From: an uncultured SAR116 cluster alpha proteobacterium
GTDB lineage: Bacteria; Pseudomonadota; Alphaproteobacteria; Puniceispirillales; Puniceispirillaceae
NCBI GenBank assembly: GCA_902573725.1
Contig: CACGLE010000004.1
Location: forward strand, 1 to 64,000
DNA: 64,000 bases
Direction: 5' to 3'
Positions 1 through 64,000 of this stretch are shown here, piece by piece. Position 1 is the first letter of the stretch; each line of letters begins with the position of its first letter. Made by a program: the position numbers and the translations under genes. Below the pieces are notes generated by a model. The model worked only from the letters and a program-made list of their open reading frames with translations. It was not told the origin of the DNA and did not search any database.

Positions 1-1695
1 GGAACAAATCTTGCTGCGCTTCTTAATTCCAATGACCATTTAGTAATTGCAGAAACGGGATTTGGCACAGGGTTAAATTTTCTCGCTGTAATGGACTTAG
101 TAGAAAAATCGGCTACTAATTGTACAATTGATTATATCAGCTTTGAGGCCTATCCATTAGATAAGGAGCTAGCATTTGAGGCAAGAAAACCATTTCCTGA
201 ATTGCAAAGAAATAGCATTTTATTGAAAAAGCTATGGCCTGAAAACTGGGCATGTTCTCATCATAGATTATTTTTACAGGACAGAATACATTTGCATCTT
301 CATTATGGTGACGCACTTCTCGAAATGAAACAGCTTGATTTTAAAGCAAATATTTGGTTTCTGGATGGTTTCTCCCCTGCAAAAAATAAAGAGCTATGGA
401 CTGAAAATATATTCTCCCAAATTTCTAGACTATCTGCATCAAAAGCAACTATTGCAAGTTTTTCAGTTGCAGCATTGGTAAAGGATGGGCTTAGAAAAGC
501 GGGGTTTGAGATCGAAAAAAAAGGGGGATTTGGCAAAAAAAGAGAAATGTTGACCGGATACTATACAGCTGGTCTTTCCAGATATTATTCTCATTCAGAT
601 AAAAAGGTAATCATAATTGGGGCTGGTATTGCAGGGGCTAGTATAGCCCATGGTCTAAGGGCAACAAATATCAGGCATATCGTTGTAGAAGCCTCAGAAA
701 CGATTGCAGGTGGTGCATCTGGTAATCCGGTTGGTTTACAAGGGCCCCAGTTGATAGCTGCTCCGCACCCTTCTATGCAAATGTCACTTGCTTGTTTTTC
801 CTATGCAAGAGAGCTTTCCTTGCAACAGGGTGTAGTCTTACACAAAGGACTTATTAGCTTGCATTATCCAGAAAAGCAGGGAAAAAGACAAAAAAAGATG
901 GCTGAACAAGAATGGCCAAATGAGTTAGTTGAAGAAGCCAGCTCACGCCAGTTGTCGCAAATAGCAAATTTAGCAATTGAGCAGGATGGTTTCTTTCAGT
1001 CAGCGGGGCAACTTATAGATCCATCAAAATTTACTAAAAAAATGCTAAATGATAGTGAAGTGCTTACAGGTGTATCAATATCTTCGCTCGTAAAGAGAAA
1101 AGGGAGATGGGAGTTAACAACTACAACTGGCATTATACTTACGGCAACTGACATTGTGTTGTGTATCGGAGCAGGTCTTCCCAAATTTCTCGAGAAATTC
1201 TCACTTCCTTCATTAAATTTGCAGGTAACATCTGGACAACTTAGCTTTCTCCCAAAAAACACAACACTAAATAATCTCTCTGTAGGTCTTCAGTTTGGTG
1301 GGTATTTAACTCCAATGATTAACGGAAAACAAGTTTTAGGTGCAAGTTTCGATTTATCAGCTACTACGCAAGTTACACAAAGAGGACATAATTATAATAT
1401 TAGTCTTTTACCGGATGCATTGCAAAAACAGATTTTAGATACTTATCAATTACAGGGTCGAGTTTCAAAACGTCTTGCTAGTCAGGACAGATGGCCATTA
1501 GTTGGTGACTGGCATGATACAATTCATCTTTTTAGTGCACTTGGTTCACGTGGGCTTACCAACGCCCCCTTACTAGGGCTAATTTTGGCAAGAAAAATTG
1601 CCGGTAGGCCACCTGGGTTAGAGAGAAACATAATGAAAATAATCGATCCTCACCGGTTTGCAATTCGTGCAACAAGAACTAAATCAAAGCGGTAG
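1..1695 (+). CDS. mnmC: MnmC, bifunctional tRNA mnm5s2U synthesis protein (5' end outside window)
   Basis: The last two steps of 5-methylaminomethyl-2-thiouridine formation at the tRNA wobble base are carried out by MnmC: FAD-dependent removal of the carboxymethyl group, then SAM-dependent methylation. The frame is open from base 1, so the start lies upstream; 564 residues are visible. The methyltransferase domain comes first, with the SAM motif ETGFGTGLNF at visible codons 18-27 and a DGFSPAKN-type motif near codon 124. The FAD oxidoreductase domain follows, with the dinucleotide motif IIGAGIAGASIA near codon 206 and a C-terminal GSRGLTNAPLLG segment. Domain order and size match full-length MnmC. 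It converges on the SDR gene with a 16-base gap. Confidence 0.93.
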   Translation, partial: GTNLAALLNSNDHLVIAETGFGTGLNFLAVMDLVEKSATNCTIDYISFEAYPLDKELAFEARKPFPELQRNSILLKKLWPENWACSHHRLFLQDRIHLHLHYGDALLEMKQLDFKANIWFLDGFSPAKNKELWTENIFSQISRLSASKATIASFSVAALVKDGLRKAGFEIEKKGGFGKKREMLTGYYTAGLSRYYSHSDKKVIIIGAGIAGASIAHGLRATNIRHIVVEASETIAGGASGNPVGLQGPQLIAAPHPSMQMSLACFSYARELSLQQGVVLHKGLISLHYPEKQGKRQKKMAEQEWPNELVEEASSRQLSQIANLAIEQDGFFQSAGQLIDPSKFTKKMLNDSEVLTGVSISSLVKRKGRWELTTTTGIILTATDIVLCIGAGLPKFLEKFSLPSLNLQVTSGQLSFLPKNTTLNNLSVGLQFGGYLTPMINGKQVLGASFDLSATTQVTQRGHNYNISLLPDALQKQILDTYQLQGRVSKRLASQDRWPLVGDWHDTIHLFSALGSRGLTNAPLLGLILARKIAGRPPGLERNIMKIIDPHRFAIRATRTKSKR

Positions 1696-1711
1696 AGTAT
1701 TAAAAAATATT

Positions 1712-2440
1712 TTATGTGGAAATATAGTCTCTTGCTTTTATAAGTTCACCATTATGAGGGCAATCATCTCGCATTAAAGCGACAAAAGCAGGAGAAATAT
1801 CTTCAGGTGTCGGAAGTGTAAGCGGGTCCTCGCCAGGAAAGGCCGCCGCTCTCATTCCGGTGCGAGTACCGCCTGGGTCAATCATATTGATTTTAATTTT
1901 AGTCTTCTCGCTCTCAGCTGCCCAAGCTCGGCCCATAGCCTCTATTCCAGCCTTCGAAACAGCATACGCCCCCCAATAAGCACGGGGACCTAATGCAGCA
2001 GCAGATGACATTAAAACAACTCGAGCAGATGGTGCTGCTCTCAATAATAGATCAAAGTTTCGTATTTGATGCCACACAGATGTCAAATTAACAAGTATCG
2101 TCTCGTCCCATGCATCAGGTTCTATATGTGGCATTGGTGACATTTGTCCAAGCTGGCCAGCATTTGCAACAAAGCCATCAAGTCTACCCCATTTATCGTG
2201 TATTGCTTTAGCTAATCTAGGTATTGCGGGCAAATCTTTAGAGTCGAGTTCGACAATTGTTGATTTGCTTCCTAATTTCCTGATCTCGTCGTCTACTTCT
2301 TCCAGAGCCCCTACGGTCCTACCTGTAATAATTAATTCTGCACCTTCTTTAGCACACGCTATTGCAGCAGCGCGACCTATTCCTCTACTCGCACCGGTAA
2401 GCAATATAATCTTCCCAAAAAGGGGTTTCTCAACTAACAT
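1712..2440 (-). CDS. SDR-family NAD(P)-dependent oxidoreductase
   Basis: This 242-residue protein is a classical short-chain dehydrogenase. Near the N-terminus it has the cofactor motif TGASRGIG, then VANAGQLG, a Ser in VLMSSAAA and the catalytic YAVSK motif. A PGGTRTGMR stretch follows the active site. The substrate cannot be read from the sequence; the YciK-like shape suggests a housekeeping reductase. It is the last gene of the purF transcript and its ATG overlaps the purF stop by 11 bases, so translational coupling is likely. Confidence 0.88.
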   Translation of the reverse strand: MLVEKPLFGKIILLTGASRGIGRAAAIACAKEGAELIITGRTVGALEEVDDEIRKLGSKSTIVELDSKDLPAIPRLAKAIHDKWGRLDGFVANAGQLGQMSPMPHIEPDAWDETILVNLTSVWHQIRNFDLLLRAAPSARVVLMSSAAALGPRAYWGAYAVSKAGIEAMGRAWAAESEKTKIKINMIDPGGTRTGMRAAAFPGEDPLTLPTPEDISPAFVALMRDDCPHNGELIKARDYIST

Positions 2441-3875
2441 CGTTCTTACTCCTTGAAATAAAATTTCTACTTGGTGCTATCGGATAATCACCCGTAAAGC
2501 AGGCATCACAATATTGTGGAGATTTTGTATTACGTTTTGTCTCTCCCATAGCTCTGTACAATCCGTTAATAGATATAAACGCAAGGCTGTCAGCTTCTAT
2601 CTCACTTCGGATATCCTCTAAATTTAATTGCGCAGCGATTAAGTTTTCCTTACTTGGAGTATCAACTCCGTAAAAGCATGGGTTTGTTGTTGGAGGACTT
2701 GCTATTCTCATGTGAACAGATTTAGCTCCTGCTTCCCTCATCATTTTTACAATTTTACGTGAAGTTGTTCCACGCACTATAGAGTCATCCACTAAAATAA
2801 TATCCTTACCGCTAATAATATTTGCATTTGCATTGTGTTTCATCATAACACCAGAAGACCGGGCATCTTGCGATGGCTGTATAAAAGTTCTGCCAATGTA
2901 ATGATTTCGAATAATACCAAACTCAAACCGAATACCCGATTCTTGTGCATATCCAAGTGCTGCTGGAACGCCTGAGTCAGGGACAGGAATAACTAGATCA
3001 GCCGAAACTTTGGACTCTCTAGCTAGTTCAGCGCCGATCATTTTTCTCGCATTATATACAGATTTTTGATTAATAACAGAGTCTGGACGAGAAAAATAAA
3101 TATATTCGAAGATACAGAATCGACTTTTTAAAGGCTCTGAAATTCGCAAGCTTTTAAAACTATTCTTAGTAATCAGCACCATTTCTCCCGGTTCAATATC
3201 TCTTATATAATCAGCACCAATGATATCAAGGGCACATGTCTCGGATGTGAGAATATATGAATTGTTAAGTTTCCCAAGAATTAAGGGACGCACTCCAAGT
3301 GGATCTCTTATACCTATCATCATTTTGTCTACAAGAGCGACAAGTGCATATGCCCCCTCTATTTGAACTAATGCCTCTTTAATGCGATCTTCCACTTTAT
3401 TTCTCTTGGATCGGGCGATTAGGTGAATGATTGTTTCTGTATCTGTAGTTGATTGGAAAAGGCTACCAGTATCAATTAGCGATCCTCTGACTCGTTCTGC
3501 ATTTGTGAGATTTCCGTTATGGGCAATTGCAAAATCTCCAAAAGCTAGCTCTGTTAAAAAGGGCTGTATATTTCTAATTTCAGATTGCCCTGTTGTAGAG
3601 TAACGGTTATGTCCTATGGCTGCGTATCCGGCTAATTCATCCATTTTCATTGAGGCGGCATTAAAATTTTCGCTTACGTGACCAAGCCCTCGCTTTGCTT
3701 TAAATTGTTTTCCATCAAAGCTAACCATACCAGTCGCTTCTTGTCCTCTATGCTGAAGAGCATGCAATCCTAGAGCAGTAAGAAGATGTGCTTCAGAGGA
3801 ACCAAAAATTCCAAAAATTCCGCACTCTTCTGAAATTTCATCATTCTCAAATGGAAGCAGTTTACTTTTGCTCAT
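2430..3875 (-). CDS. purF: Amidophosphoribosyltransferase
   Basis: PurF catalyses the first committed step of purine synthesis, making phosphoribosylamine from PRPP and glutamine. The protein has 481 residues. A short propeptide precedes the Cys18 nucleophile (EECGIFGIFG), which must be exposed by processing. The Ntn glutaminase domain follows, and the C-terminal phosphoribosyltransferase domain carries the PRPP motif ILVDDSIVRGTTS near residue 360. It lies two bases downstream of cvpA, an old and widespread pairing, and overlaps the SDR gene. Confidence 0.96.
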   Translation of the reverse strand: MSKSKLLPFENDEISEECGIFGIFGSSEAHLLTALGLHALQHRGQEATGMVSFDGKQFKAKRGLGHVSENFNAASMKMDELAGYAAIGHNRYSTTGQSEIRNIQPFLTELAFGDFAIAHNGNLTNAERVRGSLIDTGSLFQSTTDTETIIHLIARSKRNKVEDRIKEALVQIEGAYALVALVDKMMIGIRDPLGVRPLILGKLNNSYILTSETCALDIIGADYIRDIEPGEMVLITKNSFKSLRISEPLKSRFCIFEYIYFSRPDSVINQKSVYNARKMIGAELARESKVSADLVIPVPDSGVPAALGYAQESGIRFEFGIIRNHYIGRTFIQPSQDARSSGVMMKHNANANIISGKDIILVDDSIVRGTTSRKIVKMMREAGAKSVHMRIASPPTTNPCFYGVDTPSKENLIAAQLNLEDIRSEIEADSLAFISINGLYRAMGETKRNTKSPQYCDACFTGDYPIAPSRNFISRSKNDVS

Positions 3876-3877
3876 CC

Positions 3878-4561
3878 TTATTCAACAGCTCTTACTGTTA
3901 GGTTTGCCGAAGCCGGTTTTTTATCTGTCTCAAATTCAACGGTGTTTTGAGTATTGGTTTTGACATTTTCCTGATTCTCACTTTTTTCAACAGGTTTAGG
4001 GTCAGCATTCAATGTGTTTGAGCCTGGTGATTTAATTTCTAAGAGTGATAAATTATTAAATTGCTTTAGAATTATATTAGGTAATATTGGTTTGGTGGTA
4101 TTAATCAGAAAGATGGAAAAACGCGAAGCATTTGATTCTTTAACAACATCAGGAATTTTATTAGATCCACCAAAAAGATATAAAAGTGCCAGATAAGATA
4201 GAACTATTATAACAGCTCCTCTTGCAAGCCCAAAAAACACTCCCATTCCGCCATCTAAAGCACCTAAACCAGCGCGAGATAAGCTTGGTGAAACAACACT
4301 TGCGAAAACATACCAAACGATGAAAGCAGCTGAGAAAGGTATGACCAATGAAAGAGGGATGATAACATAAACCACTGAAATGAACCCTTCAAGAATGGGA
4401 ACAAGAATTGGTGAAGTTAATTTTGAAATAAAAATAGCTACGAACCAACCTACTAATCCAAGAAACTCACGCGTCATACCTCGAATTGTTGATAACATTG
4501 CGGATATAAATAAAATAACTAGAGCAATATAGTCTATATAATTTAGGCTTGTGAATTCCAT
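3878..4561 (-). CDS. cvpA: CvpA family inner-membrane protein
   Basis: CvpA proteins are small inner-membrane proteins named for colicin V production; their biochemical role is unsettled, though they are linked to envelope stress. Four hydrophobic segments occupy roughly residues 8-150, with the family features TRGMTREFLGLVGW and a Gly-rich RAGLGALDGGMG turn. The C-terminal 60 residues are polar, rich in Asn, Glu and Lys, and probably disordered. It sits directly upstream of purF, as in many proteobacteria. Confidence 0.88.
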   Translation of the reverse strand: MEFTSLNYIDYIALVILFISAMLSTIRGMTREFLGLVGWFVAIFISKLTSPILVPILEGFISVVYVIIPLSLVIPFSAAFIVWYVFASVVSPSLSRAGLGALDGGMGVFFGLARGAVIIVLSYLALLYLFGGSNKIPDVVKESNASRFSIFLINTTKPILPNIILKQFNNLSLLEIKSPGSNTLNADPKPVEKSENQENVKTNTQNTVEFETDKKPASANLTVRAVE

Positions 4562-4607
4562 ATTCTTCGGACTTTTATGCTAGATTTGGTAATACTCGAT
4601 TTTATAA

Positions 4608-5978
4608 TCACGATATCCTATCAAGAATGTCAATCAAATCAGATAAATTTTCTGAATAAGTTAATTGAAGGTCAGCGTTAATCTTATTCCTTTTCATTGG
4701 TCTTGGAAGGAAGGCCTTTTCAAACCCAAGTTTTTTTGCCTCCTTGAGCCGTTGTTCTGCCTGCGAAACTTGCCTAATCTGGGATGAGAGTGCGACCTCT
4801 CCAAAAAAGACGGACCTATCAGGAAGTGGGTGGTTTCTAACCGATGAAATTAGAGCAGCCGCAACTGCCAGGTCCGCTGCAGGTTCTTGAATTTTCATGC
4901 CACCAGCAACATTTAGAAATATGTCTCTTCCAGAAAGAGGGATCCCACATCTCGCTTCTAACACAGCAGTTAGCATAGCTAGTCTGCTAGACTCCCAGCC
5001 AACAACATTTCTTCTAGGGCTTGCGAGGGGGGAGGGTGCAACAAGTGCCTCAATTTCTACCAATAAGGGTCTGCTTCCTTCAATTGCGGCAAAAATAGCA
5101 GTTCCCGCCATCTCATTTTTTCTCTCCCCAAGGAATAATTCTGAAGGGTTGGAAATTTCATTTAATCCAGTTGCCGTCATTTCAAAAACCCCTATTTCAT
5201 CAGTAGCGCCGAATCGATTTTTGATTCCTCTCAATATCCTAAAATGATGGCTTCTATCTCCTTCAAAATGAAGAACAGAATCAACCATGTGTTCAAGTAC
5301 CCTTGGTCCTGCTATTGCGCCATCTTTGGTTACATGGCCAACAAAAATAAGAGCTGTATCATTTGTTTTTGCTGCTTGAATTAATTCTTGTGCAGATGCT
5401 CGAACCTGACTTACTGTTCCTGGACTAGAATCTAAGGCAGGTAGATACATAGTTTGGATCGAATCAATGATAATTAGTTCAAGCTCTGGAGTTCTCTTGA
5501 TGGTTTCTGAGATGTCAGTAGCATTAGTTGCAGTTGCAACATTTATATTTGTGTTTGAAATACCCAATCTCTGACCTCTAAGTCTCACTTGGTCTCCTGA
5601 CTCTTCTCCTGTTATATATATGGTTTGATTTTTTCTTCGAGATATACTGCATGCAATTTGTAATAATAATGTTGATTTCCCGATACCAGGGTCTCCTCCA
5701 ATTAAAATAGCTGAACCTGGCACAATACCGCCACCTGTTACTCGATCAAACTCCGATATACCTGATAATAATCTTTTGGTTTCCTGGTCATTTTTTTGAT
5801 CAGTAAAGGAATAAAATTCAATTTTTCTGGCTGATTTTGCAGATTTTGCGAGACTTGGCCTACTGCTAATTTGTTCTTCAACGATACTATTCCAAGCACT
5901 GCAAGCTTCACATCTACCTGACCATTTGGGGTAAACAGATCCACATTGTTGGCAGTGAAATTGAGTATTTTTCCCCAT
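4608..5978 (-). CDS. radA: DNA repair protein RadA/Sms
   Basis: RadA is a RecA-like ATPase and DnaB-type helicase that helps branch migration during recombination. The 456 residues show the full architecture: an N-terminal zinc finger with Cys 9, 12, 23 and 26; a RecA core with Walker A GGDPGIGKST near residue 95; the RadA-specific KNRFG motif near residue 252; and a C-terminal Lon-protease-like domain (GGMKIQEPAADLAVAAAL). Its ATG shares one base with the mlaF stop, in a TAATG arrangement. Confidence 0.96.
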   Translation of the reverse strand: MGKNTQFHCQQCGSVYPKWSGRCEACSAWNSIVEEQISSRPSLAKSAKSARKIEFYSFTDQKNDQETKRLLSGISEFDRVTGGGIVPGSAILIGGDPGIGKSTLLLQIACSISRRKNQTIYITGEESGDQVRLRGQRLGISNTNINVATATNATDISETIKRTPELELIIIDSIQTMYLPALDSSPGTVSQVRASAQELIQAAKTNDTALIFVGHVTKDGAIAGPRVLEHMVDSVLHFEGDRSHHFRILRGIKNRFGATDEIGVFEMTATGLNEISNPSELFLGERKNEMAGTAIFAAIEGSRPLLVEIEALVAPSPLASPRRNVVGWESSRLAMLTAVLEARCGIPLSGRDIFLNVAGGMKIQEPAADLAVAAALISSVRNHPLPDRSVFFGEVALSSQIRQVSQAEQRLKEAKKLGFEKAFLPRPMKRNKINADLQLTYSENLSDLIDILDRIS

Positions 5979-6796
5979 TAAACTGATATCTCAGTTTGCT
6001 TCGTTTGAGGTGTTTCTCTTTTATTCGTTGTAAGGGGTCCATAAGGTTTGCCATTTACAAATTGGTCAACTTCGGAAATACCTGTGTGATTTATATCTTT
6101 AATAGGGCCACACCATATTATGCGTCCATTATGCAACATTGCGACTGTATCTGCAATTTGGCGAACAGATGCCATATCATGGGAGATGGTAAGGGTAGTT
6201 GCACCAATTCTATTAACTGAGTTTAAAATCAAATCATTAATGACACCAGAAGTTATGGGGTCAAGACCTGATGTTGGTTCATCAAATAAAAGAATTTCAG
6301 GCTTGTCTGCTATCGCCCTTGCTATTGCAACCCTTTTCTGCATACCCCCGGATAATTCAGCTGGGAAAAGTTCAAGTACTTGGTGAGCTAGGCCAAGTTG
6401 GCTTAGGATATCTCCAGCTATTTCTTTTGCTTCTTTTTTATTTAATTTTTCTTTTTGACGTAACCTGAAGGTAACATTCTCCCAAACAGGAAGAGAATCA
6501 AAGAGGGCGCCAAACTGGAAGGTCATTCCAAAACGCTTGAGCATCGCTTCATGTTGACGCCTACTTTGTCCTATAGTCTCTTGGTCATCTACCGTTATTG
6601 AACCAGAGTCAGGAGACAGCAATCCAATTAGACATTTTAAAGCCACTGATTTTCCACTTCCAGATGTGCCAATTAAACAAAGAGACTCACTTTTTTTTAA
6701 TGATAAACTGAATCCGTTAAGAACATTATCTCCTCCAAAATTCTTAACAAGATTTGAGATTTTTATTTTTACATTCCGTTTTTTTTTATCAGTCAT
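5978..6796 (-). CDS. mlaF: MlaF-type phospholipid ABC transporter ATPase
   Basis: MlaF energises phospholipid trafficking between the outer and inner membranes together with the MlaE permease. The 272 residues carry Walker A GTSGSGKS at 43-50, the signature LSGGMQKR, Walker B ILLFDEPTSGLDP and a switch His in TISHD. The GGMQKR form of the signature is typical of the MCE-linked ATPases. It is five bases downstream of mlaE. No MCE-domain substrate-binding gene (mlaD) follows; radA comes next. Confidence 0.9.
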   Translation of the reverse strand: MTDKKKRNVKIKISNLVKNFGGDNVLNGFSLSLKKSESLCLIGTSGSGKSVALKCLIGLLSPDSGSITVDDQETIGQSRRQHEAMLKRFGMTFQFGALFDSLPVWENVTFRLRQKEKLNKKEAKEIAGDILSQLGLAHQVLELFPAELSGGMQKRVAIARAIADKPEILLFDEPTSGLDPITSGVINDLILNSVNRIGATTLTISHDMASVRQIADTVAMLHNGRIIWCGPIKDINHTGISEVDQFVNGKPYGPLTTNKRETPQTKQTEISV

Positions 6797-6801
6797 TTTA
6801 A

Positions 6802-7572
6802 TTATCCAAAGAACAAAGCAGTGACAGAATAATTAGCTATTAGAATCAATATTGAAGCAGAAACAACCGCATTTGTTGTAGCCTTTCCAACGCCCTCCGC
6901 GCCACGACCGGAATAATATCCATGATAACATCCCATCAGAGCAATAATAAATCCAAATATAGCTGCTTTTAAAAGCCCTAACATTACATCACTAAACTCA
7001 AGAAATTCTAATGTTCTAGAGAGATATACGGTAGAATTAAATCCAAGCCTATAAATTCCAACTAGATAACCTCCGAAAACTCCGATAATATTGCCAATTA
7101 GAACTAATATAGGAAGGCATATTGTTCCTGCTATCAATCGAGGTCCCACTAAATATTGCATAGGTCTTGTTGATAGTGTTTCGAGAGCATCAATCTGGTC
7201 AGTAACGCGCATAGTCCCAATTTCAGCAGCGATCGAAGCCCCAACTCTGCCAGCAACCATTAATCCTGCTAAAACTGGCCCAAGCTCACGAGTAACGGAA
7301 AGAACTACAACAGTCGCAACAGTGTCTTCAGCCGAAAAACGCGCAAAACCAGTATAGCTCTGAAGAGCAAGTACCATTCCAGAGAAAAGTGTTGTTAGTC
7401 CAACCACAGGAAGAGAGTGGTAGCCAACATCAATAAGCTGTCTCACTATCTGCTTACCATAAAAAGGTGGTATCAGACACCAACGTAATGAAAGAACTAG
7501 AAATAATGCTATGCTGCCTATCATGTGGCATAATCTTAAACCGCTTCGTCCGAGTGATTGAAAAAAACCCAT
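6802..7572 (-). CDS. mlaE: MlaE-type phospholipid ABC transporter permease
   Basis: This is the inner-membrane permease of a lipid ABC system, 256 residues with about five to six hydrophobic segments. Family motifs include FSGMVLALQSY near residue 64, ELGPVLAGLMVAGRVG and AAEIGTMRVTDQIDAL, the last being the coupling segment that contacts the ATPase. It has an ATG start and precedes mlaF by five bases. The MlaE/Ttg2B/YrbE family assignment is secure; transport direction and partner MCE protein are not visible here. Confidence 0.92.
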   Translation of the reverse strand: MGFFQSLGRSGLRLCHMIGSIALFLVLSLRWCLIPPFYGKQIVRQLIDVGYHSLPVVGLTTLFSGMVLALQSYTGFARFSAEDTVATVVVLSVTRELGPVLAGLMVAGRVGASIAAEIGTMRVTDQIDALETLSTRPMQYLVGPRLIAGTICLPILVLIGNIIGVFGGYLVGIYRLGFNSTVYLSRTLEFLEFSDVMLGLLKAAIFGFIIALMGCYHGYYSGRGAEGVGKATTNAVVSASILILIANYSVTALFFG

Positions 7573-7716
7573 TATACGGACCCTTTTTAAAACAAAAATA
7601 ATTATCTTGTACCATGCATCTCAATTTTAAATCTATAAAATTACTCGATTTTAAATTTTAATTTTTAGAAAATTTATTAAACAAGTTATTTTTTCAAAGG
7701 TATGAAGCTGTTTTAT

Positions 7717-8835
7717 CTATTTTTTGTATAATCGTTTTGGCCTGGAACCAAGGTTGGTAAGAATTTCATAGCTTATAGTCGACAAATCATAAGCCATATC
7801 TTTTGCGTTATAATGCTCACCAAGAAGGCACACTTCTGATATTTCTGCCAAATATCCCTCAGGAACATTTGATATATCTATTACTAAACTGTCCATAGAA
7901 ATACGTCCGACTGGTTTGCAGATATAACCACCTACCTCAATTTTCCCAAAACTGGAAAGAGAACGATTGTAACCATCGGCATAACCGGCGCCAATTGTTG
8001 CAATACGCATAGGTTGGCTCGCAGTATAATCAGCACCATAACCGATTTGTTCACCTTTATTTATGCTACGTATTTGTAATATTGGTGCCATCCAATTTAG
8101 GATTGGTTTACATCCAAAGTTTATGCCTGGATTGTCCTGATAACCATAAAGTGCAATTCCTGGACGTGTGATACCAAAATGAAAATTTTTTGATATTAGA
8201 ATGCCATGGCTTGCGGATAATGACAATGATGCTGTTTGAAATTTTTTACTCATTTTAATAAAACGCGTTCTTTGTTTCTCATTTGCACTATGATTTGGTG
8301 CGTCAGAGCAAGAGAGATGGCTCATTATAACTTTGACATCAAGACCATTCATGTCATTGACAAAGCCTTCTTCAAAAAATGAGTTTAATTCGTTTTCTGA
8401 AATCCCCAGACGGTTCATTCCGGTATCTAGTTGCATCCAAACTGGAAATTTCTTGGCCGCGTTGCGAGCAATATTTATAGAAAATTCAATCTCAGAAACC
8501 TGTTTAAGCGCAGGTATTATTTCATATCTTTGGTATAAACCAATATCACTTGTTTGTAAGCCGTCAAAAGATATAATTTCAACAATATCTATCCCAACAT
8601 TTTTTTGTATTAAAAAGGAACGAAGCTGAACCGCCTCTTCGAGTCTTGCAACGCAAAAAGTTCGGCATCCGGCTTCGAACAAACTGAAAGCAACGGCATT
8701 CATCCCATGTCCATAGCCATCTGCTTTTACCACACAAGCGGTATGGCAATTGGCATTGGTTTTTGCATCTAACCACTGCCAATTTCGCGTTAGTTGCCCC
8801 AGGTCAATAATGAATTGTGATAGCTCAGTTGACAC
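7717..8835 (-). CDS. alr: Alanine racemase
   Basis: Alr converts L-alanine to D-alanine with pyridoxal phosphate, supplying peptidoglycan synthesis. The PLP lysine is K37 in VKADGYGHG. The second catalytic base is the Tyr in IGYGADYTA near residue 265, and ISMDSLVID forms part of the C-terminal beta domain. Its 372 residues match the family. The start is GTG. It lies 72 bases after dnaB, the usual alphaproteobacterial order. Confidence 0.95.
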   Translation of the reverse strand: MSTELSQFIIDLGQLTRNWQWLDAKTNANCHTACVVKADGYGHGMNAVAFSLFEAGCRTFCVARLEEAVQLRSFLIQKNVGIDIVEIISFDGLQTSDIGLYQRYEIIPALKQVSEIEFSINIARNAAKKFPVWMQLDTGMNRLGISENELNSFFEEGFVNDMNGLDVKVIMSHLSCSDAPNHSANEKQRTRFIKMSKKFQTASLSLSASHGILISKNFHFGITRPGIALYGYQDNPGINFGCKPILNWMAPILQIRSINKGEQIGYGADYTASQPMRIATIGAGYADGYNRSLSSFGKIEVGGYICKPVGRISMDSLVIDISNVPEGYLAEISEVCLLGEHYNAKDMAYDLSTISYEILTNLGSRPKRLYKK

Positions 8836-8907
8836 AAATTGGTTCCCAAAAAAAATCTAGTGAGACACATAAATTTCGATTTTGGTATTTTTTTACAAAT
8901 AAATCTA

Positions 8908-10413
8908 TTAAAAATTTTCTGGAAGATAACCTGAGGAGATTGGATCATGAAATTTTGTGAGTCTTCCTTCAAATTGAACGGTTACATTTCCCACTGGTCC
9001 GTGCCGTTGCTTTGCAATTAAAATTTCTGCAAGACCAGTTGATTTCTCAAGTCTTTTTGTCCAATTATCATAGCGTTCATTATATTTTTCCGTTGTTTCG
9101 TTATCTTTTCTTTCTGGCTCGCTCTTAGAAAGATAATATTCTTCTCTATATACAAACATTACCACATCGGAATCTTGCTCTATTGAACCAGATTCTCGCA
9201 GGTCTGCTAGATTAGGTCTTTTATCCTCTCTTTGTTCAACTGCGCGGGACAGCTGAGATAAAGCAAGAACAGGAATATCTAGCTCTTTGGCAAGCGCCTT
9301 CAGAGAGCGCGTTATATTTGAAATCTCCTGAACTCTGTTCTCTGGTTTAACTCCAATTTGGGCTTGTAGCAGTTGAAGGTAGTCAACCACGATAAGTCCT
9401 AGTCCTGAGGTGCGTTTCATTCTTCTAGCACGGCTTGCAAGTTGACTTATTGACAAAGCAGGGGTGTCATCAATGAAAAATGGTGCCATATTAATTTCAC
9501 GGTTAGCGTTTACTAGTTTATTGAATTCTTCTGTTTTTAATTTACCTCTTCTGATATTCTCAGAGTCTAGTTCTGAGCGCTCAGAAAGAATTCTAAGACC
9601 AAGTTGTTCTGCCGACATTTCAAGCGAGAAAAAAGCTACAGGCGCAGCTTGTTCGCCTGTACGAGTGGTTGTAGCAGCGTGAAAGGCAATATTTGTTGCG
9701 AGCGCTGTTTTTCCCATTGCAGGTCTACCTGCTATGATTATAAGGTCTGATTTATGCATTCCTCCTAGAAGATTATTTAGACCAGTTAGTCCAGTAGATA
9801 ATCCTGATAAATGACCATCCGAATTAGCTGCAGTTTCTGCTCGTTTAATTGTTTCAGTTAGGACGGATAAAAAGGGGCGGAGACCCACATCTGCACTGTC
9901 CTTTTCTGCTAAATTAAATAAATGTTGTTCAGCAGCTTCAATTTGGCGGAAAGCTGAATGTTCTATATCTGGATGAGTCGCATCTTTAATAATGGTATCA
10001 GAAATTCGAATTAGTTCACGCCGAAGATAGTTATTATGTATTATTTGGGCATAATCGATAGCATCTGAGATTGAGATAATTCCATCAATTAAGTCACCTA
10101 GGTAGTTATCAACGTCAATTTCGGAGATAGTTGGATCAGAGATTATTATTGCCTTCAGCGTTACATTATTGGCGACTTGACCGCGAATAATCAATTTAGC
10201 CGCTGACTCAAATATCTTGCCGTGCAATGGGTCGAAAAAATGTTCAGGCCGAATCAAGTCATTAGTTTTATCTAGAACCAGGTTGTCATATAAAAGTGCT
10301 CCAAGATAATTTTGTTCAGCGGCAATATTATTTGGCATGGAACGTACGGAATTCACCCCAGCATCATTTTGAGGAAATAGTGCTATAGTTTTATCATTTT
10401 TATTATCACTCAT
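8908..10413 (-). CDS. dnaB: Replicative DNA helicase DnaB
   Basis: DnaB is the ring-shaped hexameric helicase at the replication fork. The 501-residue protein has an N-terminal primase-interacting domain that begins near residue 28 (NNIAAEQNYLGALLYDN) and a RecA-like C-terminal domain. The latter holds Walker A AGRPAMGKTAL near residue 228, Walker B LIVVDYLQLL and the arginine-finger region QLSRAVEQREDKRPNLADLR. No intein is present. It begins downstream of the rplI terminator. Confidence 0.97.
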   Translation of the reverse strand: MSDNKNDKTIALFPQNDAGVNSVRSMPNNIAAEQNYLGALLYDNLVLDKTNDLIRPEHFFDPLHGKIFESAAKLIIRGQVANNVTLKAIIISDPTISEIDVDNYLGDLIDGIISISDAIDYAQIIHNNYLRRELIRISDTIIKDATHPDIEHSAFRQIEAAEQHLFNLAEKDSADVGLRPFLSVLTETIKRAETAANSDGHLSGLSTGLTGLNNLLGGMHKSDLIIIAGRPAMGKTALATNIAFHAATTTRTGEQAAPVAFFSLEMSAEQLGLRILSERSELDSENIRRGKLKTEEFNKLVNANREINMAPFFIDDTPALSISQLASRARRMKRTSGLGLIVVDYLQLLQAQIGVKPENRVQEISNITRSLKALAKELDIPVLALSQLSRAVEQREDKRPNLADLRESGSIEQDSDVVMFVYREEYYLSKSEPERKDNETTEKYNERYDNWTKRLEKSTGLAEILIAKQRHGPVGNVTVQFEGRLTKFHDPISSGYLPENF

Positions 10414-10481
10414 GTTTAATAGATTATACCTAATCTAATTTCTTTTCTAGTTGTGGAAAACGAGGATAACAGGGATAACTC

Positions 10482-10516
10482 AAAAAAAATACCAACCATC
10501 AAGAGCGGCTGGTATT
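10482..10516 (-). terminator. Rho-independent terminator after rplI
   Basis: On the minus strand a 10-bp stem (10507-10516 pairing with 10488-10497, one G.U wobble) closes a nine-base loop and is followed by eight consecutive T residues (complement of 10482-10489). It lies about 70 bases beyond the rplI stop and before dnaB, so it should end the rpsF-rpsR-rplI transcript. The plus strand also has a short T run after the stem. Confidence 0.8.
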
Positions 10517-10587
10517 TTTACGTTTAAAAAAAGCAATAACTTGAATTGATTAGCTTATTAATAATAAATACTTAATTATTTTTTTAG

Positions 10588-11190
10588 CTACTGAACATTC
10601 TCAGTGTCGTCTTTATCGCTTTGAACCTCGTCATTATTATTTTTAACTTCAATTTTTGCAGCCAGCTGCGAAGTCTCGTCTTGGCTCTCCTCATTCAGGT
10701 CTGTAATCACTGCCTTCCCAGATTCTAATTGTATTTTTGCTTCTTCAAGTGAACGTGCAACATTGACTACGATTTTCTTACTAACCTCGGGATGAAGTGC
10801 CAATTTTATTGTAAACAAACCTAATGTTTTAATAGCGGCGTCCATTACCACTAGTCTTTTTTCAACTTCATATCCAGCTTTTGAAATTGCCTCTGATATA
10901 TCACGCGATGTCACAGAACCATATAATTGACCCATTTCAGAAGCCGCTCGGACGATGTCGACGTTAAGATCTCCTATAGAATCAGATAGCAATTCCGCGC
11001 TTTTTTTTGCATCTGCATTTCGAGCTTCTATAGCGCTACGCTCTGCTTCAAATTTTGCTAAATTTTGTTTGTTAGCTCGCAATGCCTTCCCACGAGGTAA
11101 CAAAAAATTTCTTGCGTATCCAGGTTTTACGTTAACAACATCACCAATCTTACCAAGTTTCTCAACGCGCTCTAAAAGTACAATTTCCAT
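10588..11190 (-). CDS. rplI: 50S ribosomal protein L9
   Basis: L9 binds 23S rRNA near the L1 stalk. The N-terminal domain is typical: MEIVLLERVEKLGKIGDVV followed by KPGYARNFLLPRGKA. A long central helix and a C-terminal domain up to about residue 150 follow. The remaining 50 residues form an acidic, Glu/Asp/Asn-rich tail that is absent from the roughly 150-residue E. coli protein but common in alphaproteobacteria. It is the third gene of the rpsF-rpsR-rplI operon, 15 bases after rpsR. Confidence 0.95.
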   Translation of the reverse strand: MEIVLLERVEKLGKIGDVVNVKPGYARNFLLPRGKALRANKQNLAKFEAERSAIEARNADAKKSAELLSDSIGDLNVDIVRAASEMGQLYGSVTSRDISEAISKAGYEVEKRLVVMDAAIKTLGLFTIKLALHPEVSKKIVVNVARSLEEAKIQLESGKAVITDLNEESQDETSQLAAKIEVKNNNDEVQSDKDDTENVQ

Positions 11191-11205
11191 TATCCATCAT
11201 CCTTT

Positions 11206-11460
11206 TTAAATAGAAGCATATGGCATTAAAGCTAAAAAACGTGCCCGTTTAATTGCATTAGATAATTCACGCTGTTTCTTTGCTGATACGGCGGAAATCC
11301 GGGATGGAACTATTTTTCCTCTCTCAGAAACAAATCTAGTTAGTAATTTCACATCCTTGTAATCAATTTTGGGGGCATTAGGACCAGAGAAAGGACATGA
11401 CTTACGGCGTCTATTTTGTGGTCGGCGGATTGCCTCTCTTGTAATTTCTAATTGGGTCAT
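11206..11460 (-). CDS. rpsR: 30S ribosomal protein S18
   Basis: S18 is a small-subunit platform protein that pairs with S6. The 84 residues contain the conserved core [18 protein letters not shown] and the arginine-rich [20 protein letters not shown] segment. The N-terminus is basic and contains PFSG before the core. It starts two bases after the rpsF stop, which fits equal synthesis of the S6:S18 pair. Confidence 0.97.
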
Positions 11461-11462
11461 TT

Positions 11463-11873
11463 TTAAACTCTCTCAGCAGGCAATTCATTATTAATTTCAG
11501 CATGGTTTTGAGACACCTGTCTCTCTGTTTTTTCAGAGCGTGGACGTTCTGGCTTGGTTTGCATCATAACAGAGGGGTTTTCTTCCACTGCATCTATAGT
11601 TATTGTCATAAAACGGAGAATATCCTCATTTAATCCCATAACACGCTCAAACTCTTTAAGTGTTTTTGGATTGGTTTCGAAATTTAAAAGAATGTAATGG
11701 CCTTTGCGGTTCTTTTTTATTCTATATGCAAGAGAACGCAGACCCCAATATTCTCTTTTTTTGATAGAGCCTCCGTCTTTTTCAATTATAGAACAAAATT
11801 CGTTGACTAAATCTTCCACATGCCCAGACGATACATCCTGTCGCCCAATTATTACGCATTCATATAGCCTCAT
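11463..11873 (-). CDS. rpsF: 30S ribosomal protein S6
   Basis: S6 binds 16S rRNA together with S18. The 136 residues begin [15 protein letters not shown] and include the conserved [19 protein letters not shown] block, which contacts S18 and rRNA. The last 35 residues are polar and variable, longer than in minimal S6. A leader with two inverted repeats precedes it. Confidence 0.96.
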
Positions 11874-11895
11874 TATTCTCTCCTTATGGCTAATG

Positions 11896-11941
11896 GTTAC
11901 ATAAATAAATATTCATGTAACGAACCAGTACCGAATACTGG
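11896..11941 (-). promoter_or_regulatory. Structured rpsF leader with two inverted repeats
   Basis: Two hairpins are visible just upstream of rpsF. The first has a perfect 6-bp stem, CCAGTA/TACTGG, at 11925-11941 with a five-base loop. The second has a perfect 7-bp stem, GTTACAT/ATGTAAC, at 11896-11921 with a twelve-base loop. Neither is followed by a T run on the minus strand, so they are not obvious terminators. In many bacteria the S6:S18 complex represses its own operon by binding the rpsF leader, and these hairpins are candidates for that site. The match to the known motif was not tested. Confidence 0.4.
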
Positions 11942-11980
11942 CAAGGGAGTATGATTTTGCAGATTTTACACACAAATCAA

Positions 11981-12008
11981 TTGATAAAAACACTATATGC
12001 AATAAAAT
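11981..12008 (+). promoter_or_regulatory. Candidate sigma-70 promoter for fabD
   Basis: TTGATA at 11981-11986 and TAAAAT at 12003-12008 are separated by 16 bases and lie about 105 bases before the fabD ATG. Each box differs from consensus by one base. This is the only good pair seen in the divergent rpsF/fabD spacer on the plus strand. AT-rich DNA yields chance matches, so this is tentative. Confidence 0.4.
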
Positions 12009-12113
12009 ATTTGAGTTTGCAAGACTATAGTTTTAAAATACGCTTCACCATATTTGGCAAATGGGGTAGACCAGTTTTTAAAAATTAATTCAAAGAATTT
12101 AAAGAGTATTAAT

Positions 12114-13061
12114 ATGGAAGCACCCGTAGCATTTTTATTTCCAGGTCAAGGTTCACAAATAATTGGAATGGGTGCAGCACTCGCCAGTGAAAGCAAATCT
12201 GCTAAATTCGTTTTTGAACAAGTAAACGAGGCGTTATCAGAAGATTTGTTTTCCATCATGAGAGAGGGCCCTAAAGATATCCTTCAACTTACCAGAAATG
12301 CTCAACCAGCGATTTTTGCAAGTTCATTGGCGGTTGTTGCCGCGATTGAGGAGAGGTTTGGGGATATTAGAAAAATTGCTTCATTTGCTGCAGGTCACTC
12401 CCTTGGTGAGTATTCTGCACTGGCAGCTGCAAAGTCAATTGACATAACAAAAGCTGCAAAATTGTTGAGGATAAGAGGAGATGCTATGCAATCTGCCACC
12501 CCTGTTGGCATCGGTGCTATGGCAGCAATATTAGGCTCAGAAATAGAGCAAGTGGAATCTCTAATAGCGTCCTTTAATACAACTCAGTCTGATGAGATAG
12601 TGCAAATTGCAAACGATAATTCTCCTGGGCAAATCGTTGTGAGCGGGCACAAAAATGCAGTTGAGACATTGTGTGAAATGGCAAAGGAGAAAGGCATAAA
12701 AAAAAGTCTTATGTTGCCGGTTAGTGCTCCATTTCACTCTGATTTAATGGCTCCTGCAGCAGAAATAATGTTATCCCACTTAAATGAAAGCGAGTTTAAA
12801 CCTCCTCAATTGAAGATTTTCTGCAATGTAACGGCATTAGTTGAAGAAGATATCAGTAAACTCAGACTAAATTTAGTTGCTCAAGTGACTGCGAGAGTGC
12901 GGTGGCGAGAAACAATTTTAAATTTGGCTAAAAATGGAGTTAGTCAATTTGTAGAAATAGGAACGGGAAGAGTTTTGTCTGGTTTGGTCAAAAGAACAAT
13001 CAAAGATGTAAAAACAATTTCACTAGAATCACATAAGGACATCACAGATTATTTTTCTTAA
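12114..13061 (+). CDS. fabD: Malonyl-CoA:ACP transacylase
   Basis: FabD loads malonyl groups onto acyl carrier protein for fatty-acid elongation. From the ATG at 12114 the protein has 315 residues and begins MEAPVAFLFPGQGSQ, as in the family. An in-frame ATG 60 bases upstream would add a non-conserved extension. The nucleophile is Ser96 in AAGHSLGEYSA, with the partner His in VSAPFHSDLM near residue 205. It opens the fabD-fabG-acpP-fabF-mltG-gmk cluster. Confidence 0.95.
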   Translation: MEAPVAFLFPGQGSQIIGMGAALASESKSAKFVFEQVNEALSEDLFSIMREGPKDILQLTRNAQPAIFASSLAVVAAIEERFGDIRKIASFAAGHSLGEYSALAAAKSIDITKAAKLLRIRGDAMQSATPVGIGAMAAILGSEIEQVESLIASFNTTQSDEIVQIANDNSPGQIVVSGHKNAVETLCEMAKEKGIKKSLMLPVSAPFHSDLMAPAAEIMLSHLNESEFKPPQLKIFCNVTALVEEDISKLRLNLVAQVTARVRWRETILNLAKNGVSQFVEIGTGRVLSGLVKRTIKDVKTISLESHKDITDYFS

Positions 13062-13138
13062 GCTGTTATTTCTTTTTTTCGCAGTGATAAAGGCAGTTTC
13101 CAATAAAGATATTAGAAATAAGAATAAAGGATACTTTT

Positions 13139-13879
13139 ATGTTTGAATTAACTGGAAAGACAGCTCTTGTTACTGGAGCAAGTGGTGGCATCGGTAAAGC
13201 AATTGCGACTCGGCTTCATCAGCAAGGAGCGTATGTAGTATTACATGGAACACGTGAAGAAAAACTTATTAATCTTGCAAATCAGTTAGGAACAAATTCT
13301 TCCTGTATTACAGCAGATCTTAGTGATTTAGAAGCGGTGTCTTCACTTGTGGAATCCGCAAGCAAATTATCCGATTCTCCAATAGATATTCTTATAAATA
13401 ATGCAGGTTTTGCAATAGATGGATTATTATTAAGAATGAAAGTCGAAGAGTGGCAAAGAGTATTGGATGTAAATCTTACAGCAAATATGATTTTGTGTAG
13501 AACAGCTATTCGTTCTATGATCAAACAGAAGTGGGGCAGAATTATATCTATTTCCTCTATTGTTGGTGTAACTGGTAATTCAGGACAAACTAATTATTCA
13601 GCATCTAAAGCTGGTATGATTGGGTTTTGCAAATCACTTGCCCAAGAGGTAGCGAGTAGGGGAATTACAGTAAATGTTGTTGCCCCTGGCTTTATAGAAA
13701 CACCTATGACGGAAAGGTTAGACGAAAAACAAAGAGAAAAATTGCTAGGACAAGTACCTCTTGGGAGATTAGGAACTCCAGATGAAGTGGCGTCAGCTGT
13801 CATATATTTAGCCACTTCAGAGGCAAGTTATTTGACTGGATCGACATTGCATGTAAACGGTGGGATGGCAATGATATAG
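13139..13879 (+). CDS. fabG: 3-oxoacyl-ACP reductase
   Basis: FabG reduces 3-ketoacyl-ACP with NADPH in each elongation cycle. The 246-residue SDR has TGASGGIGK at 12-20, NNAG at 87-90, Ser140, and the Tyr153/Lys157 pair in YSASK. The ending LTGSTLHVNGGMAMI is typical of FabG. It lies between fabD and acpP. Confidence 0.96.
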   Translation: MFELTGKTALVTGASGGIGKAIATRLHQQGAYVVLHGTREEKLINLANQLGTNSSCITADLSDLEAVSSLVESASKLSDSPIDILINNAGFAIDGLLLRMKVEEWQRVLDVNLTANMILCRTAIRSMIKQKWGRIISISSIVGVTGNSGQTNYSASKAGMIGFCKSLAQEVASRGITVNVVAPGFIETPMTERLDEKQREKLLGQVPLGRLGTPDEVASAVIYLATSEASYLTGSTLHVNGGMAMI

Positions 13880-13995
13880 ACAAATTGTAGATGAGTATTG
13901 AAATCAGACACTAGCCTGTAAATGAAAACTGTGCTAAACCCACGCCAAAATGTGAACGTTTGTGCCCTAAATGGGCCATTAAATAGGGGATTATA

Positions 13996-14229
13996 ATGAG
14001 TGATATTTCAAGTCGTGTAAAAGCAATTGTTGTAGAGCATCTGGGTGTTGAGGACTCAAAAGTTGTTGACAGTGCGTCCTTCATTGATGATTTAGGAGCT
14101 GATAGCCTGGATACAGTTGAATTAGTTATGGCATTTGAAGAAGAGTTTGAGGTAGAAATCCCTGATGATGCAGCTGAGAAAATCCAAACTGTTAAAGATG
14201 CGGTAGATTTTCTAGAAAGTGCTGCATAA
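13996..14229 (+). CDS. acpP: Acyl carrier protein
   Basis: AcpP carries growing acyl chains on a phosphopantetheine arm. The 77 residues are acidic, and the modified Ser37 lies in [13 protein letters not shown]. The helix II-III sequence [18 protein letters not shown] is nearly invariant in the family. A GGGG-containing ribosome binding site sits about seven bases upstream of the ATG. The 116-base gap after fabG leaves room for its own promoter. Confidence 0.97.
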
Positions 14230-14245
14230 ACAGCTTTGCGAAAAA

Positions 14246-14281
14246 TTAGCCCATGTTTATAATTTATTAAATCTGGGCTGA
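14246..14281 (+). other. Inverted repeat between acpP and fabF
   Basis: An 8-bp stem with one G.U wobble (around AGCCCA/TGGGCT) encloses a loop of about 20 bases and is not followed by a T run. It could slow or attenuate transcription after acpP, whose product is needed in excess over FabF, or protect the acpP mRNA 3' end. The function is inference. Confidence 0.35.
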
Positions 14282-14302
14282 TCCTTCAAAAGGTCAAATA
14301 AG

Positions 14303-15565
14303 ATGCGTCGAATAGTTATTACTGGTATGGGCATGGTAACTCCTTTAGGACAAGGGGTAGATGCTAATTGGAAAAACGTATTAGCTGGGAAATCCGGAAT
14401 ATCAAGAATTCAGTCATTTGATGTTTCTGATATATCTTGTCAGATTGCAGGGATAATTCCAGACAAAAATGACATTAACGGTCTCAATTTGGATAATTTT
14501 ATAGATCCAAAAGAACAACGTAAAATAGATCGTTTTATTCAACTTGGAATTGTTGCAGCTAAAGAAGCTATAGATGATTCTAATTGGGAGCCGAAGACAG
14601 TTTTTCATCAAGAGAGGACTGGCGTGATGATTGGCTCTGGAATAGGGGGATTGCAAACTATTGTAGAAACAACTGAGCTTTTGAATGAACGAGGTCCGAG
14701 AAGGATTAGTCCATTTTTCATTCCTTCTGCTTTGATTAATTTAATTTCAGGTCAAGTTTCTATTAAGTTTGGTTTCAAAGGTCCAAACCATTCTGTCGTA
14801 ACGGCTTGTTCGACGGGAGCCCATGCCATAGGTGATGCTGCTAGGATAATTGCTGTTGATGATGCAGATGTGATGATTGCTGGTGGAGCAGAAGCAGCCG
14901 TTTGTAGACTTGGTGTGGCGGGCTTCGCAGCAGCAAGAGCACTATGTACCAAATATAACGATTCACCTGAAGTAGCATCTCGTCCTTGGGATATTGGAAG
15001 AGATGGTTTTATTATGGGGGAAGGAGCTGGTGCAGTTGTTCTTGAGGAATATGAACATGCATTAAAAAGAGGAGCCAAAATTTATTGTGAGATAAAAGGA
15101 TATGGAATGTCTGGTGACGCCCATCATATAACAGCGCCGGCCTCCGATGGAGATGGAGGGTTTAGGTCAATGAAGAACGCTCTTAAGCGCGCTAACTTGG
15201 AGCCAGCGGACATTGGATACATTAATGCACATGGGACTTCTACACCCCTTGGCGATATGATAGAAGCAGGGGCTGTTATGCGCCTATTTGATGATTGTCT
15301 TAACAGTTTATCTATGTCCTCTACAAAAAGTGCAACTGGACATCTGCTAGGGGCGGCAGGAGCTATCGAAGCAATTTATTCCGCACTAGCCGTTAGAGAT
15401 AATATGCTCCCACCTACATTAAACCTTAATGAAAAAGAGAAAGGTTTAGAAAATTTAGATTTAGTTCCAATTAAATCTCGCAATAAGGAAATTAAATATG
15501 CAATGTCTAATTCATTTGGATTTGGTGGTACCAACGCCTCCCTAATAATAGGTGAGGTTGAGTAG
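14303..15565 (+). CDS. fabF: 3-oxoacyl-ACP synthase II
   Basis: FabF condenses malonyl-ACP with acyl-ACP. The 420-residue thiolase-fold protein has the active-site Cys169 in VVTACSTGAHAIGDA, the first His in NAHGTSTPLGD and the second in KSATGHLLGAAG. A GFGGTNAS motif closes the C-terminal region. mltG follows almost immediately, with the FabF stop four bases before the preferred mltG ATG. Confidence 0.96.
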   Translation: MRRIVITGMGMVTPLGQGVDANWKNVLAGKSGISRIQSFDVSDISCQIAGIIPDKNDINGLNLDNFIDPKEQRKIDRFIQLGIVAAKEAIDDSNWEPKTVFHQERTGVMIGSGIGGLQTIVETTELLNERGPRRISPFFIPSALINLISGQVSIKFGFKGPNHSVVTACSTGAHAIGDAARIIAVDDADVMIAGGAEAAVCRLGVAGFAAARALCTKYNDSPEVASRPWDIGRDGFIMGEGAGAVVLEEYEHALKRGAKIYCEIKGYGMSGDAHHITAPASDGDGGFRSMKNALKRANLEPADIGYINAHGTSTPLGDMIEAGAVMRLFDDCLNSLSMSSTKSATGHLLGAAGAIEAIYSALAVRDNMLPPTLNLNEKEKGLENLDLVPIKSRNKEIKYAMSNSFGFGGTNASLIIGEVE

Positions 15566-15569
15566 GCAG

Positions 15570-16562
15570 ATGAAACGGGCCATGCGGCTGTTTTTACGTA
15601 TTACTTTTATTTTTACATTTCTATTTATTTGTATAAGTTCTGCAGGATATGCGCTTGTAGAAATGTTGGTAAATTCTAATGGCAACAATAAAGATCCAGA
15701 AATCATATTAGTGCAACCTGGAGATGGGGATAATACGATAAGCTGGGAGTTATACCGTAAAAATATTATATCAAATAGGGCTTACTTTTTTATTGCAAAA
15801 TATACCGCTAGAAAGCCTTTTGTTCCCAAGGTAGGGGAGTATGAGATCCCAGCTTATGCTACTCTGTTTCAAGTAATGAAAATTCTTCACTCAGGTGTTT
15901 CACTGCAGCGAAAAGTCACTTTTCCAGAGGGATTAACATCAAAAAAAATCATAGATGTTTTAAATAACACTCCTAATATGACAGATGAGATCATTACCAT
16001 TCCAGATGAGGGGAGTTTGTTTCCAGATACTTATTTTTATACATATGGTATGTCAAGGCAAAATATTATAGATCGAGCATCACAAAAATTTAAGGTAGTA
16101 TTGACAGATTTATGGGTAACTAGAAGAGAAAACCTTCCGCTGTATTCACCAAAAGAGGCTGTCATTCTTGCTTCGATTGTCGAACAAGAAACAACAAGAC
16201 CTGAAGAAAGACCGCTTGTTGCTTCTGTGTTTATAAACAGACTAAAATCAAAAATGCCGCTTCAATCTGACCCTACAGTTATTTATGGGCTTGAAAAGAT
16301 AGGTGTTGCCCCCAAACGGCTTTTGAGAAAACATTTAAAACAAAAGCACGAATGGAACACTTATATGATGCGAGGTTTGCCTAAAACGCCTATTTCAAAC
16401 CCTGGATTTGCTGCTATTCAATCGGTACTAAACCCAGCAATAACCGATTACCTTTATTTTGTTGCAGATGGAAGGGGTGGACATCGATTTGCTAAAACTC
16501 TGGACGAGCATAACAAGAATGTACGACAGTATAGGAAATTTTTGTCAGAAAAAAATAAATAA
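15570..16562 (+). CDS. mltG: Endolytic murein transglycosylase MltG
   Basis: MltG cuts nascent glycan strands in the periplasm, setting strand length. From the ATG at 15570 the protein has 330 residues; an in-frame GTG at 15552 inside fabF is possible but has a poorer ribosome site. A single N-terminal membrane anchor covers about residues 6-30. The YceG core contains the catalytic Glu in ILASIVEQETTRPEERP and the family signature LQSDPTVIYGL. It is followed by gmk 11 bases later, a common alphaproteobacterial order. Confidence 0.93.
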   Translation: MKRAMRLFLRITFIFTFLFICISSAGYALVEMLVNSNGNNKDPEIILVQPGDGDNTISWELYRKNIISNRAYFFIAKYTARKPFVPKVGEYEIPAYATLFQVMKILHSGVSLQRKVTFPEGLTSKKIIDVLNNTPNMTDEIITIPDEGSLFPDTYFYTYGMSRQNIIDRASQKFKVVLTDLWVTRRENLPLYSPKEAVILASIVEQETTRPEERPLVASVFINRLKSKMPLQSDPTVIYGLEKIGVAPKRLLRKHLKQKHEWNTYMMRGLPKTPISNPGFAAIQSVLNPAITDYLYFVADGRGGHRFAKTLDEHNKNVRQYRKFLSEKNK

Positions 16563-16573
16563 AGGATTTTTAA

Positions 16574-17209
16574 ATGACAATTCCAATTACAAAACGTGGA
16601 TTAATGCTTGTATTATCCTCTCCCTCTGGAGCAGGTAAAACAAGCATATGTAAAAAGCTTTTACAGCAAGATACAAGTCTCGTACTTTCAGTATCTGCTA
16701 CGACTCGCAAAAGACGTCCCGGAGAAGTTGAAGCAAAAGATTATCAATTTTTATCAACACAGGAATTTGAAAGTAGAATAAATAAATCTCAATTCCTTGA
16801 ATATGCTAAAGTATTTGGTAATTATTATGGCACACCAGCCCAATTAGTGGAAAGAAGTCTTAAATCTGGAGTTGACGTGCTATTTGATATTGATTGGCAA
16901 GGAACTCAGCAGCTAAAAGCGCGGGCACGCCAGGATCTTGTATCTGTGTTTATCTTGCCACCATCAATAAAAGAGCTCGAAAAGAGACTGTTCAAACGAG
17001 CCCAGGATACAAGTGAAGTAGTAGCAAATCGAATGTCAAAATCTGCCGGCGAAATGAGCCATTATCCTGAATATGATTATGTAATTATCAATCATGACCT
17101 AGATAAATCTGTGCAGCAGGTTCAATCTATTTTATGCGCAGAAAGAGCTCGAAGAGAGAGACAAATTGGGCTTGTAGAATTTGTAAAATACCTTCGTGCT
17201 CAGTTATAA
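16574..17209 (+). CDS. gmk: Guanylate kinase
   Basis: Gmk phosphorylates GMP to GDP. The 211 residues show the P-loop SSPSGAGKTS at 15-24, the GMP-binding region SATTRKRRPGEVEAKDY, and LFDIDWQGTQQLK. The end of the gene is 18 bases from the convergent rsmA stop, and no strong terminator hairpin was found in that gap. Length and motif order match the family. Confidence 0.96.
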   Translation: MTIPITKRGLMLVLSSPSGAGKTSICKKLLQQDTSLVLSVSATTRKRRPGEVEAKDYQFLSTQEFESRINKSQFLEYAKVFGNYYGTPAQLVERSLKSGVDVLFDIDWQGTQQLKARARQDLVSVFILPPSIKELEKRLFKRAQDTSEVVANRMSKSAGEMSHYPEYDYVIINHDLDKSVQQVQSILCAERARRERQIGLVEFVKYLRAQL

Positions 17210-17227
17210 TGATAGTTAATTCATTCA

Positions 17228-18061
17228 CTAAACCAATTGTGGCCCTAAATGATTGGCTAACTTACAAAAACTCTTAGTCGATAAATCTTGTGGTCTTATC
17301 ATGGGGTCGATATTGAGTGAAGTGAGCATTTGAGTACCGCCAAATTTTTTGAAGCTCACACGAAGCATTTTGCGACGCTGATTGAAAGCAATTTGGGTAA
17401 CTTTTTCTAGGTAATTTAGCCTACAATCGAATAAAAGGTTCTTTCTAGGCATAAGCTGAACAACTGCAGAAGTAACTTTTGGCTTTGGTAAAAATGCATC
17501 TGGGGGTATTTCAAATAATATTTTCGCAATTGTAAGCCAGTCGCATAAAACAGATAACCTGCCAAAACAGCTTTCTCCTGGTTGAGCCACTATACGCTCA
17601 GCCACCTCTTTCTGGAACATAAGAGTTAATTTATCAAAAGCATTTGCGTGCTTTAACCAAAGTATTAATAATGGTGTAGCAATATTATAAGGTAAATTTG
17701 CAATTATCTGTCTTGGTTGAAAACCAAATTCCCAAACTGGTTCCGTAAGAGCATCAGCTTGCTTTATTTGAAGTCTTGGGGACGCGGCTTTTTTCAGTTC
17801 CTCTAAGAATACAATAGCACGCTGGTCTTTTTCAATTGCTATCAGCTCATGTGCTCCCATTAATAATATAGACCGGGTCAGTCCTCCGGGTCCAGGGCCA
17901 ATTTCAATTACGGTTCCTTCAAATGGAGCAGCTGATTTAGCAATTTTATCTGTTAAAGCTGCATCTAAAAGAAAATTTTGGCCTAATGATTTTTTTGCCC
18001 TTAGATCAAGCTTAGATAGACTCTCACGGATGGTTGGAAGATTATCTACTGGATCAATCAT
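17228..18061 (-). CDS. rsmA: 16S rRNA dimethyladenosine transferase
   Basis: RsmA (KsgA) dimethylates two adjacent adenosines in the 3' hairpin of 16S rRNA, a late quality check in 30S assembly. The 277-residue protein has KKSLGQNFLLD, the SAM motif EIGPGPGGLTR and the catalytic NLPYNIATPLL motif. It overlaps the pdxA stop in an ATGA arrangement and ends the lptF-lptG-surA-pdxA-rsmA operon. Confidence 0.96.
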   Translation of the reverse strand: MIDPVDNLPTIRESLSKLDLRAKKSLGQNFLLDAALTDKIAKSAAPFEGTVIEIGPGPGGLTRSILLMGAHELIAIEKDQRAIVFLEELKKAASPRLQIKQADALTEPVWEFGFQPRQIIANLPYNIATPLLILWLKHANAFDKLTLMFQKEVAERIVAQPGESCFGRLSVLCDWLTIAKILFEIPPDAFLPKPKVTSAVVQLMPRKNLLFDCRLNYLEKVTQIAFNQRRKMLRVSFKKFGGTQMLTSLNIDPMIRPQDLSTKSFCKLANHLGPQLV

Positions 18062-19080
18062 GAGAATTTATTTGCTATATCAGCGAATTTCTGGGAAGTA
18101 TTACTCATTGTTTTTGCTGTATTAATTGCAGCAATTAAACTTTCAGCATTAGCAATATTTTTGCCTGCTATATCATATGCAGTGCCATGATCAGGGGACG
18201 TACGAATAAAATCTAAACCAAGTGTAATGTTAACTGTTTTTGCAAAATCTAGAGCCTTCACAACTGGAAGAACTTGGTCATGATACATTCCAATCACACA
18301 GTCATATTTCTGGCGAGCTTCTAAATGAAATAAACTATCGGCAGATAGCGGTCCTCGTATACTTACACCCTCTCTTTGAAGCTTTAAAATAGCAGGTTTT
18401 ATCACTTTTAAATCTTCATTTCCAAGACTGCCATTTTCACCAGCGTGTGGGTTTAATCCGCATACCACTATTTTTGGATCTGAAATACCAAAAAATTTGA
18501 TTAAGTTTCTTCTTGCTACCACAATTGTTTGATAGATTAAATTAGATGTGAGCTTTTTCGGTATTTCTGCTACCGCATTGTGAATTGTAACTGGAATTAC
18601 TCTTAAATATTTATTTGCCAACATCATAACAGGTTGTTTTTCTTGCTTTGATAAGAATGCTAAGAACTCGGTATGACCAGGGAAATTGAAGCCAGCTTGA
18701 TATAAAATAAATTTGTTAATGGGATTTGTTACTAAAGCACAGGCATTTCCTTTTTTTACCTGTTTAACGGCAATTTCAATAGCCTTAAGGATAGTATTGC
18801 TATTTGCATCATTTGGTTTTCCTGCAATTACTTCTGCAGGCCATTTAATCTCTAAAATAGATAAAGTGTTTTGTTCAAAATCTTGGTCAGGATGCCACAT
18901 ACGAATATTTAAATCCAAACCCAATTCAGCAGAAAGTTTTTCCATATGTTTCGGATCAGCAACTGTTACGAAGTGATGCTGGGAATTAAGTGCAGCTTTC
19001 AACGTTATCTCAGGTCCAATCCCACAAGGATCTCCCGACGTTACTATAACCGGTTTTTTTGATGTATCTTCGGCGCTCAT
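18058..19080 (-). CDS. pdxA: 4-hydroxythreonine-4-phosphate dehydrogenase
   Basis: PdxA oxidises 4-phosphohydroxythreonine in the DXP-dependent vitamin B6 pathway. The 340 residues contain SGDPCGIGPEI at the N-terminus, the metal-binding His in FPGHTEFLA, and YHDQVLPVVK and TSPDHGTAYDIAG near the C-terminus. It overlaps surA by one base and rsmA by four, so the three are translated as a unit. Confidence 0.96.
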   Translation of the reverse strand: MSAEDTSKKPVIVTSGDPCGIGPEITLKAALNSQHHFVTVADPKHMEKLSAELGLDLNIRMWHPDQDFEQNTLSILEIKWPAEVIAGKPNDANSNTILKAIEIAVKQVKKGNACALVTNPINKFILYQAGFNFPGHTEFLAFLSKQEKQPVMMLANKYLRVIPVTIHNAVAEIPKKLTSNLIYQTIVVARRNLIKFFGISDPKIVVCGLNPHAGENGSLGNEDLKVIKPAILKLQREGVSIRGPLSADSLFHLEARQKYDCVIGMYHDQVLPVVKALDFAKTVNITLGLDFIRTSPDHGTAYDIAGKNIANAESLIAAINTAKTMSNTSQKFADIANKFS

Positions 19081-20423
19081 TACATTTTTAGTTCTATACT
19101 TGCAGTTCTTCTAAGTCGCATTAAGTATCGAAGACTTAAAACTGAATATAATTTGTTGAATTCGGCTTCTTTCAATTTTTCTAATGATGGGATATCTGCA
19201 TCCATCTTTCTTCTATCACAAATCATAAATACCGCTAGTTCGTTATCATAAGTATGTATGACGTCGCTTATTTCACGAACTTTTAAACCAAGAACTAATT
19301 CTTTGAAAGAATTCTCTAGTTGTTCAATTACAACATTGTTTATTTTACTTGCTACATTGCTACCATAAGTTTCATGAAATCTTTTTAATTTAGAACATGA
19401 ATTGATGTTTGCTGTCTCTTTTTTAAATTTAGAGATTTGTTTTTCTATTTCTCTATCAGAGAGGTTTTCCGGGAGCGATATCACGGCTCGTGTGATAGAA
19501 ACCCTATCTAGTACAGGGTCATTGAAACCTAAATTTCTAAGGCCTTCTAATTTAAAAATATAAAAAAAATCATTGGAGGTCACTGAAACAATATTTTTTT
19601 TTGAAAGTAGTCCATTTTCAATGACGTTCTGGATATCGGCAGGAAGTCTTTTTGCCTGTACCCATCCAATGTTTCCTCCATTTTTCGAACTTGCTGACAT
19701 GGAATATTGGGCTGCTATCGCATTAAAATCAGCACCTTGATCTATTGACTCTTTTAATTGCTCAGATAGCTTGCGGGTTTGTTCTAATGGTCTGGAGGGA
19801 ATAGGCATCAAAACAATTTCAGAAATTTTATACTGTGGTGCAGACAAATCATTCATTAATCGTTTTTGCTCTGATTTGGCGAGCGTTTCAATTTGTGAGA
19901 ATTGTCGTTTAAATTTTGTAGTTAAGACATCTGCCCAAATAATATCCGCTTTAATTTGGTCAAGTGCTGTTGAAATTTGTATGCCAGCTGCCCGCAATCT
20001 TTCCGTAGCACTAAGAATTTCACTTCCATAAATATTTTCAAAAAATGAACGTGCAGTAATTTCTGCATTTTCTAAAGAGCTTGGATTTATGGAGACACCA
20101 GCTTGTATCTTTAGTGCTTCATCTATAAGCATTTCAAGGGCTTCCTGGCGATATTTTGTAACATTTTCAGGGTTATTTTTTTTCCCTGTTGTGAAAATTA
20201 ATAATTTAACCTTATTTTGCAGGTCAATTGAGGAAATTGCAACACCATTTACAACCGCAACAATAGAAGCCTTTGTTCCTGCAATTGCAGGATTTATCAA
20301 TGTTGCAAACGCGAGAAATGTTAGCGAGAAAAAAGTGGGCAATAATATCAACTTGATCATTTTTACCATAGAAACGATATTATAGTTAATAGAATTTTCT
20401 CTAATGTTCGATGAAAAATTCAA
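19080..20423 (-). CDS. surA: SurA-like periplasmic peptidyl-prolyl isomerase
   Basis: SurA is a periplasmic chaperone for outer-membrane proteins. The 447-residue reading frame starts with an ATG overlapping the lptG stop (ATGA), giving an 18-21 residue polar lead before a clear signal peptide (LPTFFSLTFLAFA, cleavage near PAIAG). Starts at 20369 or 20360 would give a more usual signal. An N-terminal SurA-type domain (VVNGVAISSIDLQNKV) is followed by one recognisable parvulin domain near residues 195-305, containing SSKNGGNIGWV. The second parvulin repeat is not obvious. Confidence 0.85.
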   Translation of the reverse strand: MNFSSNIRENSINYNIVSMVKMIKLILLPTFFSLTFLAFATLINPAIAGTKASIVAVVNGVAISSIDLQNKVKLLIFTTGKKNNPENVTKYRQEALEMLIDEALKIQAGVSINPSSLENAEITARSFFENIYGSEILSATERLRAAGIQISTALDQIKADIIWADVLTTKFKRQFSQIETLAKSEQKRLMNDLSAPQYKISEIVLMPIPSRPLEQTRKLSEQLKESIDQGADFNAIAAQYSMSASSKNGGNIGWVQAKRLPADIQNVIENGLLSKKNIVSVTSNDFFYIFKLEGLRNLGFNDPVLDRVSITRAVISLPENLSDREIEKQISKFKKETANINSCSKLKRFHETYGSNVASKINNVVIEQLENSFKELVLGLKVREISDVIHTYDNELAVFMICDRRKMDADIPSLEKLKEAEFNKLYSVLSLRYLMRLRRTASIELKM

Positions 20424-21526
20424 TGTTCATCTCCACGAGCAAGAAAAAAACCACTTATAGTGAAAATTAAAATTGAAGGAAGCCATCCCGCAATAAACTC
20501 TGGTAGCCTAGAATTATGACCAAGTAAAAAAATTAAGTCTGAGATGAAGTGATATAAAAAACTTGCCGCCAGTCCAAGAACAATAATGCGTATTCTTTTC
20601 TGGTTTCCAAAATTCAGCAATGTGAAGCTGGCGGCAAGCAGAGCAAGGCCAACAAGTTGAAGTGGTAGCGCTAAAGTTTTATGAAATTGCACTCGTAGTT
20701 CTTCTACAGGAATCCCAGCAGTTTTTAATGTATCTATATAATCAGATAATTCGTATATACTAATAGTTTTCAGAGGTCTTCCGGCATTAACCATAATAGA
20801 ATTTTCCAAAGTTGACTTTGGGTTAAAATCTTTTAAAGCCTCTACCTGTCCATCTTGAGTTATTCGTCTTGGTGTATCAAATAACCATAATCCACTGCTA
20901 AGTCTCATAGAGTTTGCTGTAATTAGCCATTTTAACCCTCCAGAATCATTAAGTACATATAATATCGGATTAAAAATTATTGCCTTCTCAGTATCCATAC
21001 TTGAGCCATTGATAATTACTTTATCATTTAAAAATGTATCTCTGAGCCAAATCCCAGAAGCTGATATAGACACGAGATTGTTCTTTTTATTTTTAAAAAC
21101 TGAATTAATCTGTGAATCATGTTGTTGGCTTATTATAGCTGATATTGGATTAAAAATTAGAATATGGCAAAAGCCAATTAAGCTTACTGTTAATATTATA
21201 GGAAATAAGGTTTGCCAGATATTTTGACCAAAACTTCTAATTGCGATAATTTGTTTAGATTTTGTCCAGAAATAGAAGCAAATTGCAGAGCCAAATAATA
21301 GTCCGAAAGGAAGAATCTCATCAAATAGGGTAGGTAAATTCAATAAACCTAGCAGAAATATTTTAAAATTAGAAACATCTAAACCATGCCGAGATACTCT
21401 CTGGAACAATTCCACAAAATTAATCAGAGAGACAAAACACAATAATATAAATATTGTACTACTAACCCAAGCTAGATAGTTTTTAGCTAAATAAATGGTG
21501 ATGGTTAGAGATGGAAACCAGGTCAT
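20420..21526 (-). CDS. lptG: LPS export permease LptG
   Basis: LptG forms, with LptF and LptB, the ABC transporter that extracts LPS from the inner membrane. The 368 residues have the family layout: two or three N-terminal TM helices (YLAKNYLAWVSSTIFILLC), a periplasmic beta-jellyroll at about 130-260, and three C-terminal TM helices. It overlaps both lptF and surA with ATGA junctions. Being second in the pair supports LptG over LptF. Confidence 0.9.
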   Translation of the reverse strand: MTWFPSLTITIYLAKNYLAWVSSTIFILLCFVSLINFVELFQRVSRHGLDVSNFKIFLLGLLNLPTLFDEILPFGLLFGSAICFYFWTKSKQIIAIRSFGQNIWQTLFPIILTVSLIGFCHILIFNPISAIISQQHDSQINSVFKNKKNNLVSISASGIWLRDTFLNDKVIINGSSMDTEKAIIFNPILYVLNDSGGLKWLITANSMRLSSGLWLFDTPRRITQDGQVEALKDFNPKSTLENSIMVNAGRPLKTISIYELSDYIDTLKTAGIPVEELRVQFHKTLALPLQLVGLALLAASFTLLNFGNQKRIRIIVLGLAASFLYHFISDLIFLLGHNSRLPEFIAGWLPSILIFTISGFFLARGDEH

Positions 21527-22653
21527 TCCTTGAGCTCCGCTAATTGAAACAGTAATAGTTTATCTTTCTGACTACTACTAATAATACTTAAAAAGCCAAT
21601 AATTATTGGTACAATTGGAATGAGATACATTGAAGGCCATAAAAATGGATAATTAATAACAACAGACTTACTTATAATATAGATGATTTGAATACCTAAT
21701 CCAAGAATACCTGCGAGCATCAAACGTTTGGTATTACTTATTTGCTTAGAAAGACGGTAAAAAAATAAAGCAATTGCTGTTATGGATAAAGAAATTACGA
21801 TTAGAGGTGATGATAATCTGTAATGACCCTCAGCATACCTTTGTCTCCAATAGCGATCATTTAAAGCTAGCTCGCGTTTAAACAGATTTTTAATTGGCTC
21901 CTCATTTGAATCTTTTACACGGGTCAAAGCAACCTGTTTTTCATTTGCTCTAGCTATGCTCAGTGTGTAACTATCGAATGATAGGGTTGTACTTTTCCGC
22001 AGTTCAACGCTTGCTTCAGTTCTCTGGCCTGATAATAGGACCACCACCGGTTTATTTTCTAATGTTGTAAACTCTCCAGATTTAGCTGTAAAAGTTACAT
22101 GGTTTTTATTATCTCGTCTGTCCTGAATAAAAACATGACCAACCTTACTTTGTGAGTATTTTTCACCAATAAAAATAGTTAAATTTTTGTCAATATCTAT
22201 AAAAACATTATCTTGAATTAGCAGCTTCGGTATAGTGTTTCGAACATCATCCTGCACATTTTTAAATTTGGAAAAACTATATGGGAGAATAACTAGAGAG
22301 TTAAAAAATAAAATGCTAGACAATAGTAAACTGAAAAAAATTGGTGCAACAGAAACTTGTAAAGGACTTAACCCGACAGCATGCATTACAACAATTTCTC
22401 TGTCTGAGAGAAAACGATGAAGCGTCCATAAAATGGCGATGAATGCAGATAGGGGCATGATTACTACTAACCAGAGTGGTGCTGCTAAAAAAGAATAACG
22501 CAAAAAATCAAAAAATGAAGCACCCTGAGTGATCACTACGTCTAAAATACGTAATGATTGATTTAACCAAATTACCGCCATTAAACTGCTCAGTATAATT
22601 AGCCATATTCCTAATATATGTTTCAAGAAATATTTGTTTATCTGGTTGTTCAT
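21523..22653 (-). CDS. lptF: LPS export permease LptF
   Basis: This is the LptF half of the LPS transporter, 376 residues with N-terminal TM helices, a central periplasmic domain and C-terminal TM helices. The segment LHRFLSDREIVVMHAVGLSP near residue 75 is the coupling helix region conserved in LptF/LptG. It is the first gene of a five-gene minus-strand operon and is divergent from pepA, with a 199-base spacer between them. Confidence 0.91.
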   Translation of the reverse strand: MNNQINKYFLKHILGIWLIILSSLMAVIWLNQSLRILDVVITQGASFFDFLRYSFLAAPLWLVVIMPLSAFIAILWTLHRFLSDREIVVMHAVGLSPLQVSVAPIFFSLLLSSILFFNSLVILPYSFSKFKNVQDDVRNTIPKLLIQDNVFIDIDKNLTIFIGEKYSQSKVGHVFIQDRRDNKNHVTFTAKSGEFTTLENKPVVVLLSGQRTEASVELRKSTTLSFDSYTLSIARANEKQVALTRVKDSNEEPIKNLFKRELALNDRYWRQRYAEGHYRLSSPLIVISLSITAIALFFYRLSKQISNTKRLMLAGILGLGIQIIYIISKSVVINYPFLWPSMYLIPIVPIIIGFLSIISSSQKDKLLLFQLAELKE

Positions 22654-22738
22654 TCAAATGCCAAGTATAAAATTGTATTGTGTTTTAATCACATTTTTAA
22701 AAGTTTGGACATAACAATTTTAACATAATTTATTAGGT

Positions 22739-22763
22739 TAATCGATGTTTTCAAATCGATTTA
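22739..22763. promoter_or_regulatory. Paired ATCGAT palindromes in the lptF/pepA spacer
   Basis: Two ATCGAT palindromes, each preceded by an A, are separated by about eight bases in the divergent promoter region. A symmetric pair like this could be an operator for a dimeric regulator affecting lptF, pepA or both. No regulator is identified, and chance occurrence in AT-rich DNA is possible. Confidence 0.25.
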
Positions 22764-22852
22764 TATTGCAAATGTTATTTTCAAACTTCATATATCTATC
22801 GTAACTCAAAAAATACACAGCATGCCCACTAATAATTAATAGGAAATAAAAA

Positions 22853-24313
22853 ATGAGTTTTCTTTTTACAGCATCTTTTTCAACCAAACCAAAGAGCAAA
22901 GCTACCGTCATTTGTGTAAATAATGAGCTTAAAATTTTTCAAAGTTTGGAAAAAGATTTGGCTGATAAGATTTATGCATATATGAGCAGGGTATCGTTTG
23001 AAGCAAAAAATGGTAATTTCTTATCCTTTTTTCCGGATGATATGAATGTTCTAATTGGTGGAGTGGGAAAAGGCCAATTTAATTTGGCTGAGGCTGAAAA
23101 ATGGGGTAGTGAGCTTTATAAATCAATGATTAAAGCACCTTTTAACACAATTACTTTCTCTCCGGTAAAACTAGAAGATGAAATTTTAGAGGGTATTTTG
23201 TTGGGGGCAATACTAACCTCTTATGAATTCAATAAATATTTTACTAAGAAAAAGGCTATTTCACCAGAGGTGCATCTAGAAATTACTGGGATTGAAAAAA
23301 AACGTTTTGATAAAATTTGGAAAAGTGTAAAGGCAATGGCTAAGGGAGTGCATTTGGCACGCGACCTATCTTCTGAGCCAGCAAATATTCTATACCCTGC
23401 AACTTTTGTTGAAAGATGCCAGCGGCTTAAAGATATGAATTTGACAGTTTCTGTTTTAACAGAAGATGAAATGGAAGACTTAGGCATGGGTGCGCTCCTC
23501 GGCGTTGGCCAAGGTAGCATTCGCGATTCTGCTGTCGTGATAATGGAGTGGAATGGAGGAGGTAAAGAGGCTCCTTTGGCGTTAGTGGGTAAAGGTGTAT
23601 GTTTCGATACGGGGGGCATCTCCATCAAATCTGCCAGAGGGATGGAAGATATGAAGTGGGATATGGGGGGTGCAGCTGCAGTAACTGGAGCTATGTGCGC
23701 TATTGCGGGGCGTAATTTAAAGAAAAATGTGGTTGGTATAATTGGTCTTGTGGAAAATATGCCGGATGGAAATGCACAACGGCCCGGAGATGTGGTGACA
23801 TCTATGTCGGGACAAACTATAGAAGTTATTAATACTGATGCAGAGGGGCGTCTCGTGCTAGCTGATGTTCTCACCTATGTTCAAAAAGAATATAACCCAG
23901 AGGCAATAATCGACCTTGCGACTTTGACTGGGGCTATTATTGTTTCTTTAGGTAAAGAATATGCTGGTTTATTTTCTAATAGTAATAAGCTATGTGAGCA
24001 GATTGTTCAGGCAGGCCAGAAAGTATCTGAGAAAAGTTGGCGGATGCCAATGGAGGAAGCCTATAATAAACAACTTGCATCGCATATCGCAGATATGAAA
24101 AATATTGGTGGTGCTTTTGGAGGTTCTATCACTGCTGCTTGTTTTTTGAATAGATTTATAAAAAATAATACACCTTGGGCTCATCTTGACATTGCTGGAA
24201 AGGCTTGGTCCGATAAACCAGTTACCAGTGTACCAAAAGGAGCAACAGGTTATGGAGTAAGATTGCTTAATCAAGTAATAGACGATTGGCAACCAATTAA
24301 TGATGGTCAATAA
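22853..24313 (+). CDS. pepA: Leucyl aminopeptidase (M17)
   Basis: PepA is a hexameric zinc/manganese aminopeptidase and, in some bacteria, a DNA-binding architectural protein. The 486 residues have a divergent N-terminal domain and the M17 catalytic domain with VGKGVCFDTGGISIK, KWDMGGAAAV and the signature NTDAEGRLVLAD. A ribosome site AGGA lies upstream. The holC start codon directly abuts its stop. Confidence 0.95.
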   Translation: MSFLFTASFSTKPKSKATVICVNNELKIFQSLEKDLADKIYAYMSRVSFEAKNGNFLSFFPDDMNVLIGGVGKGQFNLAEAEKWGSELYKSMIKAPFNTITFSPVKLEDEILEGILLGAILTSYEFNKYFTKKKAISPEVHLEITGIEKKRFDKIWKSVKAMAKGVHLARDLSSEPANILYPATFVERCQRLKDMNLTVSVLTEDEMEDLGMGALLGVGQGSIRDSAVVIMEWNGGGKEAPLALVGKGVCFDTGGISIKSARGMEDMKWDMGGAAAVTGAMCAIAGRNLKKNVVGIIGLVENMPDGNAQRPGDVVTSMSGQTIEVINTDAEGRLVLADVLTYVQKEYNPEAIIDLATLTGAIIVSLGKEYAGLFSNSNKLCEQIVQAGQKVSEKSWRMPMEEAYNKQLASHIADMKNIGGAFGGSITAACFLNRFIKNNTPWAHLDIAGKAWSDKPVTSVPKGATGYGVRLLNQVIDDWQPINDGQ

Positions 24314-24781
24314 GTGAGAGCAATATTGCATCAATTTGATTTCTATAATTTAATAAGTAGTGATTATTTCAGACCAGCAATGCAAATTGCAGAAAAAGTG
24401 TTAGAAAATGCTAATAAGTTATTAATCATAGCTCCTGAAAATGAGTTGCCTTATTGGAGCACAAAGTTATGGACTGATAAAAAAGATAGTTTTATTGCTC
24501 ATGGTATGGGAGAGGATGATGTTTCAGATTTTGCTCCTATTTGGTTATCCTCTTCGATTGAAAATAATCCAATAAATGCAGAATTTGTAGTGCTAACGAA
24601 TGGTCTGGGTTTAGAAAGTTTTAGTTCCTTTAAACGTGTGTTTTATTTATTTGACGGCTCTTCAAAAGCAGCATTAGCTGAAGCCAAAACTCAATGGCAA
24701 AAATGGTCCTCTAATCCTCAACATATTTGTCGTTATTTTATTCAGGATGAAAAAGGTAGATGGCAAGTTAGCAATTTATAA
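24314..24781 (+). CDS. holC: DNA polymerase III chi subunit
   Basis: HolC links the clamp loader to SSB at the replication fork. The 155-residue protein starts with GTG placed immediately after the pepA TAA. Family features are the N-terminal FDFYNL, VLENANKLLIIAPENELPYWSTKLWT, and the late RVFYLFDGSSKAALAEAKTQW helix. The pepA-holC pairing is standard in proteobacteria. A weak ribosome site and a touching start suggest coupled translation. Confidence 0.9.
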   Translation: MRAILHQFDFYNLISSDYFRPAMQIAEKVLENANKLLIIAPENELPYWSTKLWTDKKDSFIAHGMGEDDVSDFAPIWLSSSIENNPINAEFVVLTNGLGLESFSSFKRVFYLFDGSSKAALAEAKTQWQKWSSNPQHICRYFIQDEKGRWQVSNL

Positions 24782-24948
24782 GCAAAATTTAAGGAGAAAT
24801 TTAAATAAATTTAAAAAGTGTATAAATGGAGGTTTGTTTTTTGAGCAATTTGCTGTAAACAAGCAGAAGCAATGAATTTATTAAAATATTTTCGTTAAAA
24901 TTTGCTAAAACAAAAGCTACTTTTTGTAATATTTTTTGGGGATATTTC

Positions 24949-25371
24949 ATGACTATGCAACGCACATTTTCAATTATTAAGCCGGACGCAACTAGACGCA
25001 ATCTGACTGGAGCAATTAATTCAAAAATAGAGGCTAGTGGCTTACGAATAATTGCTCAGAAGCGAATACATATGTCTGATCACGAAGCGAGAGAGTTTTA
25101 CGCTATCCATGCCGAAAGGCCATTTTATAATGATTTGGTATCTTTTATGACTTCTGGCCCGGTTGTGGTGCAAGTGCTTGAGGGACAAAATGCGGTTACC
25201 GCATACAGAGAGGTGATGGGTTCGACTAATCCTTCTGAAGCAGCAGATGGAACCATAAGGAAAGAATTTGCCGAAGGCATAGAGGCGAATTCAGTTCATG
25301 GTTCTGACAGCATTGAAAATGCGTCAATCGAAATTGCATATTTTTTCACTAATGAAGAGATTGTGGGTTAA
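24949..25371 (+). CDS. ndk: Nucleoside diphosphate kinase
   Basis: Ndk balances nucleoside triphosphates by ping-pong transfer through a phosphohistidine. The 140 residues contain [12 protein letters not shown] at the N-terminus and the active His117 in ANSVHGSDS. The sequence is close to the family consensus throughout. It is probably a separate transcript from pepA-holC, since 167 AT-rich bases without a gene precede it, and a terminator candidate follows. Confidence 0.97.
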
Positions 25372-25417
25372 ATCACCAGGGTGTTTAAGGTAACTAAATT
25401 ATTTAGCATAGAATTAT

Positions 25418-25441
25418 ATTGGGTGGTTCCCAATTGTTTTA
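25418..25441 (+). terminator. Candidate terminator after ndk
   Basis: A perfect 6-bp stem ATTGGG/CCCAAT at 25418-25434 with a five-base loop is followed by TGTTTTA. It lies about 45 bases after the ndk stop and just before the convergent oxidase subunit IV gene. The stem is short, so termination may be partial. Confidence 0.5.
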
Positions 25442-25447
25442 CGATTA

Positions 25448-25579
25448 TCAAAGAAGAAAAACAGCCATTAAGATTAAAATTGTAACAACACCCGCAATTA
25501 CAATTTTTGATAGTGAGAGAAAACTCTCATAAAAAGAGAGATGATTGGTAGCCTGCTTATCAAAATTATCGGTTTTCAT
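25448..25579 (-). CDS. aa3-type cytochrome c oxidase subunit IV (43 residues)
   Basis: This very short gene encodes 43 residues: a polar N-terminal half ending in HLSFYESFLSL and one hydrophobic helix of about 20 residues ending MAVFLL. That layout matches the bacterial aa3-oxidase subunit IV family (PF07835), a single-helix accessory subunit found in alphaproteobacteria. A GAGGT ribosome site lies 11 bases upstream of the ATG. It stands alone, away from the main cox genes, as is often the case. Family assignment is by pattern only. Confidence 0.7.
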   Translation of the reverse strand: MKTDNFDKQATNHLSFYESFLSLSKIVIAGVVTILILMAVFLL

Positions 25580-25652
25580 TGTATATATTTACCTCATAAA
25601 ATAGATGTGTATGATTTTATAGTGCCCTTAAAAAAAAATATACGCAATCAGT

Positions 25653-26333
25653 TTAATTATGATTTTTGATCAGTAAATAAGGTTTGATTGATATATTTCT
25701 ATTTATAATTTCACCATCAAGTAATGGTGGAACTCTGCGCCAAGTTACTTTGTTTAATTTGATTTCAAGATATTTTTTTACAAGTGACTCTAATATTAAT
25801 GGATACAAAATATGCTCTTCCTGAAGTATGCGGTGTTCTAATGTTTCAACTGTATCATTGGCTAAAACTCTAATTTCGGACTGAGCTATAATGGGACCAT
25901 CGTCGAGCTTATTGGTAACCACATGAACTGTTGTTCCATGTGTTTTGTTACCAGCTTTTAAAGCTCTTAAGTGTGTATTTAACCCTTTAAATTTTGGCAG
26001 TAAAGAAGGATGTATATTAATAATTTTACCTGAAAACTTCTCAACAAAATTGCTAGAAAGTATAGCCATATAGCCTGCTAGCAAGATCCAGTCAGGATTA
26101 TGTTTCTCAAGTTCTAAGATAAGTGCTAATTCATGATCGAATTTACTTTCATAGTCAAACTGGTTTATTAGCCTTGTTGGGATATTATTTTCGTCAGCGA
26201 GAGTAAGACCAGCGGATTTTTTATTTGCGATTACACATGCTACTTGACAATCTAGATTTTTTCTTTCAACTGCATTTATCAGTGAAACCATATTGCTTCC
26301 GCGTCCAGAAATTAGGATAGCAATCTTAATCAT
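25653..26333 (-). CDS. purN: Phosphoribosylglycinamide formyltransferase
   Basis: PurN transfers a formyl group from 10-formyl-THF to GAR. The 226 residues have ISGRGSNMVSLI at the N-terminus, INIHPSLLPKFKG with the catalytic His and adjacent Asn, and VTNKLDDGPII with the catalytic Asp. The C-terminus is about 15 residues longer than usual and ends in a polar, basic stretch. It follows purM by 28 bases. Confidence 0.95.
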   Translation of the reverse strand: MIKIAILISGRGSNMVSLINAVERKNLDCQVACVIANKKSAGLTLADENNIPTRLINQFDYESKFDHELALILELEKHNPDWILLAGYMAILSSNFVEKFSGKIINIHPSLLPKFKGLNTHLRALKAGNKTHGTTVHVVTNKLDDGPIIAQSEIRVLANDTVETLEHRILQEEHILYPLILESLVKKYLEIKLNKVTWRRVPPLLDGEIINRNISIKPYLLIKNHN

Positions 26334-26361
26334 TATTACTTTTTTTCAAATTTTTCATTTA

Positions 26362-27435
26362 TTAACGCCAAGAAGTTTCAGTATCCTCAATGATTACGGA
26401 CTCTTGGTTACGTTTTTCCATCTGTCCGGCTATCCAAGCGTCTTCTCCAGTTTCCTTAATAGCGTTAAGAAGTTTATCAGCTTTGTCTTCTTGAACAAAA
26501 ATTATACCTCCGATACCACAATTAAATGTGCGTGCAAATTCATTATCAGAGATATTACTTGCCAATTTAATCCATTGGAATACAGGCAATAAGGGTCGAT
26601 GCTTTACAGATAGTCTGAGGCATAAATCTTTACTAAAGCATCTTGGAGGGTTTTCTAATAAACCACCTCCGGTGATATGACAAAACCCTGTTACACCTCC
26701 AAATGATAGAGCAGCTTTTACCGTACTTATATAAATGCGCGTTGGTGTAAGTAGACTCATTGCAAGTGATTTATTTTTGTTGAATGGTGAAGGGTCATTA
26801 TAATTTAGATTTTCTCTATCAATTAAATTTCGAATAAGTGAAAAACCATTCGCATGAACACCTGATGATGGTAAGGCAATGGCTACATCACCTAATTTTA
26901 CCATGTCTGGGGTTAATACTTGCTCTCTTTCAACTGCTCCAACACAAAATCCAGCTAAATCATATTGTCCATAATTATAAATGCCAGGCATTTCTGCGGT
27001 TTCACCGCCTATAAGAGCGCAGCCTGCTTTGACACATCCATCTGCGATACCTGCTACAACTTCTGTTGCTACTTCAATTTCTAGCTTGCTGGTGGCAAAA
27101 TAATCTAGAAAAAATAACGGTAAGGCACCTTGAGCTAACAAGTCGTTGGCGCACATGGCCACTAGGTCAATACCGAGACCTCTATGTATTTTACTTTTGT
27201 GGGCTATCTCTAACTTAGTGCCTACACCATCTGTTGCGGCTACTAATATAGGGTCCGAAAAGCCGGTATTTTTTAAATCAAAAAAGCCTCCAAAACCTCC
27301 AAGCTCTGCTCTGCTTCCTTTGGTATTTGTTCTTTTTGCGTGAGGTTTTATGGCTTCGACGAGTGTATTTCCGGCATCAATGTCCACGCCTGAATTTAAA
27401 TAAGTTATGGGAGATGGATTGATTTTTTTATCCAT
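26362..27435 (-). CDS. purM: Phosphoribosylformylglycinamidine cyclo-ligase
   Basis: PurM closes the imidazole ring to form AIR. From the ATG at 27435, which has an AAGG ribosome site, the protein has 357 residues; an ATG 27 bases further upstream lacks one. Motifs include YLNSGVDIDAGN, the DGVGTKLEIA segment, GGETAEMPG and HITGGGLLENPPR. It heads a purM-purN operon and is divergent from the DUF2066 gene. Confidence 0.95.
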   Translation of the reverse strand: MDKKINPSPITYLNSGVDIDAGNTLVEAIKPHAKRTNTKGSRAELGGFGGFFDLKNTGFSDPILVAATDGVGTKLEIAHKSKIHRGLGIDLVAMCANDLLAQGALPLFFLDYFATSKLEIEVATEVVAGIADGCVKAGCALIGGETAEMPGIYNYGQYDLAGFCVGAVEREQVLTPDMVKLGDVAIALPSSGVHANGFSLIRNLIDRENLNYNDPSPFNKNKSLAMSLLTPTRIYISTVKAALSFGGVTGFCHITGGGLLENPPRCFSKDLCLRLSVKHRPLLPVFQWIKLASNISDNEFARTFNCGIGGIIFVQEDKADKLLNAIKETGEDAWIAGQMEKRNQESVIIEDTETSWR

Positions 27436-27518
27436 GCTGATCAGACCTTGATAATATGTCATATTATAATGTAATTTATACCTAAGTGGTTTTAATTCAT
27501 AGCATTAGGAATTGCAAA

Positions 27519-28616
27519 TTGTCTCGTAATCTTATGGCATTTATCGTAGTGCTAAGTTTTAGTTTTTTTAGTAATGCGGGGGATGCTAAACAGACGTGCA
27601 CATTACCCGCTTTTTCCGAGAATAATGTTAAAATTGATGAAATTTCTGATACAGGAACTGTAGCTCGTGAAACTGGTATAAGTAAAGCATCCGCTTTTGC
27701 GTTCGAGAGGGTGCTAGGAAGATTGCTTCTGGAAGAAGAGGATGTCTTTAAGCTTTTGTCGAGAATAAAATCACAAGACTACCTTGACTATTTACATATT
27801 CATAAAGAAACAACGCTTGCAAGACGATATATAGGAGAAATAGATTTTTGTTTTGATGCAAGGGAAGTAAGGGGTTTATTCAGAAAAAATGGAATGGGAT
27901 GGGCAGAATTAGTTAGCCCCCCTATTGTGACAATGCCAATTTGGAAGGAAGCATCCGGTGCTGTTGTTTGGAATGAAAACAACAAATGGCTTAATTCATG
28001 GAATGAGCATAGCAAAACATATGATGGGTTATTATCATTCGTTTCTATCAAACCAAATATAAAAATTCAAAGGCAATTGAAAGAGGAAGCAATTTTTACA
28101 GAGGACCCGAATATACTGAAAATTGCATTACAAACCGCAGATGCCAGTCAGCTATTAATAGTGTCCGCGGAAATTGACCACTCTGCCACTATACCTGCTT
28201 TACGATTTAGTTCCCGCTTATTTGATGAAAACGCCAATTTAATTGCAACTCTTTTAAAAGAAGTGCATGAATTGAATGGAACAAAGAACATGGCAGTTTT
28301 ATTTGAGGAGTTTCAGTACAGCCTGATATCAGAACTTGAAAAATTTTGGAAACAAAAAAATAAAATTTCGCCTGAAACGGATTTTTCACTTAATGTAAGC
28401 TTTTCAGCAGAAACACTATCAACTTGGCTTTCTTTCAGGGAAACTTTATCTTCAATGCCAATTGTTCGAAAAGTTGCCCCAATTTCGTTATCAGAATCTA
28501 CTGGGCTTATAAGGATTACTATATCAGGAAATATTCCTCAATTTATTACTAATTTAAATTCTGTTGGCTATAAACTAACTGAAACTGAAGATATGTTCAT
28601 GCTATCTAAAAAATGA
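27519..28616 (+). CDS. DUF2066 domain protein, exported
   Basis: The protein is an uncharacterised secreted or periplasmic family member. The N-terminus is a signal peptide (FIVVLSFSFFSNA). The preferred start is TTG at 27519 with AGGA eight bases upstream, giving 365 residues; GTG at 27486 and ATG at 27534 are alternatives. The family block near residue 45 reads ISKASAFAFERVLGRLLL. In proteobacteria this family sits between purM and the DnaA-inactivator gene hda, exactly as here. Its function is unknown. Confidence 0.75.
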   Translation: MSRNLMAFIVVLSFSFFSNAGDAKQTCTLPAFSENNVKIDEISDTGTVARETGISKASAFAFERVLGRLLLEEEDVFKLLSRIKSQDYLDYLHIHKETTLARRYIGEIDFCFDAREVRGLFRKNGMGWAELVSPPIVTMPIWKEASGAVVWNENNKWLNSWNEHSKTYDGLLSFVSIKPNIKIQRQLKEEAIFTEDPNILKIALQTADASQLLIVSAEIDHSATIPALRFSSRLFDENANLIATLLKEVHELNGTKNMAVLFEEFQYSLISELEKFWKQKNKISPETDFSLNVSFSAETLSTWLSFRETLSSMPIVRKVAPISLSESTGLIRITISGNIPQFITNLNSVGYKLTETEDMFMLSKK

Positions 28617-28667
28617 AAAGAAGATTATAGCCGAATACCAGTTGGTTAATATAATTTGAGTGTTAAT

Positions 28668-29339
28668 ATGATTGATCAAATGCCATTTAATTTTGATGAT
28701 ACTGCAGCGCCAAGCTTAATTGTAAGCTCCGAGAACGAGCTTGCGATAAAATGGATAAAAACTTGGCCTAATTGGCCATCTCCCAGCCGGTCTTTAAATA
28801 TTTTTGGCCCAACTGCATCCGGGAAATCAAGCCTTGGCAGACTTCATTGCCAAAACAGTGGTGCAAGGATCCTAACAAGCCTTATTAATTGGTATCCCGA
28901 AGAGATTAAAGAAAATCATTTGATTTTGGATGATGTAATAGTCTCAGAAAATTGGTCAGAGGAGGCTCTATTTTTTTTATACCAAAAAGTTTTAGGAAAT
29001 AGTGGCACAATATTATTTATTTCAGAAGATCCTATATCCTCAATGGCATGGAGGTTGAATGATTTACGCTCTCGTCTTCGAAGTGTTAGTGCACAAGAGA
29101 TATTTCCCTTGAATGAGAATTCAATAAAGCCTCTTTTAGAATACTATTTTTCTCAGAGGCAATGTATTGTGCCAAACTCAGTATTAAACTTTTTACTTCC
29201 AAGGGTCCGCAGAGAATATTCTTATATTCAAAGATTAGTTTTAGAAATAGATATGTTATCTTTAAAGCTTAAACAATCTGTTTCGATAGGACTTGTTAAA
29301 CAAGTTCTATATCAGATGTCTGAAGATAGCACTAAATGA
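28668..29339 (+). CDS. hda: DnaA regulatory inactivator Hda-like AAA+ ATPase
   Basis: Hda bound to the beta clamp stimulates DnaA-ATP hydrolysis, preventing re-initiation of replication. The 223-residue protein is a DnaA-like AAA+ module without the DnaA DNA-binding domain. A clamp-binding-type motif QMPFNF lies at residues 4-9. Walker A is GPTASGKSS near residue 47, and LILDDV is the Walker B equivalent. Upstream in-frame TTG 28656 is also possible. The ATG of the following SDR pseudogene overlaps its stop. Confidence 0.85.
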   Translation: MIDQMPFNFDDTAAPSLIVSSENELAIKWIKTWPNWPSPSRSLNIFGPTASGKSSLGRLHCQNSGARILTSLINWYPEEIKENHLILDDVIVSENWSEEALFFLYQKVLGNSGTILFISEDPISSMAWRLNDLRSRLRSVSAQEIFPLNENSIKPLLEYYFSQRQCIVPNSVLNFLLPRVRREYSYIQRLVLEIDMLSLKLKQSVSIGLVKQVLYQMSEDSTK

Positions 29340-30142
29340 TAGATTTTGGAATTTCAGGTAGAAAGGCACTCATTTGCGGGGGCGCTAGCGGGCTTGGATA
29401 CGGTTGGGCAGAAGCATTGGCCACATGCGGAGTAAAGCTGATATTAAATTCAAGAAATTAAGAGAGATTATACAAAGCCTGTAATAGTTTGAGGCAAAAA
29501 ACAGGTGCTGAAATAGTTTTGGCCGCAGCCGATATTACAACTGATGATAGAAGAAAATTAGTTATGGAAAAGGCAGGGGATGTTGATATTCTTGCCAATA
29601 ATTCGTGGGGGCGCCCTATTGGTTATTTTAAAAATTGGGATGGAGAGTGTTGGATTAGAGCAATCAACGAAAACATGTTGACATCTATTGAGATGATAAA
29701 AGCAGTGCTCGACTCAATGGTGATTAAAAAATTTGGAAGAATTGTAAATATAACTTCCGGTTCTGTTAAGTCTTCTATTCCAGAGCTTGGTTTATCTAAT
29801 GGAGCACGTTCTGGATTAACTAACGTTGTAGCAGGAATAGCTAAAGAATACGAACAGTATCACGTGATTATTACCAACTTATCACCTAGTCAATTTCATA
29901 TGGCAAGAATTGAAGCTTGGGTCTAGAAGAGAGCAAAATAAAATGGCATCACCTCGCAGGAACTGCGAGCAAAGTTAGAAGAAGAAAACCCCTCAAAACA
30001 TCTCGGAGAAATAAGTGGATTCGGCGTTGCCTACACATGGATTTGCTCAACTCATTTCGGTTGCCTAGTTAGTCAACACATATTTATAGATAGTAGGCGT
30101 TTTAACTCTACTTATAAGGTATTGTTATCAGAAATTAAATGA
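29336..30142 (+). pseudogene. SDR oxidoreductase pseudogene with three in-frame nonsense codons
   Basis: A single frame of 269 codons from the ATG at 29336 (overlapping the hda stop, ATGA) reads as an SDR: GRKALICGGASGLG at the start, IVNITSGSVK and LGLSNGARSGL mid-gene, and a C-terminal NPSKHLGEISGFG and HIFIDS region. It is broken by TAA at 29459, TAG at 29924 and TAA at 29939, with no frameshift. All three are one base from Glu codons. In this SDR subfamily the usual YxxxK is replaced by SxxxR. The 3' end runs 31 bases into rnd on the other strand. Confidence 0.85.
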
Positions 30143-31281
30143 ATTTTATTATTTTTTAAAGTAAGCGCAATTTCGCCTGATTTTAGTTTTAATGCAGTAT
30201 TTCCAAACAACTCACGCCTCCAACCTTTGAGCAACTTTATATCTGCATTATCATCTTTGGCTAAAGCTTCTAAATCCTCAGATGAAGCTAATAATTTAGG
30301 AGCAATTTTCTCATTTTCTGTTATGTGCTTTAATAGTACGCGAAGCAGTTCAAGAGTAGCGGCCGGAGCTTTGGCACGACGAGAATCCGCTTTTATTTTA
30401 GGCCAGTTTTCACGTGGTGATTGTTCGGCATTTGCAAGAGTTTGTAAAACCTCAGGCACTAACTTTCCGTTGCTCCCCCCTGGAAATCCTCTTATAATTT
30501 CAAATTTTGAAGCAGTTTTTGGATTTGTTGCTGCTAAATCAATTAATGTTTCGTCTCGGGCTATCCTATTTTTAGGCATATTTTTTGTCATGGCTCTTTT
30601 TTCTCGCCAAGAGGCAAGGTATTTTAATCGATTTAAAAAATCTGCGTTATAACTTCTTATTTTCAATTTCTTCCATGCATCGTCGGGATTGGGCTTGTAT
30701 AGAGATAATTGCGTCAATGCAGAAATTTCTTCATTAAGCCAGGATAGTCTCTCGTTTTTAGTCAATTCATCAAGCATAAGGTGATAAATTTTTGATAGAT
30801 GAATGACGTCATCAAGCGCATATTTTATTTGCCTGTCACTTAAAGGTCTTGCAGACCAATCTGTGAATCGTGATGATTTATCAATAACAATATTAAGGTA
30901 GTGCTGAACTAATTTGTCGTATCCTGCTTGGTCTCCAAGCCCCACAACCATTGAAGCAACTTGTGTGTCAAATATTGGGTTTGGGACATTTCCTGTTAAA
31001 TAAACAAAAATTTCTATATCCTGGCGTCCCGCGTGAAAGACTTTTACAATATTTTGATTTTGTAATAATTGAAACAGTGAAGAAAGTTCTATGCTTTCAG
31101 AGAGAGGATCTATAGCAAAATAATGCTCACCTGCCGCTAACTGAACCAAGCATAATTTCGGGTAATATGTAGACTCACGGATAAATTCAGTATCAACGGC
31201 TATTGAATTAAACTCGCTAAGAGTTTTCATTGCGTTTTCTAAATCACTTGTGTCAGTGATTAATTGAGGTGTATTATCCAT
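30112..31281 (-). CDS. rnd: Ribonuclease D
   Basis: RNase D trims the 3' ends of tRNA and other small RNAs. The 389-residue protein has the DEDD exonuclease domain with VDTEFIRESTY (first Asp and Glu), VFHAGRQDIEIF (second Asp) and KYALDDVIHL (last Asp with Tyr). An HRDC domain follows at about residues 210-290. The length is usual. It is monocistronic here and converges on the SDR pseudogene. Confidence 0.94.
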   Translation of the reverse strand: MDNTPQLITDTSDLENAMKTLSEFNSIAVDTEFIRESTYYPKLCLVQLAAGEHYFAIDPLSESIELSSLFQLLQNQNIVKVFHAGRQDIEIFVYLTGNVPNPIFDTQVASMVVGLGDQAGYDKLVQHYLNIVIDKSSRFTDWSARPLSDRQIKYALDDVIHLSKIYHLMLDELTKNERLSWLNEEISALTQLSLYKPNPDDAWKKLKIRSYNADFLNRLKYLASWREKRAMTKNMPKNRIARDETLIDLAATNPKTASKFEIIRGFPGGSNGKLVPEVLQTLANAEQSPRENWPKIKADSRRAKAPAATLELLRVLLKHITENEKIAPKLLASSEDLEALAKDDNADIKLLKGWRRELFGNTALKLKSGEIALTLKNNKIHLISDNNTL

Positions 31282-31629
31282 AATCGATCATACATATGAT
31301 GACGTTTAATATACATAGTCATTATCTTACCTTGTGGTAAAAATTCACATTTTTTTTAAAAAACGAAGTTATTTTACAGTGTTATTCATTTGAATTACTG
31401 ATTCATTTAAGATAATGCTGTTTTATAGATTAATTTAAATTATATCGATAGTAATTGGGACTTTTTAAATTCAATGAGTACGATAGTTAGGTTTAAGCCA
31501 ATTCCAAACGAATAGTTCTTTGGTTTTATTTTATTGCTATTTTTAATATTAGGATATTATGCAAATTAAATTCATCGTGTATAAGGTGAATATATTTATT
31601 ATTTTTGCTTTCAAAGGAATAAATTTTTG
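31282..31629. other. Gene-free divergent spacer between rnd and eipB
   Basis: About 350 very AT-rich bases separate the divergent rnd and eipB genes. No reading frame with a credible ribosome site and no strong hairpin were seen. It should hold both promoters, but no box pair stood out. An AAAGGA ribosome site for eipB lies near its right end. Confidence 0.5.
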
Positions 31630-32463
31630 ATGTTCAATATTTGGCTAGGACGTAATTTTAAAGCTTTTCTTGCAGCATATGTTTTTCTATATTCCTTGGC
31701 ATGTATTGCCAGCAATGCTTATGCAACATCATCTATTGTTTCCCATAATGCAAATTATACTCTTTCCATGGGAAAGAAAAATAGTAATGCCAGTGTCCAG
31801 GACGTTGCCGGAAAAATATCGTTTACCTTAAATGCACAGTGTGATGGTTGGTCGTTGATAGAGGATTATTTTTTCCGGTTTTTATATGAAACAGGAGAAG
31901 AAATAACGATCTTTTCTCGCTCTGATTCTTGGGAAGACAAAAATGGTCAGCTTTTCAGTTTTGATGTGCGTGAACGAAATTCTTATGAGCCAGAATCGAT
32001 TTATACTGGTTATGCCATCCTCCCACCTCAGAGTGATATTGCTGAAGCCAGCTATACAGGGGCTTATAACGATACCTTGACATTATCTAGTGATATAATG
32101 TTTCCCGTCACTTATACCCGCACTATCATTGATGCTGCAAAGCAAGGAAGAAAATTTATGTCTGGAAAGATATTTGTTAATAGTACCCCTGAGGACGCAG
32201 TCAAGACCGCAAGTGCTGCCATTGGTATTAAAAAGCCTTATAAGTCTGATATTCAAATTAATGGTGTTACAACCTCTTATTACTGGCCTGTCGATATTGC
32301 TTATTTTAAAGCGGGAACAACTGAATCTATACCAGAATATCAAATCCAGATGGATTTACACGACAATGGAGTCGTTACTGATTTTACGATTAACTATGGC
32401 GATTTTACCGTTCATGCATCAATCTCAGATGCTCAACTAATAGAAAAAGTTGATTGCATGTGA
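31630..32463 (+). CDS. eipB: EipB-family periplasmic envelope protein (DUF1849)
   Basis: EipB of Brucella is a periplasmic beta-spiral protein needed for envelope integrity. The 277-residue protein has a signal peptide (AAYVFLYSLACIASNAYA), then HNANYTLSMG and NAQCDGWSLIEDY, both family features, and WEDKNGQLFSF. One Cys in QCDGW and one two residues from the C-terminus (VDCM) correspond to the conserved disulfide pair. The start is ATG 31630, just after an in-frame TTG. Assignment is by recognisable motifs. Confidence 0.8.
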   Translation: MFNIWLGRNFKAFLAAYVFLYSLACIASNAYATSSIVSHNANYTLSMGKKNSNASVQDVAGKISFTLNAQCDGWSLIEDYFFRFLYETGEEITIFSRSDSWEDKNGQLFSFDVRERNSYEPESIYTGYAILPPQSDIAEASYTGAYNDTLTLSSDIMFPVTYTRTIIDAAKQGRKFMSGKIFVNSTPEDAVKTASAAIGIKKPYKSDIQINGVTTSYYWPVDIAYFKAGTTESIPEYQIQMDLHDNGVVTDFTINYGDFTVHASISDAQLIEKVDCM

Positions 32464-32506
32464 AACAAGACCGCATGATTTATGATTTTAAGAAATACCT
32501 TGTAAA

Positions 32507-33403
32507 CTAATTTGTTTCGAATAAAAGTGCGGCGCCTCGAACACCACTAGAATCGCCATATCTTGGCTTAAGTAGTCTTGTATTGATTTTATTGGAAAAA
32601 ACATAGCCAGCCCATTTCCGCGGAATATTTTCATATAATCGTTCTATATTCGAAAGACCACCACCCAAAATTATAATGTCTGGGTCGATAATATTTATAA
32701 TCATTGCGAGACCACGTGCTATTCTATCTTCAAGAGCTTGCAAGACTGCCTCGGCAACAATATCACCATTCTTACAGTCCAATACTATTTGTTTTCCATC
32801 TTTTTCTAAACCACTCATCCGCTTATAATCATTTACCAGTGCTGTACCAGAGATAAAAGTTTCAAGACATCCTGTTTTACCACACCAACAATCATGATTT
32901 TCAAATTCATTTTCGACAGGCCAAGGTAAAGGTGTATGCCCCCACTCACCCGCAATCCCATTTACGCCTGGAATTATATGACCATTTACAACAATACCAC
33001 CACCACAACCAGTTCCAATTATAACACCAAAAACAACACCAGCACCTTTTCCAGCACCTTCAATCGCTTCTGAAAGAGCGAAGCAATTAGCATCATTTGA
33101 CAAACGGACAGAACGGTTGAGAGTGGCTTGTAAATCTTGTTGGAAGTTTTGTCCATTTAGGTAGGTAGTATTGGCTCCTTGGATTAGCCCAGTTTCATTT
33201 GATACGCTGCCAGGCATACAAATACCAACTGGTCCATCGAACCCTGTATTTTTAGAGGCTTGTTGAACACTTTTATCTATGGAGTTTAGTAAAGCTGCAT
33301 AATTTTTTGGAGTGTTTGTTCTCTCTCTAGATAGAAATTCACCGCTATCGGAGAGAATAGCGGTTTCTATTTTTGTCCCGCCTACATCTATGCCGCAACG
33401 CAT
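32507..33403 (-). CDS. ROK-family sugar kinase
   Basis: The protein phosphorylates a hexose or amino sugar. The 298 residues have the ATP motif GIDVGGTKIE at the N-terminus, the catalytic Asp in LSNDANCFALSEA, and the ROK zinc site GHTPLPWP followed by CWCGKTGC and LETFISG. The GHTPLPWP form is shared by NagK and Mak, so N-acetylglucosamine or fructose are the likeliest substrates. It lies 16 bases downstream of rpmG on the same strand. Confidence 0.85.
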   Translation of the reverse strand: MRCGIDVGGTKIETAILSDSGEFLSRERTNTPKNYAALLNSIDKSVQQASKNTGFDGPVGICMPGSVSNETGLIQGANTTYLNGQNFQQDLQATLNRSVRLSNDANCFALSEAIEGAGKGAGVVFGVIIGTGCGGGIVVNGHIIPGVNGIAGEWGHTPLPWPVENEFENHDCWCGKTGCLETFISGTALVNDYKRMSGLEKDGKQIVLDCKNGDIVAEAVLQALEDRIARGLAMIINIIDPDIIILGGGLSNIERLYENIPRKWAGYVFSNKINTRLLKPRYGDSSGVRGAALLFETN

Positions 33404-33419
33404 AATTTGAACATCTTAT

Positions 33420-33587
33420 TTATTTAATCTTTGCTTCTTTGAAAAGCACATGTTTTCGGACTTTGGGGTCGTATTTCATTAATTCCAATTTTTCGGGTTT
33501 CGTTCGAGGGTTCTTTTTTGTCACGTAATAGAAACCGGTATCCGCGGTGCTAACCAGTTTAATTTGAAGTGTTGCAGGCTTCGCCAT
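33420..33587 (-). CDS. rpmG: 50S ribosomal protein L33
   Basis: L33 is a small zinc-ribbon-fold protein at the E site. The 55 residues begin [19 protein letters not shown] and contain [17 protein letters not shown]. The zinc Cys pairs are missing, so it is the zinc-independent form common in proteobacteria. A GGAG ribosome site precedes the ATG at 33587; a longer in-frame start would add a non-conserved extension. Confidence 0.95.
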
Positions 33588-33624
33588 AATGTGCTCCGCG
33601 ATGAAGTATTTTTTAATTTCTGCC

Positions 33625-33653
33625 AAAATGCTTTAAATATTTCAATTTGTCAA
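33625..33653 (-). promoter_or_regulatory. Candidate promoter upstream of rpmG
   Basis: On the minus strand a perfect TTGACA (33653-33648) lies 17 bases from CATTTT (33630-33625), about 40 bases before the rpmG ATG. The -35 box is consensus while the -10 box is weak. Position and spacing suit a promoter for rpmG and the ROK kinase. Confidence 0.35.
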
Positions 33654-33686
33654 GCTCATGACGGCATGGTTTTATGTAAATTGGCA

Positions 33687-35924
33687 TTAACCTTTACTAA
33701 TAGCAGCTTTACTTTTTTTTAGAATAGATTTTTTTCTATTTGATACCTTCTTTCTTTTTTTCTTGGAAGCAGAATTATCAATAAAGCCGCCTGCGATCCA
33801 GGATAGAGATATATTACCGCTGACAATGGATATTTCACTTACCAATGCTTGTAAAGAATCACCAAGTCTAAACTTCCAACCTGTGTGTCTCCCTGTAAGC
33901 TGTGTTTTGTTGTTATCCAATAAATAAAAATCATCTGGCAGAGATTTCCTTGAGATAAATCCCTCCGCTAGACCGTTTGCTATAGATACAAATAGGCCTG
34001 AGACGGTAATGCCAATTATAATGGCTTTTTGTTCTGTACCAAGTAAGTTGCTCAAAACGATATTTGCCATTCTATTAATGGCACGCCTCTCAGCTTTTGC
34101 AGCGAGCTGCTCAGTTTCACTTATATGACTGCATATTTCTGCAATGATTCCTTCAGAGTCGTTCGAAATAACATTTGGGCCAAGATTACATGCTGTAATC
34201 AAAGCACGATGAACTAACAAGTCAGAATAGCGTCTAATAGGCGATGTAAAATGAGTATATCGTTGTAGGCCAAGCCCATAATGTCCAACATTTTTTGTTG
34301 AGTAGTTAGCACGGGACTGACAACGAAGAATTGCATTTTGCAAAAGTTCTTTATTAGAGGGTGTTCTTCCTTTTTCCAAAAGAAGATTAAACTGTTGAGG
34401 TGAAAAATTTGCCTTTTCTGGTAGTTTTATATTCATTTCGGCGGCTAATAAAATTAATTCCTCTAGTTTATCAGAGCTTGGTGGCTCATGAACTCTATAC
34501 ACACATGTTCTTTTTTTTTCTTCCAATGTTTCCGCTGCGCAAATATTAGCAAGAATCATCAATTCTTCAATAAGCTCATTTGCTTGGTTTTGTTCACGAA
34601 TTTCAATATCTATTGGATGCATCTCAGTGGAGAGTTTGATTGAACGTTCCCTTAAATGAAGTTCTAACGCGCCTCTTTTTTTTCTCAATTCCTTTCTACA
34701 CTTATAAACTGCAAATAAATGATCTAATGTTCCAGAGGGAAGGTTTAACTGCCGCTCCTCTGAAAGACCCTCATATACTGATTGCACACTATCATAAGTT
34801 AATCTGGCCATTGACTTAATTACACCTCTTGTAAAACGATGTTTGGTTTTATTTCCCCTTGCATCAAGATGTATCTCAACCGCTAGGCAAGCTCTTTTTT
34901 CATTTGGTTTAAGAGAACATAAGTCATTAGAAAGTTTTTCAGGTAGCATTGGGAGCACTCTGCCTGGAAGATAGACTGAATTCCCTCTTTTTTTTGCTTC
35001 TGCATCTAACGCTGTGTCGTTATGCACATAATGACTTACATCTGCAATAGCAATAATAACTCTCCAACCATTACCTGCTGCTGGTTCAGCAAATACTGCA
35101 TCGTCAAAATCTTTAGCATCAACACCATCTATAGTAATTAAAGGAATCGCTGTTAAATCTTCTCTTTGGGCAAATGAAATAGGCTTTGTTTTATATGCCT
35201 GTTTTAAAGCTTCATCTGAAAATTTTTCTACAAGATTAAATTCATCTATGGTCATTGCAAGGATTGATTTTGGGTTCTCTATATTGCCATAAGTATCAAC
35301 TAATTTCGCTTTTTTAAGATACCTATCAGATGTTTTTTTTAGCTCTGCTTTAATAAGTATGCCATCCTCGAGCTCTTTCTGGTCTCCAATTTCTAATTGG
35401 ATAGGTCTCTGCATCCCTTTTTCGGCATTTTCTATATACCATGCGCTTTTTGATTTAAATGCCCGACCATATACATACGATTGCATTTTATTTTTTGGTA
35501 AAATACGAATTAATTCTGCTGTTATTCTGACATCTTGTTTATCTGTAATTCTTGCTAAAATATGGTCTCCTAATATAGGGCTTCTGCCTCTTTTTGATGA
35601 CGTATTTATTTCCGCTTGAAATTTTGTATTTTTGAGTGATCTATCAACTAGTTTTGCGATTGCTATTCCATCAGTGTCAATTGAGGTGATTTCCATAATG
35701 CATAACTCAGGAATATCTAAATTTTCTTCTGAAAACTTCCAATCGTTGGGGCTATTGCCTATATCAACTAACAATTGTCTTAAAGCTGATCTATCATGAG
35801 CATTAACGCCAAAAGCATGAGCTATTTTGCGTAATTTGATTGGTTCTGGACTCGTTCTTATGAAATCTTTTATTTCTTGTTTAGAAGGTAATGAATTATT
35901 TGTTTTTACCAAGTTATATGTCAC
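33687..35924 (-). CDS. rnr: Ribonuclease R
   Basis: RNase R is a processive 3'-5' exoribonuclease that degrades structured RNA. The 745 residues show an N-terminal winged-helix region, cold-shock domains, the RNB catalytic core with TIDGVDAKDFDDAV near residue 263 (the Asp cluster that binds magnesium), HYGLGLQRYTHFTSPIRRYSD (given by key residues), an S1 domain and a Lys/Ser-rich tail. The start is GTG. It follows topA by 112 bases. Confidence 0.95.
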   Translation of the reverse strand: MTYNLVKTNNSLPSKQEIKDFIRTSPEPIKLRKIAHAFGVNAHDRSALRQLLVDIGNSPNDWKFSEENLDIPELCIMEITSIDTDGIAIAKLVDRSLKNTKFQAEINTSSKRGRSPILGDHILARITDKQDVRITAELIRILPKNKMQSYVYGRAFKSKSAWYIENAEKGMQRPIQLEIGDQKELEDGILIKAELKKTSDRYLKKAKLVDTYGNIENPKSILAMTIDEFNLVEKFSDEALKQAYKTKPISFAQREDLTAIPLITIDGVDAKDFDDAVFAEPAAGNGWRVIIAIADVSHYVHNDTALDAEAKKRGNSVYLPGRVLPMLPEKLSNDLCSLKPNEKRACLAVEIHLDARGNKTKHRFTRGVIKSMARLTYDSVQSVYEGLSEERQLNLPSGTLDHLFAVYKCRKELRKKRGALELHLRERSIKLSTEMHPIDIEIREQNQANELIEELMILANICAAETLEEKKRTCVYRVHEPPSSDKLEELILLAAEMNIKLPEKANFSPQQFNLLLEKGRTPSNKELLQNAILRCQSRANYSTKNVGHYGLGLQRYTHFTSPIRRYSDLLVHRALITACNLGPNVISNDSEGIIAEICSHISETEQLAAKAERRAINRMANIVLSNLLGTEQKAIIIGITVSGLFVSIANGLAEGFISRKSLPDDFYLLDNNKTQLTGRHTGWKFRLGDSLQALVSEISIVSGNISLSWIAGGFIDNSASKKKRKKVSNRKKSILKKSKAAISKG

Positions 35925-36036
35925 TTTTTTCTGTTAGCATCTAATCATTATCTATTTTTGAGAGAATAAAAATCAAATATACCGAATAAAAAAATCCTAA
36001 AAATCAATTAAAATACTATTTCAACCTCAATAAATT

Positions 36037-38604
36037 TTAAGATTTTGTGGTGGTTTTTTTCTTTGTGGATGACTTCTTACCCGATTTTTTTTTCTTTGGA
36101 GGGCTAGCCGCTTTATCTTGTAAAAGTGCGATTGCCTGTTCCAAAGTTACGTCACTCATTTCTATGCCCCTAGGTAATGATGCACGTAATTTTTTATGCT
36201 CAACATAGCTTCCAAAGCGACCTCGTTTTAACTCAACTTCTCCTCCATCGGGATGCTCACCCAGAGTTCTTCCAGCCTTTAGTTGTGCTGCTGCTAATAA
36301 ATCTACCGCACGATTAATTCCAACAGATAACACATCATCATCCGAGGTTAAGCTAACAAATTTTCCTTGATGTTTTAGAAACGGACCATATCTGCCTATT
36401 CCTGCTTGAATAGCCTCGCCTGATTCTGGGTGTAATCCAATTTCTCGCGGAAGTGATAGCAATGAAATTGCCTGCTCAAGGGAAACTTGATCAGCACTAA
36501 TTCCCTTTGGAAGTCCTGTCCGTTTCGGTTTTTTAATCTCTTCGCCGCCTTGTTGGACATACCAGCCATATGGCCCCTTTTTTAACCAAATAGGCATATT
36601 TGTATTAGGGTCAATTCCTAATTCAGTATTATCTTGAAGTTGTGTTGAGTTCTCTGCAACTTGAGAGTCATGCACTTGCTTAGTGTAGTTACAATCTGGA
36701 TATTTAGAGCATCCAATAAAAGGTCCATATTTGCTAAGTTTAAGCTCAAGATATCCCTCGTTACACTTGGAACAAATTCGATTTACATTTCCATTCTCAT
36801 CAGGTTTGAAAAATAATCGTTCAAGATCATTATCAAGCGCTGCCATGACATCCGGTACTGGTAATTCCTTCGTTGAATCAATATTTAGCTTAAAATCATA
36901 CCAGAATTGAGATAGTACTTGTTTCCAATCAAGCCTTCCGCCTGAAACATCATCTAACTGATTTTCAAGGCTAGCAGTAAAGTCATATTGAACGTATTTT
37001 TCAAAGAAATTTTCGAGAAAGGTTGATACAATTCTACCACGGTGTTCTGGAATAAACCGTTTTTGATCTTTCCGAACGTACCCTCTTTTTTCTAAGACTT
37101 GTAAAATTGAAGCGTAGGTAGAGGGTCTCCCAATTCCTAACTCTTCAAGGTTTTTAACAAGGCTCGCATCAGTAAACCTTGGAGGCGGTTGAGTGAAATG
37201 TTGTTCAGGAAGGATCTGCTCTTGACTGAGGATTTCTCCTTTTTCTACTAATGGAAGAATGGCTTCTCCATCCTCTTCTTTGCTATCTTGGTCACTCGTT
37301 TCATCTTTACTTTCAAAATAAGCGCGTCTAAAGCCATCGAATATTATTACACTACCATTGCTTTTCAGTTCTATGGAATTATCCTGATCTATAAAACGAA
37401 TGGTCGTTTGGTCTATTTCTGCCGAGTTCATCTGACTGGCAACAGACCTCTTCCAAATCAAGTCATATAAACGAAATTGGTCATAATCAAGATAAGACCG
37501 AATATCATTCGGATGTCGCTTAAAACTGGTTGGTCTAATGGCCTCATGTGCCTCCTGTGCATTTGCTGCTTTAGTTTTGTAAAAGCGCGGTTTTTCAGGT
37601 AAATACTGCTCACCATAAATTGAAGCTATTTCATCACGTAAAGAAAAAATGGCCTCACTACTCATTTGCACGCCATCAGTTCTCATATAAGTAATCAATC
37701 CGGTTGTTTCACTTCCAACTTGAATACCTTCATACAATCGTTGAGCAATCTGCATTGTTCTTGAAGCAGAAAATCCAAGTTTACGCGATGCTTCCTGTTG
37801 TAAAGTTGAAGTGGTAAACGGCGCAGATGGTTGTCTTTTTGTTCGTTTTGTATCAACAGATAAGACAGAAAAAGTTGCCACCTTGATTTTCTCTTCAATC
37901 TCTTTTGACTGCTTTTCTGAGGTAATGTCAAATTTACCAACCTTTTTAGAGTCGAGGCTACCAAGTCTGGCGATGAGGTGCTTGTCGTCTTGCGTTTTTA
38001 ATTTGGTATCTATGGACCAATATTCTTCTGAATAAAAAGACTCAATATCTGCCTCTCTATTACATATTAAACGTAAGGCAACTGATTGCACTCTACCCGC
38101 TGATTTTGCTCCTGGAAGTTTTCTCCATAAAACAGGTGATAGATTGAAACCAACTAAATAATCTAATGCACGGCGCGCCAAGTAAGCGTTTACCAAGTCA
38201 TAATTAATCTCTCTTGGTTTATCCATCGCGGCCAAAATAGCCGATTTTGTAACTTCATTAAAAACAACTCTTTCACTTGGAATGTCTTTCAAGGATTTTT
38301 TAGATTTAACAAGTTCTTGCACATGCCAGCTTATTGCTTCTCCCTCGCGGTCGGGGTCGGTTGCAAGAATTAGTCTATCAGCCTTTGATAATGCATCTGT
38401 TATTTCCTTAATATGCTTATTTGATTTCGCGTCGGTCTGCCAACTCATTTCAAAGGAATGCTCTGGTAATACTGAACCATCCTTGGCAGGCAAATCTCGG
38501 ACATGACCATAGGAAGCCAGAACAGTATAGTCAGCCCCTAGATATCTGTTTATGGTTTTTGCTTTAGCAGGAGATTCTACTACTACAACTTTCATTCTGT
38601 CCAT
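36037..38604 (-). CDS. topA: DNA topoisomerase I
   Basis: TopA relaxes negative supercoils. The 855 residues hold a TOPRIM domain (VVVESPAKAKTINRYLG, then TDPDREGEAISWH), the catalytic Tyr in TGLITYMRTDGVQ near residue 318, and a C-terminal zinc ribbon with CSKC and CSKYPDC. Two topoisomerase C-terminal repeats (GIGRYGPFLKH, KRGRFGSYVEHKKLRASLP) and a Lys-rich tail end the protein. Starts at 38604 or 38595 are equally plausible. Confidence 0.96.
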   Translation of the reverse strand: MDRMKVVVVESPAKAKTINRYLGADYTVLASYGHVRDLPAKDGSVLPEHSFEMSWQTDAKSNKHIKEITDALSKADRLILATDPDREGEAISWHVQELVKSKKSLKDIPSERVVFNEVTKSAILAAMDKPREINYDLVNAYLARRALDYLVGFNLSPVLWRKLPGAKSAGRVQSVALRLICNREADIESFYSEEYWSIDTKLKTQDDKHLIARLGSLDSKKVGKFDITSEKQSKEIEEKIKVATFSVLSVDTKRTKRQPSAPFTTSTLQQEASRKLGFSASRTMQIAQRLYEGIQVGSETTGLITYMRTDGVQMSSEAIFSLRDEIASIYGEQYLPEKPRFYKTKAANAQEAHEAIRPTSFKRHPNDIRSYLDYDQFRLYDLIWKRSVASQMNSAEIDQTTIRFIDQDNSIELKSNGSVIIFDGFRRAYFESKDETSDQDSKEEDGEAILPLVEKGEILSQEQILPEQHFTQPPPRFTDASLVKNLEELGIGRPSTYASILQVLEKRGYVRKDQKRFIPEHRGRIVSTFLENFFEKYVQYDFTASLENQLDDVSGGRLDWKQVLSQFWYDFKLNIDSTKELPVPDVMAALDNDLERLFFKPDENGNVNRICSKCNEGYLELKLSKYGPFIGCSKYPDCNYTKQVHDSQVAENSTQLQDNTELGIDPNTNMPIWLKKGPYGWYVQQGGEEIKKPKRTGLPKGISADQVSLEQAISLLSLPREIGLHPESGEAIQAGIGRYGPFLKHQGKFVSLTSDDDVLSVGINRAVDLLAAAQLKAGRTLGEHPDGGEVELKRGRFGSYVEHKKLRASLPRGIEMSDVTLEQAIALLQDKAASPPKKKKSGKKSSTKKKTTTKS

Positions 38605-38649
38605 CCAACTTAAAAAAAATCGATAAAAAACGTTTTTAATAAAAACGTA

Positions 38650-38780
38650 TTCATTTAATCCCTTTGAAAAAAAAACCTATTTAGACCTTATAACTAAAAT
38701 TCCAAGTTGGTTTCCTTAATTTCTAGAGCAGACAAATGACACCAGTTGATGAATTCGTCAATATTATTTGATTTTTTATT
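38650..38780 (-). pseudogene. dprA: Remnant of dprA (C-terminal winged-helix end)
   Basis: In the 358-base gap between plsY and topA, where alphaproteobacteria carry dprA in this orientation, one minus-strand frame reads NNIDEFINWCHLSALEIKET, then a stop-interrupted stretch ending GLNR. This resembles the DprA C-terminal winged helix (xIDELIxxxxLSxxxV, then LELELxGxIxR). Two stop codons interrupt the last part, and no other part of the roughly 370-residue protein is recognisable. DprA loads RecA on incoming DNA in transformation. Identification rests on position plus a short match. Confidence 0.6.
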
Positions 38781-38962
38781 AACATTTTCCAAAATTAAAC
38801 TTTGTTTATTTCAAAGTTTTTATTTCTTCGCTTTCTTACATTTTGTGCTTAACTTTTGATGAAAGTTGTAATCTGAAGCTTTATAAATCAATGAGAATTA
38901 AACATATTGATATCGCCAGGTTTTCTTCAAATTTTTTTATTTAATACTTTTTTGGGATTCTC

Positions 38963-39553
38963 TTAAGAACCTTCTAAAATTTTACTTTCTGTTCCAGACA
39001 CTAATCGTTTTATATTCTCTTTATGCCTAAAAAAGGTAATGAGTGTCATGAATAAAATAGCAAGAGATATATCACTTCTTTCTACAAAGAATGAGGAGAT
39101 GCTTGATACAAAAAATGCCAGAAGCGCTGAGAGCGAGGAATATTTAAACAAGAAAGCAATTATAATCCAGGTTATAATAAATAAAAATCCAGATATAGGA
39201 GATAGCATTGCAATTATACCTAATCCTGTGGCAACACCTTTGCCACCAGAAAATTTCAACCAAATAGGATAGCAATGTCCAACCACAGCACTTGCACCTG
39301 CTATTCCTAAATAAATATCAGGTAAATATAACCCAATTATATAAACACAAAATGCGCCTTTTCCTGCATCTAGAATAAGTGTAGCTGCTGCGAGAGATTT
39401 GTGCCCCGCTCTCAATACATTTGTTGCTCCAATATTTCCAGAACCAATTTTTCTAATATCACCTTCACCTGCGAATTTTGTTAGCAGTAATCCAAAAGGA
39501 ATGCTTCCAAAAAAATAGCCAGAAAGAAGTGCAATCAGTATTTCAATATTCAT
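38963..39553 (-). CDS. plsY: Glycerol-3-phosphate acyltransferase PlsY
   Basis: PlsY acylates glycerol-3-phosphate from acyl-phosphate, the first step of phospholipid synthesis. From the ATG at 39553 the protein has 196 residues with about five TM helices. The three active-site motifs are present: GSIPFGLLL, GSGNIGATNVLR, and KFSGGKGVATGLG. An upstream in-frame TTG is less likely. It lies between pyrC and the decayed dprA. Confidence 0.95.
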   Translation of the reverse strand: MNIEILIALLSGYFFGSIPFGLLLTKFAGEGDIRKIGSGNIGATNVLRAGHKSLAAATLILDAGKGAFCVYIIGLYLPDIYLGIAGASAVVGHCYPIWLKFSGGKGVATGLGIIAMLSPISGFLFIITWIIIAFLFKYSSLSALLAFFVSSISSFFVERSDISLAILFMTLITFFRHKENIKRLVSGTESKILEGS

Positions 39554-39609
39554 TGTCAAGCTCAATTCTCTAATTTTTGAAAGATAAAGATCCAGTTTTC
39601 AATATAAAT

Positions 39610-40917
39610 CTATTTCATCACAGAGATACCATTTACAAAGCAGCCTACAACCTTACTATCAATTAAATAATGTTCAAAAGGAGTTATTTGACATTGAGAC
39701 ATAAAATTAGCGCCTCGAATTACGTCAGAAGAGGATAGATTAATAATTGTTATGTTTGCTTGTTCACCTATTGCTAGTTTTGGTATTGGTAGTGAAGTTG
39801 CCTCGGCGGGAGCAACAGTCAATGCGTTTATTATTCTAAATAAGCTTATGTTACTTGTATGGTGAAGGCTGAACGCTAATGGTAACAGCGTCTCAACACC
39901 AGATGCACCAGCAGAAGCCTGCCCAAAGGGTAGCATTTTTTTATCCATCTCTATTGGATGATGGTCAGATGCGATCACGTCAATGGTGCCGTCCTCAATC
40001 GCTTCAATAATTGCTAATCTGTCTTTCTCATCACGCAAAGGTGGGTCAAGGCGAAAAGCTGTGTTATAGTCACCCACCGCTTTATCATTTAGTAAGAAAT
40101 AAGCTGGCGATGTATCCGCTGTTACTTGAAGTCCATAATTTTTGGCACGACGTAATGCCTCTACAGAGGAAGCTGCAGAGATATGTGGAGCATGATATCT
40201 ACACCCTGTCAATGCAACAAGATTGAGGTCTCGCTCTAAAATTATCGTTTCTGCCACCCCTGGCCCACCAATTAGACCAAGCCGGGTCGCAGTTTCGCTC
40301 TCGTTCATATCAGTTTCATTACTTAAATATGGGTCAGAACAGTGATGGATAACTGGTTTATTTAGCATTTTTGCATAAGTCATAATCCTACGCATCAGAA
40401 GCGTGTCTCCGACACTTTTTAGACTATTTGCAAAGCCAACAGCACCAGCTTTTGCCATCATACCAAGTTCTGCCATGTGTTTATTGTCGAGTGCTTGTGT
40501 CATTGCCCCATATGAGTGGAATAAAGCACCACTATAGCTAGATGCTCGAAGTTTTAAAGAATCAATCATTACTGCGGAATCCACAACAGGAGAGGTTGCA
40601 GGCAAGCTAATAACCTGTGTAATTCCTGCGTTGCCAGCTGCCGTCAGCAAGTCAGATAATGACTCTAAATGTTCTCTGCCGGGATCTGCAGATTGAACGC
40701 GCATATCAATTGCTCCTGGCATGATTATTAATCCATCACAATCTATAATTGAGTTTGTTTTCTCGCTTGCGACTTGTTTTTCCCCTACGTAGGCAATTTT
40801 ATCTTTTTCAATTATAACGTCACCTACAATGTCTAGGTTTTCTGCAGGACAAATAATCCGTCCATTTTTCAATATTGTCCTAGTCAAAGCTTTACTCCCG
40901 CGATTGCTTCTAGGCAT
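39610..40917 (-). CDS. pyrC: Dihydroorotase-like protein PyrC, HxH motif missing
   Basis: The protein belongs to the type I dihydroorotase family of pyrimidine synthesis. The 435 residues show the amidohydrolase fold with [12 protein letters not shown] where active enzymes have DxHxH, so the two metal-binding His of that motif are lost. VIHHCSD, YHAPHIS and IASDHHP still carry later metal residues. Similar proteins encoded beside pyrB can be non-catalytic partners of aspartate transcarbamoylase. The start is uncertain: ATG 40917 overlaps pyrB by 34 bases, and a TTG at 40887 overlaps it by four. Confidence 0.85.
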
Positions 40918-41849
40918 GCCATGCGGGTTGCTACACCAAGCTCTACTTGTGTGCTAATTAAGCTTTTATTGTTGTCATCAGCAATTTTAGAATCGATTTC
41001 TACCCCTCTATTCATAGGACCTGGATGCATTATGAGAGCGTCTGGGGCAGCTTTTTGAAGCTTATAACTATCAAGACCAAAAAGTTGAAAATACTCACGC
41101 TGACTGGGCGCTTCTCTTCCCTCCATGCGTTCCGTTTGAAGACGCAACATCATAACAATTTCACATCCAGCGATGCCTTCTTCCATATCCGTAAATACCG
41201 GTATACCAATATCAGAAAAAAATGGAGAAACAAGAGTGGAAGGACTTACAAATCTTACATCTGCACCCAGTGCAGATAGGAGATACATGTTTGAGCGAGC
41301 GACTCTACTGTTATTGATATCACCACAAATAGCAATTTTTAAACCAGCTATTCTCCCTAAAGTACGTTTAATGGTAAGTGCATCAAGTAGGGCCTGAGTT
41401 GGGTGCTCATGCCTTCCATCTCCAGCATTAATAACCGCAGCATCAACATGCTGGCTTAGTAGTAAGGGTGCTCCAGACGAGTGATGTCTTACGACTAATA
41501 TGTCCGGGCGCATAGCATTAAGCGTCGTAGCTGTATCAATTAAAGTTTCACCCTTTTTCACGGATGAACCACTGATAGATATATTTAGTAAGGAAGCGCC
41601 TAGCCTTTTAGCAGCGAGCTCAAACGAAACCCTTGTTCTCGTTGAATTTTCGAAAAAAATATTTAGCACGGTATAATTTGCTAAAATAGTTGAAAAGGTT
41701 GCTTTCGGTTGATTGGCAAAATAATTTGCGCGCTCTAAAAGTGCATTAATTTCCAGGATAGGCATATTCTCTATGCCGAGTATATGCTTTTTTGACAGAC
41801 TGGCCGCCGTCACTGGAGTTAAATTCTCATTTGGTGTTTCTTTTCCCAT
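40884..41849 (-). CDS. pyrB: Aspartate carbamoyltransferase catalytic chain
   Basis: PyrB joins carbamoyl phosphate and aspartate. From the ATG at 41849 the protein has 321 residues; longer frames add a non-conserved lead reaching into ruvX. The carbamoyl-phosphate loop is [13 protein letters not shown], followed by [22 protein letters not shown] and [10 protein letters not shown]. No regulatory pyrI gene is adjacent. It is likely co-transcribed with ruvX upstream and pyrC-plsY-topA downstream. Confidence 0.94.
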
Positions 41850-41895
41850 TAAACCGGATTTTATACACGCTATTTTAACTATTAGTCTAGTTTGT

Positions 41896-42375
41896 TTATT
41901 TTTTTGTTTGATTGTTTTGTTGATAACGGTCGAGAGCTGTTTGTAATATCCAACTCGCAGCAAGAGCGTCTCTTCTCTTTTGACGCTTTTTTCGTGTTAA
42001 ATCTGCTTTTATCATGCTTCTTTCAACAGCATAGGTAGATAATCGTTCGTCCTGAAAAGTCACCGGTAAATCTTTAATTTTGAGCAAGGCATGCGTAAAA
42101 TCTCGAACAGAGTCACATGCTGGTCCAACATCGCCATTCATTAATAATGGCCATCCAATAATCAGACCAGCAACATTAAGCTTATCCATTTCAGCAAATA
42201 GCCCCGAAATGTCTGAAGAGAATTTATTACGTTTTAATATACGAAGGGGTGAAGCTATTTTGTGTTCTGGGTCACCAATTGCAATTCCAATTATTTTTTT
42301 GCCTATATCAAGCCCCATAAGTCGCTTTCCGGCATTTATTTGTGTTATCGTATCATCGATGTTGCAGATTGTCAT
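41896..42375 (-). CDS. ruvX: Putative pre-16S rRNA nuclease / Holliday junction resolvase YqgF
   Basis: YqgF family proteins have an RNase H-like fold and process the 5' end of 16S rRNA; an older view is Holliday junction resolution. The 159 residues contain [16 protein letters not shown] with the first catalytic Asp, [14 protein letters not shown], and [12 protein letters not shown] with the later acidic pair. Start choice is ATG 42375; an in-frame GTG lies 15 bases upstream. It is divergent from gatC. Confidence 0.9.
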
Positions 42376-42435
42376 GAGCCGTGTTAGCACCTATTAATTA
42401 TACAAAAAAGAATAACAAAAATTGGAAATATCACA

Positions 42436-42723
42436 ATGTCCGTTGATAAAAATGTCGTAAAGAAAATTTCTCGTCTTGCAAGAATTCATGTATCTGAGGA
42501 AAGATCAGAAATGCTATCTTCGGATTTAGGTAACATTCTAAATTGGATAGAGCAGCTGGAAGAAGTTAATACGGATGGTGTAGAGCCATTGTCTGGTGTT
42601 AATGAACATCCATTAGCTTGGCGTGATGACACTGTAACTGATGGAGATATAACGGATAAGGTTTTAAAAAATGCACCTGAGAAAGCAGGAGAATTTTTTG
42701 TTGTGCCCAAGGTTATAGAATAG
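42436..42723 (+). CDS. gatC: Asp/Glu-tRNA amidotransferase subunit C
   Basis: GatC is the small stabilising subunit of GatCAB, which converts Glu-tRNA(Gln) and/or Asp-tRNA(Asn) to the amidated form. The 95 residues include [16 protein letters not shown] and the family segment [17 protein letters not shown]. It heads the gatC-gatA-gatB operon, 28 bases before gatA. Confidence 0.95.
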
Positions 42724-42751
42724 AAAATATAGAGAAATTTATAGGTTTCAA

Positions 42752-44233
42752 ATGTCAGACTTATTAAAAATGACGGCAACAGAGGCTAGAAACTCGCTTT
42801 TGAAAAAAGAAATATCATCTGTTGAATTGTTAAATGCTTACCAGAATGCCATGGAAAAAACAGAAGCATTAAATAATTATGTTACTCCCACATTGGATGC
42901 GGCAAAACAGATGGCCGTAAATGCTGATAAAGCTTACGCTCAAGGAAATGCTGGCCCTTTGGCTGGATTGCCTATTGGGGTCAAGGATTTATTTTGTACA
43001 AAAGATATAGAAACGACAGCATGCTCAGCTATACTTAAAGGGTTTTTGCCTTCATATGAAAGCACTGTTACATCTAATATTTGGCATTCTGGTGGCGTGA
43101 TGCTAGGAAAGTTAAATTGTGACGAATTTGCTATGGGTTCTTCTAATGAAACGAGTATATTTGGTCCTGCAGTTAATCCATGGAGTAAAATAGACGGAAT
43201 TGATTTATCTTCTGGGGGTTCTTCTGGGGGTTCTGCTTCCTCTGTAGCAGCCGGTTCTGCCTTAATGAGCTTGGGGACAGATACGGGAGGTTCTATCCGT
43301 CAACCCGCTGCATTTTGTGGTGTGGTTGGATTAAAGCCTACCTATGGACGTTGTTCCAGATGGGGTATCGTCGCGTTTGCGTCTTCTCTCGACCAAGCGG
43401 GCCCATTTACTAGAACAGTTGAAGACTCAGCATTAATTTTTTCTGTTATGGCAGGGCATGACCCAAAAGATTCTACTTCAGCTTCTCTAGGATATACAAA
43501 TTTTTCAGAAGCAGTAAAGTCTAATATTGAGGGACTTCGTATAGGCATTCCGGCAGAGTATAATGTAGATGGTATGGACATTGAAATTTCCGACTTATGG
43601 AAAAAGGGACGTGCCTGGTTAGAACAAGCTGGCGCTAAGATTGTTGATATTAACCTTCCTCACACTAAGTATGCTCTTCCTTGTTATTATATTATTGCGC
43701 CAGCAGAGGCATCATCGAATCTGGCTCGTTATGATGGAATTAGGTATGGTAAACGTATAGAAGCTGAGACACTTGATGCGATGTATGAAGCAACTCGAGC
43801 AGATGGGTTTGGCGAAGAAGTACAAAGGAGGATTCTCATTGGTACTTATGCATTGTCTGCAGGTTATTACGATGCCTATTATCTTAAAGCACAACAAGTA
43901 AGACGCCTTATAAAAGAAGATTTTGAAAAGGCATTTAATGATGTTGATGTAATCCTAACACCTACCACTCCCACGCCAGCCTTTCCTTTAGGTGCAGAAG
44001 TTTCTGATCCTATTACAATGTATTTAAACGACGTCTTTACTGTCCCAGCAAATCTTGCAGGTTTGCCTGGTATATCTGTTCCGGCAGGATTGTCAAATCA
44101 GGGCCTTCCTCTTGGACTCCAATTGTTAGCACCGCCTTTTGAAGAGGGAAGACTATTTTCAGTAGCAAATGCTATTGAGAAGCAAGCAGAATTCTTGTTG
44201 GCACCGGCTCGGGCAGCGGGAGATTTACAATGA
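42752..44233 (+). CDS. gatA: Asp/Glu-tRNA amidotransferase subunit A
   Basis: GatA is the amidase that releases ammonia from glutamine for GatB. The 493 residues carry the Ser-cisSer-Lys triad: Lys in [10 protein letters not shown], and the serines in [11 protein letters not shown] and [16 protein letters not shown]. The last matches the amidase signature. It overlaps gatB by four bases (ATGA). Confidence 0.97.
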
Positions 44234-45684
44234 GCATATTAGTATCAGGTAGAACCGGTGATTGGGAAATCGTAATTGGCATGGAAGTTCATGCACAAGT
44301 AGTTTCTAATTCTAAGTTGTTTTCAGGGTCTTCTGCAGTATTTGGGGCAAGTCCTAATAATCACGTCTCTCTCGTGGACGCAGCAATGCCGGGTATGCTT
44401 CCGGTAATAAATGGACAATGTGTTAAACAGGCTGTTTTAACTGGCCTTGGACTTAACGCAAAGATAAATAAATTCAGTGTATTTGATCGGAAAAATTATT
44501 TTTACGCAGATTTACCGCAAGGCTATCAAATAAGCCAATTTAAACATCCAATTGTTGGGGAAGGGGAAGTCCAAATAGAGCTATCTGATGGAAATATACA
44601 TAAAGTAGGCATTGAAAGACTTCATTTAGAGCAAGATGCAGGTAAATCACTTCATGACCAACATCCTTCAAAAAGTTACATTGACCTTAATCGTTCTGGT
44701 GTAGCTTTGATGGAAATTGTATCGAAGCCTGAAATGCATTCGGCAGAACAAGCTGCTGCTTACATTAAAAAGTTAAGGTCAATTTTACGATATCTTGGGA
44801 CATGTGATGGGAATATGGAGGAAGGCTCCCTGCGCGCAGATGTAAATGTATCAGTCAGGAAACCAGGAGAGGCATTAGGAACTAGAACTGAAACAAAAAA
44901 CCTTAATTCGGTGAGATTCATAATGCAAGCAATTGAGTTTGAGGTACACCGGCAAATAGAGCTTATTGAAGATGGTGGTGAGGTTATTCAAGAAACCAGA
45001 CTATTCGATACCGCAACTGGAATGACTAGAACTATGCGTGGAAAAGAAGATGCACATGATTATCGCTATTTTCCAGACCCTGATCTGTTGCCACTCACAT
45101 TCGATGATGCATTTATTGAAGAGCTAAAAGACGGAATGCCAGAATTACCGGATGAAATAAAAAACAGAATGGTTAACGAATATGGTCTTTCTTCCTATGA
45201 TGCAAATGTACTTATTGAAGAGAGAGAAACTGCCCTGTTTTATGAGCTAGCTAGTGATGGGAGAGACAGGAAAATTACGGCAAACTGGATGAGCGTAGAA
45301 TTATTTGGCGCTCTTAATAAAGCTGGTATTGAACTAGCTCAAAGCCCAGTGAAACCAAAACAGTTGGGTGGTTTAGTTGATTTGATTTCTGATGGTAGCA
45401 TATCTGGTAAGATTGCAAAAGAAGTGTTTTCTGCCATGTTTGAGACTGGAAAGGATGCGAAGGTTATTGTTGAAGAAAGAGGGCTGAAACAGGTATCAGA
45501 CGAAAGCGCTATTATTTCCATGATAGATGAGGTGTTAGCAGCCAATCTTGATAAGGTAGATGAATATAGAGGCGGTAAAGAAAAATTATTCGGATTTTTT
45601 GTTGGTCAAGTGATGAAAGCTTCAAAAGGGCAGGCTAACCCAGGTATGGTAAACCAGTTATTGAAACAAAAGCTTGATATTTAG
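44230..45684 (+). CDS. gatB: Asp/Glu-tRNA amidotransferase subunit B
   Basis: GatB phosphorylates and amidates misacylated tRNA, with a C-terminal YqeY-type tRNA-binding tail. The 484 residues include [40 protein letters not shown] and [10 protein letters not shown]. The C-terminal helical domain ends [16 protein letters not shown]. Its stop codon overlaps that of the convergent lysR gene. Confidence 0.97.
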
Positions 45685-46628
45685 AGCGCTGCTCGTAATG
45701 CAGCTTCTGATGTCCCTTCATGCTGGTCCCAATAAGGTGTTGGAGAATATAGGCCTTGAAGAAAAGTGGTGAGTAGCATTATACGCTTATATCTGTGGTT
45801 TTTTGTTCTAAACGTTGCATGTATAGGCTCATCTTCATTCACTAGCTCATCAAGAACAGGAACAAGATGCTTATTATGAATGTGCTTTCCAGTAACGTAG
45901 GTTGGAAGCATTGAGATACCTCCATTGTTTAGGACCGCACGTAATATTGCATCACCAGAGTCCATCCTGACTGCGCCATTTGCAAGAAAAGTACTTATCT
46001 CACCATTCTCTGATCTAAAATGCCAGTTATTATGCGGATGTCCATATTCGAGAGTAATTAGACGATGTTTTTGCAAGTCTGACACAGCTATTGGTGTTCC
46101 ATGAGTGTTTAAATATTCAGGGCTTGCAACCAGTCTTCGCGTATTAGGTGCAAGCATGATAGTTGTGAGACCATCTGTTGTATTCATTTCAGAAATACGT
46201 ATGTGTAAATCAATTGCAGTATGACTTGGAGATATTGAATAATCTGTAGTACTTAAATCCACGGATAATTTTGGATATTTGCTTAGAAAAAAAGGCATGT
46301 GTGGTGCAATGTGTCTATGCGCAAAAGCAGGAGGTGCGCTGACCTTTAATACTCCTTTTACTTCTCCAGTAGCATCTGTAATCTCTGCTTCTGCCTCATC
46401 AATTTCGGATAAGATATGACGGCATCTTACTAGATAATCAGAACCAACCTCTGTCACTGAGACTTTTCTTGTTGTTCTCTCTATAAGTTGGGCGCCTAGT
46501 CGAGCCTCCAGACCTGCAAGATGCTTTGATATAGCAGAAGGTGGCATATCTAGAAGCTCTGCAGCTGCTCTAAATGAATTTTCAGTCGCGATAATAGTGA
46601 AAACGCGCATTGAGGTAATTAAATCCAC
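45681..46628 (-). CDS. LysR-family transcriptional regulator
   Basis: The 315-residue protein has the LysR winged helix ([20 protein letters not shown]) at about 21-40 and a type 2 periplasmic-binding-like effector domain from about 90. The GTG start at 46628 is preferred: GGAG lies five bases upstream and the protein then begins [10 protein letters not shown] as LysR proteins do. An ATG 30 bases upstream is less likely. No divergent target gene is present, since a tRNA follows on the other side. The effector is unknown. Confidence 0.85.
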
Positions 46629-46774
46629 TTTTACTCCAAACAAACACAGAAATGACAAATAATTAAATCAGAAATTATGGCTAATCAAGATCCGTATCGC
46701 ATAAAATCTGAAAATATTTATAAATAGCTAAAATAATGATTTTTAAAATTATTTCACATAAATGATTGAATGAA

Positions 46775-46802
46775 TTGACATGCTAATGTGAAGAGATTAA
46801 AC
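46775..46802 (+). promoter_or_regulatory. Candidate promoter of tRNA-Ser
   Basis: A perfect TTGACA at 46775-46780 is followed 16 bases later by TTAAAC (46797-46802), about 48 bases upstream of the tRNA. The -35 box is consensus and the -10 box weak. Position and orientation suit the tRNA gene. Confidence 0.45.
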
Positions 46803-46850
46803 GAAAAGTACAAACGCCGTGCAATTATTTGAACTTCAACTATTTATTGC

Positions 46851-46942
46851 GGAGGGGTGGCCGAGTGGCTGAAGGCGGCGGTTTGCTAAATCGTTGAAGG
46901 AGGAAACTCCTTCCGGGGGTTCGAATCCCTTCCCCTCCGCCA
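46851..46942 (+). tRNA. tRNA-Ser (anticodon GCU)
   Basis: A complete type II tRNA: acceptor GGAGGGG pairs with CCCCTCC, a D arm with GGCCGAGTGG, anticodon loop TTGCTAA with GCT at 46885-46887, a long variable arm stem GGAG/CTCC, and a T arm with GGTTCGAATCC. The 3' CCA is encoded. It reads AGC and AGU codons. Its 3' end is the attachment site for the downstream island. Confidence 0.97.
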
Positions 46943-46944
46943 CA
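46924..46944 (+). repeat. attL-like direct repeat (tRNA 3' end)
   Basis: These 21 bases at the 3' end of tRNA-Ser match 53518-53538 at 20 of 21 positions (G46939 versus A53533). Integrases commonly use tRNA 3' ends as attachment cores and restore the gene on integration. An integrase remnant begins about 70 bases inside this boundary. Confidence 0.8.
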
Positions 46945-47010
46945 AAATTTCAATGATTTCAATGGGTTAGGGCGTTTTGCCTGATTTTTGCCTGATTTTT
47001 TAGGCACTCA

Positions 47011-47256
47011 CTACCGTTCTAGGAAATTTTGTAACATTCGACTAGAATGGTCACTTGCCTGACCCATGTAGTCAGGATGGTAGTGAGCGTAATGCTCTTC
47101 GGTAATTCTCATATTCGCGTGACCGAGTTGTCTGGAAATTTGTATCATATCGACACGCTCTTTTGCCGCCATTGTTGCCCAGGTTCTTCGAAGGTCATGC
47201 CACCATAGAAACTCTAGGTTGATTTTCTTTCTAAGCTTTATAACAGGTGCACATGG
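47011..47256 (-). pseudogene. Tyrosine recombinase (integrase) C-terminal remnant, copy 1
   Basis: An 82-codon open stretch, with a stop just upstream and no start, encodes the end of a phage-type integrase: WWHDLRRTWAT (catalytic His and Arg), ISRQLGHANMRITEEHY (catalytic His and, in EEHYAHY, the nucleophile Tyr), then a tail ending LQNFLER. The N-terminal two thirds of the protein are gone. Its position next to the tRNA end and its orientation towards it are typical of island integrases. Confidence 0.85.
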
Positions 47257-47335
47257 TTAACAGATTTCAAAAGATTTAAGTTAGTTTTGTTGATTAAGGT
47301 TGTGTATTGAGATTCTATTATGGGTAGGAATTTTC

Positions 47336-48016
47336 TTAAAATAATTTTGTTATTAATTTGCTATTTAAATCTCTATTTTTATGAAAAGACTGGATATTTT
47401 CCCAATTTGTAAATCCTATTTCACGTGTTATATTTTCGATTTGTAATCCAATCTTTTTTTTATTTGCTGCATATCTAAAACCAAAACTAACACTTGGATT
47501 TTTTTTATAAATATCATTTAGTTTTTCTTTTAGAAAAGATTTCTTTATTAGAGAAAATAGGAAGATTAAATCTCTTTTCCTCAATTGCCTATAATTTATT
47601 TGGGTATAATCTTTAGCAAAACAAAATGGAAATAAATCAAGAATTAGTAGTCCATTATCCCTCAGTTTCTCAAGCATTTCATGTTTGCGAACACGTTTAC
47701 CATTAATGATTTTGGAGGGAGACTTTAATTCTCCGAAAATATCTATGCAGTTTTTATAATTAAAAAAATTCGTTGCACCACTATTTGGGTTATAAAAATA
47801 ACTTTCACCATCTTTGTATAAGGGTGCTTCCCCAATTAGGACAAAATTTAATTTATTGATTAGATTAAAGTTTTGATACCAAAATTTCTCAATATTTATA
47901 TACGCATTATATAAATATTCCTTTTCTTCTTTGTTAGAAATATACTGAGGACTTGATAAATGATTATAAAATTTGTCTAGAGTATTACAAAAGTTTTCCA
48001 AATTTACCAACGTCAT
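47336..48016 (-). CDS. Uncharacterised protein, possibly uracil-DNA-glycosylase-like fold
   Basis: The gene is not clearly recognised. From the ATG at about 48016 it encodes some 226 residues rich in Lys, Asn and Phe. A segment NFVLIGEAPLY, followed by YNPNSGATNFF and, further on, GLLILDLFPFCFA, resembles the GEAP and following motifs of the uracil-DNA glycosylase superfamily. The resemblance is short, and catalytic residues are not certain. A tiny basic protein gene lies about 22 bases upstream on the same strand. Confidence 0.55.
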   Translation of the reverse strand: MTLVNLENFCNTLDKFYNHLSSPQYISNKEEKEYLYNAYINIEKFWYQNFNLINKLNFVLIGEAPLYKDGESYFYNPNSGATNFFNYKNCIDIFGELKSPSKIINGKRVRKHEMLEKLRDNGLLILDLFPFCFAKDYTQINYRQLRKRDLIFLFSLIKKSFLKEKLNDIYKKNPSVSFGFRYAANKKKIGLQIENITREIGFTNWENIQSFHKNRDLNSKLITKLF

Positions 48017-48038
48017 AATGATTTCTGTTTCTTTTTTA

Positions 48039-48158
48039 TTATCTGTGCCTTTTTGGACGTTTTGGTTTGATAGGCTTAACCGTTGAAACAACTCTTTTTA
48101 CTTTTAGTCCAGGTTGAGATTTAGATTTGACCGTTGCTATTTTTCTTCTTGATGACAT
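48039..48158 (-). CDS. Very basic 39-residue protein
   Basis: A short frame from the ATG at 48158, with GGTG as a possible ribosome site, encodes 39 residues of which about 15 are Lys or Arg (for example KPIKPKRPKRHR at the end). It could bind nucleic acid. It sits directly upstream of the glycosylase-like gene, as in a two-gene operon. Small size means it could be a chance frame. Confidence 0.4.
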   Translation of the reverse strand: MSSRRKIATVKSKSQPGLKVKRVVSTVKPIKPKRPKRHR

Positions 48159-48263
48159 TTTTTCACCCACAATATTTAAAGATGACTAAAACATTAATTT
48201 TAAAGATGCCAGACCCACTATTTGATGTCTACGTAAAATCCGATTTGCACTCTTAATACCAAT

Positions 48264-48392
48264 TTAAGCTACCAAAAATAGATAACCCACCAAAATCAAT
48301 AACACTAATAATATTACCCATACTAAACCTGTTTTAAATAGCCACCATATTAACATCAATATTATTCCAGCAATTACTATTTCAAAAATCAT
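48264..48392 (-). CDS. Small membrane protein, 42 residues
   Basis: This short frame encodes two hydrophobic helices (IVIAGIILMLIWWLF and VWVILLVLLILVGYLFLV) linked by KTG. Such holin-like or toxin-like mini membrane proteins are frequent in phages and islands, but no family is recognised. The ribosome site is weak. It precedes the basic peptide gene on the same strand. Confidence 0.4.
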   Translation of the reverse strand: MIFEIVIAGIILMLIWWLFKTGLVWVILLVLLILVGYLFLVA

Positions 48393-48736
48393 ATTTTTTA
48401 TACCGTAAATATCCTATGGCCTAGGTTGTCCCTCTTACATGGAGACGATACTCATTCAACAAATTTCACTGTAAACTGGAATGTTTCTAAACGCCACACA
48501 CCCATCTGTGCAATACATACTGTATTAAGCATAGTGTGTATAACTCACTGAAAGGGTTTTTGGGTGAGCATGTGAGTTGTGTACTATGAAGGTGTCAGTG
48601 TTTCTAGATAAATCTACTTGAAAGAGGCTGAAGCACTCACAGTTGTTCGGTACATCTTCCCAACTTTTGTTTGACTTTTATCCCACTTTCATTTGTCATT
48701 AGTCTTTATACTTACTTAATTGTTTAGGAGAAAGTC
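48393..48736. other. Non-coding stretch inside the island
   Basis: About 340 bases with no credible gene on either strand. It contains a CTCAC/GTGAG inverted pair near 48550 and, at 48696, the 13-mer TCATTAGTCTTTA, which recurs at 53136. It probably carries the promoter of the zinc-ribbon gene that follows. Confidence 0.4.
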
Positions 48737-48913
48737 ATGGTTAATTGGCAACCAAGCAGACCTTGTCCTGCTTGTAATAGGGGTGATGGTGGACAGGCAA
48801 TCAGATGTGAAAATTGTCTCACTCTTGGATGTAGTAATGGTAACTGTAGACATGGTGGTGCTAATCCTTTTTGTAAGGTGTGCAACAAACGGACAAAAAA
48901 GGTAAGAGTGTAG
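48737..48913 (+). CDS. Small zinc-ribbon protein, 58 residues
   Basis: The 58-residue product has four Cys pairs or clusters: CPAC, CENC, a CSNGNC with a following His, and CKVC near the end. This pattern predicts one or two structural zinc ribbons, as in small nucleic-acid-binding or protein-interaction modules. An AGGAG ribosome site lies six bases before the ATG at 48737. The next-frame longer ORF starting at 48720 lacks any family features. The function is unknown. Confidence 0.65.
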   Translation: MVNWQPSRPCPACNRGDGGQAIRCENCLTLGCSNGNCRHGGANPFCKVCNKRTKKVRV

Positions 48914-49029
48914 TCGTAGGTCTATTAGCTTATCGCATTTTGCTGGTCCTATCTTATCGGGAATTCTTCAGGAAAAGCCTCTAATTTATTGAATTTATTT
49001 ACTCTTAATCACCTAGAGAGTTCCAAAGA

Positions 49030-49190
49030 AATTAAATAATTTTAACGGCTAACAGTATTTTTTCTGATTTTTTAGGCACTGGGTACTGTTTCAGGAAATT
49101 CTGCAGTATCCGACTGGAATGGTCGCTTGCTTGACCCATGAAATTATGGTGGTAGCAAGCCAAATGCTCTTTAGCGATTTTTAAATAAAG
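49030..49190 (-). pseudogene. Integrase C-terminal remnant, copy 2 (active Tyr lost)
   Basis: This is a diverged duplicate of the integrase tail at 47011. The shared block GQASDHSSR and LQNFL is nearly identical, but the active-site region reads KEHLACYHH instead of EEHYAHYHP, so the nucleophile Tyr is replaced by Leu. The copy is shorter and has lost the original stop. DNA identity extends beyond the coding part into the TTTTTTAGGCACT flank. Confidence 0.75.
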
Positions 49191-49322
49191 GAAAGCCTTA
49201 GCGCTGTCTTTTTTTATTTTAACTATTGTTATCCAACTACTTTACACATTGACTCCTCTATAATTTTTAGTCACATAATAATAGTTTTAAGTAAGTGGTT
49301 AGACCTAAGAGGCTTAACTTTG

Positions 49323-50060
49323 ATGAGTTTTTTAACAAACGCTCTTACATTAATTGGTATTTTATTTTGGTGTCTGGCCTTTTATCATTGGTGGGTTGAA
49401 ACATATTCAAGTCAACTGGATATTTTAATTTTAGTAATTTTGGGTGTAATTTTTTATGCTCCGGCTGTTTTTCTTACAAAGAAACTGAAAAAAAACGAAC
49501 AAAAAGAAGAACAACAGTTAAAAAAGAAAATCAAGCAAACAAGCAATAGTTCCAAACCAAACCAAACAAATAATGAAATTGCAAAAGGATTAGCAGAAAT
49601 GACTTCTTTAGAAGATTTTTTAGACGAATTTATGGAAGAGAATCAGGAAAACTTCTATCCGTTTGAAGACCTTGTAAGAGAGACCCATTTGGCAAAATGG
49701 ACACCAAGAGCATCTGAGATTGGTCTTGGTTTTGGTTTTCATGCAGAGGATGAAAATACCATTTATGTATCAATAAATATGTCTTTGGAAGATTTTGATA
49801 CTGGTGAGCCAATTAGTTACGAAGATATCGAGATACTTAACCCAGAAGAAGCAGAAGAAGAAGTCCTAATGGATTTATTCTTTGAGAGGATGGAAGATGC
49901 TATTTCAGAAGAGTTTTATAATATAGCTGAGAATGGATGGAAGAGTTTAGAGTTTCCTAAAGAAATAGCTGATGCAATCTTAATGACCGATGATGCTAAG
50001 TATGAATATTATGGCACAAGAATATACTGGAATGATGAACAGTATACGTTTGGCAAGTAA
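49323..50060 (+). CDS. Uncharacterised two-TM protein with acidic domain
   Basis: The 245 residues start with two TM helices (about 1-23 and 31-52), a Lys/Gln-rich linker at 55-80, then a cytosolic acidic domain rich in Glu and Asp with the stretches LEDFLDEFMEENQENFYPFED and GFGFHAEDENTIYVS (key residues only). No family is recognised. It is flanked by an integrase remnant upstream and a lysozyme remnant immediately downstream, so it is island cargo. The start at 49323 follows an in-frame TTG. Confidence 0.65.
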   Translation: MSFLTNALTLIGILFWCLAFYHWWVETYSSQLDILILVILGVIFYAPAVFLTKKLKKNEQKEEQQLKKKIKQTSNSSKPNQTNNEIAKGLAEMTSLEDFLDEFMEENQENFYPFEDLVRETHLAKWTPRASEIGLGFGFHAEDENTIYVSINMSLEDFDTGEPISYEDIEILNPEEAEEEVLMDLFFERMEDAISEEFYNIAENGWKSLEFPKEIADAILMTDDAKYEYYGTRIYWNDEQYTFGK

Positions 50061-50073
50061 GTACAATAATACG

Positions 50074-50123
50074 GGGCAAAAAGGTATTCGAACAGGCTTG
50101 CATCGCTTGCTATTCCAGTTTAG
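50074..50123 (+). pseudogene. Lysozyme 3' remnant, copy 1
   Basis: Fourteen codons before the TAG read KRYSNRLASLAIPV, nearly identical to the end of the lysozyme-like fragment at 53224 (QRYSNRLHMLAIPV). The rest of the gene is missing; only the 3' tip survives, directly after the two-TM protein gene. A perfect 10-bp inverted repeat (50079-50088 with 50141-50150) surrounds it. Confidence 0.6.
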
Positions 50124-50442
50124 GTAACGCTGTTGGTAACAATACCTTTTAAGCAAATGTTGTCATTCACTTTTAACCCCCAACGGGATGCCATAGAAAT
50201 TCAATTAATGCAGAGTAGAAATATTCCAAACCCCATGTAAAATTTTTGAATACTCTTCACTATTGAAGCCAAAATCACTCATAATTTGCATCACTGTGAA
50301 AACAAATAAGCACTTCCCCTGCAGCTCACCTAAAGTTGTAATGGTATAGTAATACTTTTCGAATAAACATTAGAAACATCGCAATTACAAAATTACTGTA
50401 ATGAATCTTGCTAATACAGACTAAGAATTTTAGGAGAAAGTG
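50124..50442. other. Spacer with att-like motif and a possible gene fragment
   Basis: ATTCACTTTTAA at 50165-50176 repeats the attR flank at 53508. On the minus strand, 50205-50369 is open with protein-like composition (TLGELQGKCLFVF, SEEYSKILHGVW) but has no usable start, so it may be a truncated gene. The right end carries the AGGAGAAAGT ribosome site of the winged-helix gene. Confidence 0.4.
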
Positions 50443-50928
50443 ATGCAGCGGTATGAGAAACATGGGGATGAACACATAATCGGGGAAACAGACTGGGCTC
50501 AAGCACCCCCTAAAAAAATTAATTTAGACAACAAGTATGAGCTTATAAAAGAACTAATGCGAGCCCAAATAAATTTGCATAAAACGAGACGAGCTCTGAC
50601 ACGAAAATCAGATAATGAGATAATAAGGTATTTTTGTGGCTCGCATTCGGGTCTTCTTTTAGGAAGAATTTTATATCTGGCTCATTTAGAAAAAAGGTTA
50701 TTGACTATGTCAAACCTTACAAGAGAGAGTGGTTTTTCTCGCCAGCACATGCATAAAGTAATAAGAGAATGTATTGATATGGGGGCAATTAGTTTTATCA
50801 ACAAAAATTCTAGAAAGTATTATTTTTGTGACAAAAACTTTCTAGCAATTTGCGAACAGGCTGTAAGTATAAATTTAGAGATTTATTTAAATGTATTTCG
50901 TGAATCTTCATTGCATCACTGGGAATGA
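50443..50928 (+). CDS. Winged-helix DNA-binding protein
   Basis: This 161-residue protein has a MarR-like winged helix at about 85-135: helices around LGRILYLAHLEKRLLT, recognition region LTRESGFSRQHMHKVI and a wing ending ISFINKNSRKYYF. The N-terminal third is polar. It has an AGGAG ribosome site in a leader nearly identical to that of the zinc-ribbon gene (TTTAGGAGAAAGT). It may be the island regulator; a target is not visible. Confidence 0.55.
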   Translation: MQRYEKHGDEHIIGETDWAQAPPKKINLDNKYELIKELMRAQINLHKTRRALTRKSDNEIIRYFCGSHSGLLLGRILYLAHLEKRLLTMSNLTRESGFSRQHMHKVIRECIDMGAISFINKNSRKYYFCDKNFLAICEQAVSINLEIYLNVFRESSLHHWE

Positions 50929-50965
50929 GTTTATTATTTTTTGTCTGATTTTTAATAAGTGAATA

Positions 50966-51982
50966 TCATTTCGATAAATATTTTAATCTTTCCCTATGTG
51001 AAGGATGCGAAGAGAACCATCTATTTTCAGAGTTATCACTACACTCCTGCCAATTACTAAACCCTTTTGAATGGCATAATTCATCTGTAAGTTTTTCAAT
51101 CGCAAGACTAAATACCGAACTGTCGAAATTTGCTGTTTCAAGATATTGTAATCCAAGTATATCTGCCTGTTTTTCAAAATTCCTACTCTTTTTACTTGAC
51201 CAAATATTTAAAGCTACAACTGAGGCCTCTTCTAATAATGTATCGTTTGCACCTAACATGACTGAGGTCATTGCTCCGATTCCTATCATTTCGACTATAT
51301 GTTGTAACGAATGTCTCTCTTGAATATGGGCAAATTCATGAGCAATCACACTTAAAATTAGGTCATCTTGTTGGAGCAAAAGGACCAACTCATCTGTGAC
51401 AACAACTGGACCACCTGGAAATGCCAAGGCATTAGCACCCAAAAGGTCTGACTTGTGGAAGAATATCTGTGGGCTTTCAAATCCGTTTGATATAGCAATT
51501 CCAGAGGCCTTTTCTTGTAAATTCTTAATTCTAATTTCTTTAAGCTCGCTATCTTCGAAAACCGCAAGTTTGAGTGCCTCGTATGTATTTTGTCCTATTT
51601 CTTTTTCCAATAACGGAGGAAAAACATAAACTATCGCAGGAACTATTATATTAAGTGAGTAACGAAAAATCAAAAGTGAAGAAATTAAAAAAAGTCCGAG
51701 CAAAAAAGCCTTAAATATTGAAAACTTTTCTAGCCAAGAAATGCCTCGTGTAATTTTACCTGAAATAAGTTTCTCTTGCTCATTCGTAAGGGGATAATCA
51801 AGGGTAAATAAAATACCATTTTGTAAATAAATATCTGTTTTGTTTTGATAGGTTTCTATACCTATGTCGTTACAAATTAGATTTCCTTCAGAAAATATAG
51901 TTCCCCTTTTATCTGCTATTTTTATTTCGCCAATTAATTTTTTTGAAGATAATGGTTCAAAGAAAATGCCAGATAATCTCAT
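50966..51982 (-). CDS. M48-family membrane metallopeptidase
   Basis: The 338-residue protein has a TM segment near residues 94-118 and the zinc protease motif VIAHEFAHIQERH near residue 218, with the third zinc ligand Glu in KKSRNFEKQADILG. The N-terminal 90 residues form a small cytosolic or periplasmic domain. It starts one base after the stop of the DUF898 gene. M48 proteins encoded next to DUF898/YjgN proteins recur in proteobacteria; the substrate is unknown. Confidence 0.85.
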   Translation of the reverse strand: MRLSGIFFEPLSSKKLIGEIKIADKRGTIFSEGNLICNDIGIETYQNKTDIYLQNGILFTLDYPLTNEQEKLISGKITRGISWLEKFSIFKAFLLGLFLISSLLIFRYSLNIIVPAIVYVFPPLLEKEIGQNTYEALKLAVFEDSELKEIRIKNLQEKASGIAISNGFESPQIFFHKSDLLGANALAFPGGPVVVTDELVLLLQQDDLILSVIAHEFAHIQERHSLQHIVEMIGIGAMTSVMLGANDTLLEEASVVALNIWSSKKSRNFEKQADILGLQYLETANFDSSVFSLAIEKLTDELCHSKGFSNWQECSDNSENRWFSSHPSHRERLKYLSK

Positions 51983-51983
51983 G

Positions 51984-53048
51984 TTAAACTGAAACCTCTA
52001 CCCCCTCTAAATCTGATATTCCCTCAGCAAGTGACGATTGATTAGATACTGCTTCATCAATAAAATTATCGATATCTCCAACAGCGTTGACCATAGTAAC
52101 TGAAGATAAATACTTATAGCTTCGAACTTTTGACCAAGGAACTAACAATCCTAAAGATAGAATGGATAAAACAAGATTTGAAATCAGAATCCAGGCGAAT
52201 TTTACTGGGTTTATTTGTGATTCAAAATCTAAAATACCTTCAATCTTTAATGACCTTACCATTAAATTTCTGCACATGGCTGAATAAAAAAATGTCATTG
52301 AAAAAATAAAAGCATATATCATTACTGGAACAGTAACCCAAATAGCATTAGATAAGTAGCTAAAACCAGCAATGAAAAAAATAAAGTATGTTGCTGACCC
52401 AAGTAATACTGTTGGTAGAACACCCGCTAAAATATATGCTAAATAAAAATCACCAACTTTTGGTTTTGCAATAAAACTAGTTGTTCCAAACGTGTGAGAC
52501 CTTGCGAAATATTGATAATATGATTTGGATATTAGCGGTGTTAATAGTCCTAAGGAAAATAAGCTAAATATTGGAGCTATAACCAAGTACCAAAATGTGC
52601 GCCAATACGTTCCTTTCCAATTAAAACGAATATTTCTGTAAGAAGTCATTCTCGCTGAGAAACGAATGGAATTATTTAAAATCCATGGTAGTAGAAAAAA
52701 CAACGCTGGATATAAAATCACTGAAGATATTGGTTCTACAGTCGTAAAAATGGCAACAAACACCAACATGATGAATGCAATGATTCTCCCTTTAAGAATC
52801 TGCCTGCCGCTTGCATGATAACCAAACGCTGCATTATATACTTTAGTATTATTTTTGAAATAGGTCTCTCTTCTGACTTTTGCCCATGCACTATAAATCC
52901 CAAGAGTGATGATTGATAATATCAAATTAACAATCCAAATTCCAAAATACTCACGAGCATTTCCTGTGAAACGAAAGCTCATAAAGCTAGAGGAAATATT
53001 GTTTTTTCCATCATTGCCTTCAACAAGAGCTTCATCCAAATTTTCCAT
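51984..53048 (-). CDS. YjgN/DUF898 family membrane protein
   Basis: The 354 residues contain the family pattern FRFTGNAREYFGIWIVNLILS with WAKVRRETYF, TM helices throughout and two conserved repeats, each with a GLLVPWSKVRSYKYL-like ending. The C-terminus is cytosolic and acidic. The function is unknown. It is translated with the M48 peptidase immediately downstream, and the pair probably acts together in the inner membrane. Confidence 0.85.
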   Translation of the reverse strand: MENLDEALVEGNDGKNNISSSFMSFRFTGNAREYFGIWIVNLILSIITLGIYSAWAKVRRETYFKNNTKVYNAAFGYHASGRQILKGRIIAFIMLVFVAIFTTVEPISSVILYPALFFLLPWILNNSIRFSARMTSYRNIRFNWKGTYWRTFWYLVIAPIFSLFSLGLLTPLISKSYYQYFARSHTFGTTSFIAKPKVGDFYLAYILAGVLPTVLLGSATYFIFFIAGFSYLSNAIWVTVPVMIYAFIFSMTFFYSAMCRNLMVRSLKIEGILDFESQINPVKFAWILISNLVLSILSLGLLVPWSKVRSYKYLSSVTMVNAVGDIDNFIDEAVSNQSSLAEGISDLEGVEVSV

Positions 53049-53223
53049 ACTGCTGTCCTTTTTTTATAAACTTTTATGATAAAGAAATTTTTTTAAAAAA
53101 AAAAGGTAAGTTATCTTTACATCCCTTTAGTATGTTCATTAGTCTTTAAATAAATAGTGCAATATGGTTTTCCAATCTCTTTTGACAAGATATCACGTAT
53201 AAGGATTTTTCTAATTATCTCCA

Positions 53224-53466
53224 TTGTTATCTAATTTTGGAAACTTCGATGATATGCCTGAGATAGCCCATCATGTATTCGCTGGGATGATATTTCAATT
53301 AGGTCGTCCGCGTTTTTCTAAATTTAAAAAGTCTATTCAGTATGCCAAAGAAGGTGCGTGGGATAAATGTGCAACCGAGATATTGGATTCTAGATGGGCG
53401 ATGCAAACCCCGAACAGGGCGCAGAGGTATTCAAACAGGCTTCATATGCTTGCTATTCCAGTGTAA
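53224..53466 (+). pseudogene. Phage-type lysozyme fragment, copy 2
   Basis: An 80-codon frame encodes the C-terminal half of a T4-like (GH24) lysozyme: VFAGMIFQLGRPRFSKFKK, then CATEILDSRWAMQTPNRAQRYSNRL. The N-terminal half with the catalytic Glu is missing, and an in-frame stop lies just upstream. The frame begins with TTG and lacks a ribosome site, so it is a remnant. It lies 50 bases inside the right island boundary. Confidence 0.75.
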
Positions 53467-53517
53467 TCAGGCACTCATCAGGCAATGGATTGTAAGTCAT
53501 TGATTTTATTCACTTTT

Positions 53518-53538
53518 AATCCCTTCCCCTCCACCACA
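53518..53538 (+). repeat. attR-like copy of the tRNA-Ser 3' end
   Basis: The 21 bases reproduce 46924-46944 with one mismatch. The copy lacks the rest of a tRNA and marks the distal end of the integrated region. The flanking motif ATTCACTTTTAA just before it is shared with internal sites. Confidence 0.8.
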
Positions 53539-53656
53539 CTACCCCTATTAGTGCCATCTTTTACCATCTTTAAATCGAAAATATCTCAATAAAATCAGGA
53601 TATTATGGGATAATAAGTGCTGGACTCGTCCGATGCTGTCCTGTAGAATCTAAGAC

Positions 53657-53692
53657 AAAATGTAGGGTAAAATGTGGGGTAAAATGTGGCTA
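53657..53692. repeat. Three tandem 12-bp repeats outside attR
   Basis: Three head-to-tail copies of AAAATGTgGGGT, with one to three changes each, begin 119 bases right of the attR copy. They could be integrase arm-binding sites, or the edge of an older element. Evidence is pattern only. Confidence 0.45.
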
Positions 53693-53710
53693 CCCACTAC
53701 TTAAATAGTA

Positions 53711-53887
53711 TTAGCCTGCCTCTTTCTCTTTGCTAGAATTCATGCATTCTTCTGCATTATAATTTTTTCGAGCTTTTTTGTAGGTTTCGATTATCACATT
53801 TGTTAGTGCATAAAAAAACACAACCTGGTCCTTCAATAGGTCTAGAAAAAATTCACTATCTTCAGTATCATTTCGCGTCCGGTTCAT
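53711..53887 (-). CDS. Hypothetical protein, 58 residues
   Basis: From the ATG at 53887, with GGGG six bases upstream, the product has 58 residues, mainly an amphipathic helix (DLLKDQVVFFYALTNVIIET) and a polar tail. A GTG start 90 bases upstream would add 30 residues with no ribosome site. No family is recognised. It lies between the island edge and the stress-protein gene. Confidence 0.35.
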   Translation of the reverse strand: MNRTRNDTEDSEFFLDLLKDQVVFFYALTNVIIETYKKARKNYNAEECMNSSKEKEAG

Positions 53888-54016
53888 TGCAAGCCCCGTA
53901 TCTATCGGTCCAGAACATAAGTTATATCCCGTTATATCTAAAATGCCTAAGTTTATAAAATCGAGAAAAATTAACACTAAAAAAATTAAAAAATAAATAA
54001 GGCTTTGTTCAGTTAA

Positions 54017-54871
54017 CTAGCGAAATAATAAAACTGGAATCAGGCAAGACCTTATCATTTGCGTGGTTGTTGACCCTATCATTAGATTTCGTATTCTCGA
54101 GTGTCCATAAGCTCCCACGACCAATAGGTCTATATTATGCTGCTCTACGTGATCACTTATTACCGTTTCAGCATCCCCTGCGGTTTTAAAAGTTTTAGTT
54201 TTGCGACCTTTTTCCGTAAGCAACCTTTCAGCAGCCTCTAACTTCCTCTTTCGATTGATGTCAATTCTTCCAGCAGATAAAAGATGACATTCGAGGTCTT
54301 TAAATAAGTCGTGATTTGAAACATGTTCTACTGCCCTAATAGCACTTTTCCCTCCGTCAAATCCTATGAGCACTCTTTTAATTGGTTTGAAATTTCGGGC
54401 TGCAACCAGAACTGGCTTATTTGCTGCCCTAATTAGTCTTTCAAGATTTGAACCAAGGTGTAGTTTGGCAAAGTTGGCTGCCTCTCCTCTTTTTCCGATG
54501 ATTAAGATATCGGCCTCTTTTTGAAATTCAGTCACAGTATCAACGAAGTCTCCGTTTCTGAGATGGGTATCTATATTTTTCAAACCACCTGCTATTAAAC
54601 GGGCTTCAAAATTCTCCAAAATTAATCTTCCTTTTTTTTGAGCCAGCTTAGCTCTTTTATTGTCTAATTCAGCAAGCTCAGATAGGAGTGTGCTGCGAGC
54701 TTCAGCAATAAGATTTCCAGAAAAATTTGCGGCATTATGGCTTGTTTCGGTAACATCAATCACATTAAAAATAGATACTTTTGAACGATTTTTTTGAGCT
54801 ATCCATATCGTGTGATCACAAACACTTTCGCTATAAATAGAACCATCAACAAATGCCAGCATTCTTTCCAT
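54017..54871 (-). CDS. Tandem universal stress protein (UspA)
   Basis: The 284 residues are two UspA domains in tandem. The first has the ATP-site-like ILIIGKRGEAANFAKLHLGSN (key residues) near 120 and RAANKPVLVA; the second has LLVVGAYGHSRIRNLMIGST near residue 250 and SCLIPVLLF. The gene lies 15 bases downstream of a SulP transporter gene on the same strand. Usp domains linked or fused to SulP are known, so it may regulate the transporter. Confidence 0.9.
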   Translation of the reverse strand: MERMLAFVDGSIYSESVCDHTIWIAQKNRSKVSIFNVIDVTETSHNAANFSGNLIAEARSTLLSELAELDNKRAKLAQKKGRLILENFEARLIAGGLKNIDTHLRNGDFVDTVTEFQKEADILIIGKRGEAANFAKLHLGSNLERLIRAANKPVLVAARNFKPIKRVLIGFDGGKSAIRAVEHVSNHDLFKDLECHLLSAGRIDINRKRKLEAAERLLTEKGRKTKTFKTAGDAETVISDHVEQHNIDLLVVGAYGHSRIRNLMIGSTTTQMIRSCLIPVLLFR

Positions 54872-54886
54872 GTTTTTAAAACCTTT

Positions 54887-56377
54887 TTATTTTGAAATAA
54901 GTCTCTTAAGCCCACCGGACTTATCGTAAACAGTTAATTCATCGACGATTGTTTCACTAGCCTTATTCAACCCAACAAGTTTAACCTCAGCGCCTTCTCG
55001 TTGAAACTTTAAAATTACAGTATCAAGTGCTGCTACGCTGGAAATATCCCAAATGTGGGCTTTTGTAAGATCTATAGTCACTGTCTCAAGTGCTTCCTGA
55101 AAATCAAAAGAATTTAAAAATTTCTCTGCAGATGCAAAAAAGACCTGACCTTCAACTATGTAAGTTCTTGCTCTACCATCGGTTGTTGATACAGATGATA
55201 AACGAAATATTTGTGAAATTTTTCCGGCAAAGAATATTCCTGATAGTAAAACTCCAACTAGTACTCCAAAAGCTAAATTATGAGTTGTGACTACAGTCAC
55301 TACAGTGGCTAACATAACAATAGAAGAACTACGAGGATGTTTTTTAAGATCTGCAATAGATTGCCAGCTGAATGTTCCGATTGAAACCATGATCATTATT
55401 GCAATTAGTGCTGCCATTGGAATCATTCCAACCCAATCACCAAGTCCAACACATAAGATTAAGAGAAATACCCCCGCACAAAGAGTTGACAGCCTGCCTC
55501 TTCCACCAGATTTTATATTAATTACCGATTGTCCTATCATTGCACAACCAGCCATCCCGCCGATAAACCCTGTAAAAAAGTTAGATATACCCTGACCTAT
55601 ACATTCACGATTTTTACTACTGCCTGTGTCAGTGAGTTCGTCCACAACAGAGGCAGTCATAAGTGATTCCAGTAGACCCACAGTTGCAATTGCTATTGCT
55701 GGTGGTGTTATAATTGACAAGGTTTCGAAATTCAGCGGAATTTCTGGTAATAAAAATATTGGCAAACTATTAGGAAGAGACCCCATATCTGAGACCGTTC
55801 GAAGGTCCAATCCGAAGCCTTGACAAACTAAAGTTAAAACCAGAATACAAATGAGTGGTGATGGTATAGTTTTCGTTACCTTTGGTAAAAGATAAATGAT
55901 AAGTAAGCCAAAAATTACCATGCCATAAGTGAGGATTGGGACCCCAATTAATTCAGGAATTTGAGCAAGAAATATTAAAATAGCTAACGCGTTAACAAAT
56001 CCTGTTAAAACAGACTTGGATACAAACCGCATTAGATTTCCAAAACGAAGTAATCCAGCGATAATTTGCATTAGGCCAGCTAAGACAGTTGTTGCAAGCA
56101 AATATTGGAGCCCGTAAGCTTTAACGAGTGTAACCATTAATACAGCTGTTGCTGCAGTTGCAGCAGATATCATTCCTGGCCGACCTCCAGTAAAAGCACT
56201 TATTACAGCAATTGAAAATGATGCATATAGCCCAACTTTTGGGTCCACTCCAGCAATTATTGAAAATGCTATCGCTTCAGGGATAAGAGCAAGGGCAACT
56301 ACAAGGCCAGCCAATATGTCTCCACGCACATTTGCAAGCCAATCTCTTTTAAATTCAGAATACTGTAAGGTAAGCAC
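54887..56377 (-). CDS. SulP-family anion transporter with STAS domain
   Basis: The 496-residue protein has about 11-12 TM helices in residues 15-400, with the SulP family features [19 protein letters not shown] and [20 protein letters not shown], and a C-terminal STAS domain near 410-490 ([20 protein letters not shown]). Substrates in the family include sulfate, bicarbonate (BicA) and other anions; which applies here cannot be decided. The start is GTG. Confidence 0.92.
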
Positions 56378-56482
56378 TACTTTAGGGAACCTCTAAGAAT
56401 ATTGATTTCCTGTTGTAAATACGATTGGAAATAAAAATAGGATTTTTGTTTTTTTGGAGAAATAATCTAAATGATATTTGTT

Positions 56483-57256
56483 CTAAGATAAAACTTGTTT
56501 TAGAAAATGCCCATGTTCACAATCAGGATCATGGTCCGGGCATCGCGGACCATTTAAGCATTCCTTGACATTTAAGAGCGTTGGCTCAATCCAAGTTGTG
56601 TCAACTGTATAAGGGAGGAGAGACATTTTGAATTTCATTACAGCATTTTGGGTTCCTAAAAAATCATAGTCACTGAAACGGTCTCCGTCACAATATAAGA
56701 AATATCCTTCATCACTGACGTCAAAGCCTTTTTGACGCATTACCCAAACATACAGGTCCATTTGTCTTTTGTATGCAGCCTTCCATGAGTCTTCCAGGGT
56801 AATCTCTTTGCCCCTTGATTTTTGAGAGGTGCTTTTATAATCAACGATATGAAGCTGGTTAGTTTTCGTGTTAAGCCACACATCATCTAGTCCACCACCG
56901 ACCAACAAGTGCGTTGGTTCATGAACCGTATTCATTCGGTTCGTTGCACCGAAATGCAGGCTTTGTGTCCAAAGCTCAAAATGCTCGTGCTCAAATGGAA
57001 CAAGATGCTCCATCCCCATATGTATTAAGAAGGGATGGGTTTCTGATTGTCCTCGATATTTATCAAAATCTCTTTTTAGGAGAATGTCAGTTGCTTCATT
57101 GATATTAAAGCCAGGAATAGATGGAAACTCAATTTTCAGGACTTGCTGCATATAAAAACAAGCAGGGCAGCGAACAAAGTTTTCGATACGTGATCGACTG
57201 AGTTCATAGGGACTTTCATGCCCTGGTTTATATTGGCCGCGATGTCTAGTCATCAT
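56483..57256 (-). CDS. PD-(D/E)XK nuclease with Cys cluster (Cas4/AddB-like)
   Basis: The 257 residues contain RCPACFY near residue 29 and CLNGPRCPDHDPDC near the end, a set of Cys that would bind a 4Fe-4S cluster as in AddB and Cas4. The nuclease core is visible as LVGGGLDDVWLN (first Asp), IVDYKSTS (Asp-x-Lys) and QMDLYVWV (Gln-x3-Tyr). Length and Cys layout suit a standalone single-domain nuclease. No CRISPR array or cas genes lie nearby, so its partner is unknown. It is divergent from the next gene. Confidence 0.75.
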   Translation of the reverse strand: MMTRHRGQYKPGHESPYELSRSRIENFVRCPACFYMQQVLKIEFPSIPGFNINEATDILLKRDFDKYRGQSETHPFLIHMGMEHLVPFEHEHFELWTQSLHFGATNRMNTVHEPTHLLVGGGLDDVWLNTKTNQLHIVDYKSTSQKSRGKEITLEDSWKAAYKRQMDLYVWVMRQKGFDVSDEGYFLYCDGDRFSDYDFLGTQNAVMKFKMSLLPYTVDTTWIEPTLLNVKECLNGPRCPDHDPDCEHGHFLKQVLS

Positions 57257-57355
57257 ACAATTAATAGAGGTAAATATAATAGAATCATATCAAAATATGA
57301 TATGTGAAAACAAATGAATATTTAATAGAAATCTCGAGTATAATGAGTCCATTTA

Positions 57356-57847
57356 ATGAAAACAAATAAAGAAAAAATAGACAGTTATTGGCTAAATAAA
57401 CCAGAGGAAAATGTTAGATTTTATTTTGCATATGGTTCTAACATTAACCAAGAGCAAATGGCGTTCAGATGCAATGACGCATTACCAGTTGCTATAGCTT
57501 ATGTCAGAAACTTCAGGTTCGTTATCAACTCAATGGGAGTTGCGACTATCATTCCAGTTTCTGGGTTAGTAGTTAGAGGCGTGCTATGGCAAATAAGTAA
57601 ATCAGATGAGAAAGAGTTAGACATATACGAGGGTGTCTCGTCTAACCTGTATACGAAAGAAAGGTGCGATATTTCAGTAGGAGACGAGAATTTAGAATCT
57701 TTGGTATATATTGCGACTAACAGTGAATTAGGAAGCCCGCGGAAAAATTACCTCGAAACAATTATCGAAGGTATTGTCTCTTTTAATGGGGATGAAGAGT
57801 GGTTAAATGAAATTCAGTTTTGGAAAAAGAATGATATAAACGCTTAA
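57356..57847 (+). CDS. Gamma-glutamylcyclotransferase-like protein
   Basis: The 163-residue protein has the GGCT/AIG2-like fold motif YFAYGSNINQEQM near residue 23 and a catalytic Glu candidate in LDIYEGVSSNLY. Family members release 5-oxoproline from gamma-glutamyl amines, peptides or glutathione. The exact substrate is not visible. It is separate from the nuclease gene by a 99-base divergent spacer. Confidence 0.8.
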   Translation: MKTNKEKIDSYWLNKPEENVRFYFAYGSNINQEQMAFRCNDALPVAIAYVRNFRFVINSMGVATIIPVSGLVVRGVLWQISKSDEKELDIYEGVSSNLYTKERCDISVGDENLESLVYIATNSELGSPRKNYLETIIEGIVSFNGDEEWLNEIQFWKKNDINA

Positions 57848-57905
57848 GAATTATTATTATATTCCAAAATGTGCTAAGCATAAGAAAAGAATTTTAGTTT
57901 ACAGC

Positions 57906-58229
57906 TTATAGCTTCCCACGCCAACTCAATGATTGTTGATTTAGTTGGTTTAGGTTTGCCTTACCATTTATGATATCTTCGCAAAGCTCAACCGCAAGTT
58001 TTGCTTGTTCAATTGTGAGATGCTTGTAAGCAGGGCGTTTTAGATGCTCATACCAAACACCCCCACATATTGTATCTAATACAATTCGCTGAAAACAGTG
58101 GTCTTCATACACTGGCCAATCTGAACTCTTCTTTTTAGCTATCGATGGAAGCACATCTTTTGTAAGGTGTATGTAGACTTGGATTATGTCTTGCGGTTCT
58201 TTTATTTCTTCGCTCATAACAGGGGCCAT
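57906..58229 (-). CDS. Conserved uncharacterised protein, 107 residues
   Basis: The product carries a recognisable conserved block: DHCFQRIVLDTICGGVWYEHL, then RPAYKHLTIEQAKLAVELC, and LNQQSLSWRGKL at the C-terminus (key residues only). Similar short proteins in marine alphaproteobacteria are annotated, doubtfully, as acetyltransferase-related. No catalytic motif is seen. It converges on the GGCT-like gene. Confidence 0.65.
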   Translation of the reverse strand: MAPVMSEEIKEPQDIIQVYIHLTKDVLPSIAKKKSSDWPVYEDHCFQRIVLDTICGGVWYEHLKRPAYKHLTIEQAKLAVELCEDIINGKANLNQLNQQSLSWRGKL

Positions 58230-58361
58230 TCAAAGGTATATTTTTCATGTTCACACGTAGTTTTTAAATGTTGGGTATCAAGGAGAATGACAAAAGTTTT
58301 GAGATAAACAACTTTTATGTCATATTCTTTGTTATATTTATTTTTGAGATGCGAGGTGGAT

Positions 58362-59747
58362 ATGACCAAAGTGCAAATTTTCACTGATAAAAATCAACAG
58401 GGTTTCTTGGGTTTTCCAAATGCGGTAAAGGCTAATGGCTTGGTATTTACATCAGGTGTTCGTTCTAAGCCAAAAAAACAAAAAGATAGAAATTTCTCAG
58501 GGATACCGCAAGAGTATAGAGAAAAAGAGCAAAGGTTCAGCCTTGTTGACGAATTTGAAGGAAAAGTATGCTACGACGCAGCTCATACGCACGCAGCACT
58601 CCAGGATTTGTTAGAGCTTTGCGGCAGTGATAGCACACAAATATTACGACAACATATGTGGCAAAGAGATAAAAGATTTTTTCCAGCTTCTGAAAATATA
58701 AGAAAAAAAGTACAAACAGTGCCTGCTCCAAGTTCTGGATTAGGAGTTGAATATGTATTCGGAGATCGAGAGGGGTCAATTGGTTTAGATGCAATTGCAG
58801 TATGTCCAAATGAGAGCTCACTTTATCCCCAAAGGGAAGTCATTGCAAAGTTAGATAACAAGAAACTTCCATCGGCAGGTTTTTATTCTCAAGCAGTAAA
58901 AACAGGGGACCTTGTTTTTACCGCTGGGCACATTCCGATAAAAACATCAACTGAGGGTATGCCGGTAGTTACTAGTTTTAATGATATCCCGGTAGAGGGA
59001 AGATTTCTAGCTACAGGAAGAAGCCACCCAGATAGCCGCGATGGTCCTATCGCTGCTCAGGCTTGGTATACCTATAACGAACTAAAAAGAACTTTAGAAA
59101 ATCATGATGTGAAACTTTCAGATACTATTAACTCAACCGTTTATCTTACAGATATTCGAGACTTTCCTGTATTTCATAGGATCCATACCCACTTTTTTCC
59201 CGAAAATGGTCCTGCGCTCACTGTCATAGGATTCTCTGAAGTCGGACACAGAGGATGTTTAATTGAGATTGAATTAACAGCAGTTAAAACACTTAATAAA
59301 TCAAAAATAAAAAGAGTTGAGTGGCCTGTTAAGCCACCATTCAATGCTCCAGCAGCAACTATAACAGACAATTTAATATTTCTTTCTGGTATATGTGGTT
59401 TAAAGGAAGATGGGACTGTGTTCACTAGCGAACAAAATTCTATAGAAATAAATTTTCCAGATACTATCACACAATTATTTACTGTCGATTCGGAATTGGT
59501 GGGTCAAACATGGTACGCTTTAAATATTATTTCTGAGATTTCAAAAAAAGCAGGGTCCTCAATTGACAACTTGTTGAAGATATCAGTTTACTTAAAAGAC
59601 GAGAAAGATCTCGAAATTTTTCAGAAAATTTTCAATAGTTTGGTACTAAAAGAGAACTTTCCGGCGTTAGAGTGCATTATAATACCAAATCCTGGTCCAA
59701 CTGAACATGCTAGAATACAGATAGAGGCTATTGCCTCTAAGATTTGA
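58362..59747 (+). CDS. Three-domain RidA-like protein
   Basis: The 461 residues consist of three RidA/YjgF/UK114-like repeats, at about 10-150, 165-315 and 330-460. The middle repeat is the clearest (SAGFYSQAVKTGDLVFTAGH and STVYLTDIRDFPVFHRIH). RidA enzymes remove 2-aminoacrylate using an Arg in a PARTT-like motif; here the matching sites read PALTV and PALEC, so the Arg is lost. The ATG at 58362 has a GAGG ribosome site; an ATG 45 bases upstream is less likely. The gene precedes a tripartite transporter operon. Confidence 0.8.
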   Translation: MTKVQIFTDKNQQGFLGFPNAVKANGLVFTSGVRSKPKKQKDRNFSGIPQEYREKEQRFSLVDEFEGKVCYDAAHTHAALQDLLELCGSDSTQILRQHMWQRDKRFFPASENIRKKVQTVPAPSSGLGVEYVFGDREGSIGLDAIAVCPNESSLYPQREVIAKLDNKKLPSAGFYSQAVKTGDLVFTAGHIPIKTSTEGMPVVTSFNDIPVEGRFLATGRSHPDSRDGPIAAQAWYTYNELKRTLENHDVKLSDTINSTVYLTDIRDFPVFHRIHTHFFPENGPALTVIGFSEVGHRGCLIEIELTAVKTLNKSKIKRVEWPVKPPFNAPAATITDNLIFLSGICGLKEDGTVFTSEQNSIEINFPDTITQLFTVDSELVGQTWYALNIISEISKKAGSSIDNLLKISVYLKDEKDLEIFQKIFNSLVLKENFPALECIIIPNPGPTEHARIQIEAIASKI

Positions 59748-59838
59748 CTCTTCATAAACTTTGAGACTTAATTTTAGTTATACAGCTTTTTGTAAAACAA
59801 AAGAGGGTTAACATAATTAGTAAAATGGAGAATTAAAA

Positions 59839-60810
59839 ATGAAAAAATTAAGTTTAATTGCATTCGTTCCATTTCTTTTGTCAACTTTTTTACCAATATT
59901 TTCTGCAAACGCAGGAGATTACCCAGATAGGCCAATCAGTATTGCAGCCTGTTATCCACCTGGTGGAGGAGTTGATAGAAACTTAAGAATGGTTGAGAGA
60001 GTTGCATCCAAATACCTAGGACAATCATTACTTCCTCAATATAAAACTGGAGGTTCAGGCACTGTTGCTATGCAGTACATAAAAGCAGCATCCCCAGATG
60101 GCTATGAGCTAGCTATATGTGATAATGGAGGCGCTATTATTGCACCAATAGCCCAAGGTTTGGATCTTGGGGCTAAGGACTTTACTCCGATTGCTCAGGT
60201 ATCGTTTGTTCCTTGGATAATGACTGCAGGAGCTAATTCAGGTTATAAGTCTATGGATGATTTTATCTCTGCTGCGAAAGCATCTGACGGCAAGATGGCT
60301 ATAGAAATCTCAGATATTGCGACATCCGATCACTATGGATGGCTTTTACTTTTAAAAGAGGCTGGAATTTCACCAAGTAATTTTAAATGGAACCCACATG
60401 GTGGTGGCGGACCAAAGATGCGGGCTATACTTGCAGGTGAAGGTGACTTATTTTATGACGATGCTGGAGAGATTGAGGGTTATGTAAAGGCCGGTGAATT
60501 AATCCCATTAGCTGTTGCCTCAAATTCTAGATTAGCTCAATTCCCAGATGTTCCAACGATGAAAGAACTTGGTTACAACGTAGTAGCTGGCTCTTCTGTC
60601 GCGATTTACGGTCCGCCTGGTCTACCAGCTGATATGGTAAGCGTTTTACAAAACGCAATGAATGAAATAAAAGAGGATCCGGCTTTGCTTAAGGCTTTTG
60701 AACTTACGCTGCAGGATCCAACAACATTTGTTGTGGATGAGTTTGCAGAGGCTTACGAGAATGATTGGAGTAATGCTGGAGAGCTATTGAAAGCCGCTCT
60801 CGCAAATTAG
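59839..60810 (+). CDS. Tripartite tricarboxylate transporter substrate-binding protein TctC
   Basis: This periplasmic protein captures a carboxylate for a TctABC uptake system. The 323 residues have a signal peptide (LSLIAFVPFLLSTFLPIFSANA) and then YPDRPISI, GGGVDRNLRMVER and PDGYELA, typical of TctC/Bug proteins. A central GGGGPKMRAILAGEGD-type segment and the C-terminal PADMVSVLQNAM helix complete the fold. It begins the tctC-tctB-tctA operon. The carboxylate cannot be named from sequence. Confidence 0.9.
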   Translation: MKKLSLIAFVPFLLSTFLPIFSANAGDYPDRPISIAACYPPGGGVDRNLRMVERVASKYLGQSLLPQYKTGGSGTVAMQYIKAASPDGYELAICDNGGAIIAPIAQGLDLGAKDFTPIAQVSFVPWIMTAGANSGYKSMDDFISAAKASDGKMAIEISDIATSDHYGWLLLLKEAGISPSNFKWNPHGGGGPKMRAILAGEGDLFYDDAGEIEGYVKAGELIPLAVASNSRLAQFPDVPTMKELGYNVVAGSSVAIYGPPGLPADMVSVLQNAMNEIKEDPALLKAFELTLQDPTTFVVDEFAEAYENDWSNAGELLKAALAN

Positions 60811-60815
60811 CGTTA

Positions 60816-61310
60816 TTGATACAAATCATGTCACAAGGTCAAAAACTTGAATTTACACTCGCAATTATAGTTTTAATTGCGGGTGTAATGCTATTTATAT
60901 ACTCTCCAACCTTGGTAAGAGGTTGGGCTTTTTCTATACCGGGGACTACTGATGTAGCTTTGGAGCCAGTATTTTTTCCAAGGCTAGCCTCGGTCTTTGT
61001 GTGTCTGAGCGCTCTAAATCTGTTAATAACTATCCCGTTACGAAGAATAGATCTACCTGCAGTAACCACGAAAAGAATAGAGTATCTAAAAGTCATACTT
61101 GGGCTTTTAGGCATTTTTATCTATTTGTTATCGGTTTTGTTTTTTGGATTTGTTGTCTCCACTGTTATATTTGTGAGTTTAATGAGCTACTTTGGTGGCT
61201 ATAAAAATATCCCTATTAGCTTTGGAGTTGCTGTAGCAGTGTCATTGTTATTGCGCTTAATTTTTCGTTACGGATTACATGTAAATTTGCCTCAAGGTTT
61301 ACTTTTTTAG
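60816..61310 (+). CDS. Tripartite tricarboxylate transporter small membrane subunit TctB
   Basis: The 164 residues have four hydrophobic segments, starting with LEFTLAIIVLIAGVMLFIYS and VFFPRLASVFVCLSALNLL (PRLAS is characteristic of TctB). It lies five bases after tctC and ten before tctA. The ATG at 60828 is also in frame and has a nearer ribosome site; both give the same core. Confidence 0.85.
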   Translation: MIQIMSQGQKLEFTLAIIVLIAGVMLFIYSPTLVRGWAFSIPGTTDVALEPVFFPRLASVFVCLSALNLLITIPLRRIDLPAVTTKRIEYLKVILGLLGIFIYLLSVLFFGFVVSTVIFVSLMSYFGGYKNIPISFGVAVAVSLLLRLIFRYGLHVNLPQGLLF

Positions 61311-61319
61311 AGGAAAGAT

Positions 61320-62822
61320 ATGTTAGAAGATCTTCTATCAGCCGCAATATTAGTTTTCAATTGGCAAACCTTAATAGCTATCTCTCTCGGCACAATTGTT
61401 GGATTAATGATTGGAGCTATACCTGGATTAAGTGCAACGATGGGAATGGCACTTTTATCGCCGTTTACATTTTTTGTAGATCCCTTGGTAGGAATACCAT
61501 TTTTAATTGGATTATTTAAAGGAGGAACTTTTGGCGGCTCTGTCTCTGCTATACTAATTGGCACACCAGGAACAGCAGCCAATGCCGCCACACTTCTTGA
61601 TGGTTATGAAATGAGAAAAAAAGGTAAGGCAGGAGATGCTATATTAGGTGCTTTACACGCCTCGCTTGTAGGAGATTTTTTTGGCACAGTTGCCTTAATT
61701 TTTGGTGCGCCGGCTCTAGCTCTAATTGCTATAAAATTTGGTCCGTTGGAATTCTTTTCCTTAATATTGTTTTCATTAACTATGATTTGTTATGTGTCTG
61801 GACCTTCTCTTGCGAAAGGGGTATTAGCAGCCACTATGGGATTGTTATTTGCATTAATTGGAACAGACCCATTGGGTGGCACGCCTAGATTAACTTTTGG
61901 ACTTTTAGAGCTTCAGGGAGGTCTAAATGTAATAGCACTTGTTACAGGTCTTTTCGGAATAACAGAGGTTCTCATTCAAATTGAAAAATTTGGTCCAATT
62001 GAAAAAGCAAAAAATTTTAGTAAAGACGTATATCTCTCGAGTATAAAGGAAAATATAAGTCTGGTATCAAAGCATTTAAGAACAATTATTCGATCCTCTA
62101 TGATCGGCACGTTCATAGGTGCTCTTCCAGGGATCGGGTCAGAGACATCTCCGTGGGTTGCCTATGGCTTGGCAAAAAGGGCTTCAAAAAAACCGGAAAA
62201 TTTTGGAAAAGGCTCACTTGATGGCGTGCTCGCACCTGAGGCCGCAAACAATGCCGTTTGTGGTGCGGCTATGATCCCTATGCTAGTTTTTGGTATCCCT
62301 GGTGATATCGTAACAGCGATTTTAATGAGTGCATTGATCGCTCAAGGTCTTCAACCTGGTCCATTTTTAATAGTTGAGCATAGAGAAGTGATATATGGGC
62401 TTTTTATGTCAGTCCTTTTTGCCACATTTGCGCTTTATATTTTTGGACGCCTGACTTTGAGGTGGTGGATGAAAATATTAACTATACCTCCTGCACTATT
62501 ATACTCGTTAATCGTAGCTTTTTGCGTGGTTGGCACATATTCAGTAAAAACCAGCAGTTTTGACTTGGCTGTAATGTTTGTCTTCGGTGTAATCGGTTAC
62601 ATTTTTCGAAAGTTAGACATAGCATTAGCACCAATGTTACTTGCATTTGTTTTAGCAAAAATATTAGAAGAATCACTAAGAAGAGGTCTGGTAATGGTGG
62701 ATGGTAATTTAATGGCCATACTACAAAGACCAATTGCAGCCACAATATTATTTTTAACGTTACTAGTATTAATTACTTTCGCAATAATAGAGTTTAAAAA
62801 ACGAAAAAATAGTAAAACCTGA
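61320..62822 (+). CDS. Tripartite tricarboxylate transporter large permease TctA
   Basis: The 500-residue permease has about 11-12 TM helices. The TctA features are GAIPGLSATMGMALLSPFTF near residue 32, GGSVSAILIGTPGTAANAAT, and a second half GALPGIGSETSPWVAYGLAK with APEAANNAVCGAAMIPML. It completes the TctC-TctB-TctA uptake system, which uses a proton or sodium gradient. A GAGGAAAGA ribosome site precedes the ATG. Confidence 0.95.
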   Translation: MLEDLLSAAILVFNWQTLIAISLGTIVGLMIGAIPGLSATMGMALLSPFTFFVDPLVGIPFLIGLFKGGTFGGSVSAILIGTPGTAANAATLLDGYEMRKKGKAGDAILGALHASLVGDFFGTVALIFGAPALALIAIKFGPLEFFSLILFSLTMICYVSGPSLAKGVLAATMGLLFALIGTDPLGGTPRLTFGLLELQGGLNVIALVTGLFGITEVLIQIEKFGPIEKAKNFSKDVYLSSIKENISLVSKHLRTIIRSSMIGTFIGALPGIGSETSPWVAYGLAKRASKKPENFGKGSLDGVLAPEAANNAVCGAAMIPMLVFGIPGDIVTAILMSALIAQGLQPGPFLIVEHREVIYGLFMSVLFATFALYIFGRLTLRWWMKILTIPPALLYSLIVAFCVVGTYSVKTSSFDLAVMFVFGVIGYIFRKLDIALAPMLLAFVLAKILEESLRRGLVMVDGNLMAILQRPIAATILFLTLLVLITFAIIEFKKRKNSKT

Positions 62823-63005
62823 TTAAATTCTTCACTTTCATCTAACTTATACTTTACTTGCAATAATTTAAAAAAATTGTAAACAAAAACACACCCTGTA
62901 AAGGCTACCAATCCGTCAACTCTGCGCGTTTGTGGTCAAAGTTCAACGGTACATAGACCCACGCCCCAACTTAAAATGCTTATCGAAAAAATGTTTTAAA
63001 GAAAT

Positions 63006-64000
63006 TTATTTGTTATTTTGTTTTGCATGTTCTGAGACAAACAAGGGACCACCGTCATTTTCAGCAATTCCAAAAAGACGGAGCATCTTGTTTTTTTGCA
63101 TTTCTTTTAGCCAGGAATTTAATAAACCTGACCCAAATCCTTCCTGCTCAAACATAGTAAGAACAAAACCATTTTTTATACTTGAATATTTTAAACCTTC
63201 ATCTTTGCGAACTTTTTTTACGGCATCAGCTAGCAAATCTACCAAGTCTAGCCCTGTCGGAGAGGCACCGGAATTACTCCCTATCACTCCTGCTTTTGCA
63301 GTTGGATGCTCTATTCCTCTCAACAATGGTACCTCAGCATCGTAAACATTTGACAATAAACCTGGAAACGCCACGACAGTATTTATTTCACAATCTAGCA
63401 TCATATCTTCCACGCTACCCTGATCAAAGGGAAGATTTGCTTCTTTAAGATATATTTTAATAAAGTCTTTTCTATAATCAAAGTTTGTAAATCTTGATCC
63501 AAGCCACATCATATATGGGAGTCCAAAATCCATTATGGCAGGCCCAACTTGAACCAAATCATAATCTATCAATGAAAGTTCTTTGGTTTCAGGATCGTAA
63601 AGAACGTTATCAGGTTTAAAGTCATTGTGAATAACAACTTCTCGTCTTGCGGGATTGGATAAAGGCAAAAAATCTTGGCATTGCATTACTTTTTTATAAA
63701 CGCCAGTTTCAACCATCAACTTGAGAACTCTTTTTGCCGATTTCAGATCAGGATTCCCGACACCTAATATCGGCATACCAGTGTCATAGGCAGACCACGG
63801 CAAACACCAACAAGGAGCGTATGATGGCATAGATTCTAGAATTGATTTTAATCGCGTATCTCGATTAAGAAACTCCCTTTTTAAGTCTGTGTACCATTCA
63901 GTAGGCACAGAATGAAGTTTTGCTAACAGCTTCGCAATTTTTTCAGGTGGCGCCAATTCTGAATTAAAGTGAAAAAAATCATCCATCACCGAAATACCAC
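63006..64000 (-). CDS. Aminoglycoside/choline-type phosphotransferase (5' end outside window)
   Basis: The frame remains open to the window end, so the N-terminal lobe is missing. The visible 330 codons have IAKLLAKLHSVP, the catalytic loop VIHNDFKPDNVLYD with Asp and Asn, and LIDYDLVQVGPAIMDFG with the metal-binding Asp. This is the APH/choline-kinase fold. The substrate, a drug, choline, homoserine or other alcohol, cannot be told. It converges on tctA with a 183-base gap. Confidence 0.85.
   Translation of the reverse strand, partial: GISVMDDFFHFNSELAPPEKIAKLLAKLHSVPTEWYTDLKREFLNRDTRLKSILESMPSYAPCWCLPWSAYDTGMPILGVGNPDLKSAKRVLKLMVETGVYKKVMQCQDFLPLSNPARREVVIHNDFKPDNVLYDPETKELSLIDYDLVQVGPAIMDFGLPYMMWLGSRFTNFDYRKDFIKIYLKEANLPFDQGSVEDMMLDCEINTVVAFPGLLSNVYDAEVPLLRGIEHPTAKAGVIGSNSGASPTGLDLVDLLADAVKKVRKDEGLKYSSIKNGFVLTMFEQEGFGSGLLNSWLKEMQKNKMLRLFGIAENDGGPLFVSEHAKQNNK

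Follow-up and report, generated by a model that had tools for sequence, protein, structure and literature searches.

A fragment of the lost competence gene dprA in a SAR116 bacterium probably carries a heat-shock-type promoter of topA

Introduction

The promoter of a downstream gene can lie in the 3′ end of the upstream gene's coding region. The topA gene is controlled by sigma-32 in Escherichia coli (PMC8546631); in Pseudomonas aeruginosa, RpoH induces it 5.4-fold (PMC9866376). In Rhodobacter, the determinants of RpoHI promoters are TTG at −36 to −34, C−14, C−13, A−12 and T−9 (PMC3441632); topA is mentioned neither in the main text of that study nor in that of PMC3616915. Searches of article texts in the open literature gave no description of a topA promoter embedded in dprA, although one may have been noticed before in some species.

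Here, we compare these systems with a locus of an uncultured SAR116 alphaproteobacterium, contained in a 64,000-nt stretch of DNA (the window) from an assembly of 1.45 Mb in 75 contigs that is 64% complete. In the mechanism we propose, the ancestor of a SAR116 subclade would have lost dprA along with comEC and comF; the 3′ end of dprA would also house the promoter of topA, the gene that follows; and this predicted promoter, TTGAC-N17-YCAnnT, would fit RpoH (sigma-32, heat-shock) promoters.

Results

A dprA remnant lies between plsY and topA

The minus-strand gene order in the window is pyrB-pyrC-plsY-[358 nt]-topA-rnr, as originally predicted, and the dprA slot is exactly the plsY–topA spacer at 38605–38962 (minus strand, topA start to plsY stop). 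Its neighbours were said to be intact, and both are complete: topA, encoding DNA topoisomerase I and the presumed target of the promoter (36037–38604, minus strand), and plsY upstream (38963–39565, minus strand). The dprA-bearing relatives G002 and G006 have about 1.2 kb in this slot, and about 1 kb of the dprA 5′ region is gone from the window. Over its whole length, the spacer DNA is 91% identical to that of G008 and 88% identical to that of G004.

The original prediction described the spacer as holding a stop-interrupted piece resembling the DprA winged helix, and alignment to relatives supports that description. The peptide NNIDEFINWCHLSALEIKET is encoded at 38768–38709 on the minus strand, and its frame is terminated by a TAG at 38696–38694, 24 codons past NNIDE. 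Spacer bases 115–166 share 83–84% DNA identity with the dprA 3′ ends of the same-genus genomes G002, G005 and G006, whose DprA reads PIDIDELLNWCHVSAQ at the matching stretch and whose dprA occupies the same operon slot (a full gene of 366 codons in G002, and nearly full ones in G005 and G006, the G006 copy having a one-base frameshift close to its start that may also be an assembly error). Because this match is syntenic and reaches 83–84% identity, NNIDEFINWCHLSALEIKET is taken as a genuine dprA remnant; judged from the alignments, the resemblance is true homology and chance can be dismissed. The dprA 3′ end spans 38618–38772 (minus strand) and is nearly collinear with the intact copies. The Rossmann-fold domain of DprA is absent or broken: PF02481 (DprA) has no match in any part of the window's assembly (64% complete), and no intact dprA was found in G004, G008 or G009 (each 95% complete).

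Natural competence was lost long ago

The genes dprA, comEC and comF are jointly absent from G003, G004, G008 and G009 (90–95% complete) and jointly present in G002 and G006. Within the genus, G002 and G006 have comEC, and no dprA-less member does. G006 has comEC and comF despite its one-base dprA frameshift. In G005, dprA contains TAG codons and has a small deletion, comF is truncated and carries a stop, and comEC was not found. The dprA gene appears to be early in decay at loci L036 and L065 (G005) and L064 (G006). Of the order-level genomes with a completeness of 85% or more, 26 have both dprA and comEC, 17 have neither and 6 have just one of the two (Fisher P-value of 6e-8, with lineages that are not independent and kinship uncorrected). 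The loss of natural competence in the window's lineage is well supported, since dprA, comEC and, where tested, comF are missing in this genome and its close relatives. Separately, one genome of family f3 carries a DprA-domain gene remote from topA (G038:C1:98181-99298) that adjoins a partial ComF-like match; comEC was not found there.

The loss had been predicted to be recent, and that part does not hold. The dprA-less genus members, six species, form one topA clade with support 1.0, and the relic is common to the window, G004, G008, G003 and G001. The relics of the window and G003 share a nonsense codon, where G006 has GAG, and the two genomes are only about 0.54 identical at 4-fold sites. 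A single clade and a nonsense codon shared at this divergence indicate that the loss of dprA is old; most simply, it occurred once in this clade, and other genera lost the gene in separate events.

A core of the remnant is retained by selection

The remnant contains a conserved 47-nt core, ATCAAATAATATTGACGAATTCATCAACTGGTGTCATTTGTCTGCTC (38726–38772, minus strand), encoding the winged-helix piece IDEFINWCHLSA. As the stretch from the core to topA is nearly collinear in relics and intact genes, the relic serves as its own control. Between the relics of G000, G003 and G001, the core is 83–87% identical and the collinear remainder 52–69% identical; 37 of 47 core columns are invariant, compared to 51 of 115 elsewhere in the relic (Fisher P-value of 5e-5). 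Beyond the core, the relic has decayed to 49–52% identity to the dprA of G002 and G006. The core is also kept in relics of other genera (G013 in g5; G062 and G063 in g10), and the distance from the element within it to topA is 163–166 nt in the examined genus members, whether dprA is intact or decayed. A stop codon lies inside the core in G062 and G001; therefore, protein function is excluded as the cause of its preservation in those relics.

We then consider intact dprA from eight core-bearing genomes of seven genera. At the DIDELLNWCHVS stretch, 205 of 239 codon pairs are identical, compared to 97.8 expected from codon usage. This excess of 107 exceeds the null maximum (22.5 ± 5.8), the next-best separate dprA stretch (54) and the best topA stretch (50), and no peak of this kind is seen in genera lacking the core. 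The core dictates synonymous codon choice in intact dprA.

These measurements bear on two simpler accounts. The first is plain decay, whereby dprA is a functionless pseudogene and the winged-helix piece was left by chance; the stops and large deletions in the relic, and a spacer divergence from G008 and G004 that about equals that of 4-fold sites, are what it expects. However, relics older than the G000/G003 split retain just the core, relics of other genera retain it too, and the synonymous constraint in intact dprA is confined to it. Core conservation in relics and synonymous constraint in intact genes together rule out an even neutral decay of dprA, and we regard survival of the piece by chance as very improbable. 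The second is that a micropeptide, about 30 residues long and derived from the DprA winged helix, is still encoded by the relic; open frames, for example MLMKKSNNIDEFINWCHLSALEIKETNLEF in G008 and its similar counterpart in G004, suggest this. Against it, a TAG falls within the frame in G001 and G062, the product is too short for a winged helix, and the window copy, by a one-base difference, has no ATG in frame; its probability is vanishingly small. The alignments instead indicate that the surviving dprA piece is kept by selection and has not decayed evenly. The original prediction was right about the stops and overlooked the preserved core, which resembles a topA promoter.

The core contains a promoter-like element found across the class

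Within the core, TTGAC-N17-TCATTT (38734–38761, minus strand; a pattern match in the window) is the proposed RpoH-type topA promoter. In the window alone, a loose form of the pattern matches 3 times compared to 1.47 expected, which is not significant. A longer pattern, TTGACGAA-N12-TGYCATKTSTC, is found in 22 of 61 family genomes, each time as a single copy, and the reversed-pattern control has zero matches in all 61. Across 84,980 species, a scan found 60 stretches, about 50 of them within dprA-like frames or relics; they lie mostly 122–245 nt upstream of topA, in alphaproteobacteria, at loci with a G+C content of 36 to 72%.

For a class-wide sample, one genome per family was picked by its DprA domain, a choice made to avoid selection on the motif, and 69 of these genomes had topA adjacent. 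In the 420 nt upstream of topA, TTGAC-N17-YCAnnT is present in 38 of the 69 (shuffle mean of 0.18) and missing from the other 31. Spacings from 8 to 27 other than 17 give at most 2 matches each, and the antisense N17 pattern gives none. The TTGACGA type accounts for 27 of the matches, all inside dprA and typically reading TTGACGAA-N12-TGCCAATT where the genome is G+C-rich; 26 of these 27 use the GAA codon (12.6 expected from the same genes). The DprA winged helix reads Cys-His/Gln at the element, and has other residues in genomes without it. Twelve further class matches are intergenic or at a second place in dprA. Since the motif shifts its place yet stays upstream of topA, a promoter is likelier than a protein motif. 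At loci L205, L223, L228, L240 and L245, a second RpoH-like site, TTGAC-N17-CCATTT, lies about 26 nt farther down dprA (LTPxxxLTILLE) and either replaces or accompanies the first.

Some genomes without the element have other promoter-like sites upstream of topA. In the order, 13 of them carry TTGACA- or TTGTTA-N17/18-TAT at −54 to −78: TTGACA-N17/18-TAT sits 54–59 nt before topA in genera without the embedded element, and family f4 has the TTGTTA version at about −78. Another genome with no dprA in the slot (G038) has an intergenic TTGACT-N16-CCAATT at −66. The TTGACA and TTGTTA sites are consistent with promoter replacement. In a genus of family f4 without dprA and comEC (loci L073, L074 and L076), only about 90 nt separate plsY from topA, and a promoter-like site of the TTGTTA type, with TATCTG at its end, is conserved in this gap.

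The element resembles RpoH promoters

The same order provides a reference at groES, a classical heat-shock gene, where CTTGAC- or CTTGAA-N17-CCAnnT occurs in 16 of 18 upstream regions, and the motif at N12–N16 or N18–N21 occurs in none of the 18. Counted on the RpoHI numbering (PMC3441632), the window's element matches at TTG −36 to −34, C−13, A−12 and T−9, with a predicted transcription start at 38725 (minus strand). Position −14 is T in the window and G in G003, and C in most class members; C−37, present in all groES promoters found, is absent from the embedded topA elements (T in the window). The window's genome has rpoH. Together, these comparisons indicate that the element is probably an RpoH-type promoter; from sequence, we infer transcription from the element, its driving of topA and its reading by RpoH. 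A sigma-54 promoter was considered and rejected by eye, as the gap from GG to GC is 12 bases, not 10.

Alternatively, the same embedded topA promoter could be read by the primary sigma factor, as TTGACG, a 17-nt spacer and an extended −10 of TGn-CATTTG. Five of six −35 bases, the optimal spacing and the TG ahead of the −10 fit this assignment; the T at −7 is often missing in alphaproteobacterial primary promoters (PMC8407463); and the substitute promoters in genera g2, g4, g7 and g8 look primary-type. However, the class-wide −10 is CAnnT preceded by C or T, most often CCAATT as at groES, and not TAnnnT, while a sigma-70 consensus scan makes no call at the site. We consider primary-sigma recognition unlikely.

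The leader past the core is partly alignable as well, and some constraint may reach beyond the promoter and into the leader. Just ahead of topA, at 38626–38650 on the minus strand, an AT-rich inverted repeat, ACGTTTTTATTAAAAACGT, is followed by T runs; it is similar in G004 and G008, and its arms are changed in G003. No intrinsic terminator was called in the region of the topA leader and inverted repeat.

A further possibility is that the core is a regulator's binding site or an RNA element of the topA leader, and not the promoter itself. Conservation extends beyond the hexamers, to GAA following TTGAC and TC following the −10, and there is a partial TGAC/GTCA dyad. However, genes with the codons TGC or CAA lack an unbroken dyad, no Rfam match was found, the leader RNA folds no better than shuffles (z of −1.4), and the fixed N17 equals the spacing of groES promoters. 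A role of this kind is distinctly improbable.

Discussion

The explanation we favor, and consider probable on sequence grounds, is that the 3′ end of dprA contains a heat-shock-type promoter of topA and that selection retained that piece after the gene's death. On this proposal, the end of dprA owes its survival to the promoter it carried. A broader version, to which we give somewhat less than even chances, is that in much of Alphaproteobacteria the topA heat-shock promoter is written into dprA, determines some of the winged-helix residues of DprA and persists as a promoter fossil after competence is lost. If the promoter does lie inside dprA, the DprA C-terminus would be shaped by the promoter of its neighbour, and the locus may exemplify a protein whose sequence is constrained by a promoter lying within its gene.

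The pseudogene acts as a natural experiment, in which the remains of a dead dprA show what selection still requires. Our reading predicts stress control of DNA supercoiling across a large bacterial class. It also calls for caution, as deleting dprA in alphaproteobacteria may alter topA expression.

Compared to known systems, the predicted arrangement is closest to the sigma-32 promoter of E. coli topA (PMC8546631), which likewise places topA under a heat-shock promoter, with RpoH dependence here being predicted from sequence; unlike the E. coli promoter, the element overlaps the dprA coding sequence and outlasts dprA. RpoHI-type promoters of R. sphaeroides and S. meliloti have TTG at −36 to −34, C−13, A−12 and T−9 at the same distances as the window's predicted element (PMC3441632), whereas the window copy differs at −37 and −14, with T in place of the usual C. 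In contrast to embedded promoters in general, this element is conserved class-wide and, in several separate losses of dprA, is the part of the dead gene that has been preserved best.
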